Source of the DNA: Loktanella sp.
GTDB taxonomy: Bacteria > Pseudomonadota > Alphaproteobacteria > Rhodobacterales > Rhodobacteraceae
Direction of reading: 5' to 3'
Length of the DNA stretch: 64,000 nucleotides
Assembly (NCBI GenBank): GCA_017390475.1
Contig: JAFPBO010000008.1
Location: forward strand, 207,720-271,719
Shown here: positions 1 to 64,000 of the stretch, one piece after another
Position numbering within the stretch: position 1 is the stretch's first letter
Layout of the letters: the number at the start of each line of letters is the position of its first letter
Position numbers and translations under genes: made by a program
Notes under the pieces: model-generated
The model's input: only the letters and a program-made list of their open reading frames with translations
Told to the model about the DNA's origin: nothing
The model's database searches: none

Positions 1-183
1 ATCATCCACATTCATCACCAACGCATGCAGGCGCGGATGGGTCGCGGACAGCGCATTCAGCCTGTCTGCACTGCGCCCGGTGATCGTGACCTCGGCCCCT
101 GCATCGGCCAAAGCCAGCGCGATGCCCTTGCCGATCCCTGTACCACCGCCCGTGACCAGCGCATGTTTGCCTGCATGTTCCAT
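1..183 (-). CDS. Short-chain dehydrogenase/reductase, N-terminal part (runs off the window)
   Basis: This is the first 61 codons of a leftward gene whose 3' end lies outside the window. The translation has the Rossmann dinucleotide-binding signature TGGGTGIG at about residues 10-17, followed by an Arg in TGRSADR that commonly helps choose NADP(H) in classical SDRs. That identifies the family, but not the substrate, because the catalytic Ser-Tyr-Lys part is missing. The ATG at 183-181 is chosen because the first residues then lead directly into the usual SDR beta-strand. The gene is divergent from pntAB. Family assignment is firm and function is open. Confidence 0.8.
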   Translation of the reverse strand, partial: MEHAGKHALVTGGGTGIGKGIALALADAGAEVTITGRSADRLNALSATHPRLHALVMNVDD

Positions 184-396
184 TGTCGCCCCCCTGTGTT
201 GCGGCCATGCTACCGGTCGCAGGGACGGCGACAAGCCAAAAGCGGTGTCTCATCACCCACATCGTCGGTGGGCGGAAGTGACACAGGTTGTGGCTGCGAC
301 CTCACGACAGGAAAGGACTTTACACCCCCGCCTTGCGAAATAATCTTACGCACGGTAAGTCACGTCGACTGCTGACACAAATATGGGGGATGGTCC
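184..396. other. Divergent intergenic region, SDR gene / pntA
   Basis: These 213 bases separate two divergent genes and probably hold both promoters. I see no convincing -35/-10 pair. There are two small inverted repeats. One has arms CCCAC/GTGGG at 256-260 and 268-272. The other has arms CTTAC/GTAAG at 345-349 and 355-359. Either could be a protein-binding site, but arms of five bases are weak evidence. A purine stretch, GGGGA at 386-390, is a plausible ribosome-binding site for the GTG start of pntA. Confidence 0.4.
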
Positions 397-1971
397 GTGA
401 AAATCGGCACACCAAAAGAGATATTTGCTGGCGAAAACCGGGTTGCGATGACACCCGCTTCGGCCAAAGACCTGCAAAAACTGGGCTATGATTGCGTGAT
501 CGAAACCGGGGCAGGCGTGCCTGCGGGCTTTACCGATCAGGCTTACCTCGATGCCGGGGTCGAGGTGGTGAAAACCGCCGCAGCACTTTACAAAGCCGCC
601 GATATCATCGCCAAGGTCCGCCCCGCCGAAGATGTCGAGATCAAGCACCTGCGCGAGGGGCAGACGCTGATATCCTTCTTTTACCCCGGGCAGAACAAAG
701 ATCTGATGGAAGCCGCCAACGCCAAGGGTGCGACGGTGATCGCCATGGACATGGTGCCGCGGATTTCCCGCGCGCAAAAGATGGATGCTTTGTCCTCCAT
801 GGCCAATATCGCGGGCTATCGCGCGGTGATCGAGGCGGGCAATAACTTTGGCCGTTTCTTCACCGGCCAGATCACAGCTGCGGGCAAGGTGCCCCCGGCC
901 AAGGTGCTGGTGGTCGGTGCCGGTGTTGCGGGTCTTGCCGCGATCGGCACGGCGACATCGCTGGGCGCGATCACCTATGCTTTTGATGTGCGGCCCGAAG
1001 TGGCCGAACAGGTGGAATCGATGGGCGCGCAGTTTGTCTTTCTTGATTTCAAGGAAGAACAGCAGGACGGCGCGAAAACCGGCGGCTATGCCGCAGTATC
1101 CAGCCCTGAATTTGCCGCCGCCCAACTGGCGAAATTCCGCGAGATCGCGCCCGATATGGATATCGTGATCACCACCGCGCTGATCCCGGGCCGCGAAGCG
1201 CCCGAACTCTGGACAGAAGATATGGTGAAAGCCATGAAACCCGGTTCGGTGATCATCGACCTTGCCGCCGAACGCGGCGGGAATTGCAAACTGACAGTCA
1301 AGGACGAAAAGATCGTCACCGAAAACGGTGTGACGATTGTCGGCTACACCGATTTTCCCAGCCGGATGGCGGCGCAGGCCTCGACGCTTTATGCCACCAA
1401 TATCCGCCATATGATGACCGATCTGACACCGGGCAAGGACGGCGTGCCGGTTCATAACATGGAAGATGACGTGATCCGTGGGGCGACCGCGACGCATCAG
1501 GGCGCGATCACCTTCCCGCCGCCGCCGCCCAAGATCAACGCCATTGCAGCGGCCCCCAAAAAGGAAAAGCCCAAAGAACTGACGCATGAGGAGAAGCGCG
1601 CAAAAGAAACCGCCGCTTTCAAAGAACAGACCCGCAATCAGGTGACCTTGCTGGCTGTCGGTGCGGTGCTGTTGCTGGGTGTCGGTCTGGTCGCACCGGC
1701 CAGTTTCATGCAGCATTTCATCGTCTTCGTGCTGGCGGTCTTTGTTGGCTTTCAGGTTATCTGGGGTGTGGCACACAGCCTGCACACACCGCTGATGGCC
1801 ATCACCAATGCGATCTCTTCGATCATCATTCTGGGCGCGCTGACGCAGATCGGGTCCGGGCCCTATCTGGTGATCCTGCTGGCGGCTTTGGCGGTGTTCA
1901 TGACCGGCATCAATATTTTCGGCGGTTTTCTGGTCACACGGCGCATGCTCGCCATGTTCCAGAAATCGTAA
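397..1971 (+). CDS. pntA: Proton-translocating NAD(P) transhydrogenase, alpha subunit
   Basis: PntA carries the NAD(H)-binding domain I and part of the membrane domain of the enzyme that uses the proton gradient to drive hydride transfer from NADH to NADP+. The 524-residue protein starts with the family opening MKIGTPKE and has the AlaDH/PNT nucleotide-binding loop GAGVAGLAAIG near residue 175. A proline-rich then charged linker follows at about 370-410. Four hydrophobic segments lie at the C-terminus (about 410-520). This is the long two-gene (E. coli-like) form, not the split three-gene form. The start is GTG at 397, supported by a GGGGA box and by family alignment. pntB follows 14 bases later. 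Confidence 0.96.
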   Translation: MKIGTPKEIFAGENRVAMTPASAKDLQKLGYDCVIETGAGVPAGFTDQAYLDAGVEVVKTAAALYKAADIIAKVRPAEDVEIKHLREGQTLISFFYPGQNKDLMEAANAKGATVIAMDMVPRISRAQKMDALSSMANIAGYRAVIEAGNNFGRFFTGQITAAGKVPPAKVLVVGAGVAGLAAIGTATSLGAITYAFDVRPEVAEQVESMGAQFVFLDFKEEQQDGAKTGGYAAVSSPEFAAAQLAKFREIAPDMDIVITTALIPGREAPELWTEDMVKAMKPGSVIIDLAAERGGNCKLTVKDEKIVTENGVTIVGYTDFPSRMAAQASTLYATNIRHMMTDLTPGKDGVPVHNMEDDVIRGATATHQGAITFPPPPPKINAIAAAPKKEKPKELTHEEKRAKETAAFKEQTRNQVTLLAVGAVLLLGVGLVAPASFMQHFIVFVLAVFVGFQVIWGVAHSLHTPLMAITNAISSIIILGALTQIGSGPYLVILLAALAVFMTGINIFGGFLVTRRMLAMFQKS

Positions 1972-1985
1972 AGGGGTAAAGAGCA

Positions 1986-3419
1986 ATGGAATACGGTTTT
2001 ACAACAGCGGCCTATGTCGTCGCGGCAATTCTCTTTATCCTCGCGCTTGGCGGTTTGTCAGGACAGGAAAGCGCGAAACGCGCGGTCTGGTACGGCATGG
2101 CAGGGATGGCGCTGGCGGTCTCGGCCACGCTGTTCGGCCCGGGTGCGGGGCTTTGGTTCCTGTCGCTGATCCTGATCGCAGGTGGTGGTGTCATCGGCTA
2201 TCAACTGGCGACCAAGGTGCAGATGACGCAGATGCCCGAGCTGGTCGCGGCGATGCACAGTCTCGTCGGTCTGGCCGCTGTGTTGGTCGGCTTTATCGCG
2301 CATTTCGAGATTGTCCGCGTGTCGGGGATGGACCCGGTGGAGCGCGGCACGCTGGAAGGTTTTGCCGCCTTGCTGGCCTATAAAACCCCGGTCGAGATCA
2401 ATATTCTGCGGGTAGAGCTGTTTTTGGGGATCTTCATCGGTGCGATCACCTTTACCGGGTCGGTCATTGCCTATGGCAAGCTGGCGGGCAAGGTGAATAC
2501 AGCCGCCGCCAAACTGCCCGGCGGGCATATGCTGAACGCCTCGGCGGCGGCGATCTCTGTCCTGTCGCTGATCTGGTATTTCAACACCGGTGGTTTCTTC
2601 CCGCTGTTCATCATGACGCTGGCCGCCTTGTTCATTGGTTATCACCTGATCATGGGCATCGGCGGCGCGGATATGCCGGTCGTTGTGTCGATGCTGAACT
2701 CCTATTCCGGCTGGGCGGCAGCGGCGATTGGTTTCAGCCTTGGCAACGATCTGCTGATCGTGGTCGGTGCCTTGGTCGGCTCTTCGGGTGCGATCCTGTC
2801 CTATATCATGTGCAAGGCGATGAACCGCAGTTTCATCAGCGTCATTCTGGGTGGTTTCGGCGGCCCTGCTGGCGAACAGATGGCGGTCGAGGGCGAACAG
2901 ATTGCAATCGATAGCGACGGTGTTGCGACAGCGCTGAACGAGGCGGACAGCATCATCATCATCCCCGGCTACGGGATGGCCGTGGCGCAGGCGCAATCGG
3001 CGGTCGCTGAACTGACCCGCAAGCTGCGCGCCAAGGGCAAGAACGTGCGTTTTGCAATCCACCCCGTCGCGGGGCGACTGCCCGGCCACATGAACGTGCT
3101 GCTGGCAGAGGCCAAGGTGCCCTATGACATCGTGATGGAAATGGACGAGATCAACGAGGATTTCCCAACCACAGACGTGGCCATCGTGATCGGGTCCAAT
3201 GATATCGTGAACCCGGCGGCGCAGGATGACCCCAACAGCCCCATCGCCGGGATGCCGGTGCTGGAATGCTGGAAGGCGAAACAGGTGTTTGTGTCCAAAC
3301 GCGGCCAGGGCACCGGTTATTCCGGGATCGAAAACCCGCTGTTCTACAAGGAAAACACGCGGATGTTCTATGGCGATGCGAAAAAGTCGCTGGATGAATT
3401 GCTGCCCAAGATCGAATGA
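1986..3419 (+). CDS. pntB: Proton-translocating NAD(P) transhydrogenase, beta subunit
   Basis: PntB supplies the rest of the membrane domain and the NADP(H)-binding domain III. Residues 1 to about 270 are a series of hydrophobic helices, including the conserved [10 protein letters not shown] stretch. The C-terminal domain has the [10 protein letters not shown] dinucleotide loop, [15 protein letters not shown] and the [11 protein letters not shown] segment, all hallmarks of domain III. The length of 477 residues is typical. The ATG at 1986 follows an AAAGGGGTAAAGAGCA leader. The gene forms an operon with pntA and ends just before a strong hairpin terminator, so the pair is probably a self-contained transcription unit that supplies NADPH. 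Confidence 0.96.
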
Positions 3420-3436
3420 TCGAGAGCGCGTGAACG

Positions 3437-3465
3437 AAAAGGCCCGCCGTCACGGCGGGCCTTTT
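3437..3465. terminator. Bidirectional intrinsic terminator between pntB and the dienelactone hydrolase-like gene
   Basis: A perfect 9-bp stem (3441-3449 pairing with 3453-3461, loop TCA) is flanked by AAAA on the left and TTTT on the right. It can therefore end transcription from pntB on the plus strand and from the convergent gene that ends at 3471. Confidence 0.88.
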
Positions 3466-3470
3466 GCGTT

Positions 3471-4358
3471 TCAGGTCAGATGCGTGTTGAACCAGTCAAC
3501 CGTGCGCGTCCACGCCAGTTCTGCCGCCGCCTCGTCATAGCGCGGGGTGCTGTCATTGTGGAAACCGTGGTTGGTGTCGGGGTAGATATGCGCCTCGAAC
3601 ACTTTGTCATTGGCTATCAGGGCTTCTTCATAGGCGGGCCAGCCGGCGTTCACCCGTTCATCCAGTTCGGCATATTGCAGTAGCAGCGGTGCCTCGATCC
3701 GGGGTACATCGCTGGCCGCGGCTTGCATCCCATAGAACGGCACCCCGGCGCGCATCTCAGGGTAAGCCACCGCCAATGCGTTCACCACGCCGCCGCCATA
3801 GCAGAACCCGACCGCACCCACAGCGCCGGTGCTGTCGTCGCGGGCCATCAGATGTTCAAACCCGGCAAAGAAATCATTCATCAGCAATTCCGGATCCACG
3901 CTGCTTTGCAGATCGCGCCCTTCGGTATCATTGCCGGGATAGCCGCCGACAGAGGTCAGCCCATCGGGTGCCAGCGCCATGAAACCGGCCTTGGCCAGAC
4001 GGCGCGCGACATCCTCGATATAGGGGTTCAGACCGCGATTTTCGTGGATCACCAGCACAGCGGGCAGGGGGCCTGTCGCCTCGGCGGGTTTGACCAGATA
4101 GCCGCGCACCTCGCCATGGCCGTTGGGGGAGGGGTACATGATATATTCGGGCAGAATGTCAGGGTCATTGAAACTGACCTGTTCGGCCAGCGCGTAATTC
4201 GGGCTCAGCATCTGCAACAGCGCCATGGCGGTCATGCCACCGACGGCGAAACGCCCTGCCTTGTCCAGAAATTCGCGTTTGCTGATTTTGCCATGGGCGT
4301 AGAAATCATAAAGTTCCAACAGATCCTGATCGAAATCCTTGGCGGTCATGCGGTTCAT
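3471..4358 (-). CDS. Dienelactone hydrolase family protein, probably membrane-anchored or exported
   Basis: This is an alpha/beta-hydrolase of the dienelactone hydrolase family (YghX-like group), 295 residues. The nucleophile motif GFCYGGG places the catalytic Cys at about 186. The other triad members are probably Asp233 and His264 (in TNHGFHN), with the family Glu at about 106 in HENRG. Residues 37-58 are hydrophobic after a [10 protein letters not shown] stretch. That resembles a signal or anchor placed after a short cytoplasmic helix, but a twin-arginine motif is absent. I chose the ATG at 4358 because a clear AGGAGG lies 8-13 bases upstream. A longer start at 4376 would lie before that site. 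The substrate is unknown. Confidence 0.85.
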
Positions 4359-4511
4359 TGGAATGCCTCCTTGCAAAATGGCCGACCACGCGCCGACCTG
4401 ACGCAGAGTTAGGTCACGCCCGCGTGACCGCCAATCACAAGCACGTTGACGGGTTTTTCTTGCCTTGCAGCAGTTAGCTTACTATATTTGTCAGGAATAG
4501 GAGCCTGACCC

Positions 4512-4856
4512 ATGTCCCAAGCCATAGCCCGCCGTTTGCCCGATGTTCAACCCGACCAACGCCTGCGCGATGCCGGACGCAAGGCACGGCTGACAGGCGT
4601 GACCACGGGTGATCCGATGCAGGCGCTGCTGGCGGCGCTGCCAGCGGCTTTGGGGCGGCGGATGCGGTTTCACGAGCTGAACGCAGCGGAAAAATCCTTT
4701 GATGAATTGTGGCTGGAAAACCTGCTCGACGCAGTCCGGCAGGGGGATGAGGCGCGCTATCGCTTTGCCTTGCTCAGCCGGATGTCGCGTGAACAGGCGT
4801 CGCGGCTGCATTTTCTGGTTTGCAAAGCGGCACATGATACGGGACATGTCGGTTGA
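4512..4856 (+). CDS. Small protein of unknown function (114 aa)
   Basis: I do not recognise this protein. It is 114 residues long and charged, with no signal peptide or membrane segment. It is probably mostly helical, with a basic N-terminal third and an acidic middle (LNAAEKSFDELWLENLL). A single Cys and several His lie near the C-terminus. The coding evidence is an AGGAG box at 4499-4503 before the ATG, host-like codon use, and a position 46 bases before the Dps-type gene on the same strand. A GTCAGG/CCTGAC inverted repeat (4490-4495, 4504-4509) places this ribosome-binding site in a hairpin loop, which could affect translation. Confidence 0.6.
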   Translation: MSQAIARRLPDVQPDQRLRDAGRKARLTGVTTGDPMQALLAALPAALGRRMRFHELNAAEKSFDELWLENLLDAVRQGDEARYRFALLSRMSREQASRLHFLVCKAAHDTGHVG

Positions 4857-4902
4857 AATCAGTTGCTGACGTCCTTACCTATCAACCCAAAGGAGATTAC
4901 AC

Positions 4903-5373
4903 ATGACACAGACCGCCACAGACCTGAGCCCCACCGCCCAATCCGCCATCGCCGAGGCATTGAACCAATGCGTCGCGGAAACCGCTGTCACCACCATGCT
5001 GGCGCAGAATTTCCATTGGAACGTTACCGGCATGTCCTTTGGACCGCTGCACGCCCTGTTCCAGACGATCTATGAGGATCACTTTGTCGCGCAGGACGAT
5101 CTGGCCGAACGGATCAAGGCATTGGATGCCCATGCCGAAGGCACATTGGCCGGGATGATCAAACGGTCGAAAGTCGCCGAACATGAAGGCGATGCCGATG
5201 ACAAGACCATGATCAAGACCATGCAGGATGCGCAGGAAACCCTGGCTGCCACGCTGGCTGCCGCCGGTGAACTGGCTGCTGAACATGGCGATACCCTGAC
5301 CGAGGATCTGTGCATCGCACGCGGTCAGACCCATGAAAAATTCGCCTGGATGCTGCGGTCGCATCTGGCCTGA
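4903..5373 (+). CDS. dps: Dps-family ferritin-like DNA-protection protein
   Basis: Dps proteins form 12-subunit shells that oxidise and store iron and protect DNA during starvation and peroxide stress. The 156-residue length is typical. The ferroxidase-site pattern is visible: NFHWNVTG with His38, a second His at about 50, and Asp65/Glu69 in the DDLAERI stretch. The N-terminus has little positive charge, so direct DNA binding through a basic tail is not evident. An AAAGGAG box lies 8 bases before the ATG. The gene is followed by a T-rich terminator that sits inside the 3' end of the convergent gene. Transcription may start in the gap at 4857-4902 or come from the upstream unknown gene. Confidence 0.92.
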   Translation: MTQTATDLSPTAQSAIAEALNQCVAETAVTTMLAQNFHWNVTGMSFGPLHALFQTIYEDHFVAQDDLAERIKALDAHAEGTLAGMIKRSKVAEHEGDADDKTMIKTMQDAQETLAATLAAAGELAAEHGDTLTEDLCIARGQTHEKFAWMLRSHLA

Positions 5374-5391
5374 TCAGGCAGCTTTGCTGTC

Positions 5392-5637
5392 TTACAATTC
5401 AGTCGGAAAAGATGCGCCTTTCTTGGCGCATTTTTTTTCATATGCGATCCGCCAATGGGTATATTTCCCCAACAGCTTTTGCTGCGCCATCAGCATGGTG
5501 ACGAAGGCAGATTGATAGGCGGGCTTTTTCAATGATTTGAACATTGATTTCTGCGCCTTGGTCATCGAACAGCCGATGCAATGACCTTCGCGGCGGAATT
5601 TGCAGACGTCGATACAGGGGGATGGTGTTTTGGGCAT
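5392..5637 (-). CDS. DUF1289 family small cysteine-motif protein
   Basis: An 81-residue protein beginning with the DUF1289 pattern: CIDVCKF near residue 8, then GHCIGCSMT, four Cys in C-x3-C and C-x2-C arrangement that could hold a metal or Fe-S centre. The remainder is Lys-rich and helical. The biochemical role of the family is not established. The region just before its ATG carries a perfect 11-bp inverted repeat that overlaps a candidate promoter, so the gene looks tightly controlled. No Shine-Dalgarno sequence is seen in the 2 bases between the repeat and the ATG. The last codons overlap the terminator of the convergent dps gene. Confidence 0.85.
   Translation of the reverse strand: MPKTPSPCIDVCKFRREGHCIGCSMTKAQKSMFKSLKKPAYQSAFVTMLMAQQKLLGKYTHWRIAYEKKCAKKGASFPTEL
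5412..5438 (+). terminator. Intrinsic terminator of dps, inside the 3' coding end of the DUF1289 gene
   Basis: ATGCGCC at 5412-5418 pairs with GGCGCAT at 5425-5431 (six-base loop), and the stem runs into eight consecutive T residues (5431-5438). It lies 38 bases after the dps stop codon and within the last codons of the convergent gene, so the two genes share this sequence. Confidence 0.85.
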
Positions 5638-5639
5638 GA

Positions 5640-5692
5640 CAGATACTCGCTGGCTACGGCGAGTATCTGATTATTATTGTCGGTTATGTCAA
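5640..5692 (-). promoter_or_regulatory. Candidate promoter and palindromic operator of the DUF1289 gene
   Basis: Read leftward, TTGACA lies at 5692-5687 and a CAGATA-like -10 box lies 17 bases downstream. An exact 11-bp inverted repeat (arms 5640-5650 and 5659-5669, 8-base spacer) overlaps that -10 and extends to 2 bases before the ATG. A repressor bound there would block initiation. Alternatively, the repeat forms a hairpin at the 5' end of the message. Confidence 0.5.
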
Positions 5693-5703
5693 TCGTGACT
5701 GGA

Positions 5704-6666
5704 TCACAAACCGCGTATCTTGGGGTCCAGCGCGTCGCGCAGCCCGTCGCCGATGTAATTCACTGCCAGCACGGTCAAGGAAATCGCCAGCCCCGGCCAG
5801 ATCACCCGTTCCGGAAAGGCGGTCATCCGGTCTACGGAATCAAACAGGATCTTGCCCCAGGTCGGGAAATCCGATGGAAAGCCCAGCCCAAGGAACGACA
5901 GCGCCGATTCCGTGATGATCGCCGTCGCCAGCCCCAGCGTGGCGGAAACCATGATCGGTGACAGCACATTGGGCAGCAGGTGCCGTGTGATGATCCGCCG
6001 CGACGGTGTGCCGATGGACCGCGCCGCCAGCACGAATTCGCGTTCTTTCAGCGCCATGACATCGCCACGTACGATCCGTGCGGTCTGCATCCAGCTGGTG
6101 ATACCGATGCCGACGACGATCAGGATGAAAATCCCGTTTTCGGGGCCGAAGGACGCACGCAATGGATCGCGGAACAGCAGCATCATCACCAGCAGGAGCG
6201 GCAGCAAAGGCAGGGCCAGCACCAGATCGGTAAAGCGCATCAGCAACCCGTCCGCTTTGCGGAAGTAGCCTGCGAGCACGCCAACCAATGTGCCGATGAA
6301 GACCGCCAGCACCATCGCGGTCCAGCCGACTGCCAGCGATATCCGTCCGCCCTGCATGATATTGGCCATGATATCGCGGCCCAGATTGTCAGTGCCCATC
6401 GGATGGTTCCAGCTGACATTGGCATTGCTGTCGAACAGCACCTGATAGATCGGGCGCACATCCTTGTTGCGGATATCCAGCTTGCCGGGCTCGACCGTCC
6501 AGAGCCATGGTCCGATGGTCACGAACAGCGTGATGAAGATCAGAAAGCCCAGTCCGAAAACCGCGCCTTTATGGCTGCGGAACTGTGCCCAGACATCCCA
6601 CCATTGGTTGCGCACCTTGGCAGGCACCGGCACCACGGCGACAGCGGGTTGTGGCAGATCAGTCAT
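5704..6666 (-). CDS. Peptide ABC transporter inner-membrane permease (DppC/OppC type)
   Basis: Second permease of the peptide transporter encoded by this operon, 320 residues. After a 30-residue cytoplasmic N-terminus comes a first membrane helix and a periplasmic segment with the conserved HPMGTDNLGRD motif, which is diagnostic for OppC/DppC proteins. About five further helices follow. The ATPase-contacting EAA loop is visible as EFVLAARSIGTPSRRII about two thirds along. It is the last gene of the operon, and its start overlaps the stop of the DppB-type permease by 8 bases. The transported substrate cannot be read from the permease. Confidence 0.93.
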   Translation of the reverse strand: MTDLPQPAVAVVPVPAKVRNQWWDVWAQFRSHKGAVFGLGFLIFITLFVTIGPWLWTVEPGKLDIRNKDVRPIYQVLFDSNANVSWNHPMGTDNLGRDIMANIMQGGRISLAVGWTAMVLAVFIGTLVGVLAGYFRKADGLLMRFTDLVLALPLLPLLLVMMLLFRDPLRASFGPENGIFILIVVGIGITSWMQTARIVRGDVMALKEREFVLAARSIGTPSRRIITRHLLPNVLSPIMVSATLGLATAIITESALSFLGLGFPSDFPTWGKILFDSVDRMTAFPERVIWPGLAISLTVLAVNYIGDGLRDALDPKIRGL

Positions 6667-7666
6667 AGCGAATCCTCGGGTCCAGAATGCCGTAAAGCAC
6701 GTCAGCGATCAGGTTCATCACCACGATCAGCACGGCCAGCAGAAAGGTGATCGTCATGACCATCGGAATGTCAGAGCCTTGCAAGGCGAGGATCAGCAAT
6801 TGGCCCAGACCATTCACCTTGAAAATCTGTTCGGTGATGATCGCACCGCCAAAGATCGCAGGGATTCCCAACGCGATGACGGTCACCACGGGGATCATGG
6901 AATTGCGCAGCACATGTTTCAGCACCACCACGCTTTCGGTCATACCTTTGGCGCGGGCGGTGCGGACGTAGTCCTGGCTCAGATTATCCAGCATCGAGGC
7001 GCGCATATAGCGGCTGACCGTGGCGGTCGTCTGCAAGGCCAGCACCATGACCGGCATCACCATCTGCAGCATTTGCTGCTTGAATGTCGCCCAGTCGCGC
7101 ACCACCAGCGTGGTGTCATAGATCGACGGCAACCAGCCCAGCTGGACCGAGAAGATCACGATGAGCAGCACACCGGAAAAGAACGGCGGCACGGAAAAAC
7201 CGATCATCGACACGAATGTACCGGCCTGATCAAACACCGAATATTGCCGGTAGGCGCTGATGATCCCGATCGGCAGCGCGATCAGGACTCCGACGACATA
7301 GGACATGCCGACAACCCACAGGGTCTGTGGCAGCCGCTGGGCAATGGTGTCAAACACCGGGCTGCGTGACTGAAAACTGATGATCCGCTGCTTGCCATCG
7401 GCGAAATTGGTACCGAATGTGCTGTCGATCCAATATTGTGGCTCGACGATGAAAAACTGTTTGAGCCAGAGGGGAAACCGCACATACCACGGCTCTCCCA
7501 GTCCCAGCGCGATGCGCATCTTCTCTTTGACCTCGGGCGGGATGGTCAGGGGCATCTGCGCCATCGGGTCACCGGGGGCGAGTTCAAGCAGCATGAAGAT
7601 CACGAAAGCAATGAACAAAAGCGTCGGGATCGAGATCAGCAATCTGCGAAAGGTGTAAATCAGCAT
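6659..7666 (-). CDS. Peptide ABC transporter inner-membrane permease (DppB/OppB type)
   Basis: First permease of the peptide/nickel-type ABC system, 335 residues. It begins with the family opening MLIYTFRRLLISIPTLL, a first transmembrane helix. It then has a periplasmic region including LGLGEPWYVRF, and several helices around the EAA loop DYVRTARAKGMTESVVV. It pairs with the downstream DppC-type subunit to form the channel. A 78-base gap with a perfect 26-base palindrome separates it from the upstream binding-protein gene. This could lower permease expression relative to the binding protein, as is common in such operons. Confidence 0.93.
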   Translation of the reverse strand: MLIYTFRRLLISIPTLLFIAFVIFMLLELAPGDPMAQMPLTIPPEVKEKMRIALGLGEPWYVRFPLWLKQFFIVEPQYWIDSTFGTNFADGKQRIISFQSRSPVFDTIAQRLPQTLWVVGMSYVVGVLIALPIGIISAYRQYSVFDQAGTFVSMIGFSVPPFFSGVLLIVIFSVQLGWLPSIYDTTLVVRDWATFKQQMLQMVMPVMVLALQTTATVSRYMRASMLDNLSQDYVRTARAKGMTESVVVLKHVLRNSMIPVVTVIALGIPAIFGGAIITEQIFKVNGLGQLLILALQGSDIPMVMTITFLLAVLIVVMNLIADVLYGILDPRIRYD

Positions 7667-7711
7667 TGCAACGCCTCAGGTCAGGGCTTTGGGTTTGACA
7701 GGAGTAAGCGG

Positions 7712-7737
7712 GTAGGCCGGGGTTAACCCCGGCCTAC
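7712..7737 (-). repeat. 26-base palindromic 3' element, copy 1
   Basis: A perfect palindrome (arms GTAGGCCGGGG around TTAA) begins 7 bases after the stop codon of the binding-protein gene. Related copies follow rnj (54102-54127) and the DEAD-box helicase gene (54554-54580). Each begins 1-7 bases from the stop codon it follows. As RNA it forms a very stable hairpin that could protect the upstream message end or partly stop transcription before the permease genes. Confidence 0.75.
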
Positions 7738-7744
7738 GGGGCGC

Positions 7745-9469
7745 TTATTCGCTGATGCGATACCAGTCAGCGACGTTCCACAATTCGCTGTCCCATGTGT
7801 TCAGGACAACACCGCCAAGGCTGTTGGCATGGGCCGACACACGGCCACGGTCCACCAGCGGCACGATGGTCATCGTGTCCTTGGTCAGCATATCGTTCAG
7901 CGCACGGGCAATCCGGCTGCGCTCAGCGATATCGGCGGTCTGCTGCAATTCGGCAACCAAGGCGTCATATTCCGGATCACAGAACCGGTTGATGTTTTCA
8001 CCCTGCCACTGCGTTGCAGGCCGCGGGGCCTTGTCGCAGGTATAGGCCGCCAGATAGGATTGCGGATCAGTGCCGTCAAAGTTGTTGGCATACATTTCCA
8101 CATCGGCATAGAATTTTTCGAACGTGTCGGGAGAGCCGGGATCACCGCCAAAGAACACCGAAGCATCGACGTTGCGCAATTCGGTTTCGACACCGATCTG
8201 GTCCCACATATCCTTGATCAGCGCCTGAAAATCCTGACGCACGGCGTTGGTGGATGTCTGGAACAGCAGGCGCAGTTCCATCCCGTCCTTGTCGCGGATA
8301 CCGTTGCCATTGGTGTCGGTCCAACCGGCCTCTTCCAACAAGGCAATCGCGCCTTCTATATCCTGCAACAGACAATCGGTGTTATCGACCGAGGCATAAA
8401 TTTCTGGGCCGGGGACAAGGTTACAGGTTGCACGACCGGCCTGACCATAGCCCACTTCGACCAGCAATTCGCGGTCAATGGCCATGGACAATGCCCGGCG
8501 CACAGCCTCATCCGACAGGATCGGGTGCGGATGCATCGCGGTGGATCGCTCGCCTTCGGGCAGGGATGGCGATGGATCGGTCAGGTTCATCTCGATCCGC
8601 TCGACCAGCGTGCCGAACGCCGATACAGGTGTGCCGACGCCAGCCGCTGCCATGCTGTCGATCACATCGGGGGCCAGTTGCAGGTTCCAGGCATAGTCGA
8701 ATTCGCCCGTTTCCAGCACCGCGCGGCCTGCTGCTGTCGCATCGCCGCCACCTTTGAAGGTCACGGTCGCAAAGGCAGGCTTGCTGGCATCGCGGTAATT
8801 CGGATTGGCTTCGAGCTGGATCACGTCATTGGTGCGGAAATCGGTCACAACAAAGGGGCCGGTGCCGATCGGGCCAAAGTTCGCCTCGGTGCATTCAGGG
8901 GCACGTGCGCCAAGGCAATCGGCAAATTGCGCTGCCTGGATCATTGGCGACTGGCCGCCGACCAATGGGCCATAGGGGTTCGGCTGCGGCGTGGCGAAAT
9001 TGATCTGGATCGTCAGATCATCGACCGCTTCGACCGAGGTGACGCCGTTGTATTTCGACAGCTGCGCGCAGCCGCCTTCGGGGTGCATGCAATATTCAGC
9101 GGTAAAGACAGCATCAGCCGAGGTCACAGGCGTGCCATCGGACCACAGCAGCCCTTCTTTCAGCTTCCAGGTGATGCTGGTGAGGTCTTCGGCGACACCG
9201 CCGTTTTCTACGGTGGGGATTTCTTCAGCCAGAAACGGGATCAGCGCGCCGGTTTCATCATAGCGTGCCAAGGGTTCCAGAATGATGGAAGAGGCTTCTA
9301 CATCCTTGGTTCCGCCCGACAGGAACGGGTTCAGGATCGATGGCGCCTGCCAATAAATGATGTTGAGGTGGCCAGAGCTGCCACGGACGCCATCATGCTC
9401 TTGGGCATAGGCCAAGGGCGTGAATGCGACCGCTGCTGCGGCACCCATCAGGGCTGTTTTGAGTTTCAT
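7745..9469 (-). CDS. Peptide ABC transporter periplasmic binding protein (SBP family 5)
   Basis: Extracellular solute-binding protein of the DppA/OppA family, 574 residues, that captures the ligand in the periplasm. The N-terminus MKLKTALMGAAAAVAFTPLAYAQ is a Sec signal peptide with a likely cut after AYA. The mature protein has family features such as LTSITWKLKEGLLWSDGTPVT and RRALSMAIDRELLV. The ATG at 9469 is chosen because of the AAGGAG box about 10 bases upstream and the signal peptide it yields. It lies third in the operon, after both ATPase genes. Peptides are the default guess. The neighbouring M20 amidohydrolases make acylated amino acids or small peptides plausible. Confidence 0.92.
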   Translation of the reverse strand: MKLKTALMGAAAAVAFTPLAYAQEHDGVRGSSGHLNIIYWQAPSILNPFLSGGTKDVEASSIILEPLARYDETGALIPFLAEEIPTVENGGVAEDLTSITWKLKEGLLWSDGTPVTSADAVFTAEYCMHPEGGCAQLSKYNGVTSVEAVDDLTIQINFATPQPNPYGPLVGGQSPMIQAAQFADCLGARAPECTEANFGPIGTGPFVVTDFRTNDVIQLEANPNYRDASKPAFATVTFKGGGDATAAGRAVLETGEFDYAWNLQLAPDVIDSMAAAGVGTPVSAFGTLVERIEMNLTDPSPSLPEGERSTAMHPHPILSDEAVRRALSMAIDRELLVEVGYGQAGRATCNLVPGPEIYASVDNTDCLLQDIEGAIALLEEAGWTDTNGNGIRDKDGMELRLLFQTSTNAVRQDFQALIKDMWDQIGVETELRNVDASVFFGGDPGSPDTFEKFYADVEMYANNFDGTDPQSYLAAYTCDKAPRPATQWQGENINRFCDPEYDALVAELQQTADIAERSRIARALNDMLTKDTMTIVPLVDRGRVSAHANSLGGVVLNTWDSELWNVADWYRISE

Positions 9470-9515
9470 GTTCGTCTTCTCCTTGTTGACGCTCTTACGC
9501 CTCGGTCCCTGCCGT

Positions 9516-10523
9516 TTATCCGGCAGTGGTCGTGGTCTCGTTAAACAGATGGCAGGCCACAAAGCGGCCCGGCTGCACCTGCCGGTATTCAGGGTCGATC
9601 TGTTTGCAGATATCCATCACTGCCGGGCAACGGGTGCAGAAATTGCAGCCCTTGGGCGGGTTGGATGGCGATGGCACATCGCCTTTCAGGATCACCCGTT
9701 CGGTGCTGCGCGCCAGGTCTGGGTCCGGTTCGGGCACGGCGGACAGCAGGGCCTTGGTATAGGGATGCAGCGGGTCACGATACAAAGCTTCGCGCGGGGC
9801 GAGTTCGGCGATCTTGCCCAGATACATCACCGCCACCCGCGTCGCGATATGGCGCACCATCGACAGATCATGGCTGATGAACAGGTAAGTCAGGCCGAAT
9901 TGTTCCTGCAGATCTTCCAACAGGTTCACCACCTGCGCCTGAATAGACACATCAAGGGCGGCAATCGGTTCATCACAGACGATGAATTTCGGGTTCAGCG
10001 CAAGCGCGCGGGCAATCCCGATCCGTTGCCGCTGGCCACCGGAAAAGGCATGCGGATAGCGTTTCGCGAATTTGCGGTTCAGCCCGACAGCATCCATCAG
10101 TGCGGCCACCTTGTCGCGCTTTTCCTCGGCGCTCAGGCTGGTATGTTCGTCCAGAGGTTCGCGAATGATCGCCTCGACCGTCATGCGCGGATTGAGAGAG
10201 GCTTGCGGGTCCTGAAACACCATCTGCATTGTCGGGCGCAGTGGGCGCAATTTGTTCTGCGACATGGTGGCGATGTTATGGCCATCAATCGTGATATCAC
10301 CCGACGTGATATCGTAAAGCCGCAACAAGGCCCGTCCGCAGGTTGATTTGCCGCAACCGGATTCCCCGACAAGGCCGAGGGTTTCGCCTTCCATCACGTC
10401 GAAACTGACGCCATCGACGGCTTTCACTTCACCCACGCGGCGGCGCAACAGGCCGGCATGGATCGGGAAATGCATTTTCAGGTCACGGACACGGACCAGG
10501 GGTTTGACAGTCTGGTCAAGCAT
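9516..10523 (-). CDS. Peptide ABC transporter ATP-binding protein (DppF/OppF type)
   Basis: One of two ATPases driving the peptide transporter, 335 residues. It has Walker [10 protein letters not shown], the [11 protein letters not shown] loop, the ABC signature [15 protein letters not shown], Walker B FIVCDEP and the switch His in LFISHDL. A C-terminal oligopeptide-transporter domain ends with a Cys-rich stretch (GCNFCTRCP...C...C). In related OppF/DppF proteins this region can bind an Fe-S cluster. The start at 10523 lies in an 8-base overlap with the upstream ATPase stop (ATGCTTGA), giving translational coupling. The next gene begins 46 bases after its end. Confidence 0.93.
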
Positions 10524-11520
10524 CGCGGGGACCCTTCGTACGGGCATTGTAAAAACAGGCGGCATCATGGCCCGGACCGACCGGATAGCGCGGCGGATTT
10601 TCGACGGCACAGCGGTCAAAGGCGACATCGCAGCGCGCCCGGAACGGACAGGCATTGGGCGCCTCGGTCATCAGCGGTGGCTGGCCTTCGATCACGGTCA
10701 GGCGCTTGGCGCGTTCGCCACTGATCGTGGGAATGGTTTTCAGCAAGGCGCGGGTATAGGGATGCTGCGGGTCGCGGAACAGATCACCGACCGGCGCATG
10801 TTCGACGATCTGGCCACCATACATCACCAGCACGCGGTCCGCGATGCCTGCGATCACGCCCAGATCATGGGTGATCCAGATCACCGCCATACCCAGCTTT
10901 TCACGCAGTCCCAGCATCAGATCCAGAATTTGCGCCTGAATAGTCACATCCAAGGCCGTCGTCGGTTCATCGGCGATCAGCACCTTGGGATCACAGGCCA
11001 ATGCGATGGCGATCATCACGCGTTGCCGCATCCCGCCGGAAAATTGATGCGGATAATCATCCAGCCGTCGCTGCGCATCGGGAATGCCCACCAGTTCCAG
11101 CAATTCGCGCGCCCGGGTCGCGGCGGCGCGTTTGCTTAGCCCCATATGTTTGCGCAGCGGTTCCATGATCTGCATGCCGACGGTGTAGACCGGGTTCAGC
11201 GATGTCATCGGGTCCTGAAAGACAAAGCCGATCTCGCCACCGCGGACGGCGCGCAGGGTCCGGGGTTTGACCTGCAACAGATCCTTGCCATCGAACATCA
11301 CGCAACCATGCCGGATTTCGGCGGGGGGCGAGGGCAGCAAGCCCAGCAGCGACATCATCGTGACGGATTTGCCTGATCCGCTTTCACCGACGACGCCCAG
11401 CAATTCGCCGGGGCGCAGCGAGAAGCTGACATCATTGACAGCATGGACTTCGCCGCCACGCGTTTTGAAAACAGTTTTCAGTCCCTGTACATCAAGCACA
11501 GGTGCGGCCGCTTCGGGCAT
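10516..11520 (-). CDS. Peptide ABC transporter ATP-binding protein (DppD/OppD type)
   Basis: First gene of the leftward transporter operon, 334 residues. It shows Walker [10 protein letters not shown], the [11 protein letters not shown] loop, signature [15 protein letters not shown], Walker B VLIADEP with TTALDVT, and the switch His in [10 protein letters not shown]-terminal oligopeptide-transporter extension carries Cys residues (ACPFRARC...C...C). A GGGGAGG ribosome-binding site lies 6-12 bases before the ATG at 11520, which rules out the longer in-frame start at 11580. The operon promoter should lie in 11521-11729, shared with the divergent deacetylase gene. I could not pick out a clear -35/-10 pair there. 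Confidence 0.93.
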
Positions 11521-11729
11521 CCAGAACCTCCCCAGAGGGTTCGATATTGTTTTTTGGCGCGGGATCATTTGTTGCCCCACGATTGCCAGACGCTAACATT
11601 AAATCCGGCCCTCGCAAGATGAAAATCTGTTTGCCGCTGGACGCCAGCCGCGCAACACTGCGGCTGCTGGCAGTTTCCGCGCTGTTGCGTCAGGATGGTG
11701 GAATTATCAGCACGAAAGGAAGGTTTCAC

Positions 11730-12890
11730 ATGATATTGACGGCACGGGAATTGATGGACAGGCTGGTGGCCTTCCCCACGGTCAGCCGCGACAGCAATCT
11801 AGAACTTGTTGATTTTGCACAGCAATATCTTGCCGGTTTTGGTATCGACAGTACCATCGTGCCCAATGAAGACGGCACCAAAGCCGCGCTTTACGCCCAT
11901 ACCGGCCCTGCGGTGGATGGCGGCGTGGTTCTGTCCGGTCACACCGATGTGGTGCCAGTGGACGGGCAGGCATGGGACAGCGATCCCTTTGTCGTGACCG
12001 AACGCGACGGGCGGCTTTACGGGCGCGGCACCTGCGATATGAAAGGCTTTGATGCGCTGGCATTATGGGCGATGGGGCAGGCGGCGACACGCGGCATCAA
12101 GCGCCCGCTGCAGATCGCACTCAGCTATGATGAAGAGGTCGGCTGCACCGGCGCACCGCCGATGATTGACCACATGGTCAGCCATGGCTTGCCGCGCGCC
12201 GATACTGTTCTGGTCGGCGAACCTTCGATGATGAAAATCGTCACCAGCCACAAGGGCAGCATCGGCTACCGCATCCATGTGCGGGGATTCGAGGTGCATT
12301 CATCGCTGGCACCTACCGGCGTTTCGGCGATCATGATGGCGGCGCGGCTGATCGACTGGGCGAATCAGGTGAATGCTGAAAACGCCGCCGCCACCCCGAC
12401 CGAGATCGCCGCGCAGTTTTTTCCGCCTTACACGACCTTGCATGTCGGCACGATATCGGGCGGCACCGCCAATAACATCACCGCCAAGGATTGCCGTTTC
12501 GTGATGGATTTCCGGCTGGTTCCGGGCGAGGATATCGACGCTTGGGATGCCCAGCTGCGCGCCAAGATCGCCGAGATCGAGGCCGATATGCAGGCGATCC
12601 GCCCCGAAACCGGGATCAGCGCCGAGAAATTCTTTCACGTTCCCAGCCTTGCGCCGGAAAAAGATGGCAGCGCCGAAAATCTTGTGCGTCGGCTGACCGG
12701 TGAAAATGCCAGCAGCGTCGTCAGCTACGGCACAGAAGCCGGGCAGTTTCAGGACCGGGGCTATTCCGCCGTGATCTGCGGCCCCGGCGACATTGCACAA
12801 GCCCATCAACCCAATGAATATGTCAGCGTCGATCAGTTCCAACAGGGTGAGGCATTCATGTCCCGCCTCGTCGATCTGTTGGCCGAATAA
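11730..12890 (+). CDS. argE: M20 family deacetylase, acetylornithine deacetylase (ArgE)-like
   Basis: Zinc metallo-hydrolase that removes an N-acetyl group, classically from N-acetylornithine, 386 residues. The metal-site motifs are in order: GHTDVVPVDG (His and Asp of the first metal), GRGTCDMKGF (bridging Asp) and SYDEEVGC (general-base Glu and metal Glu). A dimerisation domain and a late His follow (AQAHQPNEY). The ATG at 11730 follows AAAGGAAGG. The reading frame is open further upstream, but those codons lack a ribosome-binding site. It is followed after 16 bases by a second M20 hydrolase and is divergent from the peptide ABC operon. A role in cleaving imported acyl-amino acids is as likely as arginine synthesis. 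Confidence 0.85.
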   Translation: MILTARELMDRLVAFPTVSRDSNLELVDFAQQYLAGFGIDSTIVPNEDGTKAALYAHTGPAVDGGVVLSGHTDVVPVDGQAWDSDPFVVTERDGRLYGRGTCDMKGFDALALWAMGQAATRGIKRPLQIALSYDEEVGCTGAPPMIDHMVSHGLPRADTVLVGEPSMMKIVTSHKGSIGYRIHVRGFEVHSSLAPTGVSAIMMAARLIDWANQVNAENAAATPTEIAAQFFPPYTTLHVGTISGGTANNITAKDCRFVMDFRLVPGEDIDAWDAQLRAKIAEIEADMQAIRPETGISAEKFFHVPSLAPEKDGSAENLVRRLTGENASSVVSYGTEAGQFQDRGYSAVICGPGDIAQAHQPNEYVSVDQFQQGEAFMSRLVDLLAE

Positions 12891-12906
12891 ATCCTAGGAG
12901 AAAAGA

Positions 12907-14070
12907 ATGCCCGTCAAGAACCGCTTTGCCGAATTGCTGCCCGAAATCACCGCATGGCGACGTGATCTGCACGAAAACCCTGAAATCCTGTTTGAAACGC
13001 ACCGGACCTCGGCGCTGGTTGCCGAAAAACTACGCGCATTCGGCTGTGATGAGGTTGTCACCGGCATCGGCCGCACCGGCGTCGTCGGCGTGATCAAAGG
13101 CAAGACCGACACATCGGGCAAGGTGATCGGGTTGCGCGCGGATATGGATGCGCTGCCGATCAACGAACAGACCGGGCTGGAATATGCCTCGAAGACGCCC
13201 AATGCGATGCATGCCTGCGGCCACGATGGCCATACTGCAATGTTGCTGGGGGCGGCGAAATATCTGGCCGAAACCCGTAACTTTGACGGCTCTGTCGTCG
13301 TGATCTTTCAACCTGCCGAAGAAGGCGGCGGCGGTGGCCGTGAAATGTGTGAAGACGGGATGATGGACCGCTGGAACATTCAGGAAGTCTACGGCATGCA
13401 CAACTGGCCCGGCCGCCCGGTCGGCAGTTTCGCGATCCGCCCCGGTGCGTTCTTTGCCGCGACCGACCAGTTTGATATCGTGATCGAAGGCAAGGGCGGC
13501 CATGCCGCCAAACCGCAGGAAACCGTTGATAGCACTTTGGTCGCGGCGCATGTGATCACCGCGCTGCAATCCATCGCCAGCCGCAATGCCGACCCGGTAG
13601 ATCAGATCGTGGTTTCTGTCACGGCGATCGAATCTTCGTCCAAGGCGTTCAATGTCATCGCGCAGCGGGTACATATGAAAGGCACGGTGCGCACAATGTC
13701 GAAGGAAATGCGCGATCTGGCCGAAACCCGGTTGAAGGCGATCTGCGAAGGCACCGCCGGAACCTTTGGTGCCAAGGCCGATGTGAAATATCACCGTGGC
13801 TATCCCTGCATGGTCAATCACGAGGATCAGACTGCCTTTGCCGCCGATGTGGCGCGGTCCGTCGCGGGCGATTGCGCGGATGCGCCGCTGGTCATGGGCG
13901 GCGAGGATTTCGCCTTCATGCTCGAAGAACGGCCCGGTGCCTATATTCTGGTCGGCAACGGCGATGGCGCGTCGGTCCATCACCCGGAATATAATTTCAA
14001 CGATGATGCGATCCCTGCCGGATGTTCCTGGTGGGCCGGGATCGTTGAACAACGGATGCCTGCCGCCTGA
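12907..14070 (+). CDS. M20D amidohydrolase (hippurate hydrolase / N-acyl-amino-acid hydrolase type)
   Basis: A 387-residue member of the HipO/IAA-amino-acid hydrolase group, which hydrolyses N-acyl amino acids. It opens with WRRDLHENPEILFE. It contains the metal-binding motif HACGHDGHTAMLLGAA and the Glu pair in FQPAEEGGGGGREM. The family GGEDFAFM and HHPEYNFND motifs lie near the C-terminus. A TAGGAG box lies 6 bases before the ATG. It forms a two-gene operon with the ArgE-like gene and probably acts with the divergent ABC importer on acylated or aminobenzoyl-type amino-acid conjugates. The exact substrate is not determined. Confidence 0.9.
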   Translation: MPVKNRFAELLPEITAWRRDLHENPEILFETHRTSALVAEKLRAFGCDEVVTGIGRTGVVGVIKGKTDTSGKVIGLRADMDALPINEQTGLEYASKTPNAMHACGHDGHTAMLLGAAKYLAETRNFDGSVVVIFQPAEEGGGGGREMCEDGMMDRWNIQEVYGMHNWPGRPVGSFAIRPGAFFAATDQFDIVIEGKGGHAAKPQETVDSTLVAAHVITALQSIASRNADPVDQIVVSVTAIESSSKAFNVIAQRVHMKGTVRTMSKEMRDLAETRLKAICEGTAGTFGAKADVKYHRGYPCMVNHEDQTAFAADVARSVAGDCADAPLVMGGEDFAFMLEERPGAYILVGNGDGASVHHPEYNFNDDAIPAGCSWWAGIVEQRMPAA

Positions 14071-14082
14071 ACGGACTGGGTG

Positions 14083-14130
14083 CGGCCCTTTGGGCCGGCC
14101 TCCGGCGGGAGTATTTTTGGAAAAAAGAAG
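14083..14130 (+). repeat. Hairpin plus CCTCCGGCGGG-type intergenic element, copy 1
   Basis: After the hydrolase gene comes a hairpin (CGGCCC/GGGCCG, 14083-14097). It is followed by GCCTCCGGCGGGAGTATTTTT. An alternative stem is GCCGG/CCGGC at 14094-14106, just before the T-rich run. It is probably a rho-independent terminator. Similar elements occur at 30097-30154 and 40645-40693. Confidence 0.55.
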
Positions 14131-14237
14131 CGGGGGCCGGGGCTGTTGACGGTTTCGTGGCCTTCGCCGTGGTTGATGTGGCTTTTGGTGGCGCGCGCTT
14201 GCTGTTATCGTTACCAGAATTCTGACCGGAAACCCCA

Positions 14238-15467
14238 ATGCGCATCCTGCCCGCCCTGTTGACGACATTCGCACTGCTGCCGATGGCTGGCCTGGCGCAG
14301 GACCCGCGCCCGGTCACCGGGCAGGTCAGCTATCTTGACCGCATGGCCTTGCCCGATGACGCGGTGCTGCTGGTCGAGGTGACGGATCTGGACGGGCATC
14401 TGCTGTCCGAGACCCGGTTGCCGACCGCTGGTGCGCAGGTGCCGGTGTCGTTTAGCGTTGATGTTGCCACGCCGGATGATGTGATGCTGCGTGCCGGGAT
14501 CACCTTGGGTGCCGATCTGGTCTGGCTGGGCGATCCGGTGCGCGTGGCGGATGATGCGCCGCTGGATCTGCTGCTGCAGCGCTATCAGCCGATCGGGTTC
14601 AACGCGACCTTTCGCTGTGGCGACCGGATCGTGCAGACCGGTTTTGCCGATGATGCGCTGGTGCTGGATACCGGCACGGCGCGGGTAACCTTGCAGGCCG
14701 TCGCGACGGCATCGGGCGCGCGCTATGATGCGGCCGACGATCCGGGCACGTTTTTCTGGAACCGGGGCGGCAGCGCGCTGGTCTCTGTCGATGATGTCGA
14801 ATTGCCGGAATGTCAGATTACCCTGCCGCCGGTCACAGGGGCCTATGTCGCCCGCGGGAACGAGCCGTTCTGGACCGCTGCCGTGGCCAATGGCGTGCTG
14901 ACCATCAGCCGCCCAGAGATGGCGGAACTGGCCTTGCCGGTCAATGATGCCGGATTTCAGATGGACGGTGCGATCTTTGTTACCGCCAATGGCAGCGCTG
15001 GTCTGTTGCGCGAAAACCGTCTTTGTCATGACGATATGTCCGGCATGCCCTATCCCGAAACCGTCACGCTGACGCTGGGGTCTGATACATTCACCGGCTG
15101 CGGCGGTGACAGCCGTGATCTGCTGATCGGCCGCAATTGGCTGGTACGCGAGATTGCGGGCGAAAACCTGGCGGAAGATATCCGCATCACGCTGGCTTTT
15201 GACCGCGCCGGGCGCGTTGCTGGCGCAGGCGGCTGCAACCGCTGGTTTGCGGGCTATGCCTTGACCGGCGAGGGTCTGTCCTTCAGCCATCAAGGTGCGA
15301 CGATGATGGCCTGTGCCGATGATCAGATGCTGCAGGAACGCCGGTTTTTCGACGCGCTGGATCAGGTCAGCGGGTTTGAGATTGACGCCGATGGCGCGCT
15401 GGTCCTGTTTGGAATGGCGGGCCGGATGATCATGGCAGAGGCGGCAACGGACGGCAGCGCGCCTTAA
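14238..15467 (+). CDS. Multi-domain periplasmic protein: YbaY-like + MliC-like + COG3650-like + META domain
   Basis: A 409-residue exported protein with signal peptide [21 protein letters not shown] (cut after GLA). Four modules can be read. About 25-120 is a YbaY/type III pilotin-like beta domain. About 122-185 is an MliC-like lysozyme-inhibitor fold ([12 protein letters not shown] to FFWNRGG). About 195-285 is the [14 protein letters not shown] type seen in COG3650 proteins. About 295-400 is a META domain ([22 protein letters not shown]). MliC proteins inhibit C-type lysozyme and META domains occur in heat-shock/motility lipoproteins, so an envelope-protection role is inferred. Assignments are by eye. 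The 3' end overlaps the convergent moaA stop by 4 bases. Confidence 0.72.
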
Positions 15468-16468
15468 CCGCCGGTATGGCTCATGTGGCGGCTGACCTGT
15501 CCGTCGACTTTTTGCCGGGAATAATCGAAATCATGCCCTTTGGGTTTGCGCGCAATCGCGGCGCGGATCGCCTGTTCAAGATCGTGATCTGCCTCTGACG
15601 CGCGCAAGGGGCCGCGCAGGTCGGAATGTCCTTCTTGCCCCAGACAGGTGTAAATCTCGCCGGTGCAGGTGATCCGGACCCGGTTGCAGCTTTCGCAGAA
15701 ATTATGGCTCAGCGGCGTGATAAAACCGATCTTTTGCCCGGTTGCCGCCACCCGGACATAGCGCGCAGGCCCGCCGCTGTTGTCGGGCAGATCGGTGAGC
15801 GCGCTGCGTTCGGCCAAGCGCGCGCGCAAATCCCTGAGCGACCAGAACTGGCCGATCCGGTCTTCGTTGCCGATATCGCCCATCGGCATCACCTCGATAA
15901 AGGTAATGTCCATATCGCGGTCAGCGCACCAATCGGTCAGAGTGAATAATTCATCTTCGTTGAAACCCTGCAAAGCCACCGTATTGATCTTGACCCGCAG
16001 CCCGGCCGCCTGCGCTGCATCGATGCCGCGCAGCACCTGTGGCAGACGCCCCCAGCGGGTGATCTGCGCGAATTTCGCCTCGTCCAGCGTATCGAGCGAG
16101 ATATTCACCCGCCGCACCCCTGCCGCATAAAGGTCAGCCGCATATTTTTCCAGCTGACTGCCGTTGGTGGTGATCGTCAGTTCCTGCAAGTCACCTTTGT
16201 CCAGATGCCGCCCCATGGCGTTGAAAAACGTCATGATATCGCGCCGTACCAAAGGTTCGCCACCGGTGATGCGCAGTTTCTTGACGCCCAGCCGGACAAA
16301 GGCGGAACAAAGCCTGTCCAGTTCTTCCAGCGTCAGCAATTCCTTCTTGGGCAGAAAGGTCATGTTTTCCGACATGCAATAGACGCAACGAAAATCACAG
16401 CGGTCGGTGACAGAGACCCGCAGATAAGAAATGGCGCGCGCGAAAGGGTCGATCAATGGCATATTCAT
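15464..16468 (-). CDS. moaA: GTP 3',8-cyclase, molybdenum cofactor biosynthesis
   Basis: Radical-SAM enzyme that makes 3',8-cyclo-7,8-dihydro-GTP from GTP, the first step to molybdopterin. The 334 residues include the SAM-cluster motif C24-x3-C28-x2-C31 (CDFRCVYC), the GGEPL motif near residue 70, and the C-terminal cluster region ([11 protein letters not shown]...C). The chain ends in Gly-Gly, as MoaA should. No strong Shine-Dalgarno precedes the ATG at 16468, and a second Met two codons later is also possible. It stands alone here and is divergent from a lipoprotein gene across an 86-base gap with a large inverted repeat. Confidence 0.95.
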
Positions 16469-16495
16469 GTCTGCAGGCTAAGGACCGGCGCGGTT

Positions 16496-16526
16496 CTGCG
16501 CAAGGCCGATAAGGCCCGTTGCGCAG
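16496..16526. repeat. Large inverted repeat between moaA and a lipoprotein gene
   Basis: Arms CTGCGCAA (16496-16503) and TTGCGCAG (16519-16526) enclose a second GGCC/GGCC pairing around GATAA. Together they give an almost continuous 12-bp stem in the divergent gap. It may be an operator or an RNA hairpin in the leader of either gene. There is no T-run, so a terminator is unlikely. Confidence 0.5.
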
Positions 16527-16554
16527 GCTGCGGGCGCACAATACCGTGGCCGTC

Positions 16555-17001
16555 ATGAAACGTATGATAATCCTGCCATTGATGGCCCTTGCCGCTTGTG
16601 AAATGCCCGTCATCGACGCGCCTGCCACGGATGAAACTGTCACCACGATCCCGGCGATGACCTTGCCGCCGCCGCCGCCGACCAGCGCGCGGACCGTGGA
16701 TCAGTTTGACACCACCTCTGCTGCTGAAAGGCAGGCGGCGACACGGGTCTCTGCGGGTGGTGCGGAACTGGGGCGCACGACGGCCACCTTGGGATCCCCG
16801 ACAGAGCCGGGGATCTGGCTGAAAACACCGTTGGTGACCGAAGTGACCCAAGGCCGCATCCGCTATCAAAGCAGCACGATCAATGTCGAACTGCGCCCGT
16901 CCGGCGGGTCGGCGGGATCGGGCAGCCAGATCAGCCTGGCGGCGATGCGGCTGATCGAGGCACCCTTGACTGGCATCATCGACCTCACCGTGCTGCGCTA
17001 G
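16555..17001 (+). CDS. Small lipoprotein of unknown function
   Basis: A 148-residue predicted lipoprotein. MKRMIILPLMALAAC is a short signal peptide with lipobox LAAC, so Cys15 would carry the lipid. A low-complexity Thr/Pro segment (about 28-45) is followed by a small domain with GRIRYQSSTINVELRPSGG and a C-terminal LTGIIDLTVLR strand. Similar proteins in Rhodobacterales are, as I recall, sometimes mislabelled as sugar-acid dehydratases. Nothing here supports an enzyme. The ATG at 16555 is chosen because it gives a proper lipoprotein signal. The 3' end overlaps the convergent AlkD-like gene by 4 bases. Confidence 0.7.
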   Translation: MKRMIILPLMALAACEMPVIDAPATDETVTTIPAMTLPPPPPTSARTVDQFDTTSAAERQAATRVSAGGAELGRTTATLGSPTEPGIWLKTPLVTEVTQGRIRYQSSTINVELRPSGGSAGSGSQISLAAMRLIEAPLTGIIDLTVLR

Positions 17002-17678
17002 GGCAGTTTGCGCGCTGCCTCTTTCGCGGCAAAGGGTTTCATCTGGTCGCCATAGGTGGCCAGAAAAGCCCGCACCCTTTCGGGATCATGTTTGGACAAT
17101 TCGCGCAGCCACCAGGCGATGGCTTTCTGGATGAACCAGTCACGGTCCGGCACATAGGCCGCCGCCCAGCCCAGCACCCTGTCGCGGATCGCCAGATCGG
17201 CGGCTTTGGGGTGGTTCTGTTTGGTCCAGGGCAGGGTCATCACCAATGCGGCGCGCCTTGTCCACATGTGATCTGACGTGGTCCAGTCTGCCACGGTCTC
17301 AAGCCGGTCAGGATCGGCGACTAGCCGCTTTTGCCCTGCGATACTGACGGTATCGGCAATGTCCCAGGCGTCAAACTGCGGCACCCAGGATGTGATCAGA
17401 TCCCAGGCTGCGCGGTCATCCGGGCGGATACGGGCCTGTGTCAGCAATTTCGCGGCGGCGATGCGGGCCTCGTGAATGTTGCTGTCCCACAGACCTGCGG
17501 CCAGCACCAGCCTGCCGTCCAGATCGACGGTATTGCGCCAATCGGCGACAAAGCCATCCAGGACCGGGTTTGGCACGCCCAGATAGGGGCGGTCGATCTT
17601 GTGATAGCGCGCCATGTCGGCGGCTTTCGTCGGATCGCCTGCCGCCTGCAAAAGACCCAGCGCGTCCTGCGGAATCAT
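16998..17678 (-). CDS. DNA alkylation repair protein (AlkD-like)
   Basis: A 226-residue HEAT-like helical repeat protein matching the AlkD DNA-glycosylase family, which removes alkylated purines. Family features are WDLITSWVPQFDAWDIADT, the MWTRRAALVMTLPW stretch, and the C-terminal DWFIQKAIAWWLRELSKHDP segment, where AlkD has a conserved K-A-(I/L)-x-W-x-L-R pattern. The ATG at 17678 overlaps the stop of the upstream PNPOx-family gene as ATGA, so the longer reading frame starting at 17912 is not used. It is the last gene of the glmU-glmS-PNPOx-AlkD run. Its link to the others is probably only positional. Confidence 0.85.
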   Translation of the reverse strand: MIPQDALGLLQAAGDPTKAADMARYHKIDRPYLGVPNPVLDGFVADWRNTVDLDGRLVLAAGLWDSNIHEARIAAAKLLTQARIRPDDRAAWDLITSWVPQFDAWDIADTVSIAGQKRLVADPDRLETVADWTTSDHMWTRRAALVMTLPWTKQNHPKAADLAIRDRVLGWAAAYVPDRDWFIQKAIAWWLRELSKHDPERVRAFLATYGDQMKPFAAKEAARKLP

Positions 17679-18217
17679 TCCAGTACTTTCGTCGGCATAC
17701 CGTCCAGCGTGGTCTGGTTGCGGTCTTTCCAATAGGTCGCGACACCTTCGGGCCCTTTGTCGGCGGTCCAATGGCGCAGCGTGTCGCGTTCGCCGGCCAT
17801 CTCCATGAAGGGCACGGCATAGCCGCAGGAGGTTTGCACCATTTCGATGCTTTGCACGTAAATCTGCCGTGCGCCGGGCACATCGGGCAGGCGGGCAGCA
17901 AGATCGGCCCATTCCGCGTCACGAGGATGAATCGTGCGCGCTGTGCCATAGGTGCGCAGGATCTGCGGGCGTTTGTCGAAACTGCACCACATCAGCGTCA
18001 TGCGCGGATGATCCAGCAGATGACCTGCTGTCTCATTCCCGCTGCCCGTGGCGTTGACATAGGCGATTGTTGTCGCGTCCAGCACGCGCAGGCTGTCCAT
18101 CCCCTTGGGTGAGATATTGACCTTGCCATCGCGCGCCGCCGTGCCGGTGAAAAACAGCGGCTGGGCGGCGATGAACGCCTGATGCGCCTCTGACAATTCC
18201 GCGAATTGCTTGCCCAT
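17675..18217 (-). CDS. Pyridoxamine 5'-phosphate oxidase-family flavoprotein
   Basis: A 180-residue split-barrel protein of the PNPOx-like superfamily. It shows FFTGTAARDGKVNISPKGMDSLRVLD, the GNETAGHLLDHPRMTLMWC strand pattern and the C-terminal TSCGYAVPFM region typical of uncharacterised members. Such proteins bind FMN, F420 or haem. I cannot tell which applies here, and a true pyridoxal phosphate oxidase role is unlikely. Its ATG shares one base with the glmS stop (TAATG) and its stop overlaps the AlkD-like start (ATGA), so the three genes are translationally coupled. Confidence 0.82.
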   Translation of the reverse strand: MGKQFAELSEAHQAFIAAQPLFFTGTAARDGKVNISPKGMDSLRVLDATTIAYVNATGSGNETAGHLLDHPRMTLMWCSFDKRPQILRTYGTARTIHPRDAEWADLAARLPDVPGARQIYVQSIEMVQTSCGYAVPFMEMAGERDTLRHWTADKGPEGVATYWKDRNQTTLDGMPTKVLE

Positions 18218-20037
18218 TACTCCACCGTCACCGATTTCGCGAGGTTGCGTGGCTGGTCCACATCAGTGCCCTTTGCAATGGCGGTGTGATAGGCAAGAAG
18301 CTGTGCAGGCAAGGCGTAAAGGATCGGCGCAAGGAACGGGTCAACGGCGGGCATCAGTAGCGTCTGCCAGACGCCATCGCCTGCCTCGTTTGCACCTTGC
18401 TGGTCAGTGATCAACAGCACCTTGCCGCCGCGCGCCATGACTTCCTGCATGTTCGACACGGTCTTTTCGAACAATGCATCGCGCGGGGCCATGACGATCA
18501 CCGGCACATTCTTGTCAACCAAGGCAATGGGTCCATGCTTCAGTTCTCCTGATGCATAAGCTTCGGCATGTATGTAGCTGATTTCTTTTAGTTTAAGCGC
18601 GCCTTCCATGGCGAGAGGATACATTGCCCCACGCCCCAGAAACAGGATATCGCGCGCTTCGGCCAGCTTGCGTGACAGGGTGACAGAACGGTCCTCGATC
18701 CCCAGCGCGGTATTCATCAACCCCGGCAGACCGCGCAGGCCCGCCAGTTTCTCGGCCAGTTCCGTGTCCCCGATCCGGCCGCGCTGATACGCGGCTTGCA
18801 ACACCAGCACCGCCAGTGTGGTCAGCTGACAGGTGAACGCCTTGGTCGAGGCCACCCCGATTTCGACACCGGCCATGATTGGCAGCACGATATCGCTTTC
18901 GCGGGCGATGCTGCTTTCGGGCACATTGACCACCGCGACAATCTGCGCTGCCTTGTCCTGCATATACCGCAGCGCGGCCAGCGTATCCGCTGTCTCGCCG
19001 GACTGGCTGACAAAGACCGCGATGGTGCCGTCCGTGACGGGCGGTTCGCGATAGCGGAATTCCGAGGCAACATCGACCTCGACCGGCAATCCGGCGATCT
19101 GTTCAAACCAGTATTTCGCCACCATACAGGCGTAATACGCGGTGCCGCAGGCGACCATCGTCAGGCGCTGCACCTTCGTGAAATCCAACCCATCCGGCAT
19201 GGTGATCTCGGTCGCATCGGCGTTGATGTAATGGCTCAAAGCACCTTGCAGGACCTGCGGCTGTTCGGCGATTTCCTTGGCCATGAAATGTTTGTAGCCC
19301 GCCTTATCGACCTGTGCGCTGTCAATCTGGATGATCCGCATCTCACGATTGGCCAGATTGCCGTGCTGATCGCGGATTTCCAGCGAATTGCGGGTGATCA
19401 CTGCCCAGTCGCCTTCATCCAGATAGGTAATCTGGTCGGTCATTGGTGCCAGCGCAATCGCGTCAGAGCCGACAAACATCTCGCCCTGACCATGCCCGAT
19501 CGCCAGCGGCGAACCTTTGCGCGCGGCGATCAGCAGATCATCATAGCCGTCGAACAGGAAACACAGCGCATAGGCACCATGCAGCCGGGCGATGGTTGCC
19601 TCTGCCGCGTCGCGGGGGGACATGCCTTGGGCGATGTAGTGATTGGCCAGCAAGGCCACGGTTTCGGTGTCGGTATCGGTTTCATGCGCGATGCCGTGGC
19701 TGGCGAGTTCGGCGCGCAATTCGCGGAAATTCTCGATGATGCCGTTATGCACCACGGCGACGGCACCCGATTGATGCGGATGCGCATTGCCCGCATTCGG
19801 CGCGCCATGCGTGGCCCAGCGGGTATGACCGATTCCGGCCTTGCCCGCCAACGGCTCATGCACCAGCAGATCCTGCAGATTGACCAGCTTGCCCACCGCA
19901 CGACGCCGTTCCAGCGTGGTGCCGTTGATCGTGGCGATCCCGGCGCTGTCATAGCCGCGATATTCAAGCCTTTTCAACGCCTCGACCAAGATCGGGGCGG
20001 CTTCGTGATTGCCCAATACGCCTACAATACCGCACAT
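18217..20037 (-). CDS. glmS: Glutamine-fructose-6-phosphate aminotransferase (isomerizing)
   Basis: GlmS makes glucosamine-6-phosphate from fructose-6-phosphate and glutamine, the entry to UDP-GlcNAc, peptidoglycan and lipopolysaccharide. The 606-residue protein starts MCGIVGVLG, so Cys2 becomes the N-terminal nucleophile of the glutaminase domain. It has the HTRWATHG and HNGIIEN motifs. The C-terminal half has two SIS sugar-isomerase domains, with SQSGETADTLAAL and the terminal AKSVTVE. The ATG at 20037 is forced by the catalytic Cys. It lies one base after glmU, with no room for a glmS ribozyme or long leader, so control is probably through the glmU promoter. Confidence 0.97.
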   Translation of the reverse strand: MCGIVGVLGNHEAAPILVEALKRLEYRGYDSAGIATINGTTLERRRAVGKLVNLQDLLVHEPLAGKAGIGHTRWATHGAPNAGNAHPHQSGAVAVVHNGIIENFRELRAELASHGIAHETDTDTETVALLANHYIAQGMSPRDAAEATIARLHGAYALCFLFDGYDDLLIAARKGSPLAIGHGQGEMFVGSDAIALAPMTDQITYLDEGDWAVITRNSLEIRDQHGNLANREMRIIQIDSAQVDKAGYKHFMAKEIAEQPQVLQGALSHYINADATEITMPDGLDFTKVQRLTMVACGTAYYACMVAKYWFEQIAGLPVEVDVASEFRYREPPVTDGTIAVFVSQSGETADTLAALRYMQDKAAQIVAVVNVPESSIARESDIVLPIMAGVEIGVASTKAFTCQLTTLAVLVLQAAYQRGRIGDTELAEKLAGLRGLPGLMNTALGIEDRSVTLSRKLAEARDILFLGRGAMYPLAMEGALKLKEISYIHAEAYASGELKHGPIALVDKNVPVIVMAPRDALFEKTVSNMQEVMARGGKVLLITDQQGANEAGDGVWQTLLMPAVDPFLAPILYALPAQLLAYHTAIAKGTDVDQPRNLAKSVTVE

Positions 20038-20038
20038 C

Positions 20039-21382
20039 TTAGTGACCTTTCGCTTTTTGTGCCCGCAGCTTTTCAAACAGCCGCACGGCAAATCCTGCCT
20101 TGTTTTCCTGTCGTGCCCGCGCGACCGCCAGTGCGCCGCCGGGCACATCGCCGGTGATCACCGATCCGCTGGCAGTCATCGCCTGATCGCCGACGCTGAC
20201 CGGGGCGACCAGCATCGTATTGGACCCGATGAACACATCTGCGCCGATGCTGGTGTGATGTTTGAACACACCGTCATAATTGCAGGTCACCGTGCCCGCG
20301 CCGATATTGCTGCGCGGCCCGATATCGGCATCCCCGATATAGGACAGGTGGTTGACCTTGGCGCCTTCGGCGATCACGGCATTCTTGACCTCGACAAAAT
20401 TGCCGATGCGGGTGTTTTCCGCCAGTTCCGCACCGGGGCGCAGGCGGGCATAGGGGCCGACGATGGCACCGCGCGACACATGGCAGCCTTCCAGATGTGA
20501 AAAGGCGCGGATCTTGGCACCGGATTCGACCGTGACACCGGGGCCGAAGACCACATTGGGTTCCACGACCGCATCGCGCCCGATCACCGTGTCATAGGCG
20601 AAATAGACGGTTTCGGGCGCGGTCAGGGTTACGCCATCTTCGAGCGCTGTCATCCGGGCGGCGTTCTGGAACACCGCTTCTGCCTGCGCCAGTTCAAAGC
20701 GCGAATTGATGCCCAGAGTTTCGGCCTCGGCACATTCCACCACGGTGGCGGTCAATCCGCGCGCCCGGGCGATGCCGACGATATCGGTCAGGTAATATTC
20801 GCCAGCGGCGTTGTCGTTGCCGACCGCATCGATCAGGCTGAACAAAGTGGCGCTGTTCGCCGCGATCACACCGCTGTTGCACAAAGTGACAGCGCGTTCA
20901 TCCTCTGACGCATCCTTGAATTCAACGATCCGGTCCAGCGCGTCATTCTGTACGATCAACCGGCCATAGCGGCCCGGGTCCTCTGCCTCGAACCCCAGCA
21001 CGACGATATCATGGGTCTGCCGCGCCTCGATCATCGCTGCCAGCGTATCGGGACGGATAAAGGGCGTATCACCATAAAGTACCAGCGCGTCACCGTCGAA
21101 ATCTGCCAGCGCCGCTTTCGCCTGTGCGACAGCATGGGCCGTGCCAAGCTGTTCGTCCTGCACGACAACGCTGACATCGGGGTCATGGGCGAGGGCGGCT
21201 TTTTCGACCTGAGCCGCCTCATAGCCCGCCACGATGACGCAACGCGCTGGGTCCAGCGACTGCCCGGCCTGCATCGCATGCACCAGCATCGGTGCACCGG
21301 CGATCTGGTGCAACACTTTTGGCAGGTCGGAATTCATGCGGGTGCCCAGCCCGGCACCAAGGATAATCAATGCGGTTGTCAT
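20039..21382 (-). CDS. glmU: Bifunctional N-acetylglucosamine-1-phosphate uridyltransferase / glucosamine-1-phosphate acetyltransferase
   Basis: GlmU catalyses the last two steps to UDP-GlcNAc, acetylation then uridylation. The 447 residues contain the nucleotidyltransferase signature GAGLGTRMNSDLPKVLH at the N-terminus, YGDTPFI and NSGV in the pyrophosphorylase domain. A C-terminal left-handed beta-helix of hexapeptide repeats follows, with SYIGDADIGPRSNIGAGTVTCNYDG, which includes acetyltransferase-site residues. It is the first gene of the leftward operon with glmS. A candidate promoter lies just upstream (21398-21427, minus strand). Confidence 0.97.
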   Translation of the reverse strand: MTTALIILGAGLGTRMNSDLPKVLHQIAGAPMLVHAMQAGQSLDPARCVIVAGYEAAQVEKAALAHDPDVSVVVQDEQLGTAHAVAQAKAALADFDGDALVLYGDTPFIRPDTLAAMIEARQTHDIVVLGFEAEDPGRYGRLIVQNDALDRIVEFKDASEDERAVTLCNSGVIAANSATLFSLIDAVGNDNAAGEYYLTDIVGIARARGLTATVVECAEAETLGINSRFELAQAEAVFQNAARMTALEDGVTLTAPETVYFAYDTVIGRDAVVEPNVVFGPGVTVESGAKIRAFSHLEGCHVSRGAIVGPYARLRPGAELAENTRIGNFVEVKNAVIAEGAKVNHLSYIGDADIGPRSNIGAGTVTCNYDGVFKHHTSIGADVFIGSNTMLVAPVSVGDQAMTASGSVITGDVPGGALAVARARQENKAGFAVRLFEKLRAQKAKGH

Positions 21383-21397
21383 ATCTGTCCCAATATT

Positions 21398-21427
21398 ATT
21401 TTAAACGACTTCTACCGGCCTTTTGAA
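21398..21427 (-). promoter_or_regulatory. Candidate promoter of glmU-glmS
   Basis: On the minus strand, TTCAAA (21427-21422) is followed after 18 bases by TAAAAT (21403-21398), a good -10 match. Initiation about seven bases on would leave a leader of fewer than 10 bases, so the exact start is uncertain. The -35 box is weak. Confidence 0.4.
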
Positions 21428-21505
21428 TTATCACAAGGGCAGGGGCTTCACTTCAGTTTACAGCGCGTTACAGATGCGCGGTAACACATCCATGAAAGGC
21501 CGCCG

Positions 21506-22168
21506 ATGCGCACAGTGATTTTTGACCTCGACGGCACGCTTGCCGATACCAGCGGCGATCTGATCGCCGCCGCCAACCATTGTTTTCGCGGTCTGGGCCA
21601 TGGCGATCTGCTGACGCTGGATCAGGACGCCGCCATCGCCCTGACCGGCGCACGGGCGATGCTGCGGCTGGGGTTCTCGCGGCTGGATCTGGTGGATGAA
21701 GCTTTGGTCGATGCGCAATATCCCGTGCTGCTGGCCGCCTATGGCGAGGCGATTGCCACCCATACCACGCTCTACCCCGGCGCGATGGAGGCGGTGGAGA
21801 CCCTGAAATCCACCGGCTATGCCGTTGGCATTGCCACCAACAAACCCGAGGCTTTGGCCGAGGCCCTGCTGCGCAGCCTTGGGATACGCGATCAATTCGC
21901 GTCAATGATCGGGGCTGATACTTTGCCGGTGCGCAAACCCGATGCCAACCACCATTTCGAGGCGGTCCGCCGCGCCGGGGGCGACCCTGCGCGATCCTTG
22001 CTGGTGGGCGACACGGTGACCGACCGGGATACCGCGCGCAATGCGGGGGTGCCATCGGTGCTGGTGACCTTCGGGCCGGGGCGTGATGCGGTGCTTGAAT
22101 TGCAGGCCGATGCCACGATCGCAAGTTTCGGCGAATTGCCGGACGTGGTGACGCGTCTGATCGGATAG
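21506..22168 (+). CDS. gph: Phosphoglycolate phosphatase-like HAD hydrolase
   Basis: A 220-residue HAD phosphatase. The nucleophile motif DLDGTLADT is at residues 7-15, a cap domain follows, then TNKP (motif II), Lys in VRKP (motif III) and GDTVTDRDTARNAG (motif IV). The pattern fits the Gph/PGP group that removes phosphate from 2-phosphoglycolate, produced by Rubisco oxygenation or DNA repair. No Rubisco genes are in view, so a housekeeping repair role is likelier. It is divergent from glmU and followed 38 bases later by a DegT-family aminotransferase on the same strand. Confidence 0.85.
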   Translation: MRTVIFDLDGTLADTSGDLIAAANHCFRGLGHGDLLTLDQDAAIALTGARAMLRLGFSRLDLVDEALVDAQYPVLLAAYGEAIATHTTLYPGAMEAVETLKSTGYAVGIATNKPEALAEALLRSLGIRDQFASMIGADTLPVRKPDANHHFEAVRRAGGDPARSLLVGDTVTDRDTARNAGVPSVLVTFGPGRDAVLELQADATIASFGELPDVVTRLIG

Positions 22169-22206
22169 GCATTGACCCTGCCGGGTCAGCCACCGACTAT
22201 CGCGCC

Positions 22207-23403
22207 ATGACAGAGGTTTTCACCGGCAGTTTCACCCAGCAAGAGCCGATTCCCCCCGCCGGGATCGCCGCCGCCACTGCGGTGATGCAGCATGGGCGCT
22301 TGCACCGTTACAATACCGTGGCGGGGGAAGTGGCCGAGGCTGTGCTGCTGGAACAGGAATTCGCCGCTTCTGTCGGGGCGCGTTATTGTTTGGCGGTGGC
22401 CTCTGGTGGGTCGGCGATGACCACCGCCCTGCGCGCCTGTGGCGTCAAACATGGCGACAAAGTGCTGACCAATGCCTTCACGCTGGCCCCGGTGCCGGGG
22501 GCGATTGCGGCCGTGGGCGGCGTGCCGGTGTTTGTTGGTACGACCGAGGACCTCGTGATTGATCTGGATGATCTGGCCGCGAAACTGGATCAGGCGCAGG
22601 TCCTGCTATTGTCGCATATGCGCGGCCATATCTGCGACATGGCAAAGCTGCGGGCGCTATGTGATCCCGCAAATGTCACGATTATCGAGGATTGTGCCCA
22701 TACAATGGGTGCCTCTTGGGATAATATCCCAAGCGGGCGCTGGGGGCGGTTCGGCTGTTTCTCCACCCAGACCTATAAACACATCAATTCGGGCGAAGGC
22801 GGGTTGCTGATCAGCGACGATGCCGTGGCGATGGCGCGCGCGATCATGCTGTCGGGCAGTTATATGCTCTATCACACCCATCGCGCCGCACCCCCGCCGG
22901 AGGTTTTTGCGCAGATCAGGTACGAGACGCCCAATATCTCTGCCCGGATGGATAACCTGCGCGCGGCGATCCTGCGTCCGCAACTGGCCGATCTGCCCGC
23001 GCAGGCCGTGCGTTGGAACACACGCTACGAGGTGTTGCAGGATGGGCTGGCCGATACGCCCGGCCTGCAACTGGTGGCGCGGGATGCGAGGGAAGGCTTT
23101 GTCGCGTCATCCTTTCAGTTCCTGCTGCTGGATTGGGACACTGACGCCATCGAGCAGGTGCTGTCCCGCTGTGCCGCGCGCGGGGTCGAACTGAAGTGGT
23201 TCGGTCGCAAGGACCCTGTCGGCTTCACCTCGCGCTATGACAGCTGGCATTACGCCCCCAGCGCGCCCATGCCCGCGACTGACCGCGTGCTGGCCGGGAT
23301 CATCGACATGCGGCTGCCGCTGACCTTTTCGCTGGAGGATTGCGCCCTGATCGCCCGGATCATCCGGGCCGAGGTCAGCGCGGTTTATCAGGCGCAGAAA
23401 TGA
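22207..23403 (+). CDS. DegT/DnrJ/EryC1/StrS-family aminotransferase
   Basis: PLP-dependent enzyme of the sugar-aminotransferase family, 398 residues. The PLP Lys is Lys191 in STQTYKHINSGEGG. Asp162 in IIEDCAHTMG would bind the pyridine nitrogen, and VASGGSAMTTAL matches the phosphate-binding turn. Most relatives add an amino group to nucleotide-linked keto sugars for surface polysaccharides, or act in secondary metabolism. Here it stands alone, without sugar-nucleotide genes beside it. The ATG at 22207 gives a normal N-terminus (QEPIPPAGIAAATAVM), though no strong ribosome-binding site is visible. Substrate unknown. Confidence 0.85.
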   Translation: MTEVFTGSFTQQEPIPPAGIAAATAVMQHGRLHRYNTVAGEVAEAVLLEQEFAASVGARYCLAVASGGSAMTTALRACGVKHGDKVLTNAFTLAPVPGAIAAVGGVPVFVGTTEDLVIDLDDLAAKLDQAQVLLLSHMRGHICDMAKLRALCDPANVTIIEDCAHTMGASWDNIPSGRWGRFGCFSTQTYKHINSGEGGLLISDDAVAMARAIMLSGSYMLYHTHRAAPPPEVFAQIRYETPNISARMDNLRAAILRPQLADLPAQAVRWNTRYEVLQDGLADTPGLQLVARDAREGFVASSFQFLLLDWDTDAIEQVLSRCAARGVELKWFGRKDPVGFTSRYDSWHYAPSAPMPATDRVLAGIIDMRLPLTFSLEDCALIARIIRAEVSAVYQAQK

Positions 23404-23412
23404 CTCGACAGG

Positions 23413-23448
23413 ATGGCACCGCCATGACTACAACTGAACAAGCGTTCA
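23413..23448. promoter_or_regulatory. Inverted repeats upstream of the liu operon (candidate operator)
   Basis: TGAAC (23435-23439) and GTTCA (23444-23448) form a dyad with a 4-base spacer 23 bases before the ivd start codon. ATGGC/GCCAT (23413-23417, 23421-23425) lies just before it. Dyads of this form are common targets of TetR-family regulators of acyl-CoA degradation genes. No regulator gene is nearby. Confidence 0.4.
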
Positions 23449-23470
23449 ATTAAGCTGGGGGGAGACAGCC

Positions 23471-24634
23471 ATGTTCCACGCATCAATGACATTTGATCTG
23501 GGCGAGGATGTGAACGCGCTACGCGAGATGGTGCATGATTGGGCGCAGTCCCGGGTCAAACCGATGGCCGCCGCGATTGACCGCGACAATTTCTTTCCTG
23601 CCCAACTCTGGCGTGAAATGGGTGATCTGGGGTTGCTGGGTGTGACCGTGGACGAAGCCTATGGCGGCGCAGGCATGACCTATCTCGCCCATACCGTCGC
23701 GATCGAGGAAATCGCCCGCGCCTCTGCCTCGGTCAGCCTGTCCTATGGCGCGCATTCCAACCTTTGCGTCAATCAGATCAAGCTGAACGGGAGCGAAGCG
23801 CAAAAGGCGAAATACCTGCCCGGCCTGATCTCGGGCGCGCATGTGGGGGCCTTGGCGATGTCCGAAGCCGGGGCCGGGTCTGATGTGGTGTCGATGTCCC
23901 TGCGCGCGGAAAAACGGAACGATCATTACCGTCTGAACGGCCATAAATACTGGATCACCAATGGGCCGGATGCGGATACGCTGGTGGTTTATGCCAAGAC
24001 GGACCCCGATGCCGGATCGAAAGGCATCACCGCCTTTCTGGTGGAAAAAACCATGACAGGGTTCAGCACATCCCCCCATTTCGACAAGCTCGGCATGCGG
24101 GGATCGAACACGGCAGAACTGATTTTTGATGATGTCGCCGTGCCGTTCGAAAATGTGCTGGGCGAGGAAGGCCGCGGTGTCCGCGTGTTGATGTCGGGGC
24201 TGGATTACGAACGTGTCGTGCTGGCGGGCATAGGGCTCGGGATCATGGCCGCCTGTCTGGATGAGATCATGCCCTATCTGGCGTCACGTAAACAATTCGG
24301 CCAGCCCATCGGCAATTTCCAACTGATGCAGGGCAAGATCGCCGATATGTATACGGCGATGAATTCCGCCCGCGCCTATGTCTATGCCGTGGCTCAGGCC
24401 TGCGACAATGGCACTGTCACAAGGCAGGACGCCGCCGCCTGCTGTCTGTATGCATCAGAAGAGGCGATGAAACAGGCGCATCAGGCTGTGCAGGCCATGG
24501 GCGGTGCCGGGTTCCTGACTGACGCTCCCGTCGCGCGGCTGTTTCGCGACGCCAAGCTGATGGAGATCGGCGCAGGCACATCGGAAATCCGCCGCATGCT
24601 GGTGGGCCGCGAAATGATGGGGGCGATGGGGTGA
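23471..24634 (+). CDS. ivd: Isovaleryl-CoA dehydrogenase
   Basis: FAD acyl-CoA dehydrogenase that converts isovaleryl-CoA to 3-methylcrotonyl-CoA in leucine breakdown, 387 residues. Family features are [42 protein letters not shown] and [17 protein letters not shown]. The catalytic Glu sits at about residue 247 in GLDYERVVL, the helix-G position used by isovaleryl-CoA dehydrogenases rather than the more C-terminal position of most acyl-CoA dehydrogenases. GGGGGGAG lies before the ATG. It opens the liu operon, whose later genes (mccB, mccA, HMG-CoA lyase, hydratase) confirm the pathway. The stop overlaps the next GTG start by 4 bases. Confidence 0.94.
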
Positions 24635-25116
24635 AGATTGCCGCGCTCGCCCTGCTGATGCTGCCCGCTGCCGCGCTGGCGCAGGACGACTGGCTTTACA
24701 CGCCGATGGTGGAGGCTTGCCTTGCCAGTGGCGACAGGCTCTGTATCGGCGATGCCGCCACGATCTGCATGGCAGATGAAGATGACGGCGAAACCACCTT
24801 TGGCATGATGACCTGCCTGTCGGCAGAGGCGCAGGTCTGGGATGACCTGCTGAACGCCGCATATGCCAAGGCCCGCGATTTCGCCCGCGAGATGGACGCA
24901 GGCGAGGCAGAGTTTTTCCCGGAATTCGCGATCCGCGCAGATCAGGTGCAGGCGGCGCAACGGGCCTGGATCGGCTTTCGCGATGCCAATTGCGCGATGC
25001 AATACGGGCTGTGGGGCGCGGGCTCCATGCGCCAGATTGCGGGGGCGGATTGCCGGCTGCGGATGACTGCGGATCGCACGTTCGATCTGCGTGACTACTA
25101 CAGCAGCGTACCATGA
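24631..25116 (+). CDS. LprI-like (DUF1311) periplasmic protein in the liu operon
   Basis: A 161-residue exported protein with signal peptide [18 protein letters not shown]. The C-terminal half matches the lysozyme-inhibitor LprI/DUF1311 pattern: [12 protein letters not shown], then [18 protein letters not shown], the Gly-Ser segment, and [18 protein letters not shown]. Six Cys suggest disulphides. It starts with GTG at 24631, overlapping the ivd stop (GTGA), and ends in an ATGA overlap with the next gene. An envelope protein is therefore co-translated with leucine-degradation enzymes. Why it is there is not evident. Confidence 0.8.
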
Positions 25117-25406
25117 GACGCTGGATATTCTTCATCCCCGTCGCAGGGCTGGTCGTAGTGGCGGGCATTGTCGGCTATCGCATGGGGCAGGTGCCGGGCG
25201 AGACCGAGATTATAACCCGCTATGCCGCTACATATGTCGCGATGGAGGGCGATGATGCCGCGCTGACCGATTGCGCCGCGACCACTCATCCAGACCCCGG
25301 CGTGCGTCTGGTCATCAATTGCGCCAATCCCAACGGGCTGACCACGACATTCTATGTCGGCCCCAGGGGCGAGGCTTTGCCCGAACCACAAGGACCCGCG
25401 ACATGA
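25113..25406 (+). CDS. Small membrane-anchored protein of unknown function
   Basis: A 97-residue protein with one N-terminal hydrophobic segment ([24 protein letters not shown]), either an uncleaved anchor or a signal peptide. A small periplasmic part follows with two Cys ([11 protein letters not shown]...[10 protein letters not shown]) that could form a disulphide. I do not recognise the family. Four-base ATGA overlaps at both ends with the LprI-like gene and mccB show that it belongs to the operon. Codon use matches its neighbours. Confidence 0.7.
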
Positions 25407-26965
25407 GCGACCGCGCTTTGCATGAGGCCGCCCTGGCGCAGGTGGCCGCAGCCGCCGCCACCGCAGCGCTTGGCGGCGGGCAGGTCGCGCGCGACCGCCA
25501 TATCAGCCGTGGCAAGATGCTGCCGCGCGATAGGGTGGCCGGATTGCTAGACCCCGGCAGTGCGTTTCTGGAAATAGGCGCGACGGCGGCACATGGTCTA
25601 TATGACGGGGCGGCCCCCTGTGCTGGCGTGATCGCGGGTATCGGGCAGGTCAATGGTGTGCAGGTCATGGTCATCTGCAACGACGCCACCGTGAAGGGCG
25701 GCACCTATTACCCGATGAGCGTCAAGAAACACCTGCGCGCGCAAGAGATCGCGCAGGCTTGCCATCTGCCTTGCGTCTATCTTGTCGACAGCGGCGGCGC
25801 GAACCTGCCCAATCAGGACGAAGTTTTCCCCGACCGCGACCATTTCGGGCGCATTTTCTATAATCAGGCGCAGATGTCCGCACTGGGTATCCCCCAGATC
25901 GCCGTGGTGATGGGGTCCTGCACGGCTGGCGGGGCATACGTTCCCGCAATGGCCGATGTGTCGATCATCGTCCGCGACCAAGGCACGATCTTTCTGGCCG
26001 GGCCACCCTTGGTCAAGGCCGCGACGGGCGAGGTGGTCAGTGCCGAAGCCCTTGGCGGCGGTGATGTCCACACCCGCCTGTCCGGCGTGGCCGATTATCT
26101 GGCCGAGGATGATGCCCATGCGCTTGCGCTAGCGCGGCAGGCGGTCGCGTCATGTTCAGCACAAAATGCGAACAATGTCAGACGCTTGCCCTCCGAACCT
26201 CCCGCACTTGATCCGGCGAGCATCTTCGATGCGATCCCCGCCGATCTGCGCACGCCTTACGACATCCGCGAGGTGATCCGGCGGATCGTGGACGGGTCCC
26301 ACTTTGACGAATTCAAGGCGCGGTTTGGTGAGACTTTGGTCACCGGCTTCGCCCATATCGACGGCTGGCCCTGCGGGATCGTGTCGAATAACGGCGTGCT
26401 GTTTTCCGAGAGCGCCCAGAAAGGCGCGCATTTCGTGGAACTCTGCAGCCAGCGCAAGATTCCGCTGATCTTTCTGCAGAATATCACCGGTTTCATGGTC
26501 GGCCAGAAATACGAAAACGAAGGCATCGCACGACATGGGGCTAAGATGGTGACCGCCGTGGCGACAACGAAAGTGCCGAAAATCACGATGGTCGTGGGAG
26601 GGTCCTTTGGTGCCGGCAATTACGGCATGGCAGGCCGCGCCTATAGCCCGCATTTCATGTGGTCATGGCCGACCAGCCGGATCAGCGTCATGGGCGGCGA
26701 ACAGGCGGCAGGCGTGCTGGCCTCGGTGAAACGCGACGCGATTGAGCGCAAGGGTGGCGCATGGTCGGCAGAGGAAGAGGCCGCCTTCAAACAGCCGACG
26801 ATTGATATGTTCACCGAACAGTCCCACCCGCTCTATGCTGCGGCCCGGCTCTGGGACGACGGCGTGATCGACCCGCGCAAAAGCCGCGAGGTCTTGGCCC
26901 TGTCACTGGCGGCCGCCTGTAATGCGCCCATAGAGGAGACACGCTTTGGCGTGTTCCGGATGTGA
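25403..26965 (+). CDS. mccB: Methylcrotonyl-CoA carboxylase, carboxyltransferase (beta) subunit
   Basis: Carboxyltransferase half of the biotin enzyme that turns 3-methylcrotonyl-CoA into 3-methylglutaconyl-CoA, 520 residues. Crotonase-type carboxyltransferase motifs are present: [55 protein letters not shown], and in the second domain [14 protein letters not shown] and [11 protein letters not shown]. These are characteristic of MCC rather than propionyl-CoA carboxylase. The ATG at 25403 overlaps the upstream stop (ATGA), and the longer TTG-started frame is not needed. Its stop is followed in TGATG fashion by an A/T-rich unrelated gene, so mccB and mccA are not directly adjacent. Confidence 0.94.
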
Positions 26966-28185
26966 TGGGGAATTTGCTTGCCGATGACTATCTTTTCGGG
27001 ACGTGTGATTTCTTCTGTGACGACACTCTGGTAGGGCGTCGTCCATGTTACTTTGACCTTGTCCAATCTCGGTTCGTGCTTGGGTGTGAGCAGCTTGACA
27101 TGCTGCGCCAATATCTCCGACCCGCCAACATGGTTGTTTATTTTGAAAACATCACGTTTTTTTCGGTTGATCAGCGACTAAGCACAGCGAAGATTATTCC
27201 CAGCTTTTTCACCGACGATGAATTGCATCCGCGACGATTTCCTGAGGATTTTCAGATTGATGTTGACCCAGCCCGTTTCACGTATTGGGCAAAGTTCATC
27301 TGCAACGGCACCATCGAAATTTTTTCTGACAGACAGGATGCCCCGCCAGTCAAACAGGTGCTGTTGGTTCCCGGCGTAAAACAAATGAGATCTGTGAAGG
27401 CAATTGACCTTACCGACGACGTGAAGCTTTCTTCCAAAGACGGCCATCTTGTTATTGATGGACGCGCCGACTTATCCCTTGAAGAGATTTTCGCACTGGG
27501 TTTGGCGGTGGGTGGGCCGCTCAAACTTCATGCAAACATCGACGGAGACAAAATCAGCCTTGTCCTAAATCATGGACGAGAGGCTGGACGCTATCGTCCT
27601 TTTTTCCATCGTGCGACACCTGACGGAGTGGTTGATCCTCTGGCAATTGCGAATTCCGTGCCGCTGGTTTTCGGTGCGGCATGCCGTTTTCAGGACGATG
27701 GCCGCTCTGACCTGAGAATAATTTCCGAAGCATTTCTGGAGGTTTGGTCTGGCAGGCACGGGTACAATCTTAAAGCTCTTGCCGCATCACAAATCATAGA
27801 CGGGCTGGTGAAGGTTGGAACAGGAAACACGAATAAGCAGGCGGATGTGCCACAACTGAAAGCCCTGGGGCTTACGCACGACGAGGCTGAATTTGTGAGA
27901 GCTTTCAGAAACTGGATCGTGCATGGAAACCTTGATCTTTTAGGCTTTCTTGCTTCTGGTAAGCAGAATGGCTCCCAGATTATTGGGAAATCCGAGCAAG
28001 AGTTGTTTGCGCGCTTTGGCATAGGTGGAACGGGCGATGCGACCCTGAACTTTTTGCTTTCATTCGCTGCCAAAACTCTTCTTCAAAGAATGGGCCTCGA
28101 TGTACCGACCAGCCTTAACTGGCCTGTGAATGGCGAATTTTCGTTTGATCGGTTAAGGCATGATGGAGCATCAAGTGATGTTTGA
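26965..28185 (+). CDS. Unknown A/T-rich protein with a HEPN-like RN-x3-H motif, inside the liu operon
   Basis: A 406-residue protein that I cannot place in a named family. Residues 1 to about 220 look beta-rich, with no signal peptide. The C-terminal third is helical and contains EFVRAFRNWIVHGN. Arg315-Asn316-x3-His320-Gly fits the R-x4-6-H catalytic motif of HEPN domains, found in toxin and anti-phage RNases such as the ApeA/Abi-type HEPN proteins. Two sampled 60-base lines give about 47% G+C here and about 70% in mccA, so the gene looks acquired. Yet it starts in TGATG overlap with mccB and ends in an 8-base overlap with the mccA start, so it is fully built into the operon. A GTG three bases earlier is an alternative start. 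Function by motif only. Confidence 0.65.
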   Translation: MGNLLADDYLFGTCDFFCDDTLVGRRPCYFDLVQSRFVLGCEQLDMLRQYLRPANMVVYFENITFFSVDQRLSTAKIIPSFFTDDELHPRRFPEDFQIDVDPARFTYWAKFICNGTIEIFSDRQDAPPVKQVLLVPGVKQMRSVKAIDLTDDVKLSSKDGHLVIDGRADLSLEEIFALGLAVGGPLKLHANIDGDKISLVLNHGREAGRYRPFFHRATPDGVVDPLAIANSVPLVFGAACRFQDDGRSDLRIISEAFLEVWSGRHGYNLKALAASQIIDGLVKVGTGNTNKQADVPQLKALGLTHDEAEFVRAFRNWIVHGNLDLLGFLASGKQNGSQIIGKSEQELFARFGIGGTGDATLNFLLSFAAKTLLQRMGLDVPTSLNWPVNGEFSFDRLRHDGASSDV

Positions 28186-30085
28186 TAAAATCCTCATCGC
28201 CAACCGGGGCGAGATTGCTTGCCGGATCATCCGCACCGCCCGCGCGATGGGGGTGCGGACGGTGGCCGTTTATTCCGATGCTGATGCAGGCGCGCTGCAT
28301 GTGCAACAGGCGGATCAGGCGGTCAGGCTAGGCCCTGCGCCCGTCGCCGACAGCTATCTGCGTGGCGATCTGATCATTCAGGCAGCGTTGGAGACCGGCG
28401 CGCAGGCCATTCATCCGGGCTATGGGTTTCTGTCGGAAAACCCCGATTTTGTCGATCAGGTGACGCAGGCGGGGCTGGTGTTCATCGGCCCGGCGGCGGA
28501 GGCGATCCGCGCAATGGGGCTGAAAGATGCCGCCAAGGCGCTGATGATCAAGGCCGGTGTCCCGGTGGTGCCGGGGTATCATGGCGACAATCAGGACACG
28601 GCCTATCTGGCGCAGCAGGCGCAGGACATCGGCTATCCGGTGCTGATCAAGGCCGTCGCGGGCGGTGGCGGCAAGGGGATGCGCCTGGTCGAGGACCCGC
28701 GCGATTTTGCCGAACATCTGGCCTCGGCGCAGGCAGAGGCGCGGAATGCTTTTGGCAATCCGGCTGTGTTGATCGAGAAATATATCACCACGCCGCGCCA
28801 TATCGAAGTGCAGGTTTTTGGTGATGGCAAGGACGCCGTGCATCTGTTCGAGCGCGATTGTTCGCTGCAACGCCGCCACCAGAAAGTGATCGAAGAAGCG
28901 CCAGCCCCCGGCATGACCGCCGAACTCCGCGCCGCCATGGGGCAGGCGGCAGTGACGGCGGCACGGGCGATCGGCTATGCGGGGGCCGGGACGATCGAAT
29001 TCATCGTCGATAGCGCGGGCGGGCTGCGCCTGGATGGGTTCTGGTTCATGGAAATGAACACAAGGTTGCAGGTCGAACATCCGGTGACCGAAGCCATCAC
29101 CGGCGTCGATCTGGTAGAGTGGCAGTTGCGTGTGGCTGCGGGTGAGGCTTTGCCTTTGCGGCAAGAGGACTTGTCGATCAATGGTCACGCTTTCGAGGCA
29201 CGGCTTTATGCCGAGGATGTGCCAGCCGGGTTCCTGCCTGCGACCGGGGTGCTGGACCATCTGAAATTCCCCGCTGATGCGCGGATCGACAGCGGCGTCG
29301 TGCCGGGGTCGGAGATTTCGTCCTGGTATGATCCGATGATCGCAAAGATCACTGTGCATGGCCCGGACCGGGCCTGCGCTTTGCGCAGGTTACGGGCGGC
29401 GCTTGATGGGGCAGAGGTTGCCGGGACGGTGACCAATCTGGGGTTCCTGCGGCTGCTGGCGCGGGATCCGGATTTCAGCGCGGGCGATGTCGATACCGGG
29501 CTGATTGCGCGCGGGCAGGACAGTTTATGTCAGCCGGTGGTGCCGCAGCCGCGCGATTGGGCTGTTGCTGCGGTGGTCGCTGCGGATCTGCCGGACGGGC
29601 CGCTGACGGGGTTTACCCTATGGGCGCCATTGAACCGGGTGATCACGCTGGCATTGGGTGATGACCTACGGGATGTGACCTTGCAGCTGCATGGGCCGGA
29701 TCATGTCAGCGTGGATATTGCCGGAGAGCGGGTCGACCTGCGCCGTCACGGGCCGGGCTGGGGCCAGCGCGCCTTGCGGCACGGCGGGCGTGTCACTGTG
29801 TTTGGATCGCAGGATGTCACCTTTCGTATTGTCGATCCTTTGGACCGGGCGTCCGATATCGCAGGTGGCGATGTGGTGCTGGCCCCGATGCCGGGGCTGG
29901 TGCGCGACGTGGCTGTCCGCGTCGGCGATGAGGTGGTGCAGGGCTGTCGGATGATCGTGCTGGAGGCGATGAAGATGGAACATGTGCTGCGCGCACCCCG
30001 CGATGGGGTGGTCGCCAGTGTGGCTGTGGCAGCGGGGGATCAGGTCCGGGCAGGGGATCTGATCGTGGCCCTTGTCCCGGACTGA
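28178..30085 (+). CDS. mccA: Methylcrotonyl-CoA carboxylase, biotin carboxylase/carrier (alpha) subunit
   Basis: ATP-dependent biotin carboxylase fused to the biotin carrier domain, 635 residues. It starts with MFDKILIANRGEIACRIIR. Further motifs are the ATP-grasp Gly-rich loop GGGGKGMRL, ERDCSLQRRHQKVIEEAP, EMNTRLQVEHPVTE and, near the C-terminus, the biotinylation motif EAMKMEH with Lys599. The ATG at 28178 is preferred because family members begin MFxKILIANRGE and a GGAG box lies about 10 bases before it. Earlier ATGs at 28160 and 28163 add unrelated residues. It partners with mccB in the leucine pathway. The downstream birA-like gene at 50872 could biotinylate it. Confidence 0.95.
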   Translation: MFDKILIANRGEIACRIIRTARAMGVRTVAVYSDADAGALHVQQADQAVRLGPAPVADSYLRGDLIIQAALETGAQAIHPGYGFLSENPDFVDQVTQAGLVFIGPAAEAIRAMGLKDAAKALMIKAGVPVVPGYHGDNQDTAYLAQQAQDIGYPVLIKAVAGGGGKGMRLVEDPRDFAEHLASAQAEARNAFGNPAVLIEKYITTPRHIEVQVFGDGKDAVHLFERDCSLQRRHQKVIEEAPAPGMTAELRAAMGQAAVTAARAIGYAGAGTIEFIVDSAGGLRLDGFWFMEMNTRLQVEHPVTEAITGVDLVEWQLRVAAGEALPLRQEDLSINGHAFEARLYAEDVPAGFLPATGVLDHLKFPADARIDSGVVPGSEISSWYDPMIAKITVHGPDRACALRRLRAALDGAEVAGTVTNLGFLRLLARDPDFSAGDVDTGLIARGQDSLCQPVVPQPRDWAVAAVVAADLPDGPLTGFTLWAPLNRVITLALGDDLRDVTLQLHGPDHVSVDIAGERVDLRRHGPGWGQRALRHGGRVTVFGSQDVTFRIVDPLDRASDIAGGDVVLAPMPGLVRDVAVRVGDEVVQGCRMIVLEAMKMEHVLRAPRDGVVASVAVAAGDQVRAGDLIVALVPD

Positions 30086-30096
30086 GGCAGGGGGCG

Positions 30097-30154
30097 CTGC
30101 CCCCGCCCCGGATTTCATCCGGGACTCCCCCGGGATATTTGGGCTCGGAAGATG
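30097..30154 (+). repeat. Hairpins plus GGGATATTTGGG-type intergenic element, copy 2
   Basis: Between mccA and the HMG-CoA lyase gene are two stable stems (a GGGGGC/GCCCCC type, then CCCGGAT/ATCCGGG). They are followed by CCCGGGATATTTGGGCTCGG and then AAGATG. Bases 30132-30154 are identical over 23 bases to 40671-40693. It may weaken or stop transcription here, or act as a 3'-end stabiliser. Confidence 0.6.
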
Positions 30155-30163
30155 GGGGGTGCG

Positions 30164-31021
30164 ATGGATTTTGTGAGGTTGCATGAGGTTGGCCCGCGCG
30201 ATGGGTTGCAGAATGAGAAGCGTGTTATTCCGGTGGCGGAAAAAGTCGCGCTGATCGATCTGCTCGGCCGGTCCGGGCTGCGCGATATCGAGATCGGCAG
30301 TTTCGTCAGCCCGAAATGGGTGCCGCAGATGGCCGATACGCCGGATGTTCTAGCGCAGATCATGCCGGTGCCGGGGGTCCGCTATGCGGTGTTGGTGCCC
30401 AATATGCGCGGCTGGGACGGATTCATGACCGCCCGTGTGCCGGGGGTCACCTATGAGGTCGCGGTGTTCGTTGCGGCATCAGAGGGTTTTTCACAGGCCA
30501 ATTTGAATTGTTCGGTGAAGGACTCCGTGGACAGGCTGGTGCCCGTTGTCACGGCGGCGCGGGCGGCGGGCATTGGGTTGCGCGGTTATATCTCTTGTGT
30601 CACCGATTGCCCCTTTGACGGGCCGGTCAAACCCGCGGCTGTGGCGCAGGTGGCACAAATGTTGCGCGCGCTGGCCCCGATGCCATTGTCCTTGGGTGAT
30701 ACCATCGGCGCGGGCAGGCCCGCCACGGTAGCAGCAATGCTGGATGCAGTGCTGGATGTTGCGCCTGCCGCCGATCTGGCCGGGCATTTTCATGATACCG
30801 GTGGACATGCGCTGGCCAATATCGCGGTGGCACTGGACAAGGGGTTGCGAGCCTTTGACAGCGCCGTGGGCGGTTTGGGCGGTTGCCCCTATGCGCCAGG
30901 TGCGCCCGGCAATGTCGCGACGGAACGGGTGCTGGCCATGTTGCAGGCAGAGGGCTTCACCACCGGGGTTGATCCTGCGATCATTGCGCAGGCCGCCGAA
31001 ATGGCAAAGGAGATGCGATGA
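30164..31021 (+). CDS. mvaB: Hydroxymethylglutaryl-CoA lyase
   Basis: Cleaves 3-hydroxy-3-methylglutaryl-CoA to acetoacetate and acetyl-CoA, the last step of leucine degradation, 285 residues. Typical motifs are HEVGPRDGLQNEK (catalytic Arg12, metal-binding Asp13), SFVSPKWVPQMAD, the metal-binding GHFHDT (His208, His210) and the active-site loop GGLGGCPYAPGAPGN with Cys241. The ATG at 30164 sits 5 bases after a GGGGGG stretch. Four in-frame codons upstream are not conserved family sequence. Its stop overlaps the start of the hydratase gene (ATGA). Confidence 0.95.
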   Translation: MDFVRLHEVGPRDGLQNEKRVIPVAEKVALIDLLGRSGLRDIEIGSFVSPKWVPQMADTPDVLAQIMPVPGVRYAVLVPNMRGWDGFMTARVPGVTYEVAVFVAASEGFSQANLNCSVKDSVDRLVPVVTAARAAGIGLRGYISCVTDCPFDGPVKPAAVAQVAQMLRALAPMPLSLGDTIGAGRPATVAAMLDAVLDVAPAADLAGHFHDTGGHALANIAVALDKGLRAFDSAVGGLGGCPYAPGAPGNVATERVLAMLQAEGFTTGVDPAIIAQAAEMAKEMR

Positions 31022-31797
31022 TCAATCTGGATGTCGATGCGCGCGGGGTGGCGACACTGACCCTTTCGCGGCCGGAAAAGCATAATGCGCTGTCACAGGC
31101 GATGATTGATGATCTGACAGCGATGGCCGCGCGGATTGCGGCGGATTCTGTGATCCGGGTGGTGGTGCTGACCGCTGATGGCCCGACATTCTGCGCCGGT
31201 GGCGATCTGGGCTGGATGCGCGACCAAATGGCGGGTGATACCGCGCAAAAGCGGGCGGCGGCGCAGTCTCTGGCCGGGATGCTGGGGGCGCTGAACAGGC
31301 TGCCGCAGCCGTTGATCGGGCGGATTGCAGGCAATGCTTTTGGCGGGGGCGTCGGGCTGGCCTGTGTCTGCGACGTGCCGATTGCGGTGGAACATGCGCG
31401 CTTTGGCCTGACCGAAACGAAGCTGGGCCTGATTCCTGCCACGATCGGGCCCTATGTCATCGCCCGGATGGGCGAGGCCAAGGCGCGCCGCGTGTTCATG
31501 TCATCGCGGATTTTTGAGGCGGAGGAGGCGGCGCAGCTGGATATTCTGGCCCGTGTCGTCCCGGCAGAGGCGCTTGATGCGGCCGTCGCGGCAGAGGTGG
31601 AACCGTATCTTTCATGCGGGCCACAGGCGGTTGCAGCGGCAAAACGCTTTGCCCGGTCGCTGGGGCCGGTCATCGACGACGAAACAATTGCGCGGTCCAT
31701 CGATGCGCTGATCGCCTGTTGGGACGGGGCCGAGGCGCGCGCGGGGATTGCGGCCTTTTTCGACAAACGCGCACCCGATTGGCGCGACGACAGGTAA
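31018..31797 (+). CDS. liuC: Enoyl-CoA hydratase family, probably methylglutaconyl-CoA hydratase
   Basis: Crotonase-fold enzyme, 259 residues, with oxyanion-hole motifs TFCAGGDLGWMR and IAGNAFGGGVGLACVCD. The ETKLGLIPATIGPYVIARMGE stretch follows. AGGDLGWM and PATIGPYVI are patterns I associate with the AUH/LiuC type that hydrates 3-methylglutaconyl-CoA. The position after HMG-CoA lyase in the same operon supplies the otherwise missing step between MCC and the lyase. It is the last gene of the liu run. The specific substrate is inferred from context. Confidence 0.88.
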   Translation: MINLDVDARGVATLTLSRPEKHNALSQAMIDDLTAMAARIAADSVIRVVVLTADGPTFCAGGDLGWMRDQMAGDTAQKRAAAQSLAGMLGALNRLPQPLIGRIAGNAFGGGVGLACVCDVPIAVEHARFGLTETKLGLIPATIGPYVIARMGEAKARRVFMSSRIFEAEEAAQLDILARVVPAEALDAAVAAEVEPYLSCGPQAVAAAKRFARSLGPVIDDETIARSIDALIACWDGAEARAGIAAFFDKRAPDWRDDR

Positions 31798-31832
31798 GGG
31801 GGTAAAATGCGGCGCTGCGACAGCGCTGTTGG

Positions 31833-31861
31833 TTGACCCTTCCCGGGTGCAGGGGTATGGA
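31833..31861 (+). promoter_or_regulatory. Candidate promoter of the nuo operon
   Basis: TTGACC (31833-31838) and TATGGA (31856-31861) are separated by exactly 17 bases, about 55 bases before the nuoA start codon. The -35 is a good match and the -10 only a moderate one. No other convincing pair lies in the 119-base gap between the liu and nuo operons. Confidence 0.5.
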
Positions 31862-31916
31862 TCAGCCAATCAGTGAAGGGCGCGCTGCGGCTGCGCCTTT
31901 GTGAAAGGAACGCATC

Positions 31917-32282
31917 TTGCCTGATCTTGTGTCCAATTACCTGCCGATCCTGATTTTTCTGGGGCTTGCCATCGCGCTGGGCCTGATCCTGATCCTGGCG
32001 GCGGCGATTGTTGCCGTGCGCAACCCTGACCCGGAAAAAGTCTCGGCCTATGAATGCGGGTTCAACGCGTTTGACGATGCGCGGATGAAATTCGACGTGC
32101 GGTTCTATCTGGTGTCGATCCTGTTTATCATCTTTGACCTCGAGGTGGCATTCCTGTTCCCTTGGGCCGTCGCCTTTGGCGAGATCAGCATGGTCGCTTT
32201 CTGGTCAATGATGGTATTTCTGGGCGTGCTGACCATCGGCTTCGCTTATGAATGGAAGAAAGGGGCGCTCGAATGGGAGTGA
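31917..32282 (+). CDS. nuoA: NADH-quinone oxidoreductase subunit A
   Basis: Small membrane subunit of complex I (ND3 homologue), 121 residues with three hydrophobic helices. The conserved loop [21 protein letters not shown], including the family Cys, is clear, as is [26 protein letters not shown]. The start is TTG at 31917, supported by an AAAGGAA box about 8 bases upstream and by the absence of a better start. A TTG start could limit translation of the first gene. It overlaps nuoB by 10 bases. Confidence 0.95.
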
Positions 32283-32803
32283 TGACCGGAACTGCTGTGG
32301 GTGCCGACAAGGAACATGGCGCGCAAGTGCTGAATGCGGAATTGCAGGACAAGGGTTTCCTTGTCACCTCCACCGCCGACATTATCAACTGGGCGCGCAC
32401 CGGGTCCTTGCATTGGATGACCTTTGGTCTGGCCTGTTGTGCGGTCGAGATGATGCATACCTCGATGCCGCGCTATGATCTGGAACGGTTCGGCACCGCG
32501 CCGCGCGCCAGCCCGCGCCAGTCTGATCTGATGATCGTCGCCGGCACGCTGACCAACAAGATGGCACCGGCCCTGCGCAAGGTCTATGACCAGATGCCCG
32601 AACCACGCTATGTGATCTCGATGGGGTCCTGCGCCAATGGCGGCGGCTATTACCATTACAGCTATTCCGTCGTGCGCGGCTGTGACCGGATCGTGCCAGT
32701 GGATATCTATGTGCCCGGTTGCCCGCCCACGGCAGAGGCTTTGCTTTACGGCATCCTGCAATTGCAGCGTAAAATGCGCCGCACCGGCACTATCACGCGC
32801 TGA
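32273..32803 (+). CDS. nuoB: NADH-quinone oxidoreductase subunit B
   Basis: Carries the terminal [4Fe-4S] cluster N2 that hands electrons to quinone, 176 residues. The ligands are the tandem Cys55-Cys56 (GLACCAVEM), Cys120 ([10 protein letters not shown]) and Cys150 ([10 protein letters not shown]). I chose ATG 32273 ([10 protein letters not shown]), which is preceded by AAAGGGG and resembles the start I remember for Roseobacter NuoB. ATG 32282 is the alternative. Residues beyond about 20 are extremely conserved. It lies between nuoA and nuoC in the usual order. Confidence 0.96.
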
Positions 32804-32814
32804 AGGAACAGATT

Positions 32815-33432
32815 ATGACCGAAGCCTTGCAAGAACTTGGCCTGCATCTGGAAATGAAGCGCACCGATTGCGTTCAATCATGGGACATCGCGCATGGTGA
32901 ACTGAACGTCACGGTCGCGCCATCCTCGCTGGTCAGCTTTGTGGAATTTCTCAAGACTGATTCTGTCTGCCGGTTTTCATCCTTGGTGGACATTACGGCG
33001 GTCGATTACCCCAGCCGGGTGAAACGGTTCGACGTCGTCTATCATTTCCTCAGCATGTATCAGAACCAGCGTATCCGTCTGCGCTGCCAGATCCGCGAAG
33101 AAGACATGATGCCCTCGATCATCGGGGTGCATCCTGCGGCCAATTGGTTTGAACGGGAAGTGTTCGATATGTTCGGCATCCTTTTTTCGGGTCATCCTGA
33201 TCTGCGTCGTATCCTGACGGATTACGGTTTTCGCGGTCATCCCTTGCGCAAGGACTTTCCGACGACAGGCTATACCGAGGTCCGCTATGACGAGGTGCAG
33301 AAACGTGTCGTTTATGAACCTGTCAGCCTTGTGCAGGAATACCGGCAGTTTGATTTCATGTCGCCATGGGAAGGCGCGCAATATGTGCTGCCCGGCGACG
33401 AAAAAACCACGTCAGAGGCAAAGCCGAAGTGA
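32815..33432 (+). CDS. nuoC: NADH-quinone oxidoreductase subunit C
   Basis: The 30-kDa peripheral subunit, 205 residues, separate from NuoD as in most alphaproteobacteria. The signature [41 protein letters not shown] is present in the second half. It lies 11 bases after nuoB. Its stop is fused in a GTGA overlap with a sulfotransferase gene that separates it from nuoD, an unusual arrangement. Confidence 0.96.
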
Positions 33433-34328
33433 CAGATGTGTCCGTGCTCTTCTGCGTTGGCGCGACCAAGGCCGGGACCACATGGTTTTACCGGCTGCTG
33501 CATGATCACCCGGATTGTGCCCTGCCTGCGGTGAAAGAAGCGCATTATTGGGATACGTTCGACGCTGAGGATCGCGAGAAACAGATTGCGGCCTTTCGTA
33601 TCCGGCTGCGCGAGATGCGTGAACAAAAGGCCGCAGCACAGGCCGAAGGGCGGGGCTGGCAGGTCGATAACCTGACCCGCCGGATCGACGACATGAAGGC
33701 GTTGATCGCCGTGATCGAGGCTGGTCGCGCCGATGACCGCGCATATCTGTGCTGGTTGACGCAGGGGCGCGGTCAGGCCCGGCTTTACGCGGATATGACC
33801 CCGAATTATGCCACTTTGCCTGATGCACTGTTGGACCGGATGGTCAATGCCACGCCCACTGCCAAGGTGGCCTATCTGATGCGCGACCCGCTGGACCGGC
33901 TGTGGTCGCATATCCGCATGCAGGCGCGCCGCCAGCGACAAAGCCACGAGATTTACGAAAAGAAAGCCAACAACATCCTGCACCGGATTCTGAACAAGGC
34001 GCAGGAGACTCATATTCTCGAACGTGGCGATTATGCTGGTGTGATCCGCAAATTGCGCCGCGTTGTGCCTGCCGAAAGGCTCATGGTGGCCTTTTCCGAA
34101 ACCTTGATGACACCGCAGGGCTGCGCGCAGCTTTGCGCCTTTCTGGGCATCACGCCGGTTGCGGACCTGCCGCAAGAGGCGGTGCATGAAGGCCCGCCGG
34201 TGGTGATGCTTGATAAATTGCGCCCACGGGCGCAAAAGCTACTTTATGAACAATACGACTGGGTGGCCCGCAATGTCGGGCCCTTGCCTCAGAACTGGCA
34301 GGACAATTGTGTAAGGATGACAGCATGA
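33429..34328 (+). CDS. Sulfotransferase-family protein inserted between nuoC and nuoD
   Basis: A 299-residue protein with the PAPS-binding signatures of cytosolic/Golgi-type sulfotransferases: [14 protein letters not shown] (5'-phosphosulfate loop, Lys14, Thr17, Thr18) at the N-terminus and [14 protein letters not shown] (3'-phosphate site, Arg152, Ser160). It would move sulfate from PAPS to a hydroxyl or amino acceptor, which cannot be identified. A charged helical insert covers about 45-105. GTG at 33429 overlaps the nuoC stop and ATGA joins it to nuoD, so it is expressed with complex I. Base composition matches the operon, so any transfer is old. No link between sulfation and complex I is known to me. 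Confidence 0.82.
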
Positions 34329-35563
34329 TGGACGGTGATATCCGGGTGAATACCTATGACGACGGGTCCACTGACGCTGTGACAGGCGAACAGAAAATCC
34401 GCAATTTCAACATCAACTTTGGCCCGCAACACCCTGCGGCGCATGGTGTTTTGCGGCTGGTGCTGGAACTGGACGGCGAAATCGTCGAACGCTGCGATCC
34501 GCATATCGGCCTGTTGCACCGTGGCACCGAAAAGCTGATGGAAAGCCGCACCTATCTGCAGAACCTGCCCTATTTCGACCGGCTGGATTACGTCGCCCCG
34601 ATGAATCAGGAACATGCCTGGTGTCTGGCCATCGAACGGCTGACCGGCACGATTGTGCCGCGCCGCGCCAGCCTGATCCGGGTGCTGTATTCTGAAATTG
34701 GCCGCATCCTGAACCATCTGATGAACGTCACGACGCAGGCGATGGATGTCGGCGCGCTGACCCCGCCGCTCTGGGGGTTCGAGGAACGCGAAAAGCTGAT
34801 GATTTTCTACGAACGGGCCTGCGGGGCGCGGTTGCATGCCGCCTATTTCCGCCCCGGCGGCGTGCATCAGGACCTGCCCGACCAATTGGTCGAGGATATC
34901 GACGCCTGGGCCGAAAAATTCCCGGCATTTCTGGACGATGTGAATGGCTTGTTGACCGAAAACCGGATTTTCAAACAGCGCAATTGCGATATCGGGATCG
35001 TCACCGAACAGGATATTCAGGATTGGGGCTTTTCCGGCGTCATGGTGCGCGGCTCTGGGCTGGCATGGGATCTGCGCCGGTCGCAGCCTTACGAATGCTA
35101 CGACGAATTCGAATTTCAGATCCCTGTCGGCAAGAACGGCGATTGTTACGACCGCTATCTTTGCCGGATGGAGGAAATGCGCCAATCCACCCATATCATC
35201 CGTCAGGCCTGCGAAAAGCTGCGCCATGAAAAGGGCGATGTCATGGCGCGCGGCAAGATGACGCCGCCGACCCGGGGTGAGATGAAAACCTCGATGGAGG
35301 CGCTGATCCACCATTTCAAACTCTACACCGAAGGGTTCCATGTCCCTGCGGGCGAGGTTTACGCCTGCGTCGAGGCCCCCAAGGGCGAATTCGGCGTCTA
35401 TCTGGTCGCTGACGGCACCAACAAACCATACCGCGCGAAACTGCGCGCGCCGGGCTATCTGCACCTGCAGGCGATGGATTACATCGCCTCCGGCCACCAA
35501 CTGGCCGATGTGGCGGCGATTATCGGGACGATGGATGTCGTGTTCGGGGAAATCGACAGATGA
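34325..35563 (+). CDS. nuoD: NADH-quinone oxidoreductase subunit D
   Basis: The 49-kDa subunit that forms the quinone pocket with NuoB, 412 residues. Conserved features are [56 protein letters not shown], and [39 protein letters not shown] at the C-terminus. The His of GPQHPAAHG and Tyr of FDRLDYV correspond to quinone-site residues in the family. Two ATGs (34325, 34328) are adjacent, and the first overlaps the sulfotransferase stop (ATGA). It is followed in ATGA overlap by a tiny membrane protein. Confidence 0.96.
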
Positions 35564-35757
35564 CCATGGAACAGATCGTTCTGGGTGCGGTCATCGCCTC
35601 TGGCTTTTTCCTGTCGGCCTTTGTGTCACGGATGTTTCGGCGTTCTGTCGCCGGTGTGGTTTTTGGTGGCGTGGCGGGGATTGCATTATCCGTCGCAGTG
35701 TTAAGCTATGGCCTGACCCAGATCGCTGACCAGAACGCTGTCGCCGTCGCAGAATGA
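35560..35757 (+). CDS. Tiny membrane protein in the nuo operon (65 aa)
   Basis: A 65-residue protein with two hydrophobic segments (about 5-22 and 30-52) separated by a basic turn (SRMFRRS), and a short acidic tail. I do not recognise a family. The ATG overlaps the nuoD stop (ATGA), and codon use matches the operon, so it is likely real. Its position suggests a membrane partner or assembly aid for complex I, but that is inference only. Similar-sized genes occur inside nuo operons of related bacteria. Confidence 0.6.
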
Positions 35758-35789
35758 TCCTGCGGCCTGCTGCGGTCGCAACCTTGAAT

Positions 35790-36140
35790 ATGAAAGTGAA
35801 AACCATGATCCGCATTCTTCCTCTTGCTGCTTTCGTCGCCTTGTCCGCCTGCGCCTATCCGATCGGGATGCAGACACCGCCGCCGACAACCGCTGTCGTC
35901 GTCACACCGCCGCCACCGGCGCCGTCGATCAACCCAGGTTCGTCCAAGGACCGCTTTATCGCCGCTGTCACCGCCAATGGCTGTGAACTGACGCCTGCCA
36001 ATACCTCTGCCGTGCTGGCCAGCGCGACCCTGTCGCAGCAGGACCTTGCACGGATCATGACCGAATTGCGCACCGAAGGCCGGGGCGAGATTGCGCCTGA
36101 TGGCCGGTCCTTCCGCGTGACCACGGGGGCCTGCGTGTAA
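35790..36140 (+). CDS. Small lipoprotein in the nuo operon
   Basis: A predicted lipoprotein of about 116 residues. The N-terminus MKVKTMIRILPLAAFVALSAC ends in a LSAC lipobox, followed by a Pro/Thr/Val-rich linker. A small domain (SKDRFIAAVTANGCELTPANTSAVLASATLSQQDLARIMTEL...FRVTTGACV) has two Cys that may pair. Starts at 35754 (overlapping the previous stop), 35790 or 35805 are all possible. I prefer 35790 because it gives a normal signal peptide. It lies between nuoD and nuoE. The function is unknown. Confidence 0.62.
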   Translation: MKVKTMIRILPLAAFVALSACAYPIGMQTPPPTTAVVVTPPPPAPSINPGSSKDRFIAAVTANGCELTPANTSAVLASATLSQQDLARIMTELRTEGRGEIAPDGRSFRVTTGACV

Positions 36141-36152
36141 TGTGAAACGGCT

Positions 36153-36186
36153 TGCCCACCTGCCGCTTTGTGATAGTGGGTGGGCA
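36153..36186 (+). other. Long-stem hairpin between the lipoprotein gene and nuoE
   Basis: TGCCCACC (36153-36160) pairs perfectly with GGTGGGCA (36179-36186), 8 bp with an 18-base loop. It starts 13 bases after the lipoprotein stop and ends about 70 bases before nuoE. There is no T-run, so it is more likely an RNA stability or processing element than a terminator. Confidence 0.5.
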
Positions 36187-36257
36187 GAAATCCGGCGGGG
36201 GGTGCCCGCCGCAACGTCGCGCTGATCCAGCGCTGTCCAGATGACCGGGATGATAAG

Positions 36258-37367
36258 ATGCTTCGCCGCCTATACCATGACCAGCCCGCAACTTTCGCCT
36301 TTACCGATGCCAATCTGGCCTGGGCCGAAGGGCAGATCAAGAAATTCCCCGAAGGACGGCAAGCCTCGGCGATCATTCCGCTGCTGTGGCGTGCGCAGGA
36401 ACAGGAAGGCTGGCTGACACGCCCTGCCATCGAATATGTCGCGCAAATGCTGGATATGGCCTATATGCGCGCGCTGGAAGTGGCGTCATTCTATTTCATG
36501 TTTCAGTTGCAGCCCGTCGGGTCCATCGCCCATGTGCAGGTCTGCGGCACGCTGTCCTGCATGATCTGCGGCGCAGAGGATCTGATCGGTGTTTGTAAGG
36601 ACAAGATCGCCGATAAGGCCCATGCCCTGTCCGCCGATGGCAAATTTTCCTGGGAAGAGGTCGAATGCCTCGGGTCCTGCGCCAATGCGCCGATGGCGCT
36701 GATCGGCAAGGATTACTACGAAGACCTGACCGCCGAAAGACTGGCCGAAATCATCGACGAGCTGGCCGCAGGCAAGGTGCCGGTGCCCGGCCCGCAAAAT
36801 GGCCGTTTCGCGGCAGAGCCGAAAAAGGGCCTGACGACGCTGAAAGAATTCGCCACTGGCGATGCGAAATACAACGCCAGCGCACAGGCTGCGGTCGATA
36901 TCGGCGATACCGTGAAACGGATCGACGGCACCGAAGTGCCGTTGCTGACGCCATGGGTCAAGGCAGCAAAGAAACCAGCCGCCCCGAAAGCCAGCAAACC
37001 ACCCAAGGAACCGAAACCATCCGCCGATGCGCCAGCCGATGAATCCGGCGTGACCAAGCAAGAGGCACAAGCAGCCTCCAAGGCTAAGCCGGTGTCGAAA
37101 TCCAACCCTGAACCGGCAGAAACCGTGGCGCAGACTACATTGACAGCACCAGAGGGTGGCAAGGGCGATGACCTCAAACAGATCACCGGGGTCGGGCCAA
37201 AGATGGAAGGGCAGTTGAACGCCCTGGGCATCTGGCATTATGATCAGATCGCGCAATGGACCGCTGCCGACATCGCCGAGGTTGACGCAGAGATCAAGGC
37301 GCGCGGTCGCATCACCCGCGACGATTGGGTCGGGCAGGCTGCGGCTTTGGCGAAAAAATCATCCTGA
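36258..37367 (+). CDS. nuoE: NADH-quinone oxidoreductase subunit E with long helix-hairpin-helix tail
   Basis: The 24-kDa subunit with the [2Fe-2S] cluster N1a. Residues 1 to about 180 are the normal thioredoxin-fold protein with ligands Cys96, Cys101 (CGTLSC), Cys137 and Cys141 (CLGSC). The chain continues to 369 residues, about twice the standard length. A Pro/Lys/Ala-rich linker (about 230-300) is followed by a C-terminal domain (about 300-369) with [20 protein letters not shown], a helix-hairpin-helix motif of the kind found in DNA-binding nucleases and polymerases. The next gene ends with a closely similar domain. The ATG at 36258 fits family alignment, with only a weak ribosome-binding site. 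Confidence 0.93.
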
Positions 37368-37543
37368 TGCGGGATTTGCGCGCGTAAGTGATGTGCAGAG
37401 CCGGGGTCCCGCCACGATTTGCACAAAACATTTACCCGAGAGCGGCATTTTTGCTAAAGGTGGCATGGTCCCGGCGACAATACCGCGCCGGACCGGCACA
37501 ATGCCAAGGCCAGGAACAGGCCACCTGAGGGGAGAGATGAAGA

Positions 37544-38170
37544 ATGAATAACACGGCACCAATCTGGATGGGGATCGCGGCGATTGCCGGACTTGTCTTT
37601 GTCGTCGGCACGGGCGTGGCCCTTGTGATGTTTGATTTTCCGCTGGTCAGCGCGGTTTTTGTCGGCGCGGTTGTCGCCGGAATTGCCGTTGTCGCGCTGG
37701 CAGTCGGCTGGGCTCCGCCTCGGGATGATGCGGCGGTGACCAAAGCCGCAACCCCCGCTGAAACGCCAAGTCCCGCCGCTGTCACCACCCCCGATCCGGT
37801 GGCCGAACCGACACCAGCCCCGACCCCCGTGGCGGAACCTGCTCAGGCAGCGCTGGCCGACCCGACCCCGGTCGCAACCCCCGATCCTGTTGCGGCAGCA
37901 CCGGCGAAACCTGCGGCATCGGGCAAGCCTGCAGTGCTGGTCGCGCCGCGCGATGGTGGGGCGGATGACCTCAAATTGCTGAAAGGTGTGGGGCCAAAAA
38001 TGGAAATGGCCCTGAATGGCCACGGCATTTACCATTTTGACCAGATCGCTGCCTGGACCCCGGCAGAACAGGCCTGGGTCGACGAAAATGTCGATGGTGT
38101 GAAAGGCCGCGCCACCCGTGACGATTGGGTCGCACAGGCCAAGGCCCTGATCGCTGGTGTTGCAAATTAA
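37544..38170 (+). CDS. Membrane protein with C-terminal helix-hairpin-helix domain, nuo operon
   Basis: A 208-residue protein. Residues about 5-28 and 33-58 are two membrane helices. About 60-138 is a Pro/Ala/Thr-rich linker. About 140-208 is a domain with LKLLKGVGPKMEMALNGHGIYHFDQIAAWTP and RATRDDWVAQAKAL, closely matching the tail of NuoE. The hairpin GVGPKME is the best-conserved part. A GGGGAGAG box lies upstream of the ATG at 37544. The protein could hold the shared domain at the membrane near complex I. DNA binding is possible from the motif, but protein-protein contact is as likely. Confidence 0.75.
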   Translation: MNNTAPIWMGIAAIAGLVFVVGTGVALVMFDFPLVSAVFVGAVVAGIAVVALAVGWAPPRDDAAVTKAATPAETPSPAAVTTPDPVAEPTPAPTPVAEPAQAALADPTPVATPDPVAAAPAKPAASGKPAVLVAPRDGGADDLKLLKGVGPKMEMALNGHGIYHFDQIAAWTPAEQAWVDENVDGVKGRATRDDWVAQAKALIAGVAN

Positions 38171-38185
38171 CTGGTGAGAGACGAT

Positions 38186-38416
38186 ATGGCACAGCACGGA
38201 AACACCGCACAGGCCAAGGCCGGACAACGCGTCGCGTTGACCGTCGCGGCGGTCGGTGTTCTGTGGGTGCTTGTCACCATCATCGGCAGGGATTACGGCT
38301 GGTCCAACCGCACAAGGGCGTTATTTGACCTTGCAGCGCTCGGCGGTTTCAGCTTTGCGCTGTGGCAGACATTTCAACTCTGGCGCGCGCGCCGGAACGA
38401 CAAGGGCGAGACCTGA
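38186..38416 (+). CDS. Small two-helix membrane protein of the nuo operon (DUF5337-like)
   Basis: A 76-residue protein with two hydrophobic helices ([20 protein letters not shown] and [20 protein letters not shown]) and a charged C-terminus. It resembles what I remember as DUF5337, a family seen in Rhodobacterales complex I operons. That assignment is from memory. ATG 38186 is used. A GTG at 38174 in the same frame is the alternative. Its stop overlaps the nuoF start (TGATG). The role is unknown. Confidence 0.7.
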
Positions 38417-39702
38417 TGCTCAAGGATAAAGACCGGATTTTCACCAATCTTTACGGCATGCATGACCGCAGCCTCAAAGGCGCGCAGGCGCGTGGCCATT
38501 GGGATAGCACGGCGGATATCATCGGCAAAGGCCGGGACTGGATCATCAATGAGATGAAAGCCTCTGGCCTGCGCGGGCGCGGCGGTGCGGGTTTCCCGAC
38601 CGGTCTGAAATGGTCTTTCATGCCGAAAGAAAGCGATGGTCGCCCGGCCTATCTGGTGGTCAATGCCGACGAATCCGAACCCGGCACGTGCAAAGACCGC
38701 GAAATCATGCGCCACGACCCGCATACTTTGGTCGAAGGTTGCCTGATCGCGTCTTTCGCGATGAATGCCCATGCCTGCTATATCTACATTCGCGGTGAAT
38801 ATATCCGCGAGCGTGAGGCGCTGCAGGCCGCGATTGATGAGGCGTATGAGGCCGGTCTGGTCGGCCCCAATGCCTGCAAATCGGGCTGGGATTTCGATAT
38901 CTACCTGACCCATGGTGCCGGTGCCTATATCTGTGGTGAAGAAACTGCCTTGCTGGAAAGCCTTGAAGGCAAAAAGGGCATGCCACGGATGAAACCGCCG
39001 TTTCCGGCGGGCGCAGGCCTTTATGGCTGCCCGACAACCGTGAACAATGTCGAATCGATCGCCGTTGTCCCGACGATCCTGCGTCGTGGCGGTGGCTGGT
39101 TCGCGGGCATGGGCCGTCCGAACAATGCAGGCACGAAGCTTTTTGCGATTTCCGGCCACGTCAACAACCCTTGTGTCGTTGAAGAGGAAATGTCGATTTC
39201 CTTCGAAGAACTGATCGAAAAACATTGCGGCGGCATCCGTGGCGGCTGGAACAACCTCAAGGCCGTGATCCCCGGCGGGTCATCCGTCCCATGTGTGCGC
39301 GGTGAAAACATGCGCGATGCGGTGATGGATTTCGATGCGCTGAAGGAAAAAGGATCCTCGCTGGGGACCGCCGCCGTGATCGTGATGGATAATTCCACCG
39401 ATATGATCAAGGCGATCTGGCGGCTGTCGAAATTCTACAAACATGAAAGCTGCGGCCAATGCACGCCCTGCCGCGAAGGCACCGGGTGGATGATGCGCGT
39501 CATGGCGCGTCTGGTGCAGGGTAATGCCTCGGTCGAGGAAATCGACATGCTGCTGGACGTGACCAAACAGGTCGAAGGGCATACGATTTGCGCGCTGGGT
39601 GATGCGGCGGCCTGGCCGATCCAGGGCCTGATCAAGAATTTCCGCGACGAAATCGAAGACCGGATCAAGCATAAACGCATTCCCGGCATCGCGGCAGAGT
39701 GA
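38416..39702 (+). CDS. nuoF: NADH-quinone oxidoreductase subunit F
   Basis: The 51-kDa flavoprotein where NADH is oxidised, 428 residues. The NADH/FMN region is [14 protein letters not shown] at about 53-66 and [14 protein letters not shown], followed by [19 protein letters not shown]. The [4Fe-4S] cluster N3 ligands are Cys346, Cys349, Cys352 ([12 protein letters not shown]) and Cys392. The ATG at 38416 overlaps the upstream stop. It is followed at once by a lipoprotein gene (TGATG), so nuoF and nuoG are about 1.2 kb apart. Confidence 0.97.
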
Positions 39703-40109
39703 TGCGCCGCGCGGCAGGGGTGACCGCCATGCTGGTGCTGGCCGCCTGCGCGACAGGGTCGGGACCCCAAAGGGCGCTGGATGATCCTGCCGTGCAACGG
39801 CTGCTGGCGCTGCCGGTGCCCGAATATTTCGCCACGCTGGATATTGCGGCGGATGTCGCGCGGAACTGTACGCGCTACCGCTATGATGCCGAACTGGAAT
39901 CGGTGCTGAACAGTTTACGCAACGCCAATGATGCCGGGTCATTGGTGGCCACATCCCAACGCGACGTCATCACGCTTGAAACCGATGTCCGCCAGCGTAG
40001 TTTTCTTGCCAGACATGCGCTGACCGGGTTCAACGCCGATCTTTGCCCCGCTGCCGATGCCGAAGCATTGCAAGGCTCTGCCATCAGCGCCTTGCTGGTC
40101 CCGGTCTAG
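39702..40109 (+). CDS. Small lipoprotein following nuoF
   Basis: A predicted lipoprotein of 135 residues. [16 protein letters not shown] ends in a LAAC lipobox. The rest is helical with two Cys (RNCTRYRYDAELE and NADLCPAADA) in the same relative places as in the next gene product. ATG 39702 is in TGATG overlap with nuoF, and a GTG at 39699 is possible. It probably belongs to the same broad group as the downstream periplasmic protein, which would make an adjacent pair of related small envelope proteins. Function unknown. Confidence 0.66.
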   Translation: MRRAAGVTAMLVLAACATGSGPQRALDDPAVQRLLALPVPEYFATLDIAADVARNCTRYRYDAELESVLNSLRNANDAGSLVATSQRDVITLETDVRQRSFLARHALTGFNADLCPAADAEALQGSAISALLVPV

Positions 40110-40236
40110 GCGGATTATCGCGATAGGCGGCCCGAAACGGGGCGGTCAACGAAGCGTGATATTGAATAACCACTGATCCGGCGCAATCTGTTGCCCAAGG
40201 GAGCCATTCCGAGCCCCCATGCAAAAGGCAAGCAGA

Positions 40237-40641
40237 ATGAAAAAGACAATCGCAGCCATGATGGTGATGCTGGCAGCCGTCGGCGTCGCCGGGAACCTGT
40301 CGGCGCAATCATCGCTGAAAAACGAACCCGCCGTGCGTGACGGCATCATCCATGTCGGCATGGCTTATGAGATAGCGGAACAATGCGGCGATATCCGCGC
40401 CCGCACCCTGCGTGGCATCGGCTATCTGCAATCTTTGCGGACCACGGCGCGCGATCTGGGCTATAGCGATGCCGAGATCGACGCCTATATCGATGACCGG
40501 GACGAGAAACGCCGCCTTGAAGCTATGGCGCGCGAACAACTGGCCGTGCTGGGCGCGGTCGAGGGGCAGTCGGACACCTATTGCGCCATCGGCAATGCGC
40601 AGATCGCGGCCAATACGCGGATCGGCTGGCTGTTGCGCTGA
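40237..40641 (+). CDS. Small exported protein of the nuo operon (DUF5333-like)
   Basis: A 134-residue protein with signal peptide MKKTIAAMMVMLAAVGVAGNLSAQ. The mature part (LKNEPAVRDGIIHVGMAYEIAEQCGDIRARTLRG...DTYCAIGNAQIAANTRIGWLL) has two Cys and is mostly helical. It matches what I recall as DUF5333, a Rhodobacterales family often found within nuo operons. ATG 40237 follows an AAAAGGCAAGCAG leader. A periplasmic location next to complex I genes suggests an assembly or stability role, which is inference. Confidence 0.72.
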   Translation: MKKTIAAMMVMLAAVGVAGNLSAQSSLKNEPAVRDGIIHVGMAYEIAEQCGDIRARTLRGIGYLQSLRTTARDLGYSDAEIDAYIDDRDEKRRLEAMAREQLAVLGAVEGQSDTYCAIGNAQIAANTRIGWLLR

Positions 40642-40644
40642 CAA

Positions 40645-40693
40645 CCGCGCTGCGCGCGGTGCCTCCGGCGGGGATATTTGGGCTCGGAAGATG
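40645..40693 (+). repeat. Hairpin plus CCTCCGGCGGGG-ATATTT intergenic element, copy 3
   Basis: CCGCGC/GCGCGG forms a hairpin (40645-40659). It is followed by GCCTCCGGCGGGGATATTTG and then GGCTCGGAAGATG. It lies just after the DUF5333-like gene and before nuoG. Bases 40671-40693 are identical to 30132-30154. If it acts as a terminator, part of the transcripts would end before nuoG. Confidence 0.6.
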
Positions 40694-40859
40694 CTGTTTG
40701 CATGGCATTTCAGCAGCTCGCCCCGCGCGTGACAGCGACACGGACGTCACTTTGGTTTTTTTGCGGATCGGACTGGTATCGCATTCACTTGCGCGCTAGA
40801 ACGCGACCAACGCGCCTGACCCATGCGGATCGCGGCGCGACGGGAACGAAAGGCACGCC

Positions 40860-42878
40860 ATGTCTGATCTGCGCAAAGTCATCATCGATGGGACCGAGGT
40901 CGAAGTGAACGGGGCGATGACCCTGATTCAGGCCTGTGAAGTCGCTGGCATCGAAATCCCCCGCTTTTGCTATCACGAACGTCTGACCATCGCCGGCAAT
41001 TGCCGCATGTGTCTGGTCGAGGTAGTCGGCGGCCCGCCGAAACCCGCAGCAAGCTGCGCGATGCAGGTCAAGGATCTGCGCCCCGGTCCCGAAGGCCAGC
41101 CGCCGGTGGTGAAAACCAACAGCCCGATGGTCAAAAAGGCCCGTGAAGGCGTGATGGAATTTCTGCTGATCAACCATCCGCTGGATTGCCCGATCTGCGA
41201 TCAGGGCGGCGAATGCGATCTGCAGGATCAGGCGATGGCCTACGGCGTCGATTTTTCGCGCTACCGCGAACCCAAGCGCGCGACCGAGGATCTGAACCTT
41301 GGGCCGCTGGTCGAAACCCATATGACGCGCTGCATTTCCTGCACCCGCTGCGTGCGGTTCACGACTGAAGTTGCTGGCATTTCCCAGATGGGCCAGACGG
41401 GCCGGGGTGAAGATGCCGAAATAACCAGTTATTTGGGTGAAACGCTCGACAGCAATTTGCAGGGCAATATCATTGACCTGTGCCCGGTTGGTGCGCTGGT
41501 GTCGAAACCCTATGCCTTTACCGCCCGCCCATGGGAATTGACCAAGACGGAATCCATCGACGTGATGGATGCGCTGGGGTCGAACATCCGCGTGGATACG
41601 AAGGGCCGCGAAGTCATGCGCTTTCTGCCGCGCAACCATGACGGCGTGAACGAGGAATGGATTTCCGACAAGACCCGTTTCGTCTGGGACGGTCTGCGCA
41701 AGCAGCGTCTGGATACACCTTATATCCGCGAAAACGGCAAGCTGCGCAAAGCGACCTGGCCAGAGGCGCTGGAAGCTGCCGTGACTGCAATGAAGGGCAA
41801 GAAAATCGCCGGTCTGGTCGGTGATCTGGCCCCGGTAGAGGCTGCTTTTGCGCTGAAACAGTTGATCGAAGGGCAGGGCGGCAATGTCGAATGCCGCACC
41901 GATGGGGCAAAACTGCCCATTGGGAACCGGTCTGCCTATGTCGGGACAGCGGCAATTGAAGACATCGATACAGCACAGATGATCCAGTTGATCGGCACCA
42001 ACCCCCGCGTTGAGGCACCCGTGCTGAATGCGCGCATCCGCAAGGCCTGGGGGCGCGGCGCGACTGTTGGGCTGATCGGTGAAAATGCCGATCTGACCTA
42101 TGATGTGGTCCATGTCGGCACAGACCGTCAGGCGCTGGTTGATACCGCGGCCAAAGATATGGGCAAAGTGACCGAGATGGATAGCGTCGTCATCATCGGC
42201 ATGGGCGCTTTGTGCGAGGCGGATGGCGAGGCGGTTCTGAGCCAGGCGATGACCCTGGCGGGTAAAACCAAATCCAAATTCCTTGTCCTGCATACCGCCG
42301 CTGGCCGCGTCGGCGCGATGGATGTCGGCGCTGTCACCGAAGGCGGGCTTGAGGCGGCGCTGGATGGGGCAGACGTCGTCTATAACATGGGCGCGGATGA
42401 GATTGACATCAAACCGGGCGCTTTTGTGATCTATCAGGGCAGCCACGGTGACCGTGGCGCGCATCGCGCGGACATCATCCTGCCCGCTGCGGCCTATACC
42501 GAGGAAAACGGCCTGTTCGTGAATACCGAAGGTCGGCCGCAACTGGCCCTGCGCGCCAGTTTCCCACCGGGCGAGGCCAAGGAAAACTGGGCGATCCTGC
42601 GGGCATTATCTGCTGAACTGGACGCGACCTTGCCTTATGACAGCATGGCGCAATTGCGGCAGGCGATTGTCGCCGCGCATCCGCATCTGGGACGGATCGA
42701 TGACGTTGCGGAAAATGATTGGCAGCCGCTGGCTGTGGCCAAGCCGGGCAAGGCGGATTTTGTGACCGCGGTCAGTGATTTCTATCTGACCAACCCGATT
42801 GCACGCGCATCCAGCCTGATGGCCGAGCTGAGCGCCAATGCCAAAGCACGCAAAACCGCGCCATTGGCTGCGGAATAA
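40860..42878 (+). CDS. nuoG: NADH-quinone oxidoreductase subunit G
   Basis: The 75-kDa Fe-S subunit that wires electrons from NuoF to NuoI, 672 residues. Ligands for three clusters are visible. For [2Fe-2S] N1b they are Cys37, Cys48, Cys51 and Cys66. For N5 they are His106, Cys110, Cys113 and Cys119. For N4 they are Cys158, Cys161, Cys164 and Cys208. The C-terminal 450 residues are the molybdopterin-oxidoreductase-like domain, without a cofactor. I see no N7 ligand set (C-x2-C-x3-C) after residue 220, as in the shorter NuoG type. The 218-base gap before it holds a terminator-like element. Confidence 0.96.
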
Positions 42879-42889
42879 GGACGAGATGC

Positions 42890-43930
42890 ATGGCTGATTT
42901 TTTCACCAATACCAACCTCGGGATTGTGCTGGTCATTCTGGGCCAATGCCTGTTGGTGCTGATCCCGCTTTTGGTGGCGCTGGCGTTTCTGATGTATGCC
43001 GACCGCAAGGTCTGGGCCGCCGTACAGATGCGCCGGGGCCCGAATATGGTCGGTCCCTTTGGCCTGCTGCAATCTTTTGCCGATTTCCTGAAATACATCG
43101 TCAAGGAAATCGTGGTGCCTGCCGGTGCCGATAAATTCGTGTTCTTCCTTGCGCCGATGATTGCTTTTGTGCTGGCGGTGATCACCTGGGCGGTGATCCC
43201 GTTCAACGATGGCTGGGTTCTGGCAGATGTGAATGTCGCGATCCTTTATATCTTCGCCATCTCCAGTCTGGAGGTTTACGGCGTGATCATGGGCGGTTGG
43301 GCGTCGAATTCGAAATATCCGTTCCTTGGGTCGCTGCGGTCTGCGGCGCAGATGATTTCCTATGAAGTGTCCATCGGCCTGATCATCATCGGTGTGATCA
43401 TCTCGACCGGGTCGATGAATCTGGGTGATATCGTCAATGCACAACGTGGCGACGCCGGTCTGCTGAACTGGTACGTGATTGCGCATTTCCCGATGCTGTT
43501 CCTGTTCTTCATCTCGGCGCTGGCTGAAACCAACCGCCCGCCGTTTGACTTGCCAGAGGCGGAATCGGAACTGGTTGCCGGTTATCAGGTCGAATATTCA
43601 TCCACCCCGTTCCTGCTGTTCATGATCGGCGAATTGATGGCTGTCGTGCTGATGTGCGCGCTGGTGTCGCTGCTGTTCCTTGGTGGTTGGCTGTCGCCAA
43701 TCCCTGGCCTGCCGGATGGCGTGCTGTGGATGGTGCTGAAAATGCTGTTGGTGTTCTTCATGTTCGCCATGGTCAAGGCCATCACCCCGCGCTACCGCTA
43801 TGATCAGCTGATGCGGATCGGTTGGAAAGTCTTCCTGCCATTGTCGCTCGCCTGGGTCGTGCTGGTGTCGTTTTTGGCGAAATACGAAGTGTTCGGCGGG
43901 TTTTGGGCTCGCTGGACGATCGGAGGTTAG
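42890..43930 (+). CDS. nuoH: NADH-quinone oxidoreductase subunit H
   Basis: Membrane subunit (ND1 homologue) that forms the entrance of the quinone channel, 346 residues with about eight helices. Conserved loops are [20 protein letters not shown] near the N-terminus and [29 protein letters not shown], the matrix-side loop that contacts NuoB/NuoD. An AAGGACGAG stretch lies before the ATG. It is spaced 11 bases from nuoG and 3 bases from nuoI, in standard order. Confidence 0.97.
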
Positions 43931-43933
43931 ATC

Positions 43934-44434
43934 ATGACCAAGACCAATATGGATTACACCCGCGCCGCCAAATATTTCCTGCTGCAGGATTTTTGGGGTG
44001 GGTTTAAACTGGGGATGAAATATTTTTTTGCTCCCAAGGCGACACTGAACTATCCGCATGAAAAAGGTCCGCTAAGCCCCCGTTTTCGCGGCGAACATGC
44101 GCTGCGCCGATACGCCAATGGCGAAGAACGCTGCATCGCCTGCAAACTGTGCGAGGCGGTTTGTCCTGCCCAGGCGATCACGATTGATGCTGAACCGCGC
44201 GATGACGGGTCGCGCCGCACCACGCGGTATGACATCGACATGACCAAATGCATCTATTGCGGTTTCTGTCAGGAAGCCTGCCCCGTAGATGCTATCGTTG
44301 AAGGGCCGAATTTCGAATTCAGCACTGAAACCCGCGAAGAATTGTATTATGACAAGGCGAAACTGCTGGAAAACGGTGATCGTTGGGAATCCGAGATCGC
44401 CCGCAACCTTGAACTGGATGCACCTTACAGATGA
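43934..44434 (+). CDS. nuoI: NADH-quinone oxidoreductase subunit I
   Basis: Ferredoxin-like subunit holding [4Fe-4S] clusters N6a and N6b, 166 residues. The two C-x2-C-x2-C-x3-C sets are Cys67, 70, 73, 77 ([11 protein letters not shown]) and Cys106, 109, 112, 116 ([11 protein letters not shown]), each followed by Pro as expected. The N-terminal amphipathic helix ([23 protein letters not shown]) anchors it to the membrane arm. The stop overlaps the next ATG by 4 bases. Confidence 0.97.
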
Positions 44435-44829
44435 GCGATCAGAACCCCTTTGAACAGATGATGAAGATGAGCCAGGACTGGGCCAAGTCGATGAATTTCG
44501 ACATGAATGCCTTTACCCCCAAGGGTTTTGAGGCGTTGTGGCCCACCATGCCCAAGGATGCGATGGAAATGTGGTTCGGCAAGGGTATCAACCCCAATGG
44601 GCTGGATGCGAAAACCCGGCTGTTGCTGACACTGGCCGGCCTGACCGTGCTCGGCGCGCAGGCCGAAGCGCAGATCCGCCTGACCCTCCGCCATCTGGTC
44701 GAGGCGGGGGCGACAAAACAGGAAATCGCCGAAACCATCGCGCAGATGGGGATGTTCGCGGGCGTCCCTGCGATGACCAAGGCGATGGAACTGGCCAATG
44801 AAGTGCTAGAAAAGGATGACGAGGCATGA
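44431..44829 (+). CDS. Carboxymuconolactone decarboxylase-like (AhpD-fold) protein in the nuo operon
   Basis: A 132-residue protein whose C-terminal half ([69 protein letters not shown]) matches the carboxymuconolactone decarboxylase/AhpD helical fold. The redox C-x2-C of AhpD is absent, since the protein has no Cys. The catalytic identity is therefore unclear, and a structural role is likely. The N-terminal 50 residues are Met-rich ([17 protein letters not shown]). ATGA overlaps tie it to nuoI and nuoJ, so it is made in step with the membrane arm. Confidence 0.8.
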
Positions 44830-45431
44830 GCGTCTTTGCCTTCACCTTTTATCTGTTCGCGATCACCACGGTCACGGGTGGTCTGTTCACGGTAATCAGC
44901 CGCAACCCGGTGCATTCGGTGCTCTGGCTGATCCTCGCTTTCCTGTCTTCTGCGGGGCTGTTCGTCACCCTTGGCGCGGAATTCGTCGCGATGCTGCTGA
45001 TCATCGTCTATGTCGGCGCGGTCGCAGTGTTGTTCCTGTTCGTCGTGATGATGCTGGATGTCGATTTCGCCGAACTTAAGGCAGAGATGACGAAATACCT
45101 GCCGCTGGCGCTGCTGATTGGCGTGGTGATCCTGATGCAACTGGCGATGGCCTTTGGCGTCTGGGGTTTTTCCGCCGGGGTCGAAGGGCGGATTGCGGCA
45201 CCTGCAGGGGATATCGACAATACCCGCGCGCTCGGGCTGTTGCTCTATGATGATTACATCCTGTTGTTCCAGCTGTCGGGTCTGATCCTGCTGGTCGCGA
45301 TGATCGGGGCAATTGTGCTGACCCTGCGCCACCGCGTCGATATCAAGCGCCAGAATGTGCTGAACCAGATGTATCGTGATCCGGCCAAGGCGATGGAACT
45401 GCGCGACGTCAAGCCCGGTCAGGGCCTGTAA
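44826..45431 (+). CDS. nuoJ: NADH-quinone oxidoreductase subunit J
   Basis: Membrane subunit (ND6 homologue), 201 residues with five helices. The conserved region [57 protein letters not shown] is clear, including the pi-bulge helix [21 protein letters not shown], which takes part in proton coupling. ATG 44826 overlaps the preceding stop. A 73-base gap with a hairpin separates it from nuoK. Confidence 0.96.
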
Positions 45432-45475
45432 AAATTGCTGCTCCGGATCATCGGGGCGGTGACAACAAAGAATAT

Positions 45476-45491
45476 CGAAGCCCACGCTTCG
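45476..45491 (+). promoter_or_regulatory. Hairpin next to the nuoK ribosome-binding site
   Basis: CGAAGC (45476-45481) pairs with GCTTCG (45486-45491) around CCAC. The last G of the stem starts the GGAGGGA box used for nuoK, so pairing could partly hide the Shine-Dalgarno sequence. This sits in the widest gap within nuoH-nuoN. Confidence 0.4.
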
Positions 45492-45504
45492 GAGGGACGA
45501 ATGC

Positions 45505-45810
45505 ATGATCGGACTTGAACATTATCTGGCGGTGGCCTCTGCGCTCTTCGTCATCGGCATCTTCGGGCTGTTCCTGAACCGCAAGAATGTGATCATCCTG
45601 CTGATGAGCATCGAATTGATGCTGCTGGCGGTGAATATCAATCTGGTCGCTTTTTCGGCCTATCTGGGTGATCTGGTCGGGCAGGTTTTCACGCTCTTCG
45701 TGCTGACCGTCGCGGCGGCAGAGGCTGCGATCGGCCTTGCGATCCTTGTGTGTTTCTTCCGCAACCGCGGGACCATCGACGTTGAAGACGTCAACGTGAT
45801 GAAGGGCTGA
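45505..45810 (+). CDS. nuoK: NADH-quinone oxidoreductase subunit K
   Basis: Membrane subunit (ND4L homologue), 101 residues with three helices. The two buried Glu of the family are present in [19 protein letters not shown] and in [28 protein letters not shown] precedes two possible ATGs (45501 and 45505). The second gives the conserved MIGLEHYL start. nuoL follows after 4 bases. Confidence 0.97.
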
Positions 45811-45814
45811 TCAG

Positions 45815-47884
45815 ATGGAAAGTATCATTCTCTTTGCCCCGCTGGTCGGTGCGATCATCTGTGGCTTCGGCTGGAAAATTATTGGCGAGGTGGCCGCGCA
45901 ATGGACCGCAACCAGCCTGCTGTTTTTGGCAGCGATCCTGTCTTGGGTCGTGTTCCTGACCTTCGACCCCTCCGCACATGACAATGGACGCTATAGCATC
46001 ACCGTGATGCGCTGGATCGAAAGCGGCACGTTTTCGACCGATTGGGGCATCCGCATGGACCGGCTGACCACAATCATGCTGATTGTGATCACCACCGTGT
46101 CGGCCTTGGTGCTTATGTATTCCTTCGGCTACATGGCGCATGACGAGAATTTCAAGGAACATGAAAGCTATCGCCCAAGGTTCTTTGCCTATCTGTCCTT
46201 CTTCACCTTCGCGATGCTGATGCTGGTGACGGCGGATAACCTTGTGCAGCTGTTCTTTGGCTGGGAAGGCGTGGGTGTTGCCTCCTATCTGCTGATCGGG
46301 TTCTATTATCGCAAGCCGAGCGCCAATGCCGCCGCGATCAAGGCTTTTGTCGTCAACCGGGTCGGTGACTTTGGCTTTCTGCTGGGGATATTCGCGATCT
46401 ATATGCTGACCGATGCGATCCGGTTTGACGATATCTTTGCTGCCGTGCCGACGATTGCCGAAACTACGATCACCTTCCTGTGGCGCGACTGGAATGCGGC
46501 CAACCTGATCGCCTTCCTTCTGTTCGTGGGCGCGATGGGCAAATCGGCGCAATTGTTCCTCCACACATGGCTGCCCGACGCGATGGAGGGGCCGACACCC
46601 GTGTCCGCCCTGATCCATGCCGCGACCATGGTCACCGCCGGTGTCTTCCTTGTCTGCCGCATGTCGCCGCTGATGGAATATGCGCCCGAGGCGATGAACT
46701 TCGTCGTCTTCCTGGGTGCCACCACCGCGTTTTTTGCCGCGACCGTGGGTCTGGTGCAGAACGATATCAAACGCGTCATCGCCTATTCGACCTGTTCGCA
46801 GCTTGGCTATATGTTCGTCGCTGCTGGTCTGGGCGTCTATTCGGTGGCGATGTTCCATCTGCTGACGCACGCCTTCTTCAAGGCGATGCTGTTCCTTGGC
46901 GCAGGCTCGGTCATCCATGCGATGCATCATGAACAGGATATGCGGAATTATGGCGGGTTGCGTCATAAGATCCCCAAGACATTCTGGATGATGATGATCG
47001 GCACTTTGGCGATCACCGGCGTCGGTATTCCCTTGCTTTACGTGGGCTTCCCGATTGGGTTCGCCGGGTTCGTGTCGAAAGATGCAATCATTGAAAGCGC
47101 CTATGCTGGCACCGCAGGTGGCTATGCTTTCTGGATGCTGGTGATGGCTGCCGCGATGACCAGTTTCTATAGCTGGCGGCTGATGTTCCTGACCTTCTAC
47201 GGCAAACCGCGCGGCGACAAACATACGCATGACCACGCGCATGAAGCACCGAAAAGCATGATGATCCCGCTTTACGTGCTTGCCGTCGGGGCGATTTTCA
47301 GCGGCATGGTCTGGTATGGTGGTTTCTTCGGCTCCAATGCCAAGGTCGGTGCGTTCTTTGGCGTGCCCTACGCCGCCGAGGAAAGCGCCGATCCAGAGGC
47401 CTATCCGCATTACAACCTGACCGGCATTCCGGGCGAGGGGGCGATCCATGCCGCCGAAGGCAACCATGTGCTGAACGATGCGCATGAGGTGCCGACCTGG
47501 GTGCGGCTGGCCCCGTTCATCGCAATGCTGGGTGGGTTGGCGCTGGCCTATCAGATGTATATCCGGCGGCCTGAATTGCCTGCGCAACTGGCGAAACAAC
47601 AGGCCCCGCTGTATAACTTCCTGCTCAACAAATGGTACTTCGACGAATTGTATAATTTTATCTTCGTCCGGCCGACGCTGGCCTTGGGGCGCATCCTGTG
47701 GAAACAGGGCGATACCAACACGATTGACGGCGGCATCAATGGCATAGCCCTTGGGATCATTCCGTTCTTCACACGGCTCGCGGGGCGCGCGCAATCTGGT
47801 TACGTCTTTACCTATGCCTTTGCCATGGTGCTGGGGATCGCGGTGCTGATCACCATTGTGACGCTGTTCGGGGGGGCAAACTGA
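45815..47884 (+). CDS. nuoL: NADH-quinone oxidoreductase subunit L
   Basis: Largest antiporter-like proton-pumping subunit (ND5 homologue), 689 residues. Motifs include [19 protein letters not shown] with the conserved Glu, [45 protein letters not shown] with the broken helix, and [34 protein letters not shown] with the key Lys. The C-terminal long lateral helix and last anchor helix are present. The stop overlaps the nuoM start (TGATG). Confidence 0.97.
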
Positions 47885-49425
47885 TGGGCAATATCCTGAC
47901 GCTGACGACCTTCCTGCCTTTGCTGGGGGCGATCATTCTGGCCCTTGGCCTGCGCGGCGATGATGAAGCTGCACAGCGCAACGCCAAATGGGTGGCGCTG
48001 GTGACGACGGCGGTGACCTTTATCTGTTCGATCTTCATCCTGACCAATTTCGATCCGGCCAATACGGATTTCCAATTGGTCGAAACGACTGAATGGATTT
48101 TTGGCCTGCAATATAAGATGGGCGTTGACGGCATCTCGATCCTGTTCGTGATGCTGACGACTTTCCTGATGCCTTTGGTGATCGCGTCCTGCTGGAATGT
48201 GACGACACGGGTCAAGGAATATATGATCGCCTTCCTGATCCTTGAAACGCTGATGCTGGGCGTCTTCCTCGCGCTTGATCTGGTGCTGTTCTATCTGTTC
48301 TTCGAGGCGGGTCTGATCCCGATGTTCCTGATCATCGGCATCTGGGGCGGCAAGGACCGGATTTACGCATCGTTCAAATTCTTCCTGTATACCTTCCTTG
48401 GGTCGGTTCTGATGCTGGTTGCTATGGTGGCGATGTTCACCGAAGCCGGGACCACCGACATCCCGACGCTGATGACGCATAGCTTTGGCACGGATAATTT
48501 CAGCATCCTTGGCATCCAGATCGTCGGCGGCATGCAGACGCTGCTGTGGCTGGCCTTCTTTGCCAGCTTCGCGGTGAAAATGCCGATGTGGCCTGTGCAT
48601 ACATGGCTGCCTGATGCGCACGTGCAGGCCCCGACTGCCGGGTCCGTGGTGCTGGCGGCGATCCTGTTGAAATTGGGCGGTTACGGTTTCCTGCGCTTCA
48701 GCCTGCCGATGTTCCCGGTCGGGTCCGAGGTGATGGGGCCGCTGGTGCTGTGGCTGTCGGCGATTGCCATCGTCTATACCTCGCTGGTCGCGCTGGCGCA
48801 GTCGGATATGAAGAAACTAATCGCCTATTCATCCGTCGCCCATATGGGGTTCGTCACGATGGGGATTTTCAGCGCCAATCAGCAAGGTGTCGATGGCGCG
48901 ATCTTTCAGATGATCAGCCACGGTTTCATTTCCGGCGCGTTGTTTCTCTGCGTCGGCGTGATCTACGACCGGATGCACACGCGCGAGATTGATGCCTATG
49001 GCGGTCTGGTCAACCGGATGCCCGCCTATGCGTTGATTTTCCTGTTCTTCACCATGGCCAATGTCGGCCTGCCGGGGACATCGGGCTTTATCGGGGAATT
49101 CCTGACCTTGGTTGGTGTGTTTCAGGTGAACACCTGGGTCGCGCTGTTCGCGACCTCGGGTGTGATCCTGTCGGCGGCCTATGCGTTGTGGCTTTACCGC
49201 CGCGTCGTGCTGGGTGATCTGATTAAGGAAAGCCTGCGGTCGATCACCGATATGACCGGGCGTGAACGGGTGATCTTTGCGCCTTTGGTGGTGATGACGC
49301 TGCTGTTGGGTGTCTATCCGGCCCTGGTGCTGGATATGATCGGGCCAAGTGTGACCGCGCTGGTCGATAATTATGATACGGCTTTGGCGGCGTTCCATGC
49401 GGCCAGCCAAACCGCTGCGAATTAA
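47884..49425 (+). CDS. nuoM: NADH-quinone oxidoreductase subunit M
   Basis: Antiporter-like proton-pumping subunit (ND4 homologue), 513 residues, about 14 helices. Motifs are [21 protein letters not shown] (conserved Glu), [37 protein letters not shown] and [24 protein letters not shown] (Lys residues in the proton path). It is coupled to nuoL by TGATG and lies 11 bases before nuoN. Confidence 0.97.
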
Positions 49426-49436
49426 GGAAGCTGACG

Positions 49437-50882
49437 ATGATTGGCGCTGATATCCAGATCCTGTTGCCCGAGATCGTGCTGGCGGTTTACGCCATGCTCG
49501 CCCTGCTGGGTGCTGTCTATACGACCAAGGACGGGGCAGCCTCTTTGCTGACTTGGATGACCTCAGGTCTGTTCGTGCTGTTGGCCTTGGCCATCGGGGT
49601 GAATGGGGCAGGGACCAATATCGCCTTTAACGGTATGTTCGTTGACGATGGTTTCGCGCGCTTTGCCAAGGTCACGATCCTGTTGTCCGCGGCCGTCGTG
49701 CTGTTGATGAGCGAAGGCTATATGCAGCGCCGCGGCCTGTTGCGCTTCGAATATCCGGTGCTGATCGCACTTGCTGTCGTCGGCATGATGGTCATGGTCA
49801 GCGCGGGCGATCTGATGGCGCTTTATATGGGGTTGGAACTGCAATCTTTGGCGCTTTATGTCGTGGCATCTCTGCGCCGCGATAGCGTGAAATCGACAGA
49901 GGCTGGGCTGAAGTATTTCGTCCTTGGCGCTTTGTCCTCCGGTCTGCTGCTTTACGGCGCATCGCTGACGTATGGCTTCGCTGGAACGACCTTGTTCACT
50001 GGCATCATCGCAGCCGCCGACGGTGGCGCCTCGCTGGGCCTGCTCTTCGGTCTGGTCTTCCTGATTGCGGGCTTTGCGTTCAAGGTATCCGCCGCCCCGT
50101 TCCATATGTGGACCCCGGACGTTTACGAAGGCTCGCCCACGCCGGTCACCGCCTTTTTCGCGACAGCGCCGAAAGTGGCGGCCATCGCATTGTTCGCGCG
50201 TGTCGTGCATGACGCCTTTGGCGGGATCGTTGGGGAATGGCAGCAGATCGTGGCCTTCCTTGCCGTGGCGTCCATGTTCCTTGGCGCGATTGCGGCGATC
50301 GGGCAGACGAATATCAAGCGGCTGATGGCCTATTCATCAATCTCGCACATGGGGTTTGCGATGATGGGTCTGGCCGCGGGCACCGTGGGTGGCGTGCAGG
50401 CGATGCTGGTCTATGTGGTGATCTATGTGACGATGAATATCGGTACTTTCGCCCTGATCCTGACGATGGAAAAGGACGGGTTGCCAGTGACCAATATCAC
50501 AGCACTGAAATCCTATGCCAAACGCCAGCCGCTGTTGGCGCTGGTCATGCTGGTGATGATGTTCAGCCTTGCCGGCGTGCCGCCCATGCTGGGCTTCTTC
50601 GGCAAATATGCCGTGCTGCTGGCCGCCTATCAGGGCGGGTTGGCATGGCTGGCCGTGGCCGGTGTGATCGCATCAGTGATCAGCGCGTTCTACTATCTGC
50701 GCATCGTCTATTACATGTATTTCGGCGAAGACAGCCAGGCGCTGGATGGCCGCACGCCGCCGGTGCTGTGGGTAACGGCGGTGGTGACCGGCGCGATCAT
50801 CGGTCTGGCCTGGATTCCCGGCATCAACCTGTTCGGGTTGGACCCGATGGCCGCTGCTGCGGCTGCAACGCTTGTCAACTGA
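49437..50882 (+). CDS. nuoN: NADH-quinone oxidoreductase subunit N
   Basis: Antiporter-like proton-pumping subunit (ND2 homologue), 481 residues. Motifs are [79 protein letters not shown] and [20 protein letters not shown]. It is the last subunit gene, and its 3' end overlaps the probable TTG start of birA by 11 bases. The operon therefore extends into cofactor and RNA-processing genes. Confidence 0.97.
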
Positions 50883-51633
50883 CCGCACAGGACATGGGCA
50901 CTGGCCGGAGGGCTATGGCCGTATCGTGCTGGACGAGGTCGACAGCACAATGGCAGAGGCCGCGCGCCGCGCGGCCCTGATCGACCAACCAACATGGATC
51001 ATGGCCCATCGCCAGACCGCCGCACGCGGCAGGCGCGGCAAGGTCTGGCACACGCCTGCGGGCAATCTGAACGCCACCTTGATTTTCAAACCTGGTGCCA
51101 CAGCGGCAGAGGCGGCGCGGCGATCATTCCTTGCCGCCAATGCGCTGTTCGCCGCACTCGCGATCTATATCCCGGCGGAAAAGCTGGCGCTGAAATGGCC
51201 CAATGACGTGCTGCTGTCGGGTGGCAAGGTGGCGGGTATATTGCTCGAATCCAGCGGGCAGGGGCCTTATATCGACTGGCTGTCTATCGGCATCGGGGTC
51301 AACCTGCGCCATGTGCCCGAAGGCGTGACCGACGCGGCCTTTGCCCCCACTAGCCTGATGGCGGCGGGCGGCTGGGAGGTGGCACCAGGTGATTTCCTCG
51401 CCACGCTGGCCAATGCCTATGCCACGCAAGAGGCCAAACTGCGCGAACTTGGGTTCGCCCGCATCCGGCAGGATTGGCTGAGCCATGCCGCACGGCTGGG
51501 CGAAATGATCACCGCGCGGACCATGCGTGAAGAGATTAGCGGCATTTTTGACGGCATTGATGAAGACGGCAATCTGGTGCTGGTCACCGGCACCGGACCG
51601 CGCGCGATTTCTGCCGCGGATGTGTTTTTCTAG
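50872..51633 (+). CDS. birA: Biotin-[acetyl-CoA-carboxylase] ligase (no regulatory domain)
   Basis: Activates biotin with ATP and attaches it to carrier lysines, such as the EAMKMEH site of mccA in this window. The 253 residues hold the biotin loop [22 protein letters not shown] (about 49-70), the [20 protein letters not shown] segment and GIGVNL. There is no N-terminal winged helix, so this is the mono-functional type that does not act as a repressor. The start appears to be TTG at 50872 within the nuoN end, and is uncertain. coaX follows after 12 bases. Confidence 0.93.
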
Positions 51634-51645
51634 GGGGGGTGGCGC

Positions 51646-52419
51646 ATGCTTCTGGCCATTGATTGCGGGAATACCAACACGGTCTTTTCGATCTGGGACG
51701 GGACCAGCTTTATCGGCACCTGGCGCACCAGCACCGAATGGCAGCGCACGGCGGATCAATATTATGTCTGGCTCAATACGTTGATGCGGTTGCAGCATCT
51801 GGATGTGGTAATTGACGAGATGATCATCAGCTCTACCGTGCCGCGTGTCGTGTTCAATCTGCGTGTGCTGGCGGACAGGTACTACAATTGCCGGCCTTTG
51901 GTCGTGGGAAAGCCTGATTGCGCGCTGCCGGTGCCGCCCCGCGTCGATATCGGCACGCAGGTCGGCCCGGACCGGCTGGTCAATACCGCTGGCGCCTTTG
52001 ACCGGCATGGCGGCAATCTGATTGTGGTGGATTTCGGCACGGCGACGACATTCGATGTGGTGGAAACTGACGGCGCCTATGTCGGCGGTGTGATCGCACC
52101 GGGCGTGAACCTGAGCCTTGAGGCGCTGCACAGCGCCGCCGCTGCGCTGCCGCATGTCGATATTTCCAAGCCGCAATCCGTGGTCGGATCGAACACCGTA
52201 GCCTGCATGCAGTCGGGCATCTTTTGGGGTTACATCGGTCTGGTCCGTGAGATATGCGCAAGAATTAAAGCAGAACGCGGCAGTGATATGCCAGTGATCG
52301 CAACCGGGGGCCTCGCTGCCTTGTTTCAACAGACCGAAACCCTGTTCGACGCGTTCGAAGATGATTTGACGATGCACGGGCTGACCGTGATCCACCGATA
52401 TAACAAGGACACCGCATGA
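51646..52419 (+). CDS. coaX: Type III pantothenate kinase
   Basis: Phosphorylates pantothenate, the first step of coenzyme A synthesis, 257 residues. ASKHA-fold motifs are LLAIDCGNTNTVFSIWDG (phosphate-1, Asp6), QVGPDRLVNTAGAF (substrate loop Gly-x-Asp-Arg) and VVDFGTATTFDVV (phosphate-2), then GGVIAPGVNLSLEAL. A GGGGGGTGG stretch lies before the ATG. The stop overlaps the rnj start (ATGA). The order nuo-birA-coaX-rnj appears in many alphaproteobacteria, as I remember. Confidence 0.96.
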   Translation: MLLAIDCGNTNTVFSIWDGTSFIGTWRTSTEWQRTADQYYVWLNTLMRLQHLDVVIDEMIISSTVPRVVFNLRVLADRYYNCRPLVVGKPDCALPVPPRVDIGTQVGPDRLVNTAGAFDRHGGNLIVVDFGTATTFDVVETDGAYVGGVIAPGVNLSLEALHSAAAALPHVDISKPQSVVGSNTVACMQSGIFWGYIGLVREICARIKAERGSDMPVIATGGLAALFQQTETLFDAFEDDLTMHGLTVIHRYNKDTA

Positions 52420-54095
52420 GCAGCGCGACGGCTACCAACAGATTGATTTATTTGCCCCTCGGGGGTGCCGGTGAAATCGGCATGAACGCCTATATCTACG
52501 GCTATGGCCCGGTTGGGCAAGAACGGTTGATCGTGGTTGATCTGGGCATCGCCTTCCCCGATATGGATACGACACCGGGTGTCGATATCATCATGCCCGA
52601 TATCAGCTGGCTGAAAGCACGCCGCAACCAGATTGACGGCATTTTCATCACCCATGCGCATGAAGACCACGTCGGCGCTGTCGGCCATCTATGGCAGCAA
52701 TTGGGCGCGCCGGTCTATGCCCGCCCTTTCACCGCCGCTATCGCGCGGCGCAAGATGGAAGAGCACGGGCATTCCCCCAAGACGGTCAATGTGGTGGACC
52801 CTTATCCGCATGTGATCACCTGCGGGCCGTTCAAAGTGTCCTATCTGCCGATCAGCCATTCGATCCCCGAAAGTGCCGGTCTGCTGATCGACACGCCCGA
52901 AGGCCGGTTGATCCATACCGGCGATTTCAAGATCGACGAAAACCCCGTTGTCGGTGATCCGTGGAACGAGGCCCTGTGGCAAGAAGTATCCAGGCCTGGC
53001 GTCAAAGCGTTGATCTGCGACAGTACCAATGTGTTTTCCGGCCATGCGGGCCGGTCAGAATCCACATTGGCCCCCGCAATCACCGAGATGATGAAAAACG
53101 CGCATGGCATGGTGGTGGCAACGACCTTTGCCTCGAACGTCGCGCGTTTGCAGACGCTGGCAACAGCGGCCAAGGCTGCGGGCCGGTCGATCGTGCTGCT
53201 GGGCCGGGCGATGCGCGCCATGGTCGAGGCGGCAACGAACGAAGGTCTGCTGGAAGATTTCCCCGCCGTGATCTCGGTCGAGGATGCCTTGTCGGTGCCG
53301 CGTCAGAACCTGATGCTGCTGGTCACCGGGTCACAGGGCGAACGCCGTGCGGCTTCGGCGCAGCTGGCGCAGGGGTCCTATCTGGGGATGAAGCTGAAGG
53401 AAGGCGATACCTTCCTGTTTTCTTCCAAAACCATCCCCGGCAATGAACGCGGCGTGATCAAGATCATGAATCAATTGTCCGAATTGGGCGTGGATATCGT
53501 GGATGACGAGGGCGGCAAATACCACGTTTCCGGCCATGCCAACCGCCCCGATCTGGTGCGGATGCATGAAATCGTCAAGGCACAGATCCTGATCCCGATG
53601 CATGGTGAACATCGCCACCTGCGCGCCCATGCGAAACTGGCCGAGGCGAATGGCATGACCGGCATCGTTGCGGTCAACGGGATGATGATTGATCTGTCGG
53701 GCAACCGGCCCAAGGTCGCCGAATATATCGAAACCGGGCGCACTTATCTGGATGGGTCAGTGCAGATCGGCGCGATGGATGGCGTGGTGCGCGACCGGAT
53801 TCGCATGGCGCTGAACGGACAGATGATCGTGACCGTGATCATCGACGAAAACGACGAAGTGCTGGGTGATCCCTGGGTCGAGATTTCGGGCCTGCCCGAA
53901 ATGGGGCGCAACAACGTGCCTTTGGTCGATGTGGTGGAAGAGGATCTGGGGCAGTTCCTGGGTCGCGCGCATCGCAAGACTCTGGCCGATGATGACAAGC
54001 TGGACAAAGAGCTGAAGATGATCGCGCGCAGATCGGCGCAGGGCGAGATCGGCAAAAAGCCCGAAGTCATCGTGATCATCAGCCGTTTGGCGTAA
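52416..54095 (+). CDS. rnj: Ribonuclease J
   Basis: Metallo-beta-lactamase/beta-CASP nuclease with 5'-exo and endonuclease activity on RNA, 559 residues. The zinc motif ITHAHEDHVGAVGH gives His80, His82, Asp84 and His85. Further metal-site residues are in SHSIPES and HTGDFKID. The beta-CASP part includes VTGSQGERRAASAQLAQG and HVSGHANRPDLVRMHEIVKAQILIPMHGEHRHL. The C-terminal domain is complete. Coupled to coaX by ATGA. A palindromic element and a strong terminator follow the stop codon and close this long transcription unit. Confidence 0.95.
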   Translation: MSSATATNRLIYLPLGGAGEIGMNAYIYGYGPVGQERLIVVDLGIAFPDMDTTPGVDIIMPDISWLKARRNQIDGIFITHAHEDHVGAVGHLWQQLGAPVYARPFTAAIARRKMEEHGHSPKTVNVVDPYPHVITCGPFKVSYLPISHSIPESAGLLIDTPEGRLIHTGDFKIDENPVVGDPWNEALWQEVSRPGVKALICDSTNVFSGHAGRSESTLAPAITEMMKNAHGMVVATTFASNVARLQTLATAAKAAGRSIVLLGRAMRAMVEAATNEGLLEDFPAVISVEDALSVPRQNLMLLVTGSQGERRAASAQLAQGSYLGMKLKEGDTFLFSSKTIPGNERGVIKIMNQLSELGVDIVDDEGGKYHVSGHANRPDLVRMHEIVKAQILIPMHGEHRHLRAHAKLAEANGMTGIVAVNGMMIDLSGNRPKVAEYIETGRTYLDGSVQIGAMDGVVRDRIRMALNGQMIVTVIIDENDEVLGDPWVEISGLPEMGRNNVPLVDVVEEDLGQFLGRAHRKTLADDDKLDKELKMIARRSAQGEIGKKPEVIVIISRLA

Positions 54096-54101
54096 GGTTA
54101 G

Positions 54102-54127
54102 GTGGGTCGGGGTGAACCCCGACCTAC
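54102..54127 (+). repeat. Palindromic 3' element, copy 2
   Basis: GTGGGTCGGGG, TGAA, CCCCGACCTAC: the same layout as 7712-7737 with one imperfect pair. It starts 6 bases after the rnj stop codon and directly precedes an intrinsic terminator. Confidence 0.72.
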
Positions 54128-54128
54128 G

Positions 54129-54160
54129 AAAAAGGCCCCTGCGATTGCAGGGGCCTTTTT
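54129..54160. terminator. Intrinsic terminator, rnj end / DUF962 gene end
   Basis: A perfect 14-bp stem (54129-54142 with 54147-54160, loop GATT) starts with AAAAA and ends with TTTTT. It can stop transcripts from both sides: the nuo-rnj unit and the convergent gene ending at 54174. Confidence 0.92.
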
Positions 54161-54173
54161 TATGGGGCATGGC

Positions 54174-54476
54174 TCAGATCCTGCCGGTTATCTTGGCCAG
54201 CCACCAGCGGGTGCCGACCAGCAGGAACCGCCAGTCTTTCAGAAATTCCGGTGGCTTGCCTTCGATGGCGTGGCCGACGAATTGCAAAACCCAACCGATG
54301 ACAAACAGCCAGATGGCCGCGGTCCAAAGCCCCGCGCCGAACAGGCTTAGCAGGCCGAACACAATCGAAACCAAGATCATCGGAATACCGATAGTATGGG
54401 TCAATTGATTCAACTTGTTCTGGTGGCTTTCCTGATATTTGGCGATCCAGTGATCCCAGCTTTTGCCTTTCAACAT
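54174..54476 (-). CDS. DUF962 / Mpo1-like small membrane protein
   Basis: A 100-residue protein of the YGL010w/Mpo1 family. It has NQLTHTIGIPMILVSIV and FVGHAIEGKPPEFLKD, whose His residues correspond to the metal-binding His of the yeast 2-hydroxy-fatty-acid dioxygenase. Two hydrophobic segments lie between about 28 and 70. An Fe(II)-dependent alpha-oxidation role is known for the yeast protein. Whether bacterial members do this is not certain. GGGGAGG lies 7-13 bases before the ATG at 54476. Confidence 0.85.
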   Translation of the reverse strand: MLKGKSWDHWIAKYQESHQNKLNQLTHTIGIPMILVSIVFGLLSLFGAGLWTAAIWLFVIGWVLQFVGHAIEGKPPEFLKDWRFLLVGTRWWLAKITGRI

Positions 54477-54553
54477 CGCAAATCCTCCCCTTTGCGCAAG
54501 GGTGGATTGGTGATGGTGTCGCTGTCAAGTTTGACGCAGGGTCCGTTGCTGCC

Positions 54554-54580
54554 GTAGGCCGGGGTTCACCCCGGCACCAC
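54554..54580 (-). repeat. Palindromic 3' element, copy 3
   Basis: The core GCCGGGG-TGAA-CCCCGGC (minus strand) has a full CCTAC on one side and a GTGGT variant on the other. It starts immediately after the helicase stop codon (core 6 bases away). This is the same placement as copies 1 and 2, just 3' of a gene on the same strand. Confidence 0.65.
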
Positions 54581-54581
54581 C

Positions 54582-56078
54582 TTAACCCTTGGCGCGTTCT
54601 TCAAAGCTTTTCGCGATAAACGCGGGCGTGTCATCACCCATACCAACAACCTTTGCACCATTGTCACGGCGGTCATTATTGCGGTGCTGGCGCGGCTGCT
54701 CTTCACGCGGTTTTTGCGGCTCGCGCTGGGGGCGGGGGCTGCGCTGTTGTGGCTCTGGTTGGGCCTCGGCAACGGCCGGGGTGTCCACCACGGTTTCGAC
54801 CAATGCGGCGGCGACCTCTTCGGGGGCTGCTGTCTCTTTCGCCGGGTTGCGGCGGCTGCGGCTGCGTGTGCGCTTTGGCGGCGCGGATTCTTCAGTCGTG
54901 GCCGGCTCTTGTGCCACTGGCGCTGTTACACCCAATGGATTGTCGAGCCGGGGAATGGCGTTCTGCACCAGACGTTCGACATCTTCGAGGTTCTTTTCAT
55001 CCCGCCCGGCACAGATCATGATCGCGACACCGGACCGACCGGCACGACCGGTGCGGCCAATGCGGTGGACGTAATCCTCGGCATGGCTTGGCACGTCGAA
55101 ATTGAACACATGGGTCACGGCAGGGATATCGAGACCACGGGCGGCCACGTCAGAGGCGACAAGGAACCGCAGCTTGTTGTCGCGGAACGATTCCAGCGTG
55201 CGTGTCCGGTGGCTTTGGTCCAGATCACCGTGGATCGGGGCCGCGTCATAGCCGTATTTGTTCAGCGATTTGGCCACCACATCGACATCGGCCTTGCGGT
55301 TGCAAAAGATGATCGCGTTGGAACAGGCCTCGCCCTCGGCATTGATCAGCGCGCGCAGCAGGGCGCGTTTTTCAGCCGCCTCTTTCACCTTGGCGCTGGC
55401 TTTGAACATGACCACGCCTTGTTTGATATTCACGTTGGTCGTGGCGGCGCGCGCAACTTCGATCTTGGCGGGGTTCGACAGGAACGTATTGGTGATCCGT
55501 TCAATCTCGGGTGCCATTGTGGCGCTGAAAAACAGCGTCTGGCGGGTGAACGGCGTGCGTTTGAAGATTTCCTCGATATCGGGGATGAACCCCATGTCGA
55601 GCATGCGGTCAGCCTCATCCACCACCATGATCTTGACGTCAGTCAGGATCAGCTTGCCGCGTTCCAGATGGTCTAGCAGGCGACCGGGGGTCGCGATCAG
55701 CACATCGACGCCTTTGTCGATCAGCTTGTCCTGATCTTTGAAAGAGGTGCCGCCGATCAGCAAAGCCTTGGTCAGCTTCGTATATTTGGCATAGGCGTCG
55801 AAATTTTCCGCCACTTGGGCTGCCAGTTCCCGTGTCGGGGCCAGCACGAGTGAGCGCGGCATCCGCGCCCGCGCGCGACCACGGCCCAGCAGGGTGATCA
55901 TCGGCAGGGTAAAGGCGGCGGTCTTGCCAGTGCCGGTCTGGGCAATGCCCAGCACATCGCGCCCTTCGAGTGCGGGCACGATTGCGCCCATCTGGATAGG
56001 GGTCGGTGTGTCATAGCCGGTTTCGGCGACGGCCTTCAGAACCTTGGCGTCAAGGTTCAAATCAGAGAATTTGGTCAT
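54582..56078 (-). CDS. DEAD-box ATP-dependent RNA helicase
   Basis: RNA helicase of the RhlE/DeaD type, 498 residues. The Q-motif region (FSDLNLDAKVLKAVAETGYDTPTPIQ) leads into Walker A AQTGTGKT (46-53). APTRELA, TPGRLLD, DEAD, SAT, the late VASDVAARGLD and HRIGRTGRAGR follow. After about residue 375 comes a low-complexity tail rich in Pro, Glu, Arg and Gln (PKRTRSRSRRNPAKE... RPQREPQKPREEQPRQHRNND), probably an RNA-binding extension. ATG 56078 fits family alignment. A 48-base longer frame is not conserved. It may act with RNase J in RNA turnover, but that link is inferred only. Confidence 0.93.
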   Translation of the reverse strand: MTKFSDLNLDAKVLKAVAETGYDTPTPIQMGAIVPALEGRDVLGIAQTGTGKTAAFTLPMITLLGRGRARARMPRSLVLAPTRELAAQVAENFDAYAKYTKLTKALLIGGTSFKDQDKLIDKGVDVLIATPGRLLDHLERGKLILTDVKIMVVDEADRMLDMGFIPDIEEIFKRTPFTRQTLFFSATMAPEIERITNTFLSNPAKIEVARAATTNVNIKQGVVMFKASAKVKEAAEKRALLRALINAEGEACSNAIIFCNRKADVDVVAKSLNKYGYDAAPIHGDLDQSHRTRTLESFRDNKLRFLVASDVAARGLDIPAVTHVFNFDVPSHAEDYVHRIGRTGRAGRSGVAIMICAGRDEKNLEDVERLVQNAIPRLDNPLGVTAPVAQEPATTEESAPPKRTRSRSRRNPAKETAAPEEVAAALVETVVDTPAVAEAQPEPQQRSPRPQREPQKPREEQPRQHRNNDRRDNGAKVVGMGDDTPAFIAKSFEERAKG

Positions 56079-56208
56079 ATGCGTCCTGTTTTTGCGGATC
56101 GGTCCGCAAGTTGAATAAGGACGCAATGTTCCGGCGTCCCGGCGTCGTGGCCTGTAAAAGGCGCTGGACAGCGGGTAACGGAAAAGTGCCGCATCGTCAA
56201 GGTGCTGG

Positions 56209-56946
56209 TCAGTTCAGCGCCTTGCGGGCCGTGTTGCGCATCAGCGCCAGCCGCAGGAAAACGCTGCCATCGTCGCGGTTCAGCAGGTCCAGCAGATGCC
56301 GCGCCAACCGGCCTGCGGCAGGGGCATCCCCGGCATCGCGCCACAAGGGGGCCAGCAGATGCGCCTCCAGATCGCCTTGCAGGATCGAAAAATCCTGCAT
56401 TCCCATCGGCAGCGGTGCCTTGTTGCGGTCCCGGATGCGGAACGGTTTCTGCGGCGGGTTCCCGGAAAAGCTGCGTTCTGCCTCGTAGATCTTCATCAAT
56501 GAAAACACCATGTTCAGCGATTGACCAATGCGGCGGTCCGGTTCGGTCGCGCCGTGATCGGCAAAGGTGATCACCGCCGAGATCAGCCAGCGGGTCGGCA
56601 GATGCGCCAGCAGCCAATCCTGTTCCTCGGCCCACAGCCGCAGAAACAGCGCCGGGGCATGGTCGGGATAGCTGTGTTTGCGCAGATGCGACACCAGCAT
56701 GCCATGCAGCATCGCCAACTCGCTATGCCCGGCCAATTCGCCCAACAGCATATGCCGTTTTTTCTCCACCCGGGTCAGCCCGTCTGGCCGCGGCAGGATC
56801 TGCGGTGGCAAAATCTGCACTGCCAATGCTTTGAAATCCACATCCAGCGGCGGCAGATCCGCACCGGTCAGCCGCGCCCGCCGTTTCTGATAGGCGGGCA
56901 AAAGCGCGGCAATGCCGCCGGGGAAGGTCTGGTTGTCGTCGGTCAC
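56209..56946 (-). CDS. Conserved hypothetical protein (245 aa)
   Basis: I do not recognise a family. It is a cytosolic-looking, helix-rich protein of 245 residues with many His, Arg and Leu (EKKRHMLLGELAGHSELAMLHGMLVSHLRKHSYPDHAPALFLRLWAEEQDWLLAHLPTRWLISAVITF). A C-terminal ARHLLDLLNRDDGSVFLRLALMRNTARKAL segment follows. There is no signal peptide or membrane helix. It lies 56 bases downstream of prfC and 130 bases before the helicase on the same strand. Codon use matches the neighbours, which supports it as a real gene. Confidence 0.7.
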   Translation of the reverse strand: MTDDNQTFPGGIAALLPAYQKRRARLTGADLPPLDVDFKALAVQILPPQILPRPDGLTRVEKKRHMLLGELAGHSELAMLHGMLVSHLRKHSYPDHAPALFLRLWAEEQDWLLAHLPTRWLISAVITFADHGATEPDRRIGQSLNMVFSLMKIYEAERSFSGNPPQKPFRIRDRNKAPLPMGMQDFSILQGDLEAHLLAPLWRDAGDAPAAGRLARHLLDLLNRDDGSVFLRLALMRNTARKALN

Positions 56947-57002
56947 GCGCTATCCGTCCGTTTGTGACTAAGCCGACAGATTGGCGGCGCAGGGCCGGCA
57001 GG

Positions 57003-58598
57003 TCAAACCATCATTTCCTTTGTCGCGGTCAGGGTGATCCCCGGATAATCGCGGCCGACCCGGTCGATATCCCATTGCAGCCGGGTCAGAAACACCACAT
57101 CGCCGTCGTTATCCGTGGCGATATGCTGTTTATTGGCCGTCACAAAGGCATCGACCGCGGGCTTGTCCCCTGCGACCCAGCGGGCCGAGGTGAATTGTGA
57201 TCCTTCAAACCGCACCGGCAGGCCGTATTCCAGCTCGATCCGGCTGGCCAGCACCTCGAATTGCAGGGCACCGACGACGCCGACGATGAAACCGGACCCG
57301 AAACTGGGCTTGAACACTTTGGCAGCCCCTTCTTCGGCGAATTGCATCAGGGCTTTTTCCAGATGCTTGGCCTTCATCGGGTCGCCCGCGCGGCAGGATT
57401 GCAGCAATTCCGGCGCAAAAGACGGGATGCCGGTGACGCGGATCGCCTCGCCCTCGGTCAGCGTGTCGCCGATGCGCAACTGCCCGTGGTTAGGGATGCC
57501 GATGATATCGCCGGCCCAAGCCTCTTCCGCCAATTCGCGGTCGGCGGCAAGGAACAGGACGGGGTTGGAAATCGCCATGATCTTTTTGCTGCGCACATGG
57601 GTCAGTTTCATGCCGCGTTCAAAATGGCCCGAGGCGAGCCGGACAAAGGCCACCCGGTCGCGGTGTTTGGGGTCCATATTGGCCTGCACCTTGAACACGA
57701 AACCGGTGACGGCGGTTTCTTCGGGCGCGACATTGCGCGGCTGCGCGGATTGCACCTGCGGTTCCGGGCCATAGGTCGCCAGACCGTCCATCAATTCCTT
57801 GACGCCAAAGCTGTTCATCGCCGAGCCGAACCAGATCGGCGTCATCGACCCGTTCAGCACGCTTTCAGGGTCGAGTTTTGGCAGGAGTTCCTTGGCCATC
57901 TCGATCTCTTCACGGAATTTGGCGAGCAGATCGGCAGGCACATGTTCGGCCAGTTTGGGGTCGTCCAACCCGCTGATCTTGATGCTATCCGCGACCTTAT
58001 TGCGATCCGCGCGGTCCATAAGTTCCAGTCGGTCGCGCAGGATATCATAGCAGCCGATGAATTCGCGACCCACCCCGATTGGCCAACTGGCGGGGGTCAC
58101 GTCAATCGCCAGATTTTCCTGAATTTCATCAATGATATCGAACGTATCACGGCTTTCACGGTCCATCTTGTTGCAAAAGGTCAAGATCGGCAGGTCGCGT
58201 AGCCGGCAGACCTCGAACAATTTGCGGGTCTGGCTTTCGACGCCTTTGGCCCCGTCAATCACCATCACGGCGGCATCGACGGCAGTCAGCGTGCGATAGG
58301 TATCTTCGGAAAAATCCGAGTGACCCGGCGTGTCGACCAGATTGAACCGGTATTTGCCGAAATCGAACGACATGGCGGAAGCGGACACAGAAATGCCGCG
58401 ATCCTTTTCCATCTGCATGAAATCCGACCGCGTGCGCCGCGCCTCGCCCTTGGCCCGGACCTGTCCGGCCATCTGGATCGCGCCGCCATAAAGCAGGAAT
58501 TTTTCGGTCAGCGTCGTCTTGCCCGCATCCGGGTGCGAGATGATCGCAAAGGTGCGACGGCGGGCAATTTCAGCGGGGAGTTGCGGGCGATTTGTCAT
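57003..58598 (-). CDS. prfC: Peptide chain release factor 3
   Basis: Translational GTPase that removes RF1/RF2 from the ribosome after termination, 531 residues. G-motifs are SHPDAGKTTLTEK (G1, residues 21-33), DTPGHSDFSEDTYRTL (G3) and CNKMDRE (G4). The RF3-specific RTRSDFMQMEKDRGISVSASAM (switch I) and LQFEVLASRIELEYGLPVRFEGSQFTSARWV near the C-terminus distinguish it from EF-G. ATG 58598 gives MTNRPQLPAEIARRRTFAIISHPD, the family start. Twelve further in-frame codons upstream are not conserved. Confidence 0.97.
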   Translation of the reverse strand: MTNRPQLPAEIARRRTFAIISHPDAGKTTLTEKFLLYGGAIQMAGQVRAKGEARRTRSDFMQMEKDRGISVSASAMSFDFGKYRFNLVDTPGHSDFSEDTYRTLTAVDAAVMVIDGAKGVESQTRKLFEVCRLRDLPILTFCNKMDRESRDTFDIIDEIQENLAIDVTPASWPIGVGREFIGCYDILRDRLELMDRADRNKVADSIKISGLDDPKLAEHVPADLLAKFREEIEMAKELLPKLDPESVLNGSMTPIWFGSAMNSFGVKELMDGLATYGPEPQVQSAQPRNVAPEETAVTGFVFKVQANMDPKHRDRVAFVRLASGHFERGMKLTHVRSKKIMAISNPVLFLAADRELAEEAWAGDIIGIPNHGQLRIGDTLTEGEAIRVTGIPSFAPELLQSCRAGDPMKAKHLEKALMQFAEEGAAKVFKPSFGSGFIVGVVGALQFEVLASRIELEYGLPVRFEGSQFTSARWVAGDKPAVDAFVTANKQHIATDNDGDVVFLTRLQWDIDRVGRDYPGITLTATKEMMV

Positions 58599-58700
58599 GG
58601 CACCGGCTTTATGCGGTTCGCTGCAAAAGGGCAATGTGCGCGCGGCTGTTAAGGCGATATTTGCGATTGCGCGCTATCACCGGGGCGAAGGAGGTGCATG

Positions 58701-59387
58701 ATGGTCCGTGCAGGATGGATGATGCTGATCTGGCTTCCGCTGGTCGGTTGCGGCGGTGGCGGTGGCGCAGATGGCGGTGGTGGCGGGGCGTCCGGTGGTG
58801 ACGCGGGGGGTGGGCGCAACAGTGGTCGCCCGGTGTTTGTACTGCCGACACCCACGCCGCCGCCAGACCCCCGGCTGGCCCGGCTGGCTGGCTATGAGGC
58901 GCAGAAAACCCGGGTTCTGGGCGGTTCCGGCAGCGGATTTGCCGGGCTGTCGCCAACCACGGCTGATCTGCCGGTGCAGGGCAGCGCCGATTTCGCCGGT
59001 TTCGCCAGCCTGCGGGTCGAAGGTGGGCCGGTGCTGACCCTGTTCGGCGATGCAAGGCTCGACGTGGATTTCAGCAGCCAACAGATCAGCGGCACGGTGG
59101 ATAATCTGTTCGGCACCAGTCCGGCGGGTGGTGCGGCAGATTATGCCGGTGCATTGGCGATCAGCGGTGCGGCGGTGCAGCCGGAACTGTTGCTGGATTA
59201 TTCCGGCGCGCTGTCCGCTGCAGGTCGCCAACTGGACGTGACCGGCATGCTGGAGGCTGCGTTTCTGGGTGATCCGATCCAGGGCTTGTCCGGGATCGAT
59301 CTGGCTAGTCAGGTGATCCGCGACGGGCAGGCGCAGTTGGGTACGTTTCTGATCGTGATGGAACGCGACGGAAAACTGCCCCCTTAA
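58701..59387 (+). CDS. Gly-rich lipoprotein with TbpB-like beta-barrel
   Basis: A predicted lipoprotein, 228 residues. MVRAGWMMLIWLPLVGC ends in a lipobox (LVGC), then a Gly-rich run (about 17-42) acts as a flexible spacer. The C-terminal 150 residues show repeated strand patterns (SADFAGFASLRVEGGPVLTLFGDARLDVDFSSQQISGTVDNLFG) like transferrin-binding-protein-type barrels. The ligand is unknown. ATG 58701 lies 6 bases after GAAGGAGG. The ATG at 58698 is too close to it. It is followed within 35 bases by a related lipoprotein gene, suggesting an old duplication. Confidence 0.74.
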   Translation: MVRAGWMMLIWLPLVGCGGGGGADGGGGGASGGDAGGGRNSGRPVFVLPTPTPPPDPRLARLAGYEAQKTRVLGGSGSGFAGLSPTTADLPVQGSADFAGFASLRVEGGPVLTLFGDARLDVDFSSQQISGTVDNLFGTSPAGGAADYAGALAISGAAVQPELLLDYSGALSAAGRQLDVTGMLEAAFLGDPIQGLSGIDLASQVIRDGQAQLGTFLIVMERDGKLPP

Positions 59388-59420
59388 CCGGATGTTAACC
59401 ATTCCGTGCTAAGACGGGGC

Positions 59421-59996
59421 ATGATCCGTTTTCTTGCCTTGTTTTTCTGTCTTGCGGCCTGTGCGGGCGGGCCGGGCGCGGGATTGCCTGACGCGCAGCC
59501 TTTGGGGATGGATCAGCTGACTGCGCGGGTGACCGCCGCCGGGCGCAGCTATGCCGCAGCTTTGCCCGATACCGGGACTGCGCGCTATCACGGGCTGGCG
59601 CGGCTGAACCTGCCATCGGCGGCGGCGACGCAGCCCTATCAGGGCGATCTGGCATTGGTTGTCGCCTTTGGCGGTGCCGCTGACCCGCTGACCGGGACGA
59701 TCAGCGGTTTGCAGGGGCCGGGTGGCGCGCTGACGGGCGATCTGCAGATCAATGGCGGCACCTTGTTCGCCGATGCGCAGGCCGGGCGCGATTACCAGTT
59801 CAGCGCCAATCTGGCCGGGCAATTGGGGCAGGGTGGACAGACGCAGGATCTGACTGCGGCGCTATCAGGCGATTTTTACGGCACGACCGGCGATGGCATG
59901 GCTGGGGTGATCTACCGGGGTGTGATCCGGCAGGGGGACGAAGTGGATGTGTTTGACGGGGTTTTCGCCGCGGAACGGAATGGTTCAGGCGGTTGA
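59421..59996 (+). CDS. Lipoprotein with TbpB-like C-terminal domain
   Basis: A 191-residue predicted lipoprotein: MIRFLALFFCLAAC with LAAC lipobox. The mature part has YHGLARLNLPSA, DLALVVAFGGAADPLTGTISGL, and a C-terminal LSGDFYGTTGDGMAGVIYRG...VFDGVFAAER that matches the end of TbpB-like barrels (G-x-F-Y-G ... F-x-G-x-F). It lies directly after a related gene. Both could be surface ligand-binding proteins, but no transporter is adjacent. The 3' end overlaps the convergent Hint gene by 12 bases. Confidence 0.74.
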   Translation: MIRFLALFFCLAACAGGPGAGLPDAQPLGMDQLTARVTAAGRSYAAALPDTGTARYHGLARLNLPSAAATQPYQGDLALVVAFGGAADPLTGTISGLQGPGGALTGDLQINGGTLFADAQAGRDYQFSANLAGQLGQGGQTQDLTAALSGDFYGTTGDGMAGVIYRGVIRQGDEVDVFDGVFAAERNGSGG

Positions 59997-60947
59997 GGCG
60001 CGACGCAACAGATCGGCCGCGCGCTGCGGATCAATCAAGCCGCCGGTCACCTCATAGCGCAGATGCGGCTGCGGGCGGTGCAGCGATCCGGCCTGGCCGG
60101 ATGGCCATGCGGCGGCGGTGCGGGCGTCCAGCAGATGGGTTTCCGCTGCGATCCCTTCGGCATAGATGAACTGGTGCTCATCCAGAATGATCTGGAAATA
60201 ATCGACGAAGCCACCGCGGCGGCGTTGCACCGTGACATCATCGACCAGATGCCGCGCCTTGACCAACACCTGCGCGCGGCCCGCACCCAGCAGATCTTTG
60301 CGCTGATAGACAAAAATCCGGTGATCTGGGCGCAGCACCAGATCATGGGCATTATGCAATGTGCCTTGGGTGATCACGACCGGGGCAAAATCACCGGTGG
60401 CGCGCAGCGTCGCCTGGACGATCCGGCGCACCTTTTGTTTGCCCGCATCGCGGGTCAGGATCAGATCACCGGGGTCCAGCAATTCGACCTTTCGCTGCCG
60501 GCCATCGGCCATGGTGATATGGGTGCCACGCGCAAAGGATCCTGCCGACGCCTCGGCAAAGCGTTTTGTCGCGCTCTGCCGGGTCAGCCCGACCAGCCGG
60601 TAATGCTGGTCTGCGACAATATCGCCCAAGGCCAGCAGATAGATCGCCACGACGCCCCCAGCGCTTTCCTCGACCAGAACCAGCGCCTCTTCTGTGCTGC
60701 CATCTGCGGTCATCAGGGTCAGGCAGCAATCCAGATGGACGGTATTGCGCGCGCCGGATTCCCTTTGCAATCCGGCCTCTGTGATCACCAGATCCAGCGG
60801 CTGCGCCACGGCCTGTTCCGACAGCGCATAGATATCATCCATCACCAGCTCATCGGCAAAGCTGAGCGTCTCGCCGATCAACACGCCGTCAACCACGCGC
60901 ATATCCGTTGCAGAAAACACATCAATCGTCAGGCTTTGGCTGGTCAT
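59985..60947 (-). CDS. Hint-domain (Hedgehog/intein-like) protein lacking the N-terminal Cys
   Basis: A 320-residue protein. About 1-135 is an unassigned beta-rich N-terminal part. About 136-290 is a Hint_2-type domain: GSFARGTHITMADGRQRKVELLDPGDLILTRDAGKQKVRRIVQ and block LVLRPDHRIFVYQRK. Autoprocessing Hint domains start with Cys at the position that here is Ser137, so self-cleavage may be altered or lost, although Ser can act in some inteins. Similar proteins are common in Rhodobacterales and their function is unknown. ATG 60947 is preferred to 60962. It is divergent from the SDR gene, with a GC-rich hairpin between. Confidence 0.8.
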   Translation of the reverse strand: MTSQSLTIDVFSATDMRVVDGVLIGETLSFADELVMDDIYALSEQAVAQPLDLVITEAGLQRESGARNTVHLDCCLTLMTADGSTEEALVLVEESAGGVVAIYLLALGDIVADQHYRLVGLTRQSATKRFAEASAGSFARGTHITMADGRQRKVELLDPGDLILTRDAGKQKVRRIVQATLRATGDFAPVVITQGTLHNAHDLVLRPDHRIFVYQRKDLLGAGRAQVLVKARHLVDDVTVQRRRGGFVDYFQIILDEHQFIYAEGIAAETHLLDARTAAAWPSGQAGSLHRPQPHLRYEVTGGLIDPQRAADLLRRASTA

Positions 60948-61006
60948 GGTCCAGCAATACACGGCCAGCGTGCAACGGGTAAGTGTAAATTCAACGGCAC
61001 AGCCAG

Positions 61007-61028
61007 ATTGCCCCCGCGGGGGGGCAAT
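61007..61028. other. Strong GC hairpin in the divergent gap Hint gene / SDR gene
   Basis: ATTGCCCCC (61007-61015) pairs perfectly with GGGGGCAAT (61020-61028), 9 bp around GCGG, 34 bases before the SDR start codon. There is no T-run, so it is probably a leader hairpin or a protein-binding palindrome. Confidence 0.5.
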
Positions 61029-61061
61029 GCTAGGTCAGGGGCAAGAGTGAAAGGATATCCG

Positions 61062-61841
61062 ATGGATCTGGGAATTTCAGGAAAAACCGCGCTGGTCTGC
61101 GCATCATCCAAAGGGCTGGGGCGCGGCTGTGCCGAGGCTTTGGCGGCAGCGGGTGTCAATCTGGTGCTGAACGCGCGCGGGGCAGAGGCGTTGGAGGCGA
61201 CCGCCGCCGATATCCGTGCGCAGTTCGGGGTAGAGGTGACGACAGTGGCCGCCGATGTCGCGACCGAAGAAGGCCGCGCGCGGCTGCTGGAGGCTGCGGG
61301 CGCGGTCGATATTCTGGTTAATAACGCCGGTGGCCCGCCCCCCGGCACGTGGTCGGACTGGGACCGTGATGATTTCATCAAAGCGCTGGATGCCAATATG
61401 CTGGCCCCCATCGCGCTGATGAAGGCGCTGTTGCCCGGCATGATTGATCGGGGCTGGGGCCGGGTGGTCAATATCACCTCGGGGTCCGTCAAGGCACCGA
61501 TTGCGCAGCTGGGTCTGTCCAATGCCGCGCGCGCGGGGTTGACCGGCTATGTTGCGGGCACATCGCGGCAAGTGGCGCAGCATGGCGTGACGATCAACAA
61601 TATGTTGCCCGGTATCCATGCGACCGACCGCGCCATCAGCCTGGATACCGGCGTATCCAAGGCGCAGGGCATCGATATGGCCACCGCCAAGGCGCAGCGC
61701 GAGGCGACGATCCCCGCCCGCCGTTACGGCACGGCGGAAGAATTCGGCGCGATGTGCGCCTTTCTGTGCAGCCAGCATGCCGGATTCATCGTCGGGCAGA
61801 ATATCGTGCTGGATGGCGGCGCGATCAATGCCACGATCTGA
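61062..61841 (+). CDS. SDR-family oxidoreductase with altered active site
   Basis: A 259-residue Rossmann-fold dehydrogenase. Cofactor loop SSKGLGRG (15-22), NNAGG (87-91) and VVNITSGS (135-142, catalytic-position Ser) are present. The classical Y-x3-K is replaced: the helix reads LGLSNAARAGLTGY, placing Arg157 where Lys should be and no Tyr four residues before it. An SDR subgroup with an S-N-x2-R helix exists in many bacteria. Its reactions are mostly unknown. AAAGGAT lies 6 bases before the ATG, which fixes the start despite an open frame reaching back to 60063. Confidence 0.85.
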   Translation: MDLGISGKTALVCASSKGLGRGCAEALAAAGVNLVLNARGAEALEATAADIRAQFGVEVTTVAADVATEEGRARLLEAAGAVDILVNNAGGPPPGTWSDWDRDDFIKALDANMLAPIALMKALLPGMIDRGWGRVVNITSGSVKAPIAQLGLSNAARAGLTGYVAGTSRQVAQHGVTINNMLPGIHATDRAISLDTGVSKAQGIDMATAKAQREATIPARRYGTAEEFGAMCAFLCSQHAGFIVGQNIVLDGGAINATI

Positions 61842-61877
61842 GACGGCACTGCCCTTGTTTCGCCGGTGGATCAGCCG

Positions 61878-62951
61878 ATGACAACGCCCCGCCTTGCCGT
61901 CAGCCATCTGGTCAAGACCTATGCCGGACGCCGTGTTGTCGATGATGTCAGCCTGAACGTGATGCCCGGGCAGGTGACCTGCCTGCTGGGGCCATCGGGC
62001 TGCGGCAAATCAACGACCCTGCGGATCATCGCGGGCGTCGATATGCAGGATAGCGGGACGATCCATGTCGATGGCAATCTGATCTGCGACACGGTGGACC
62101 GGGTCCCGCCCGAAGGCCGGTCCATCGGATTGATGTTTCAGGATTTCGCGCTTTTCCCGCATCTGACGGTGGCCCAGAATGTGGGCTTTGGTCTGCGCGG
62201 GCGTCGCGATGATGGGCGGGTCACGGACCTGCTGACGAAGGTCGGCATGCTGCGTTATCTGCATGAATATCCGCATCAATTGTCAGGTGGTGAACAGCAA
62301 CGCGTCGCTCTTGCCCGCGCGCTTGCCCCCAAGCCCCGGATCATGCTGATGGACGAGCCGTTTTCGGGACTCGATGATCGCCTGCGCGACGATATCCGCG
62401 ACGAGACGCTGGAGATTCTGAAAAGCGAAGGCACCGCCGTCCTGCTGGTCACGCATGAGCCGCAAGAGGCGTTGCGGATGGCTGATGAAATCGCCCTGAT
62501 GCGCGATGGTCGGATCGTGCAGCGCGGGTCGCCCTATAACATCTACAATGCACCCAAAGATTTGAAAGCGGCTGGTTTCTTTAGCGATATCAATGTGATC
62601 AAGGGTAAAGTTCAGGGGGCGTTGACCGATACGCCCTTTGGTCAGTTTCTGGCCCCCGGTGTGCCGGACGGGACTGAGGTGGATATCGTGATCCGGCCGC
62701 AGCATCTGAAGATCGACTTCGACCGCGCCGGTCGCGGCCCGAACCCGACGCCACAAGACGGCACGGCCGCACGCGGCGTGGTGCAACGGGCGCGGTTTAT
62801 CGGGGCGTCCAGTCTGGTGGAATTCCGCATGGATTTCGACGGGTCGATCCTGCGCGCCTCGGTGCCGTCGGTGTTTTTGCCCAAGGTTGGCACTCCGCTG
62901 TGGATCATGATCCGGCGGGACAGGTGTTTTGTGTTTCCAAGGGGGGGGTAA
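61878..62951 (+). CDS. ABC transporter ATP-binding protein, Fe(3+)/sulfate/spermidine type
   Basis: ATPase of a CUT/FbpC-like importer, 357 residues. It has Walker A GPSGCGKST (38-46), the Q-loop FQDFALFPHLT, signature LSGGEQQRVALARAL, Walker B MLMDEP, D-loop SGLDD and H-loop VTHEPQEAL. The C-terminal OB-like TOBE region begins near residue 240 (INVIKGKVQG...DIVIRPQHLKID...ARFIGASSLVEF) and is typical of FbpC/PotA-type proteins. A GGTGGA box lies 7 bases before ATG 61878. No permease or binding-protein gene is adjacent, so its partners are elsewhere. Fe(III) is a guess from the FbpC-like pattern. Confidence 0.87.
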   Translation: MTTPRLAVSHLVKTYAGRRVVDDVSLNVMPGQVTCLLGPSGCGKSTTLRIIAGVDMQDSGTIHVDGNLICDTVDRVPPEGRSIGLMFQDFALFPHLTVAQNVGFGLRGRRDDGRVTDLLTKVGMLRYLHEYPHQLSGGEQQRVALARALAPKPRIMLMDEPFSGLDDRLRDDIRDETLEILKSEGTAVLLVTHEPQEALRMADEIALMRDGRIVQRGSPYNIYNAPKDLKAAGFFSDINVIKGKVQGALTDTPFGQFLAPGVPDGTEVDIVIRPQHLKIDFDRAGRGPNPTPQDGTAARGVVQRARFIGASSLVEFRMDFDGSILRASVPSVFLPKVGTPLWIMIRRDRCFVFPRGG

Positions 62952-62966
62952 AATGCGTGGCTGCCC

Positions 62967-63533
62967 CTAGCCGCCATTCGTTTTCGACCGACCCCTCTTG
63001 GTTTGCCGCTTGGCCTCACGGAAATAGTGGATAAGCGCTCCGTCGATTTTGGGCTTGTTAATCGCCTTAAAGAGCCGATTGATTTCGGCGACGCCAGAGT
63101 CTTCTGCTGCCATTCGCAGTGCCTCTTTCCGCATCTGGCGGTAGTGATCGAGCATCTCTGGCTTGTCGTGATCGCTAGCCGCGTGAATTTCTTCGACGCC
63201 CATAAACAAGGCCATACAGTGAACAGTTAGATCCTCGTCAAGATAGAGGCTGTTCTTCTCTATAAATTCGATCATTCTGTGAACCACAACGCCAATCAAC
63301 TCTTGGCGTTGTTCCTCTGTAAAATCGTCTCTCTCGATGACCTCGTCTGCTACTTTGCTGCCCTGATAAATCTGCTCTATTAGCCCTTCATACGCTGCTA
63401 GGCGCTTCTCAAAAATCTTGGGCGCATAGAGTTCCCGACGGTTTCGACGGCGCATGAACTCGTTGAGCAGCACGCCAACGATGACCCCCAAAATGCCGAA
63501 AACTGGCCCAAAGATTGGGAAGTATTCGTTCAT
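62967..63533 (-). CDS. A/T-rich membrane-anchored helical protein, unknown
   Basis: A 188-residue protein with one N-terminal membrane segment (about 5-24, FPIFGPVFGILGVIVGVLLNEF). Then comes a highly charged, probably coiled-coil part (RRRNRRELYAPKIFEKRLAAYEGLIEQIYQG...) and a basic C-terminus (REAKRQTKRGRSKTNGG). I know no matching family. A sampled 60-base line has about 45% G+C, well below the surrounding genes, which suggests acquisition. Its ATG overlaps the stop of the upstream small gene (ATGA), so the two are co-translated. The arrangement (membrane anchor, coiled coil, HTH-like partner) is seen in some small defence or toxin modules, but there is no direct evidence here. Confidence 0.66.
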   Translation of the reverse strand: MNEYFPIFGPVFGILGVIVGVLLNEFMRRRNRRELYAPKIFEKRLAAYEGLIEQIYQGSKVADEVIERDDFTEEQRQELIGVVVHRMIEFIEKNSLYLDEDLTVHCMALFMGVEEIHAASDHDKPEMLDHYRQMRKEALRMAAEDSGVAEINRLFKAINKPKIDGALIHYFREAKRQTKRGRSKTNGG

Positions 63534-63751
63534 TCGGCGTTCGAAGCTGTGGGAAGTGGGTTGCGAGAAATTAGAGGCCACACTTCTTTGTCTGTCTTCA
63601 TTAACCCTCGGGCTCCGATTTCGATCAGTAGGGCGCGCGTGGCATCACGGTCCGCGCCGATGATATGCGCCAAGGTGTTCACGGACATCCACCCGGCTTC
63701 TCCGGCCGTCAACAGCGTTTTCTTCAATAAATCCTTTCGAAACTCATTCAT
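63530..63751 (-). CDS. Small winged-helix-like protein
   Basis: A 73-residue protein whose middle (TAGEAGWMSVNTLAHIIGADRDATRALLIEIGARGLMKTDKEVWPL) reads like a compact winged helix: a helix, a recognition helix after IIGADRDATR, then a beta-wing. It could control its own operon or the downstream membrane protein. ATGA overlap joins it to that gene. A GGAGAG stretch lies about 12 bases before ATG 63751. Low G+C like its partner. The assignment is by pattern only. Confidence 0.55.
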   Translation of the reverse strand: MNEFRKDLLKKTLLTAGEAGWMSVNTLAHIIGADRDATRALLIEIGARGLMKTDKEVWPLISRNPLPTASNAE

Positions 63752-64000
63752 TCGGGATCGCTCTCCGCCTTTGAGATGATGGGTCAGCTACGTGCTTCTC
63801 AGTGTACCCAAGATGCATATGGCCGCACCCGCCAATACCGCCCATTCGCCGCCTGCCATACTTAACCCGAATTATTCATGAGGGGTTGGCGAGGGTAGCT
63901 TAAGCGTTTGAAAGGATGTATTTTTTGGTTGTCTCGACCAAAAATGCAAATTCCAAAGCCCGGCACCCTCACCATGAAACACTCTATCTCCACAGCACCA
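63752..64000. other. A/T-rich region at the window end
   Basis: These 249 bases hold no gene that I can support. An AT-rich dyad, TTTTTGGT/ACCAAAAA (63922-63929, 63937-63944), could be a terminator-like or operator element. An ATG at 63974 opens a nine-codon frame to the window edge, but without a ribosome-binding site. It may be the start of a rightward gene outside the window. Confidence 0.3.

Follow-up and report, generated by a model that had tools for sequence, protein, structure and literature searches.

A probably acquired orphan gene at the mccB-mccA junction of a leucine-degradation operon in Loktanella sp.

Orphan genes that hitchhike inside conserved operons (ORFan hitchhikers) are an established concept in the literature on operon evolution. 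The HEPN RNases offer a comparison of another kind: according to PMC3710099, their hallmarks include a polar residue (N, D or H) immediately following the catalytic R and a second acidic motif, typically Ex3[KR], which usually lies upstream. Within this superfamily, the same paper describes ApeA-NTD1 as a domain of approximately 300 aa that consists mostly of strands and is abundant yet poorly conserved.

The window studied here is a stretch of 64,000 nucleotides from Loktanella sp. that contains gene X (positions 26965 to 28185, forward strand), an intact open reading frame for an orphan protein of 406 aa with about 49% G+C, identified from the list of open reading frames and its translation. 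We take the genes of the surrounding operon to be ivd, mccB, mccA, hmgL and ech. Upstream of X lies mccB (25403 to 26965, forward strand), the carboxyltransferase subunit of 3-methylcrotonyl-CoA carboxylase, which was recognised by its homologues and its conserved C-terminal end and is 520 aa long when counted from the MSDRALHEA start; downstream lies mccA, the biotin carboxylase subunit (28178 to 30085, forward strand), whose start was placed by homology at MFDKILIANRGEIA. The reading frame of X opens with the ATG at 26965, a GTG at 26962 being a possible alternative from reading of the sequence. The mccB stop codon (TGA, 26963 to 26965) and this ATG have one nucleotide in common (TGATG), and the X stop codon (TGA, 28183 to 28185) runs 8 nt into mccA, starting with the ATG at 28178, which confirms the overlaps on both sides reported in the preliminary description.

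Both ends of the insert carry the same six bases, GTGATG, at 26962 to 26967, where the mccB stop overlaps the X ATG, and at 28175 to 28180, where they contain the mccA start codon; six base pairs is, by our estimate, about the longest match expected by chance in an 80 x 80 comparison, yet the two copies are in register with both junctions. A candidate ribosome-binding site for mccA is the GGAG at 28165 to 28168 (forward strand), which is still part of the 3' end of X and precedes the mccA start by 9 nt. A promoter scan of positions 26600 to 28500 returned no sigma-70-type promoter where chance would give 1.1, and two terminator-like sites, of which one falls within X (27586 to 27599), where chance would give 2.7; it therefore says little about the region. 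X fills the insert, the other listed open reading frames of at least 50 aa all falling within it in other frames, and no adjacent cognate antitoxin gene was found there, which makes it unlikely that X is half of a classical toxin-antitoxin pair.

Further genes of note occur in the window. An LprI-like gene (PF07007, E 1.3e-21; 24631 to 25116) sits between ivd and mccB and overlaps the ivd stop, and tblastn matches to it were found somewhere in 40 of the 99 operon stretches surveyed. The nuo operon likewise carries two additional reading frames: one that is sulfotransferase-like (33366 to 34328) separates nuoC from nuoD, and a short one resembling carboxymuconolactone decarboxylase (44431 to 44829) separates nuoI from nuoJ.

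The base composition of X sets it apart from its neighbours. Its G+C content is 49.4%, and 48.9% at third positions, versus 64.3% (73.4%) for mccA and 63.0% (74.6%) for mccB; ivd, the LprI-like frame, mccB, mccA, hmgL and ech all fall within 60-65%, with 70-76% at third positions. The preliminary description had given 47% against 70%, which was correct in direction and overstated the size of the gap, and its view of a single-gene insert of foreign composition is borne out. Codon use points the same way, as a CAI-like index gave 0.46 for X and 0.66-0.74 for 11 neighbours, the same 11 serving as the reference set. The distribution of G+C over the three codon positions of X (60/39/49) is that of a coding gene. 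The lowest 1-kb step of the window is 27001 to 28000 (G+C 0.50); the second lowest is 63001 to 64000 (0.51), where the contig ends. Listed inserts longer than 150 bp at the same junction in relatives range from 51 to 75% G+C, versus 50% for the X insert.

Among 40 genus genomes compared, L065 and L066 are nearest to the window by mccA (DNA identity 80.8% and 79.3% in mccA, 84.7% and 84.4% in mccB), and both have an empty junction, in which the mccA start overlaps the mccB stop by one base (TGATG; gap -1). X itself was detected in its own genome only, in sets that overlap and hold one genome per species (1/99 relatives, 1/56 genus genomes, 1/327 in a class sample and 1/398 in a phylum sample). 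In 394 family genomes there were four matches at E <= 0.01, namely the genome of origin and three spurious ones (E 0.001-0.01), two of which lie inside other genes (L002, L004) and one in a frame with stops (L003). Searches of plasmid and phage sets by tblastn yielded no relative, nor did scans of genome contigs and viral contigs, which reach close relatives only. The same gene at this locus with normal G+C throughout the order, which the preliminary description had named as a refuting observation, was not seen, X being found in no other genome of the genus, family, class and phylum samples. As no donor was detected, the acquisition of X rests on its composition and its absence in relatives.

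We surveyed the junction in 99 operons, 31 of them from 39 other genus genomes and 68 drawn, mostly as best matches, from the 155 further family genomes in which MccB was matched, some family genomes being omitted where a contig end was near; one locus had no mccA match (L099), leaving 98 junctions. The gap between mccB and mccA exceeds 150 bp in 54 of these, is 31-150 bp in 28 and at most 30 bp in 16; within the genus it exceeds 150 bp in 14 of 31. The two genes are therefore often not direct partners in the family, contrary to the preliminary description, which had regarded them as normally adjacent. Gaps of more than 150 bp are found at other junctions of the operon as well (ivd-mccB 90/95, mccA-hmgL 60/91, hmgL-ech 6/88). 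Eight genus loci (L068, L070, L073, L075, L077, L078, L084 and L087) have tight mccB-mccA junctions with a 5-nt gap, in which an ATG overlapping the stop of mccB shares its reading frame with the mccA ATG, two codons further on. Judging from this arrangement, mccA in these loci may have two starts, the first of which an insert could use.

The 54 longer inserts were typed by tblastn with hand-picked representatives. A staphylococcal-nuclease-like (SNase) gene and a nitronate monooxygenase (NMO) were each found in 14, a 224-aa protein without a name in 10, an ASCH protein in 7 (the match in L157 being partial), a macro-domain protein in 6, a 165-aa and a 97-aa protein, both without names, in 4 each, and a WapI-like protein in 3 (in L124 at 34% identity). 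The count for the 97-aa protein was reduced from eight raw matches, as those in L118, L133, L138 and L144 (approximately -42 to +2) reflect a tail of mccB inside one query and were dropped; L150, which stood apart in the clustering of reading frames, was placed in this group by hand. Single occurrences were what we take to be an SDR, a SnoaL-like protein and a 227-aa protein without a name, and L137 carries a presumably GST-like gene on the opposite strand. L100 and L116 were assigned to no group, and the only match in L138 is spurious. With one representative from each of nine groups, Pfam named SNase, NMO, ASCH, Macro, WapI and SnoaL and returned no family for the 224-, 97- and 165-aa proteins.

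Five of these genes are stacked in L115 and in L157, and four stand in a row in L136, with members drawn from the 165-aa, NMO, SNase, ASCH, 224-aa and Macro groups, while other relatives carry one or two genes of the same set. The shared stacks suggest, from comparison of the sequences, an ancestral accessory array that was lost piecemeal and not a series of fresh insertions; they weaken the idea of a hot spot of independent insertion, which is unproven. We found no mention of recurrent mccB-mccA cargo in the titles and abstract openings of literature on operon insertions and the mcc operon, a body of text that includes few subscription papers. The more general result is that a set of mutually unrelated genes recurs at the mccB-mccA junction in this family, a pattern open to testing as an ancestral accessory array whose members were differentially lost. 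X resembles this cargo as a short gene between mccB and mccA; the relatives' genes are co-directional in all assigned cases except L137, and some start at the mccB stop. Unlike them, X is a singleton that belongs to none of their families.

The preliminary description read X as a HEPN RNase from the sequence FRNWIVHG, which is indeed present at residues 314-321. The segment RNWIVHG (27907 to 27927, codons 315-321, forward strand) forms a HEPN-like Rx4H motif, R315-x4-H320, in which the R is followed directly by a polar residue, N316, in line with the HEPN hallmark. Upstream of it, D279xxxK283 (27799 to 27813, codons 279-283, forward strand) is a candidate for the second acidic motif with D in place of E, a weak hallmark since X has three [ED]x3[KR] sites in total. 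As controls we used 904 open reading frames of at least 250 aa, which come from 99 largely orthologous loci with overlapping frames included and are therefore not independent. The pattern R.{4,6}H alone occurs in 711 of the 904 and does not discriminate; RN.{3}H occurs in 23, and in 2.3% of 20,000 shuffles of X; RN.{3}HG occurs in 2, and in 0.22% of the shuffles; and [FILVMAY]RN.[ILVAM].HG occurs in none of the 904, figures to be read in the knowledge that the motif was picked after the sequence had been viewed.

Low-confidence structural models depict X as strand-rich up to about residue 200 and helical beyond about residue 225. Single-sequence AlphaFold gave a pLDDT of 35.0 for the full-length protein and, for the C-terminal part, an all-helical model that places the motif within a long helix (mean pLDDT 43.3, pTM 0.37); both models are too poor to judge the fold, including the four-helix core of two hairpins that characterises HEPN. 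With the C-terminal model Foldseek returned 47 matches, none at E <= 0.001. No Pfam family matched X at E <= 1 or two parts of X at E <= 10, HMMER filters removing most matches above E of about 0.1. PADLOC returned nothing for X, PDB sequences gave no significant match, and the matches in NCBIfam and PHROGs were non-significant and unrelated; among the matches dismissed as chance are a P4-primase model (E 0.19; 10.5 bits against a cut-off of 108.7) and phrog_35280 (E 0.043). As there is no significant family match, membership of X in HEPN is unproven.

The preliminary description had proposed a check against HEPN and ApeA-type domains; in our comparisons ApeA-type profiles did not separate X from decoys. 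The family PF18739 (HEPN_Apea) was found in one of 120 family genomes, other than that of the window, and relatives for profile building were taken from this genome, plasmids, other genomes and viral contigs; in one genome from elsewhere in the phylum (L170), an ApeA-like HEPN gene is broken by one in-frame TGA. Comparison of X with a five-row ApeA alignment (A1) by hhalign gave a probability of 0.3 on a scale of 0-100 (E 0.18). Against an ApeA HEPN profile of 12 rows (15 minus three incomplete ones), X scored -3.2 bits and its C-terminal part -1.5 bits, with 91 of 3000 shuffles reaching at least the score of the C-terminal part and 70 of the 904 real reading frames at least that of X. The corresponding counts for a profile of the whole length, in which the choice of start left some rows shortened at the N-terminus, were 125 of 3000 shuffles and 116 of the 904 reading frames. 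Membership in ApeA, attractive in a forced MAFFT alignment, is accordingly opposed by the hhalign and decoy scores, and is not supported by these sequence comparisons. X and ApeA (PF18739 with ApeA-NTD1) are alike in length (approximately 400-470 aa), in an RNxxxH near the C-terminus, in an acidic-x3-basic site upstream and, for X in the low-confidence model, in a strand-rich N-terminal part; they differ in that no profile similarity exceeds the decoys, and the ApeA start GYFWLP and block KYLD.KFLSL.QGLETYHRR are at best loosely present in X, in the forced alignment.

With respect to origin, we consider it very probable that X is a recently acquired orphan, a single-gene cargo that would have entered the leucine/isovalerate operon between mccB and mccA. 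Many relatives hold other co-directional genes at this position, which suggests that the junction tolerates newcomers such as X. The patchiness of several cargo families across the family, and their stacks of four or five genes, would also fit an X inherited vertically at the junction and lost in sister species, like the ancestral array; we regard this as very improbable, since X was found at none of the 98 other junctions in a phmmer comparison with 70 insert reading frames, a list that missed some insert genes (no match at E <= 10), nor elsewhere in the searched genomes, and its composition is unlike that of the host. In the window, X starts at the mccB/mccA overlap seen in the two nearest relatives, and mccA starts 8 nt before the end of X. 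X probably has no promoter of its own and would be transcribed with the operon; ribosomes terminating on mccB would translate X and then proceed to mccA, the GGAG in the 3' end of X presumably helping mccA to start.

What kind of protein X encodes is a separate matter, the two main readings being compatible with recent acquisition. About evenly poised, in our judgement, is the reading of X as an unrelated orphan, phage-derived or otherwise fast-evolving, in which RNxxxH arose by chance and the insert is neutral or otherwise functional: the searches gave no credible relative of X, and many decoys equal it on HEPN profiles. The full motif with its flanking G and hydrophobic positions, absent from the control frames, and the agreement of two further hallmarks speak against chance, and an unbroken frame whose codon positions follow the coding pattern suggests past selection somewhere. 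The same observations make it possible, if somewhat doubtful, and our best single guess at what the protein does, that X is a HEPN-type RNase of ApeA-like plan, with an RNA-cutting or RNA-binding helical domain (R315/N316/H320, D279xxxK283) after a strand-rich N-terminal sensor, a stand-alone acquired gene, perhaps for phage defence, that would use the operon for expression. The low-confidence all-helical model of the C-terminal part and the poor conservation of ApeA-NTD1 are consistent with this; the lack of any significant match among families and model-based structure searches, and a motif selected after inspection, weigh against it, so that of the original RNase reading the motif and two weaker hallmarks stand, while a family match and a profile score above decoys do not. 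Improbable, in our view, is the further step that X is the first member of a new family of HEPN RNases and that stop-start overlaps couple its synthesis to the leucine-degradation operon; such a nuclease, acting in defence or growth arrest, would be made only during translation of the operon, or be released upon its disturbance.

Should X prove to be a HEPN RNase, a defence superfamily would gain a sequence-orphan member that is expressed from a catabolic operon. If it is orphan cargo only, it provides a well-preserved example of a conserved operon that absorbed a newcomer with both neighbours intact, on a plan in which the newcomer begins at a coupled stop-start and contains, in its tail, the start of the gene downstream. 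Orphan hitchhikers of operons are an already known kind of gene. Like these ORFan hitchhikers, X is lineage-specific, sits within a conserved operon and showed no promoter in the scan, and it does not differ from them in kind; its own trait is a stop/start overlap that is tight on both sides.
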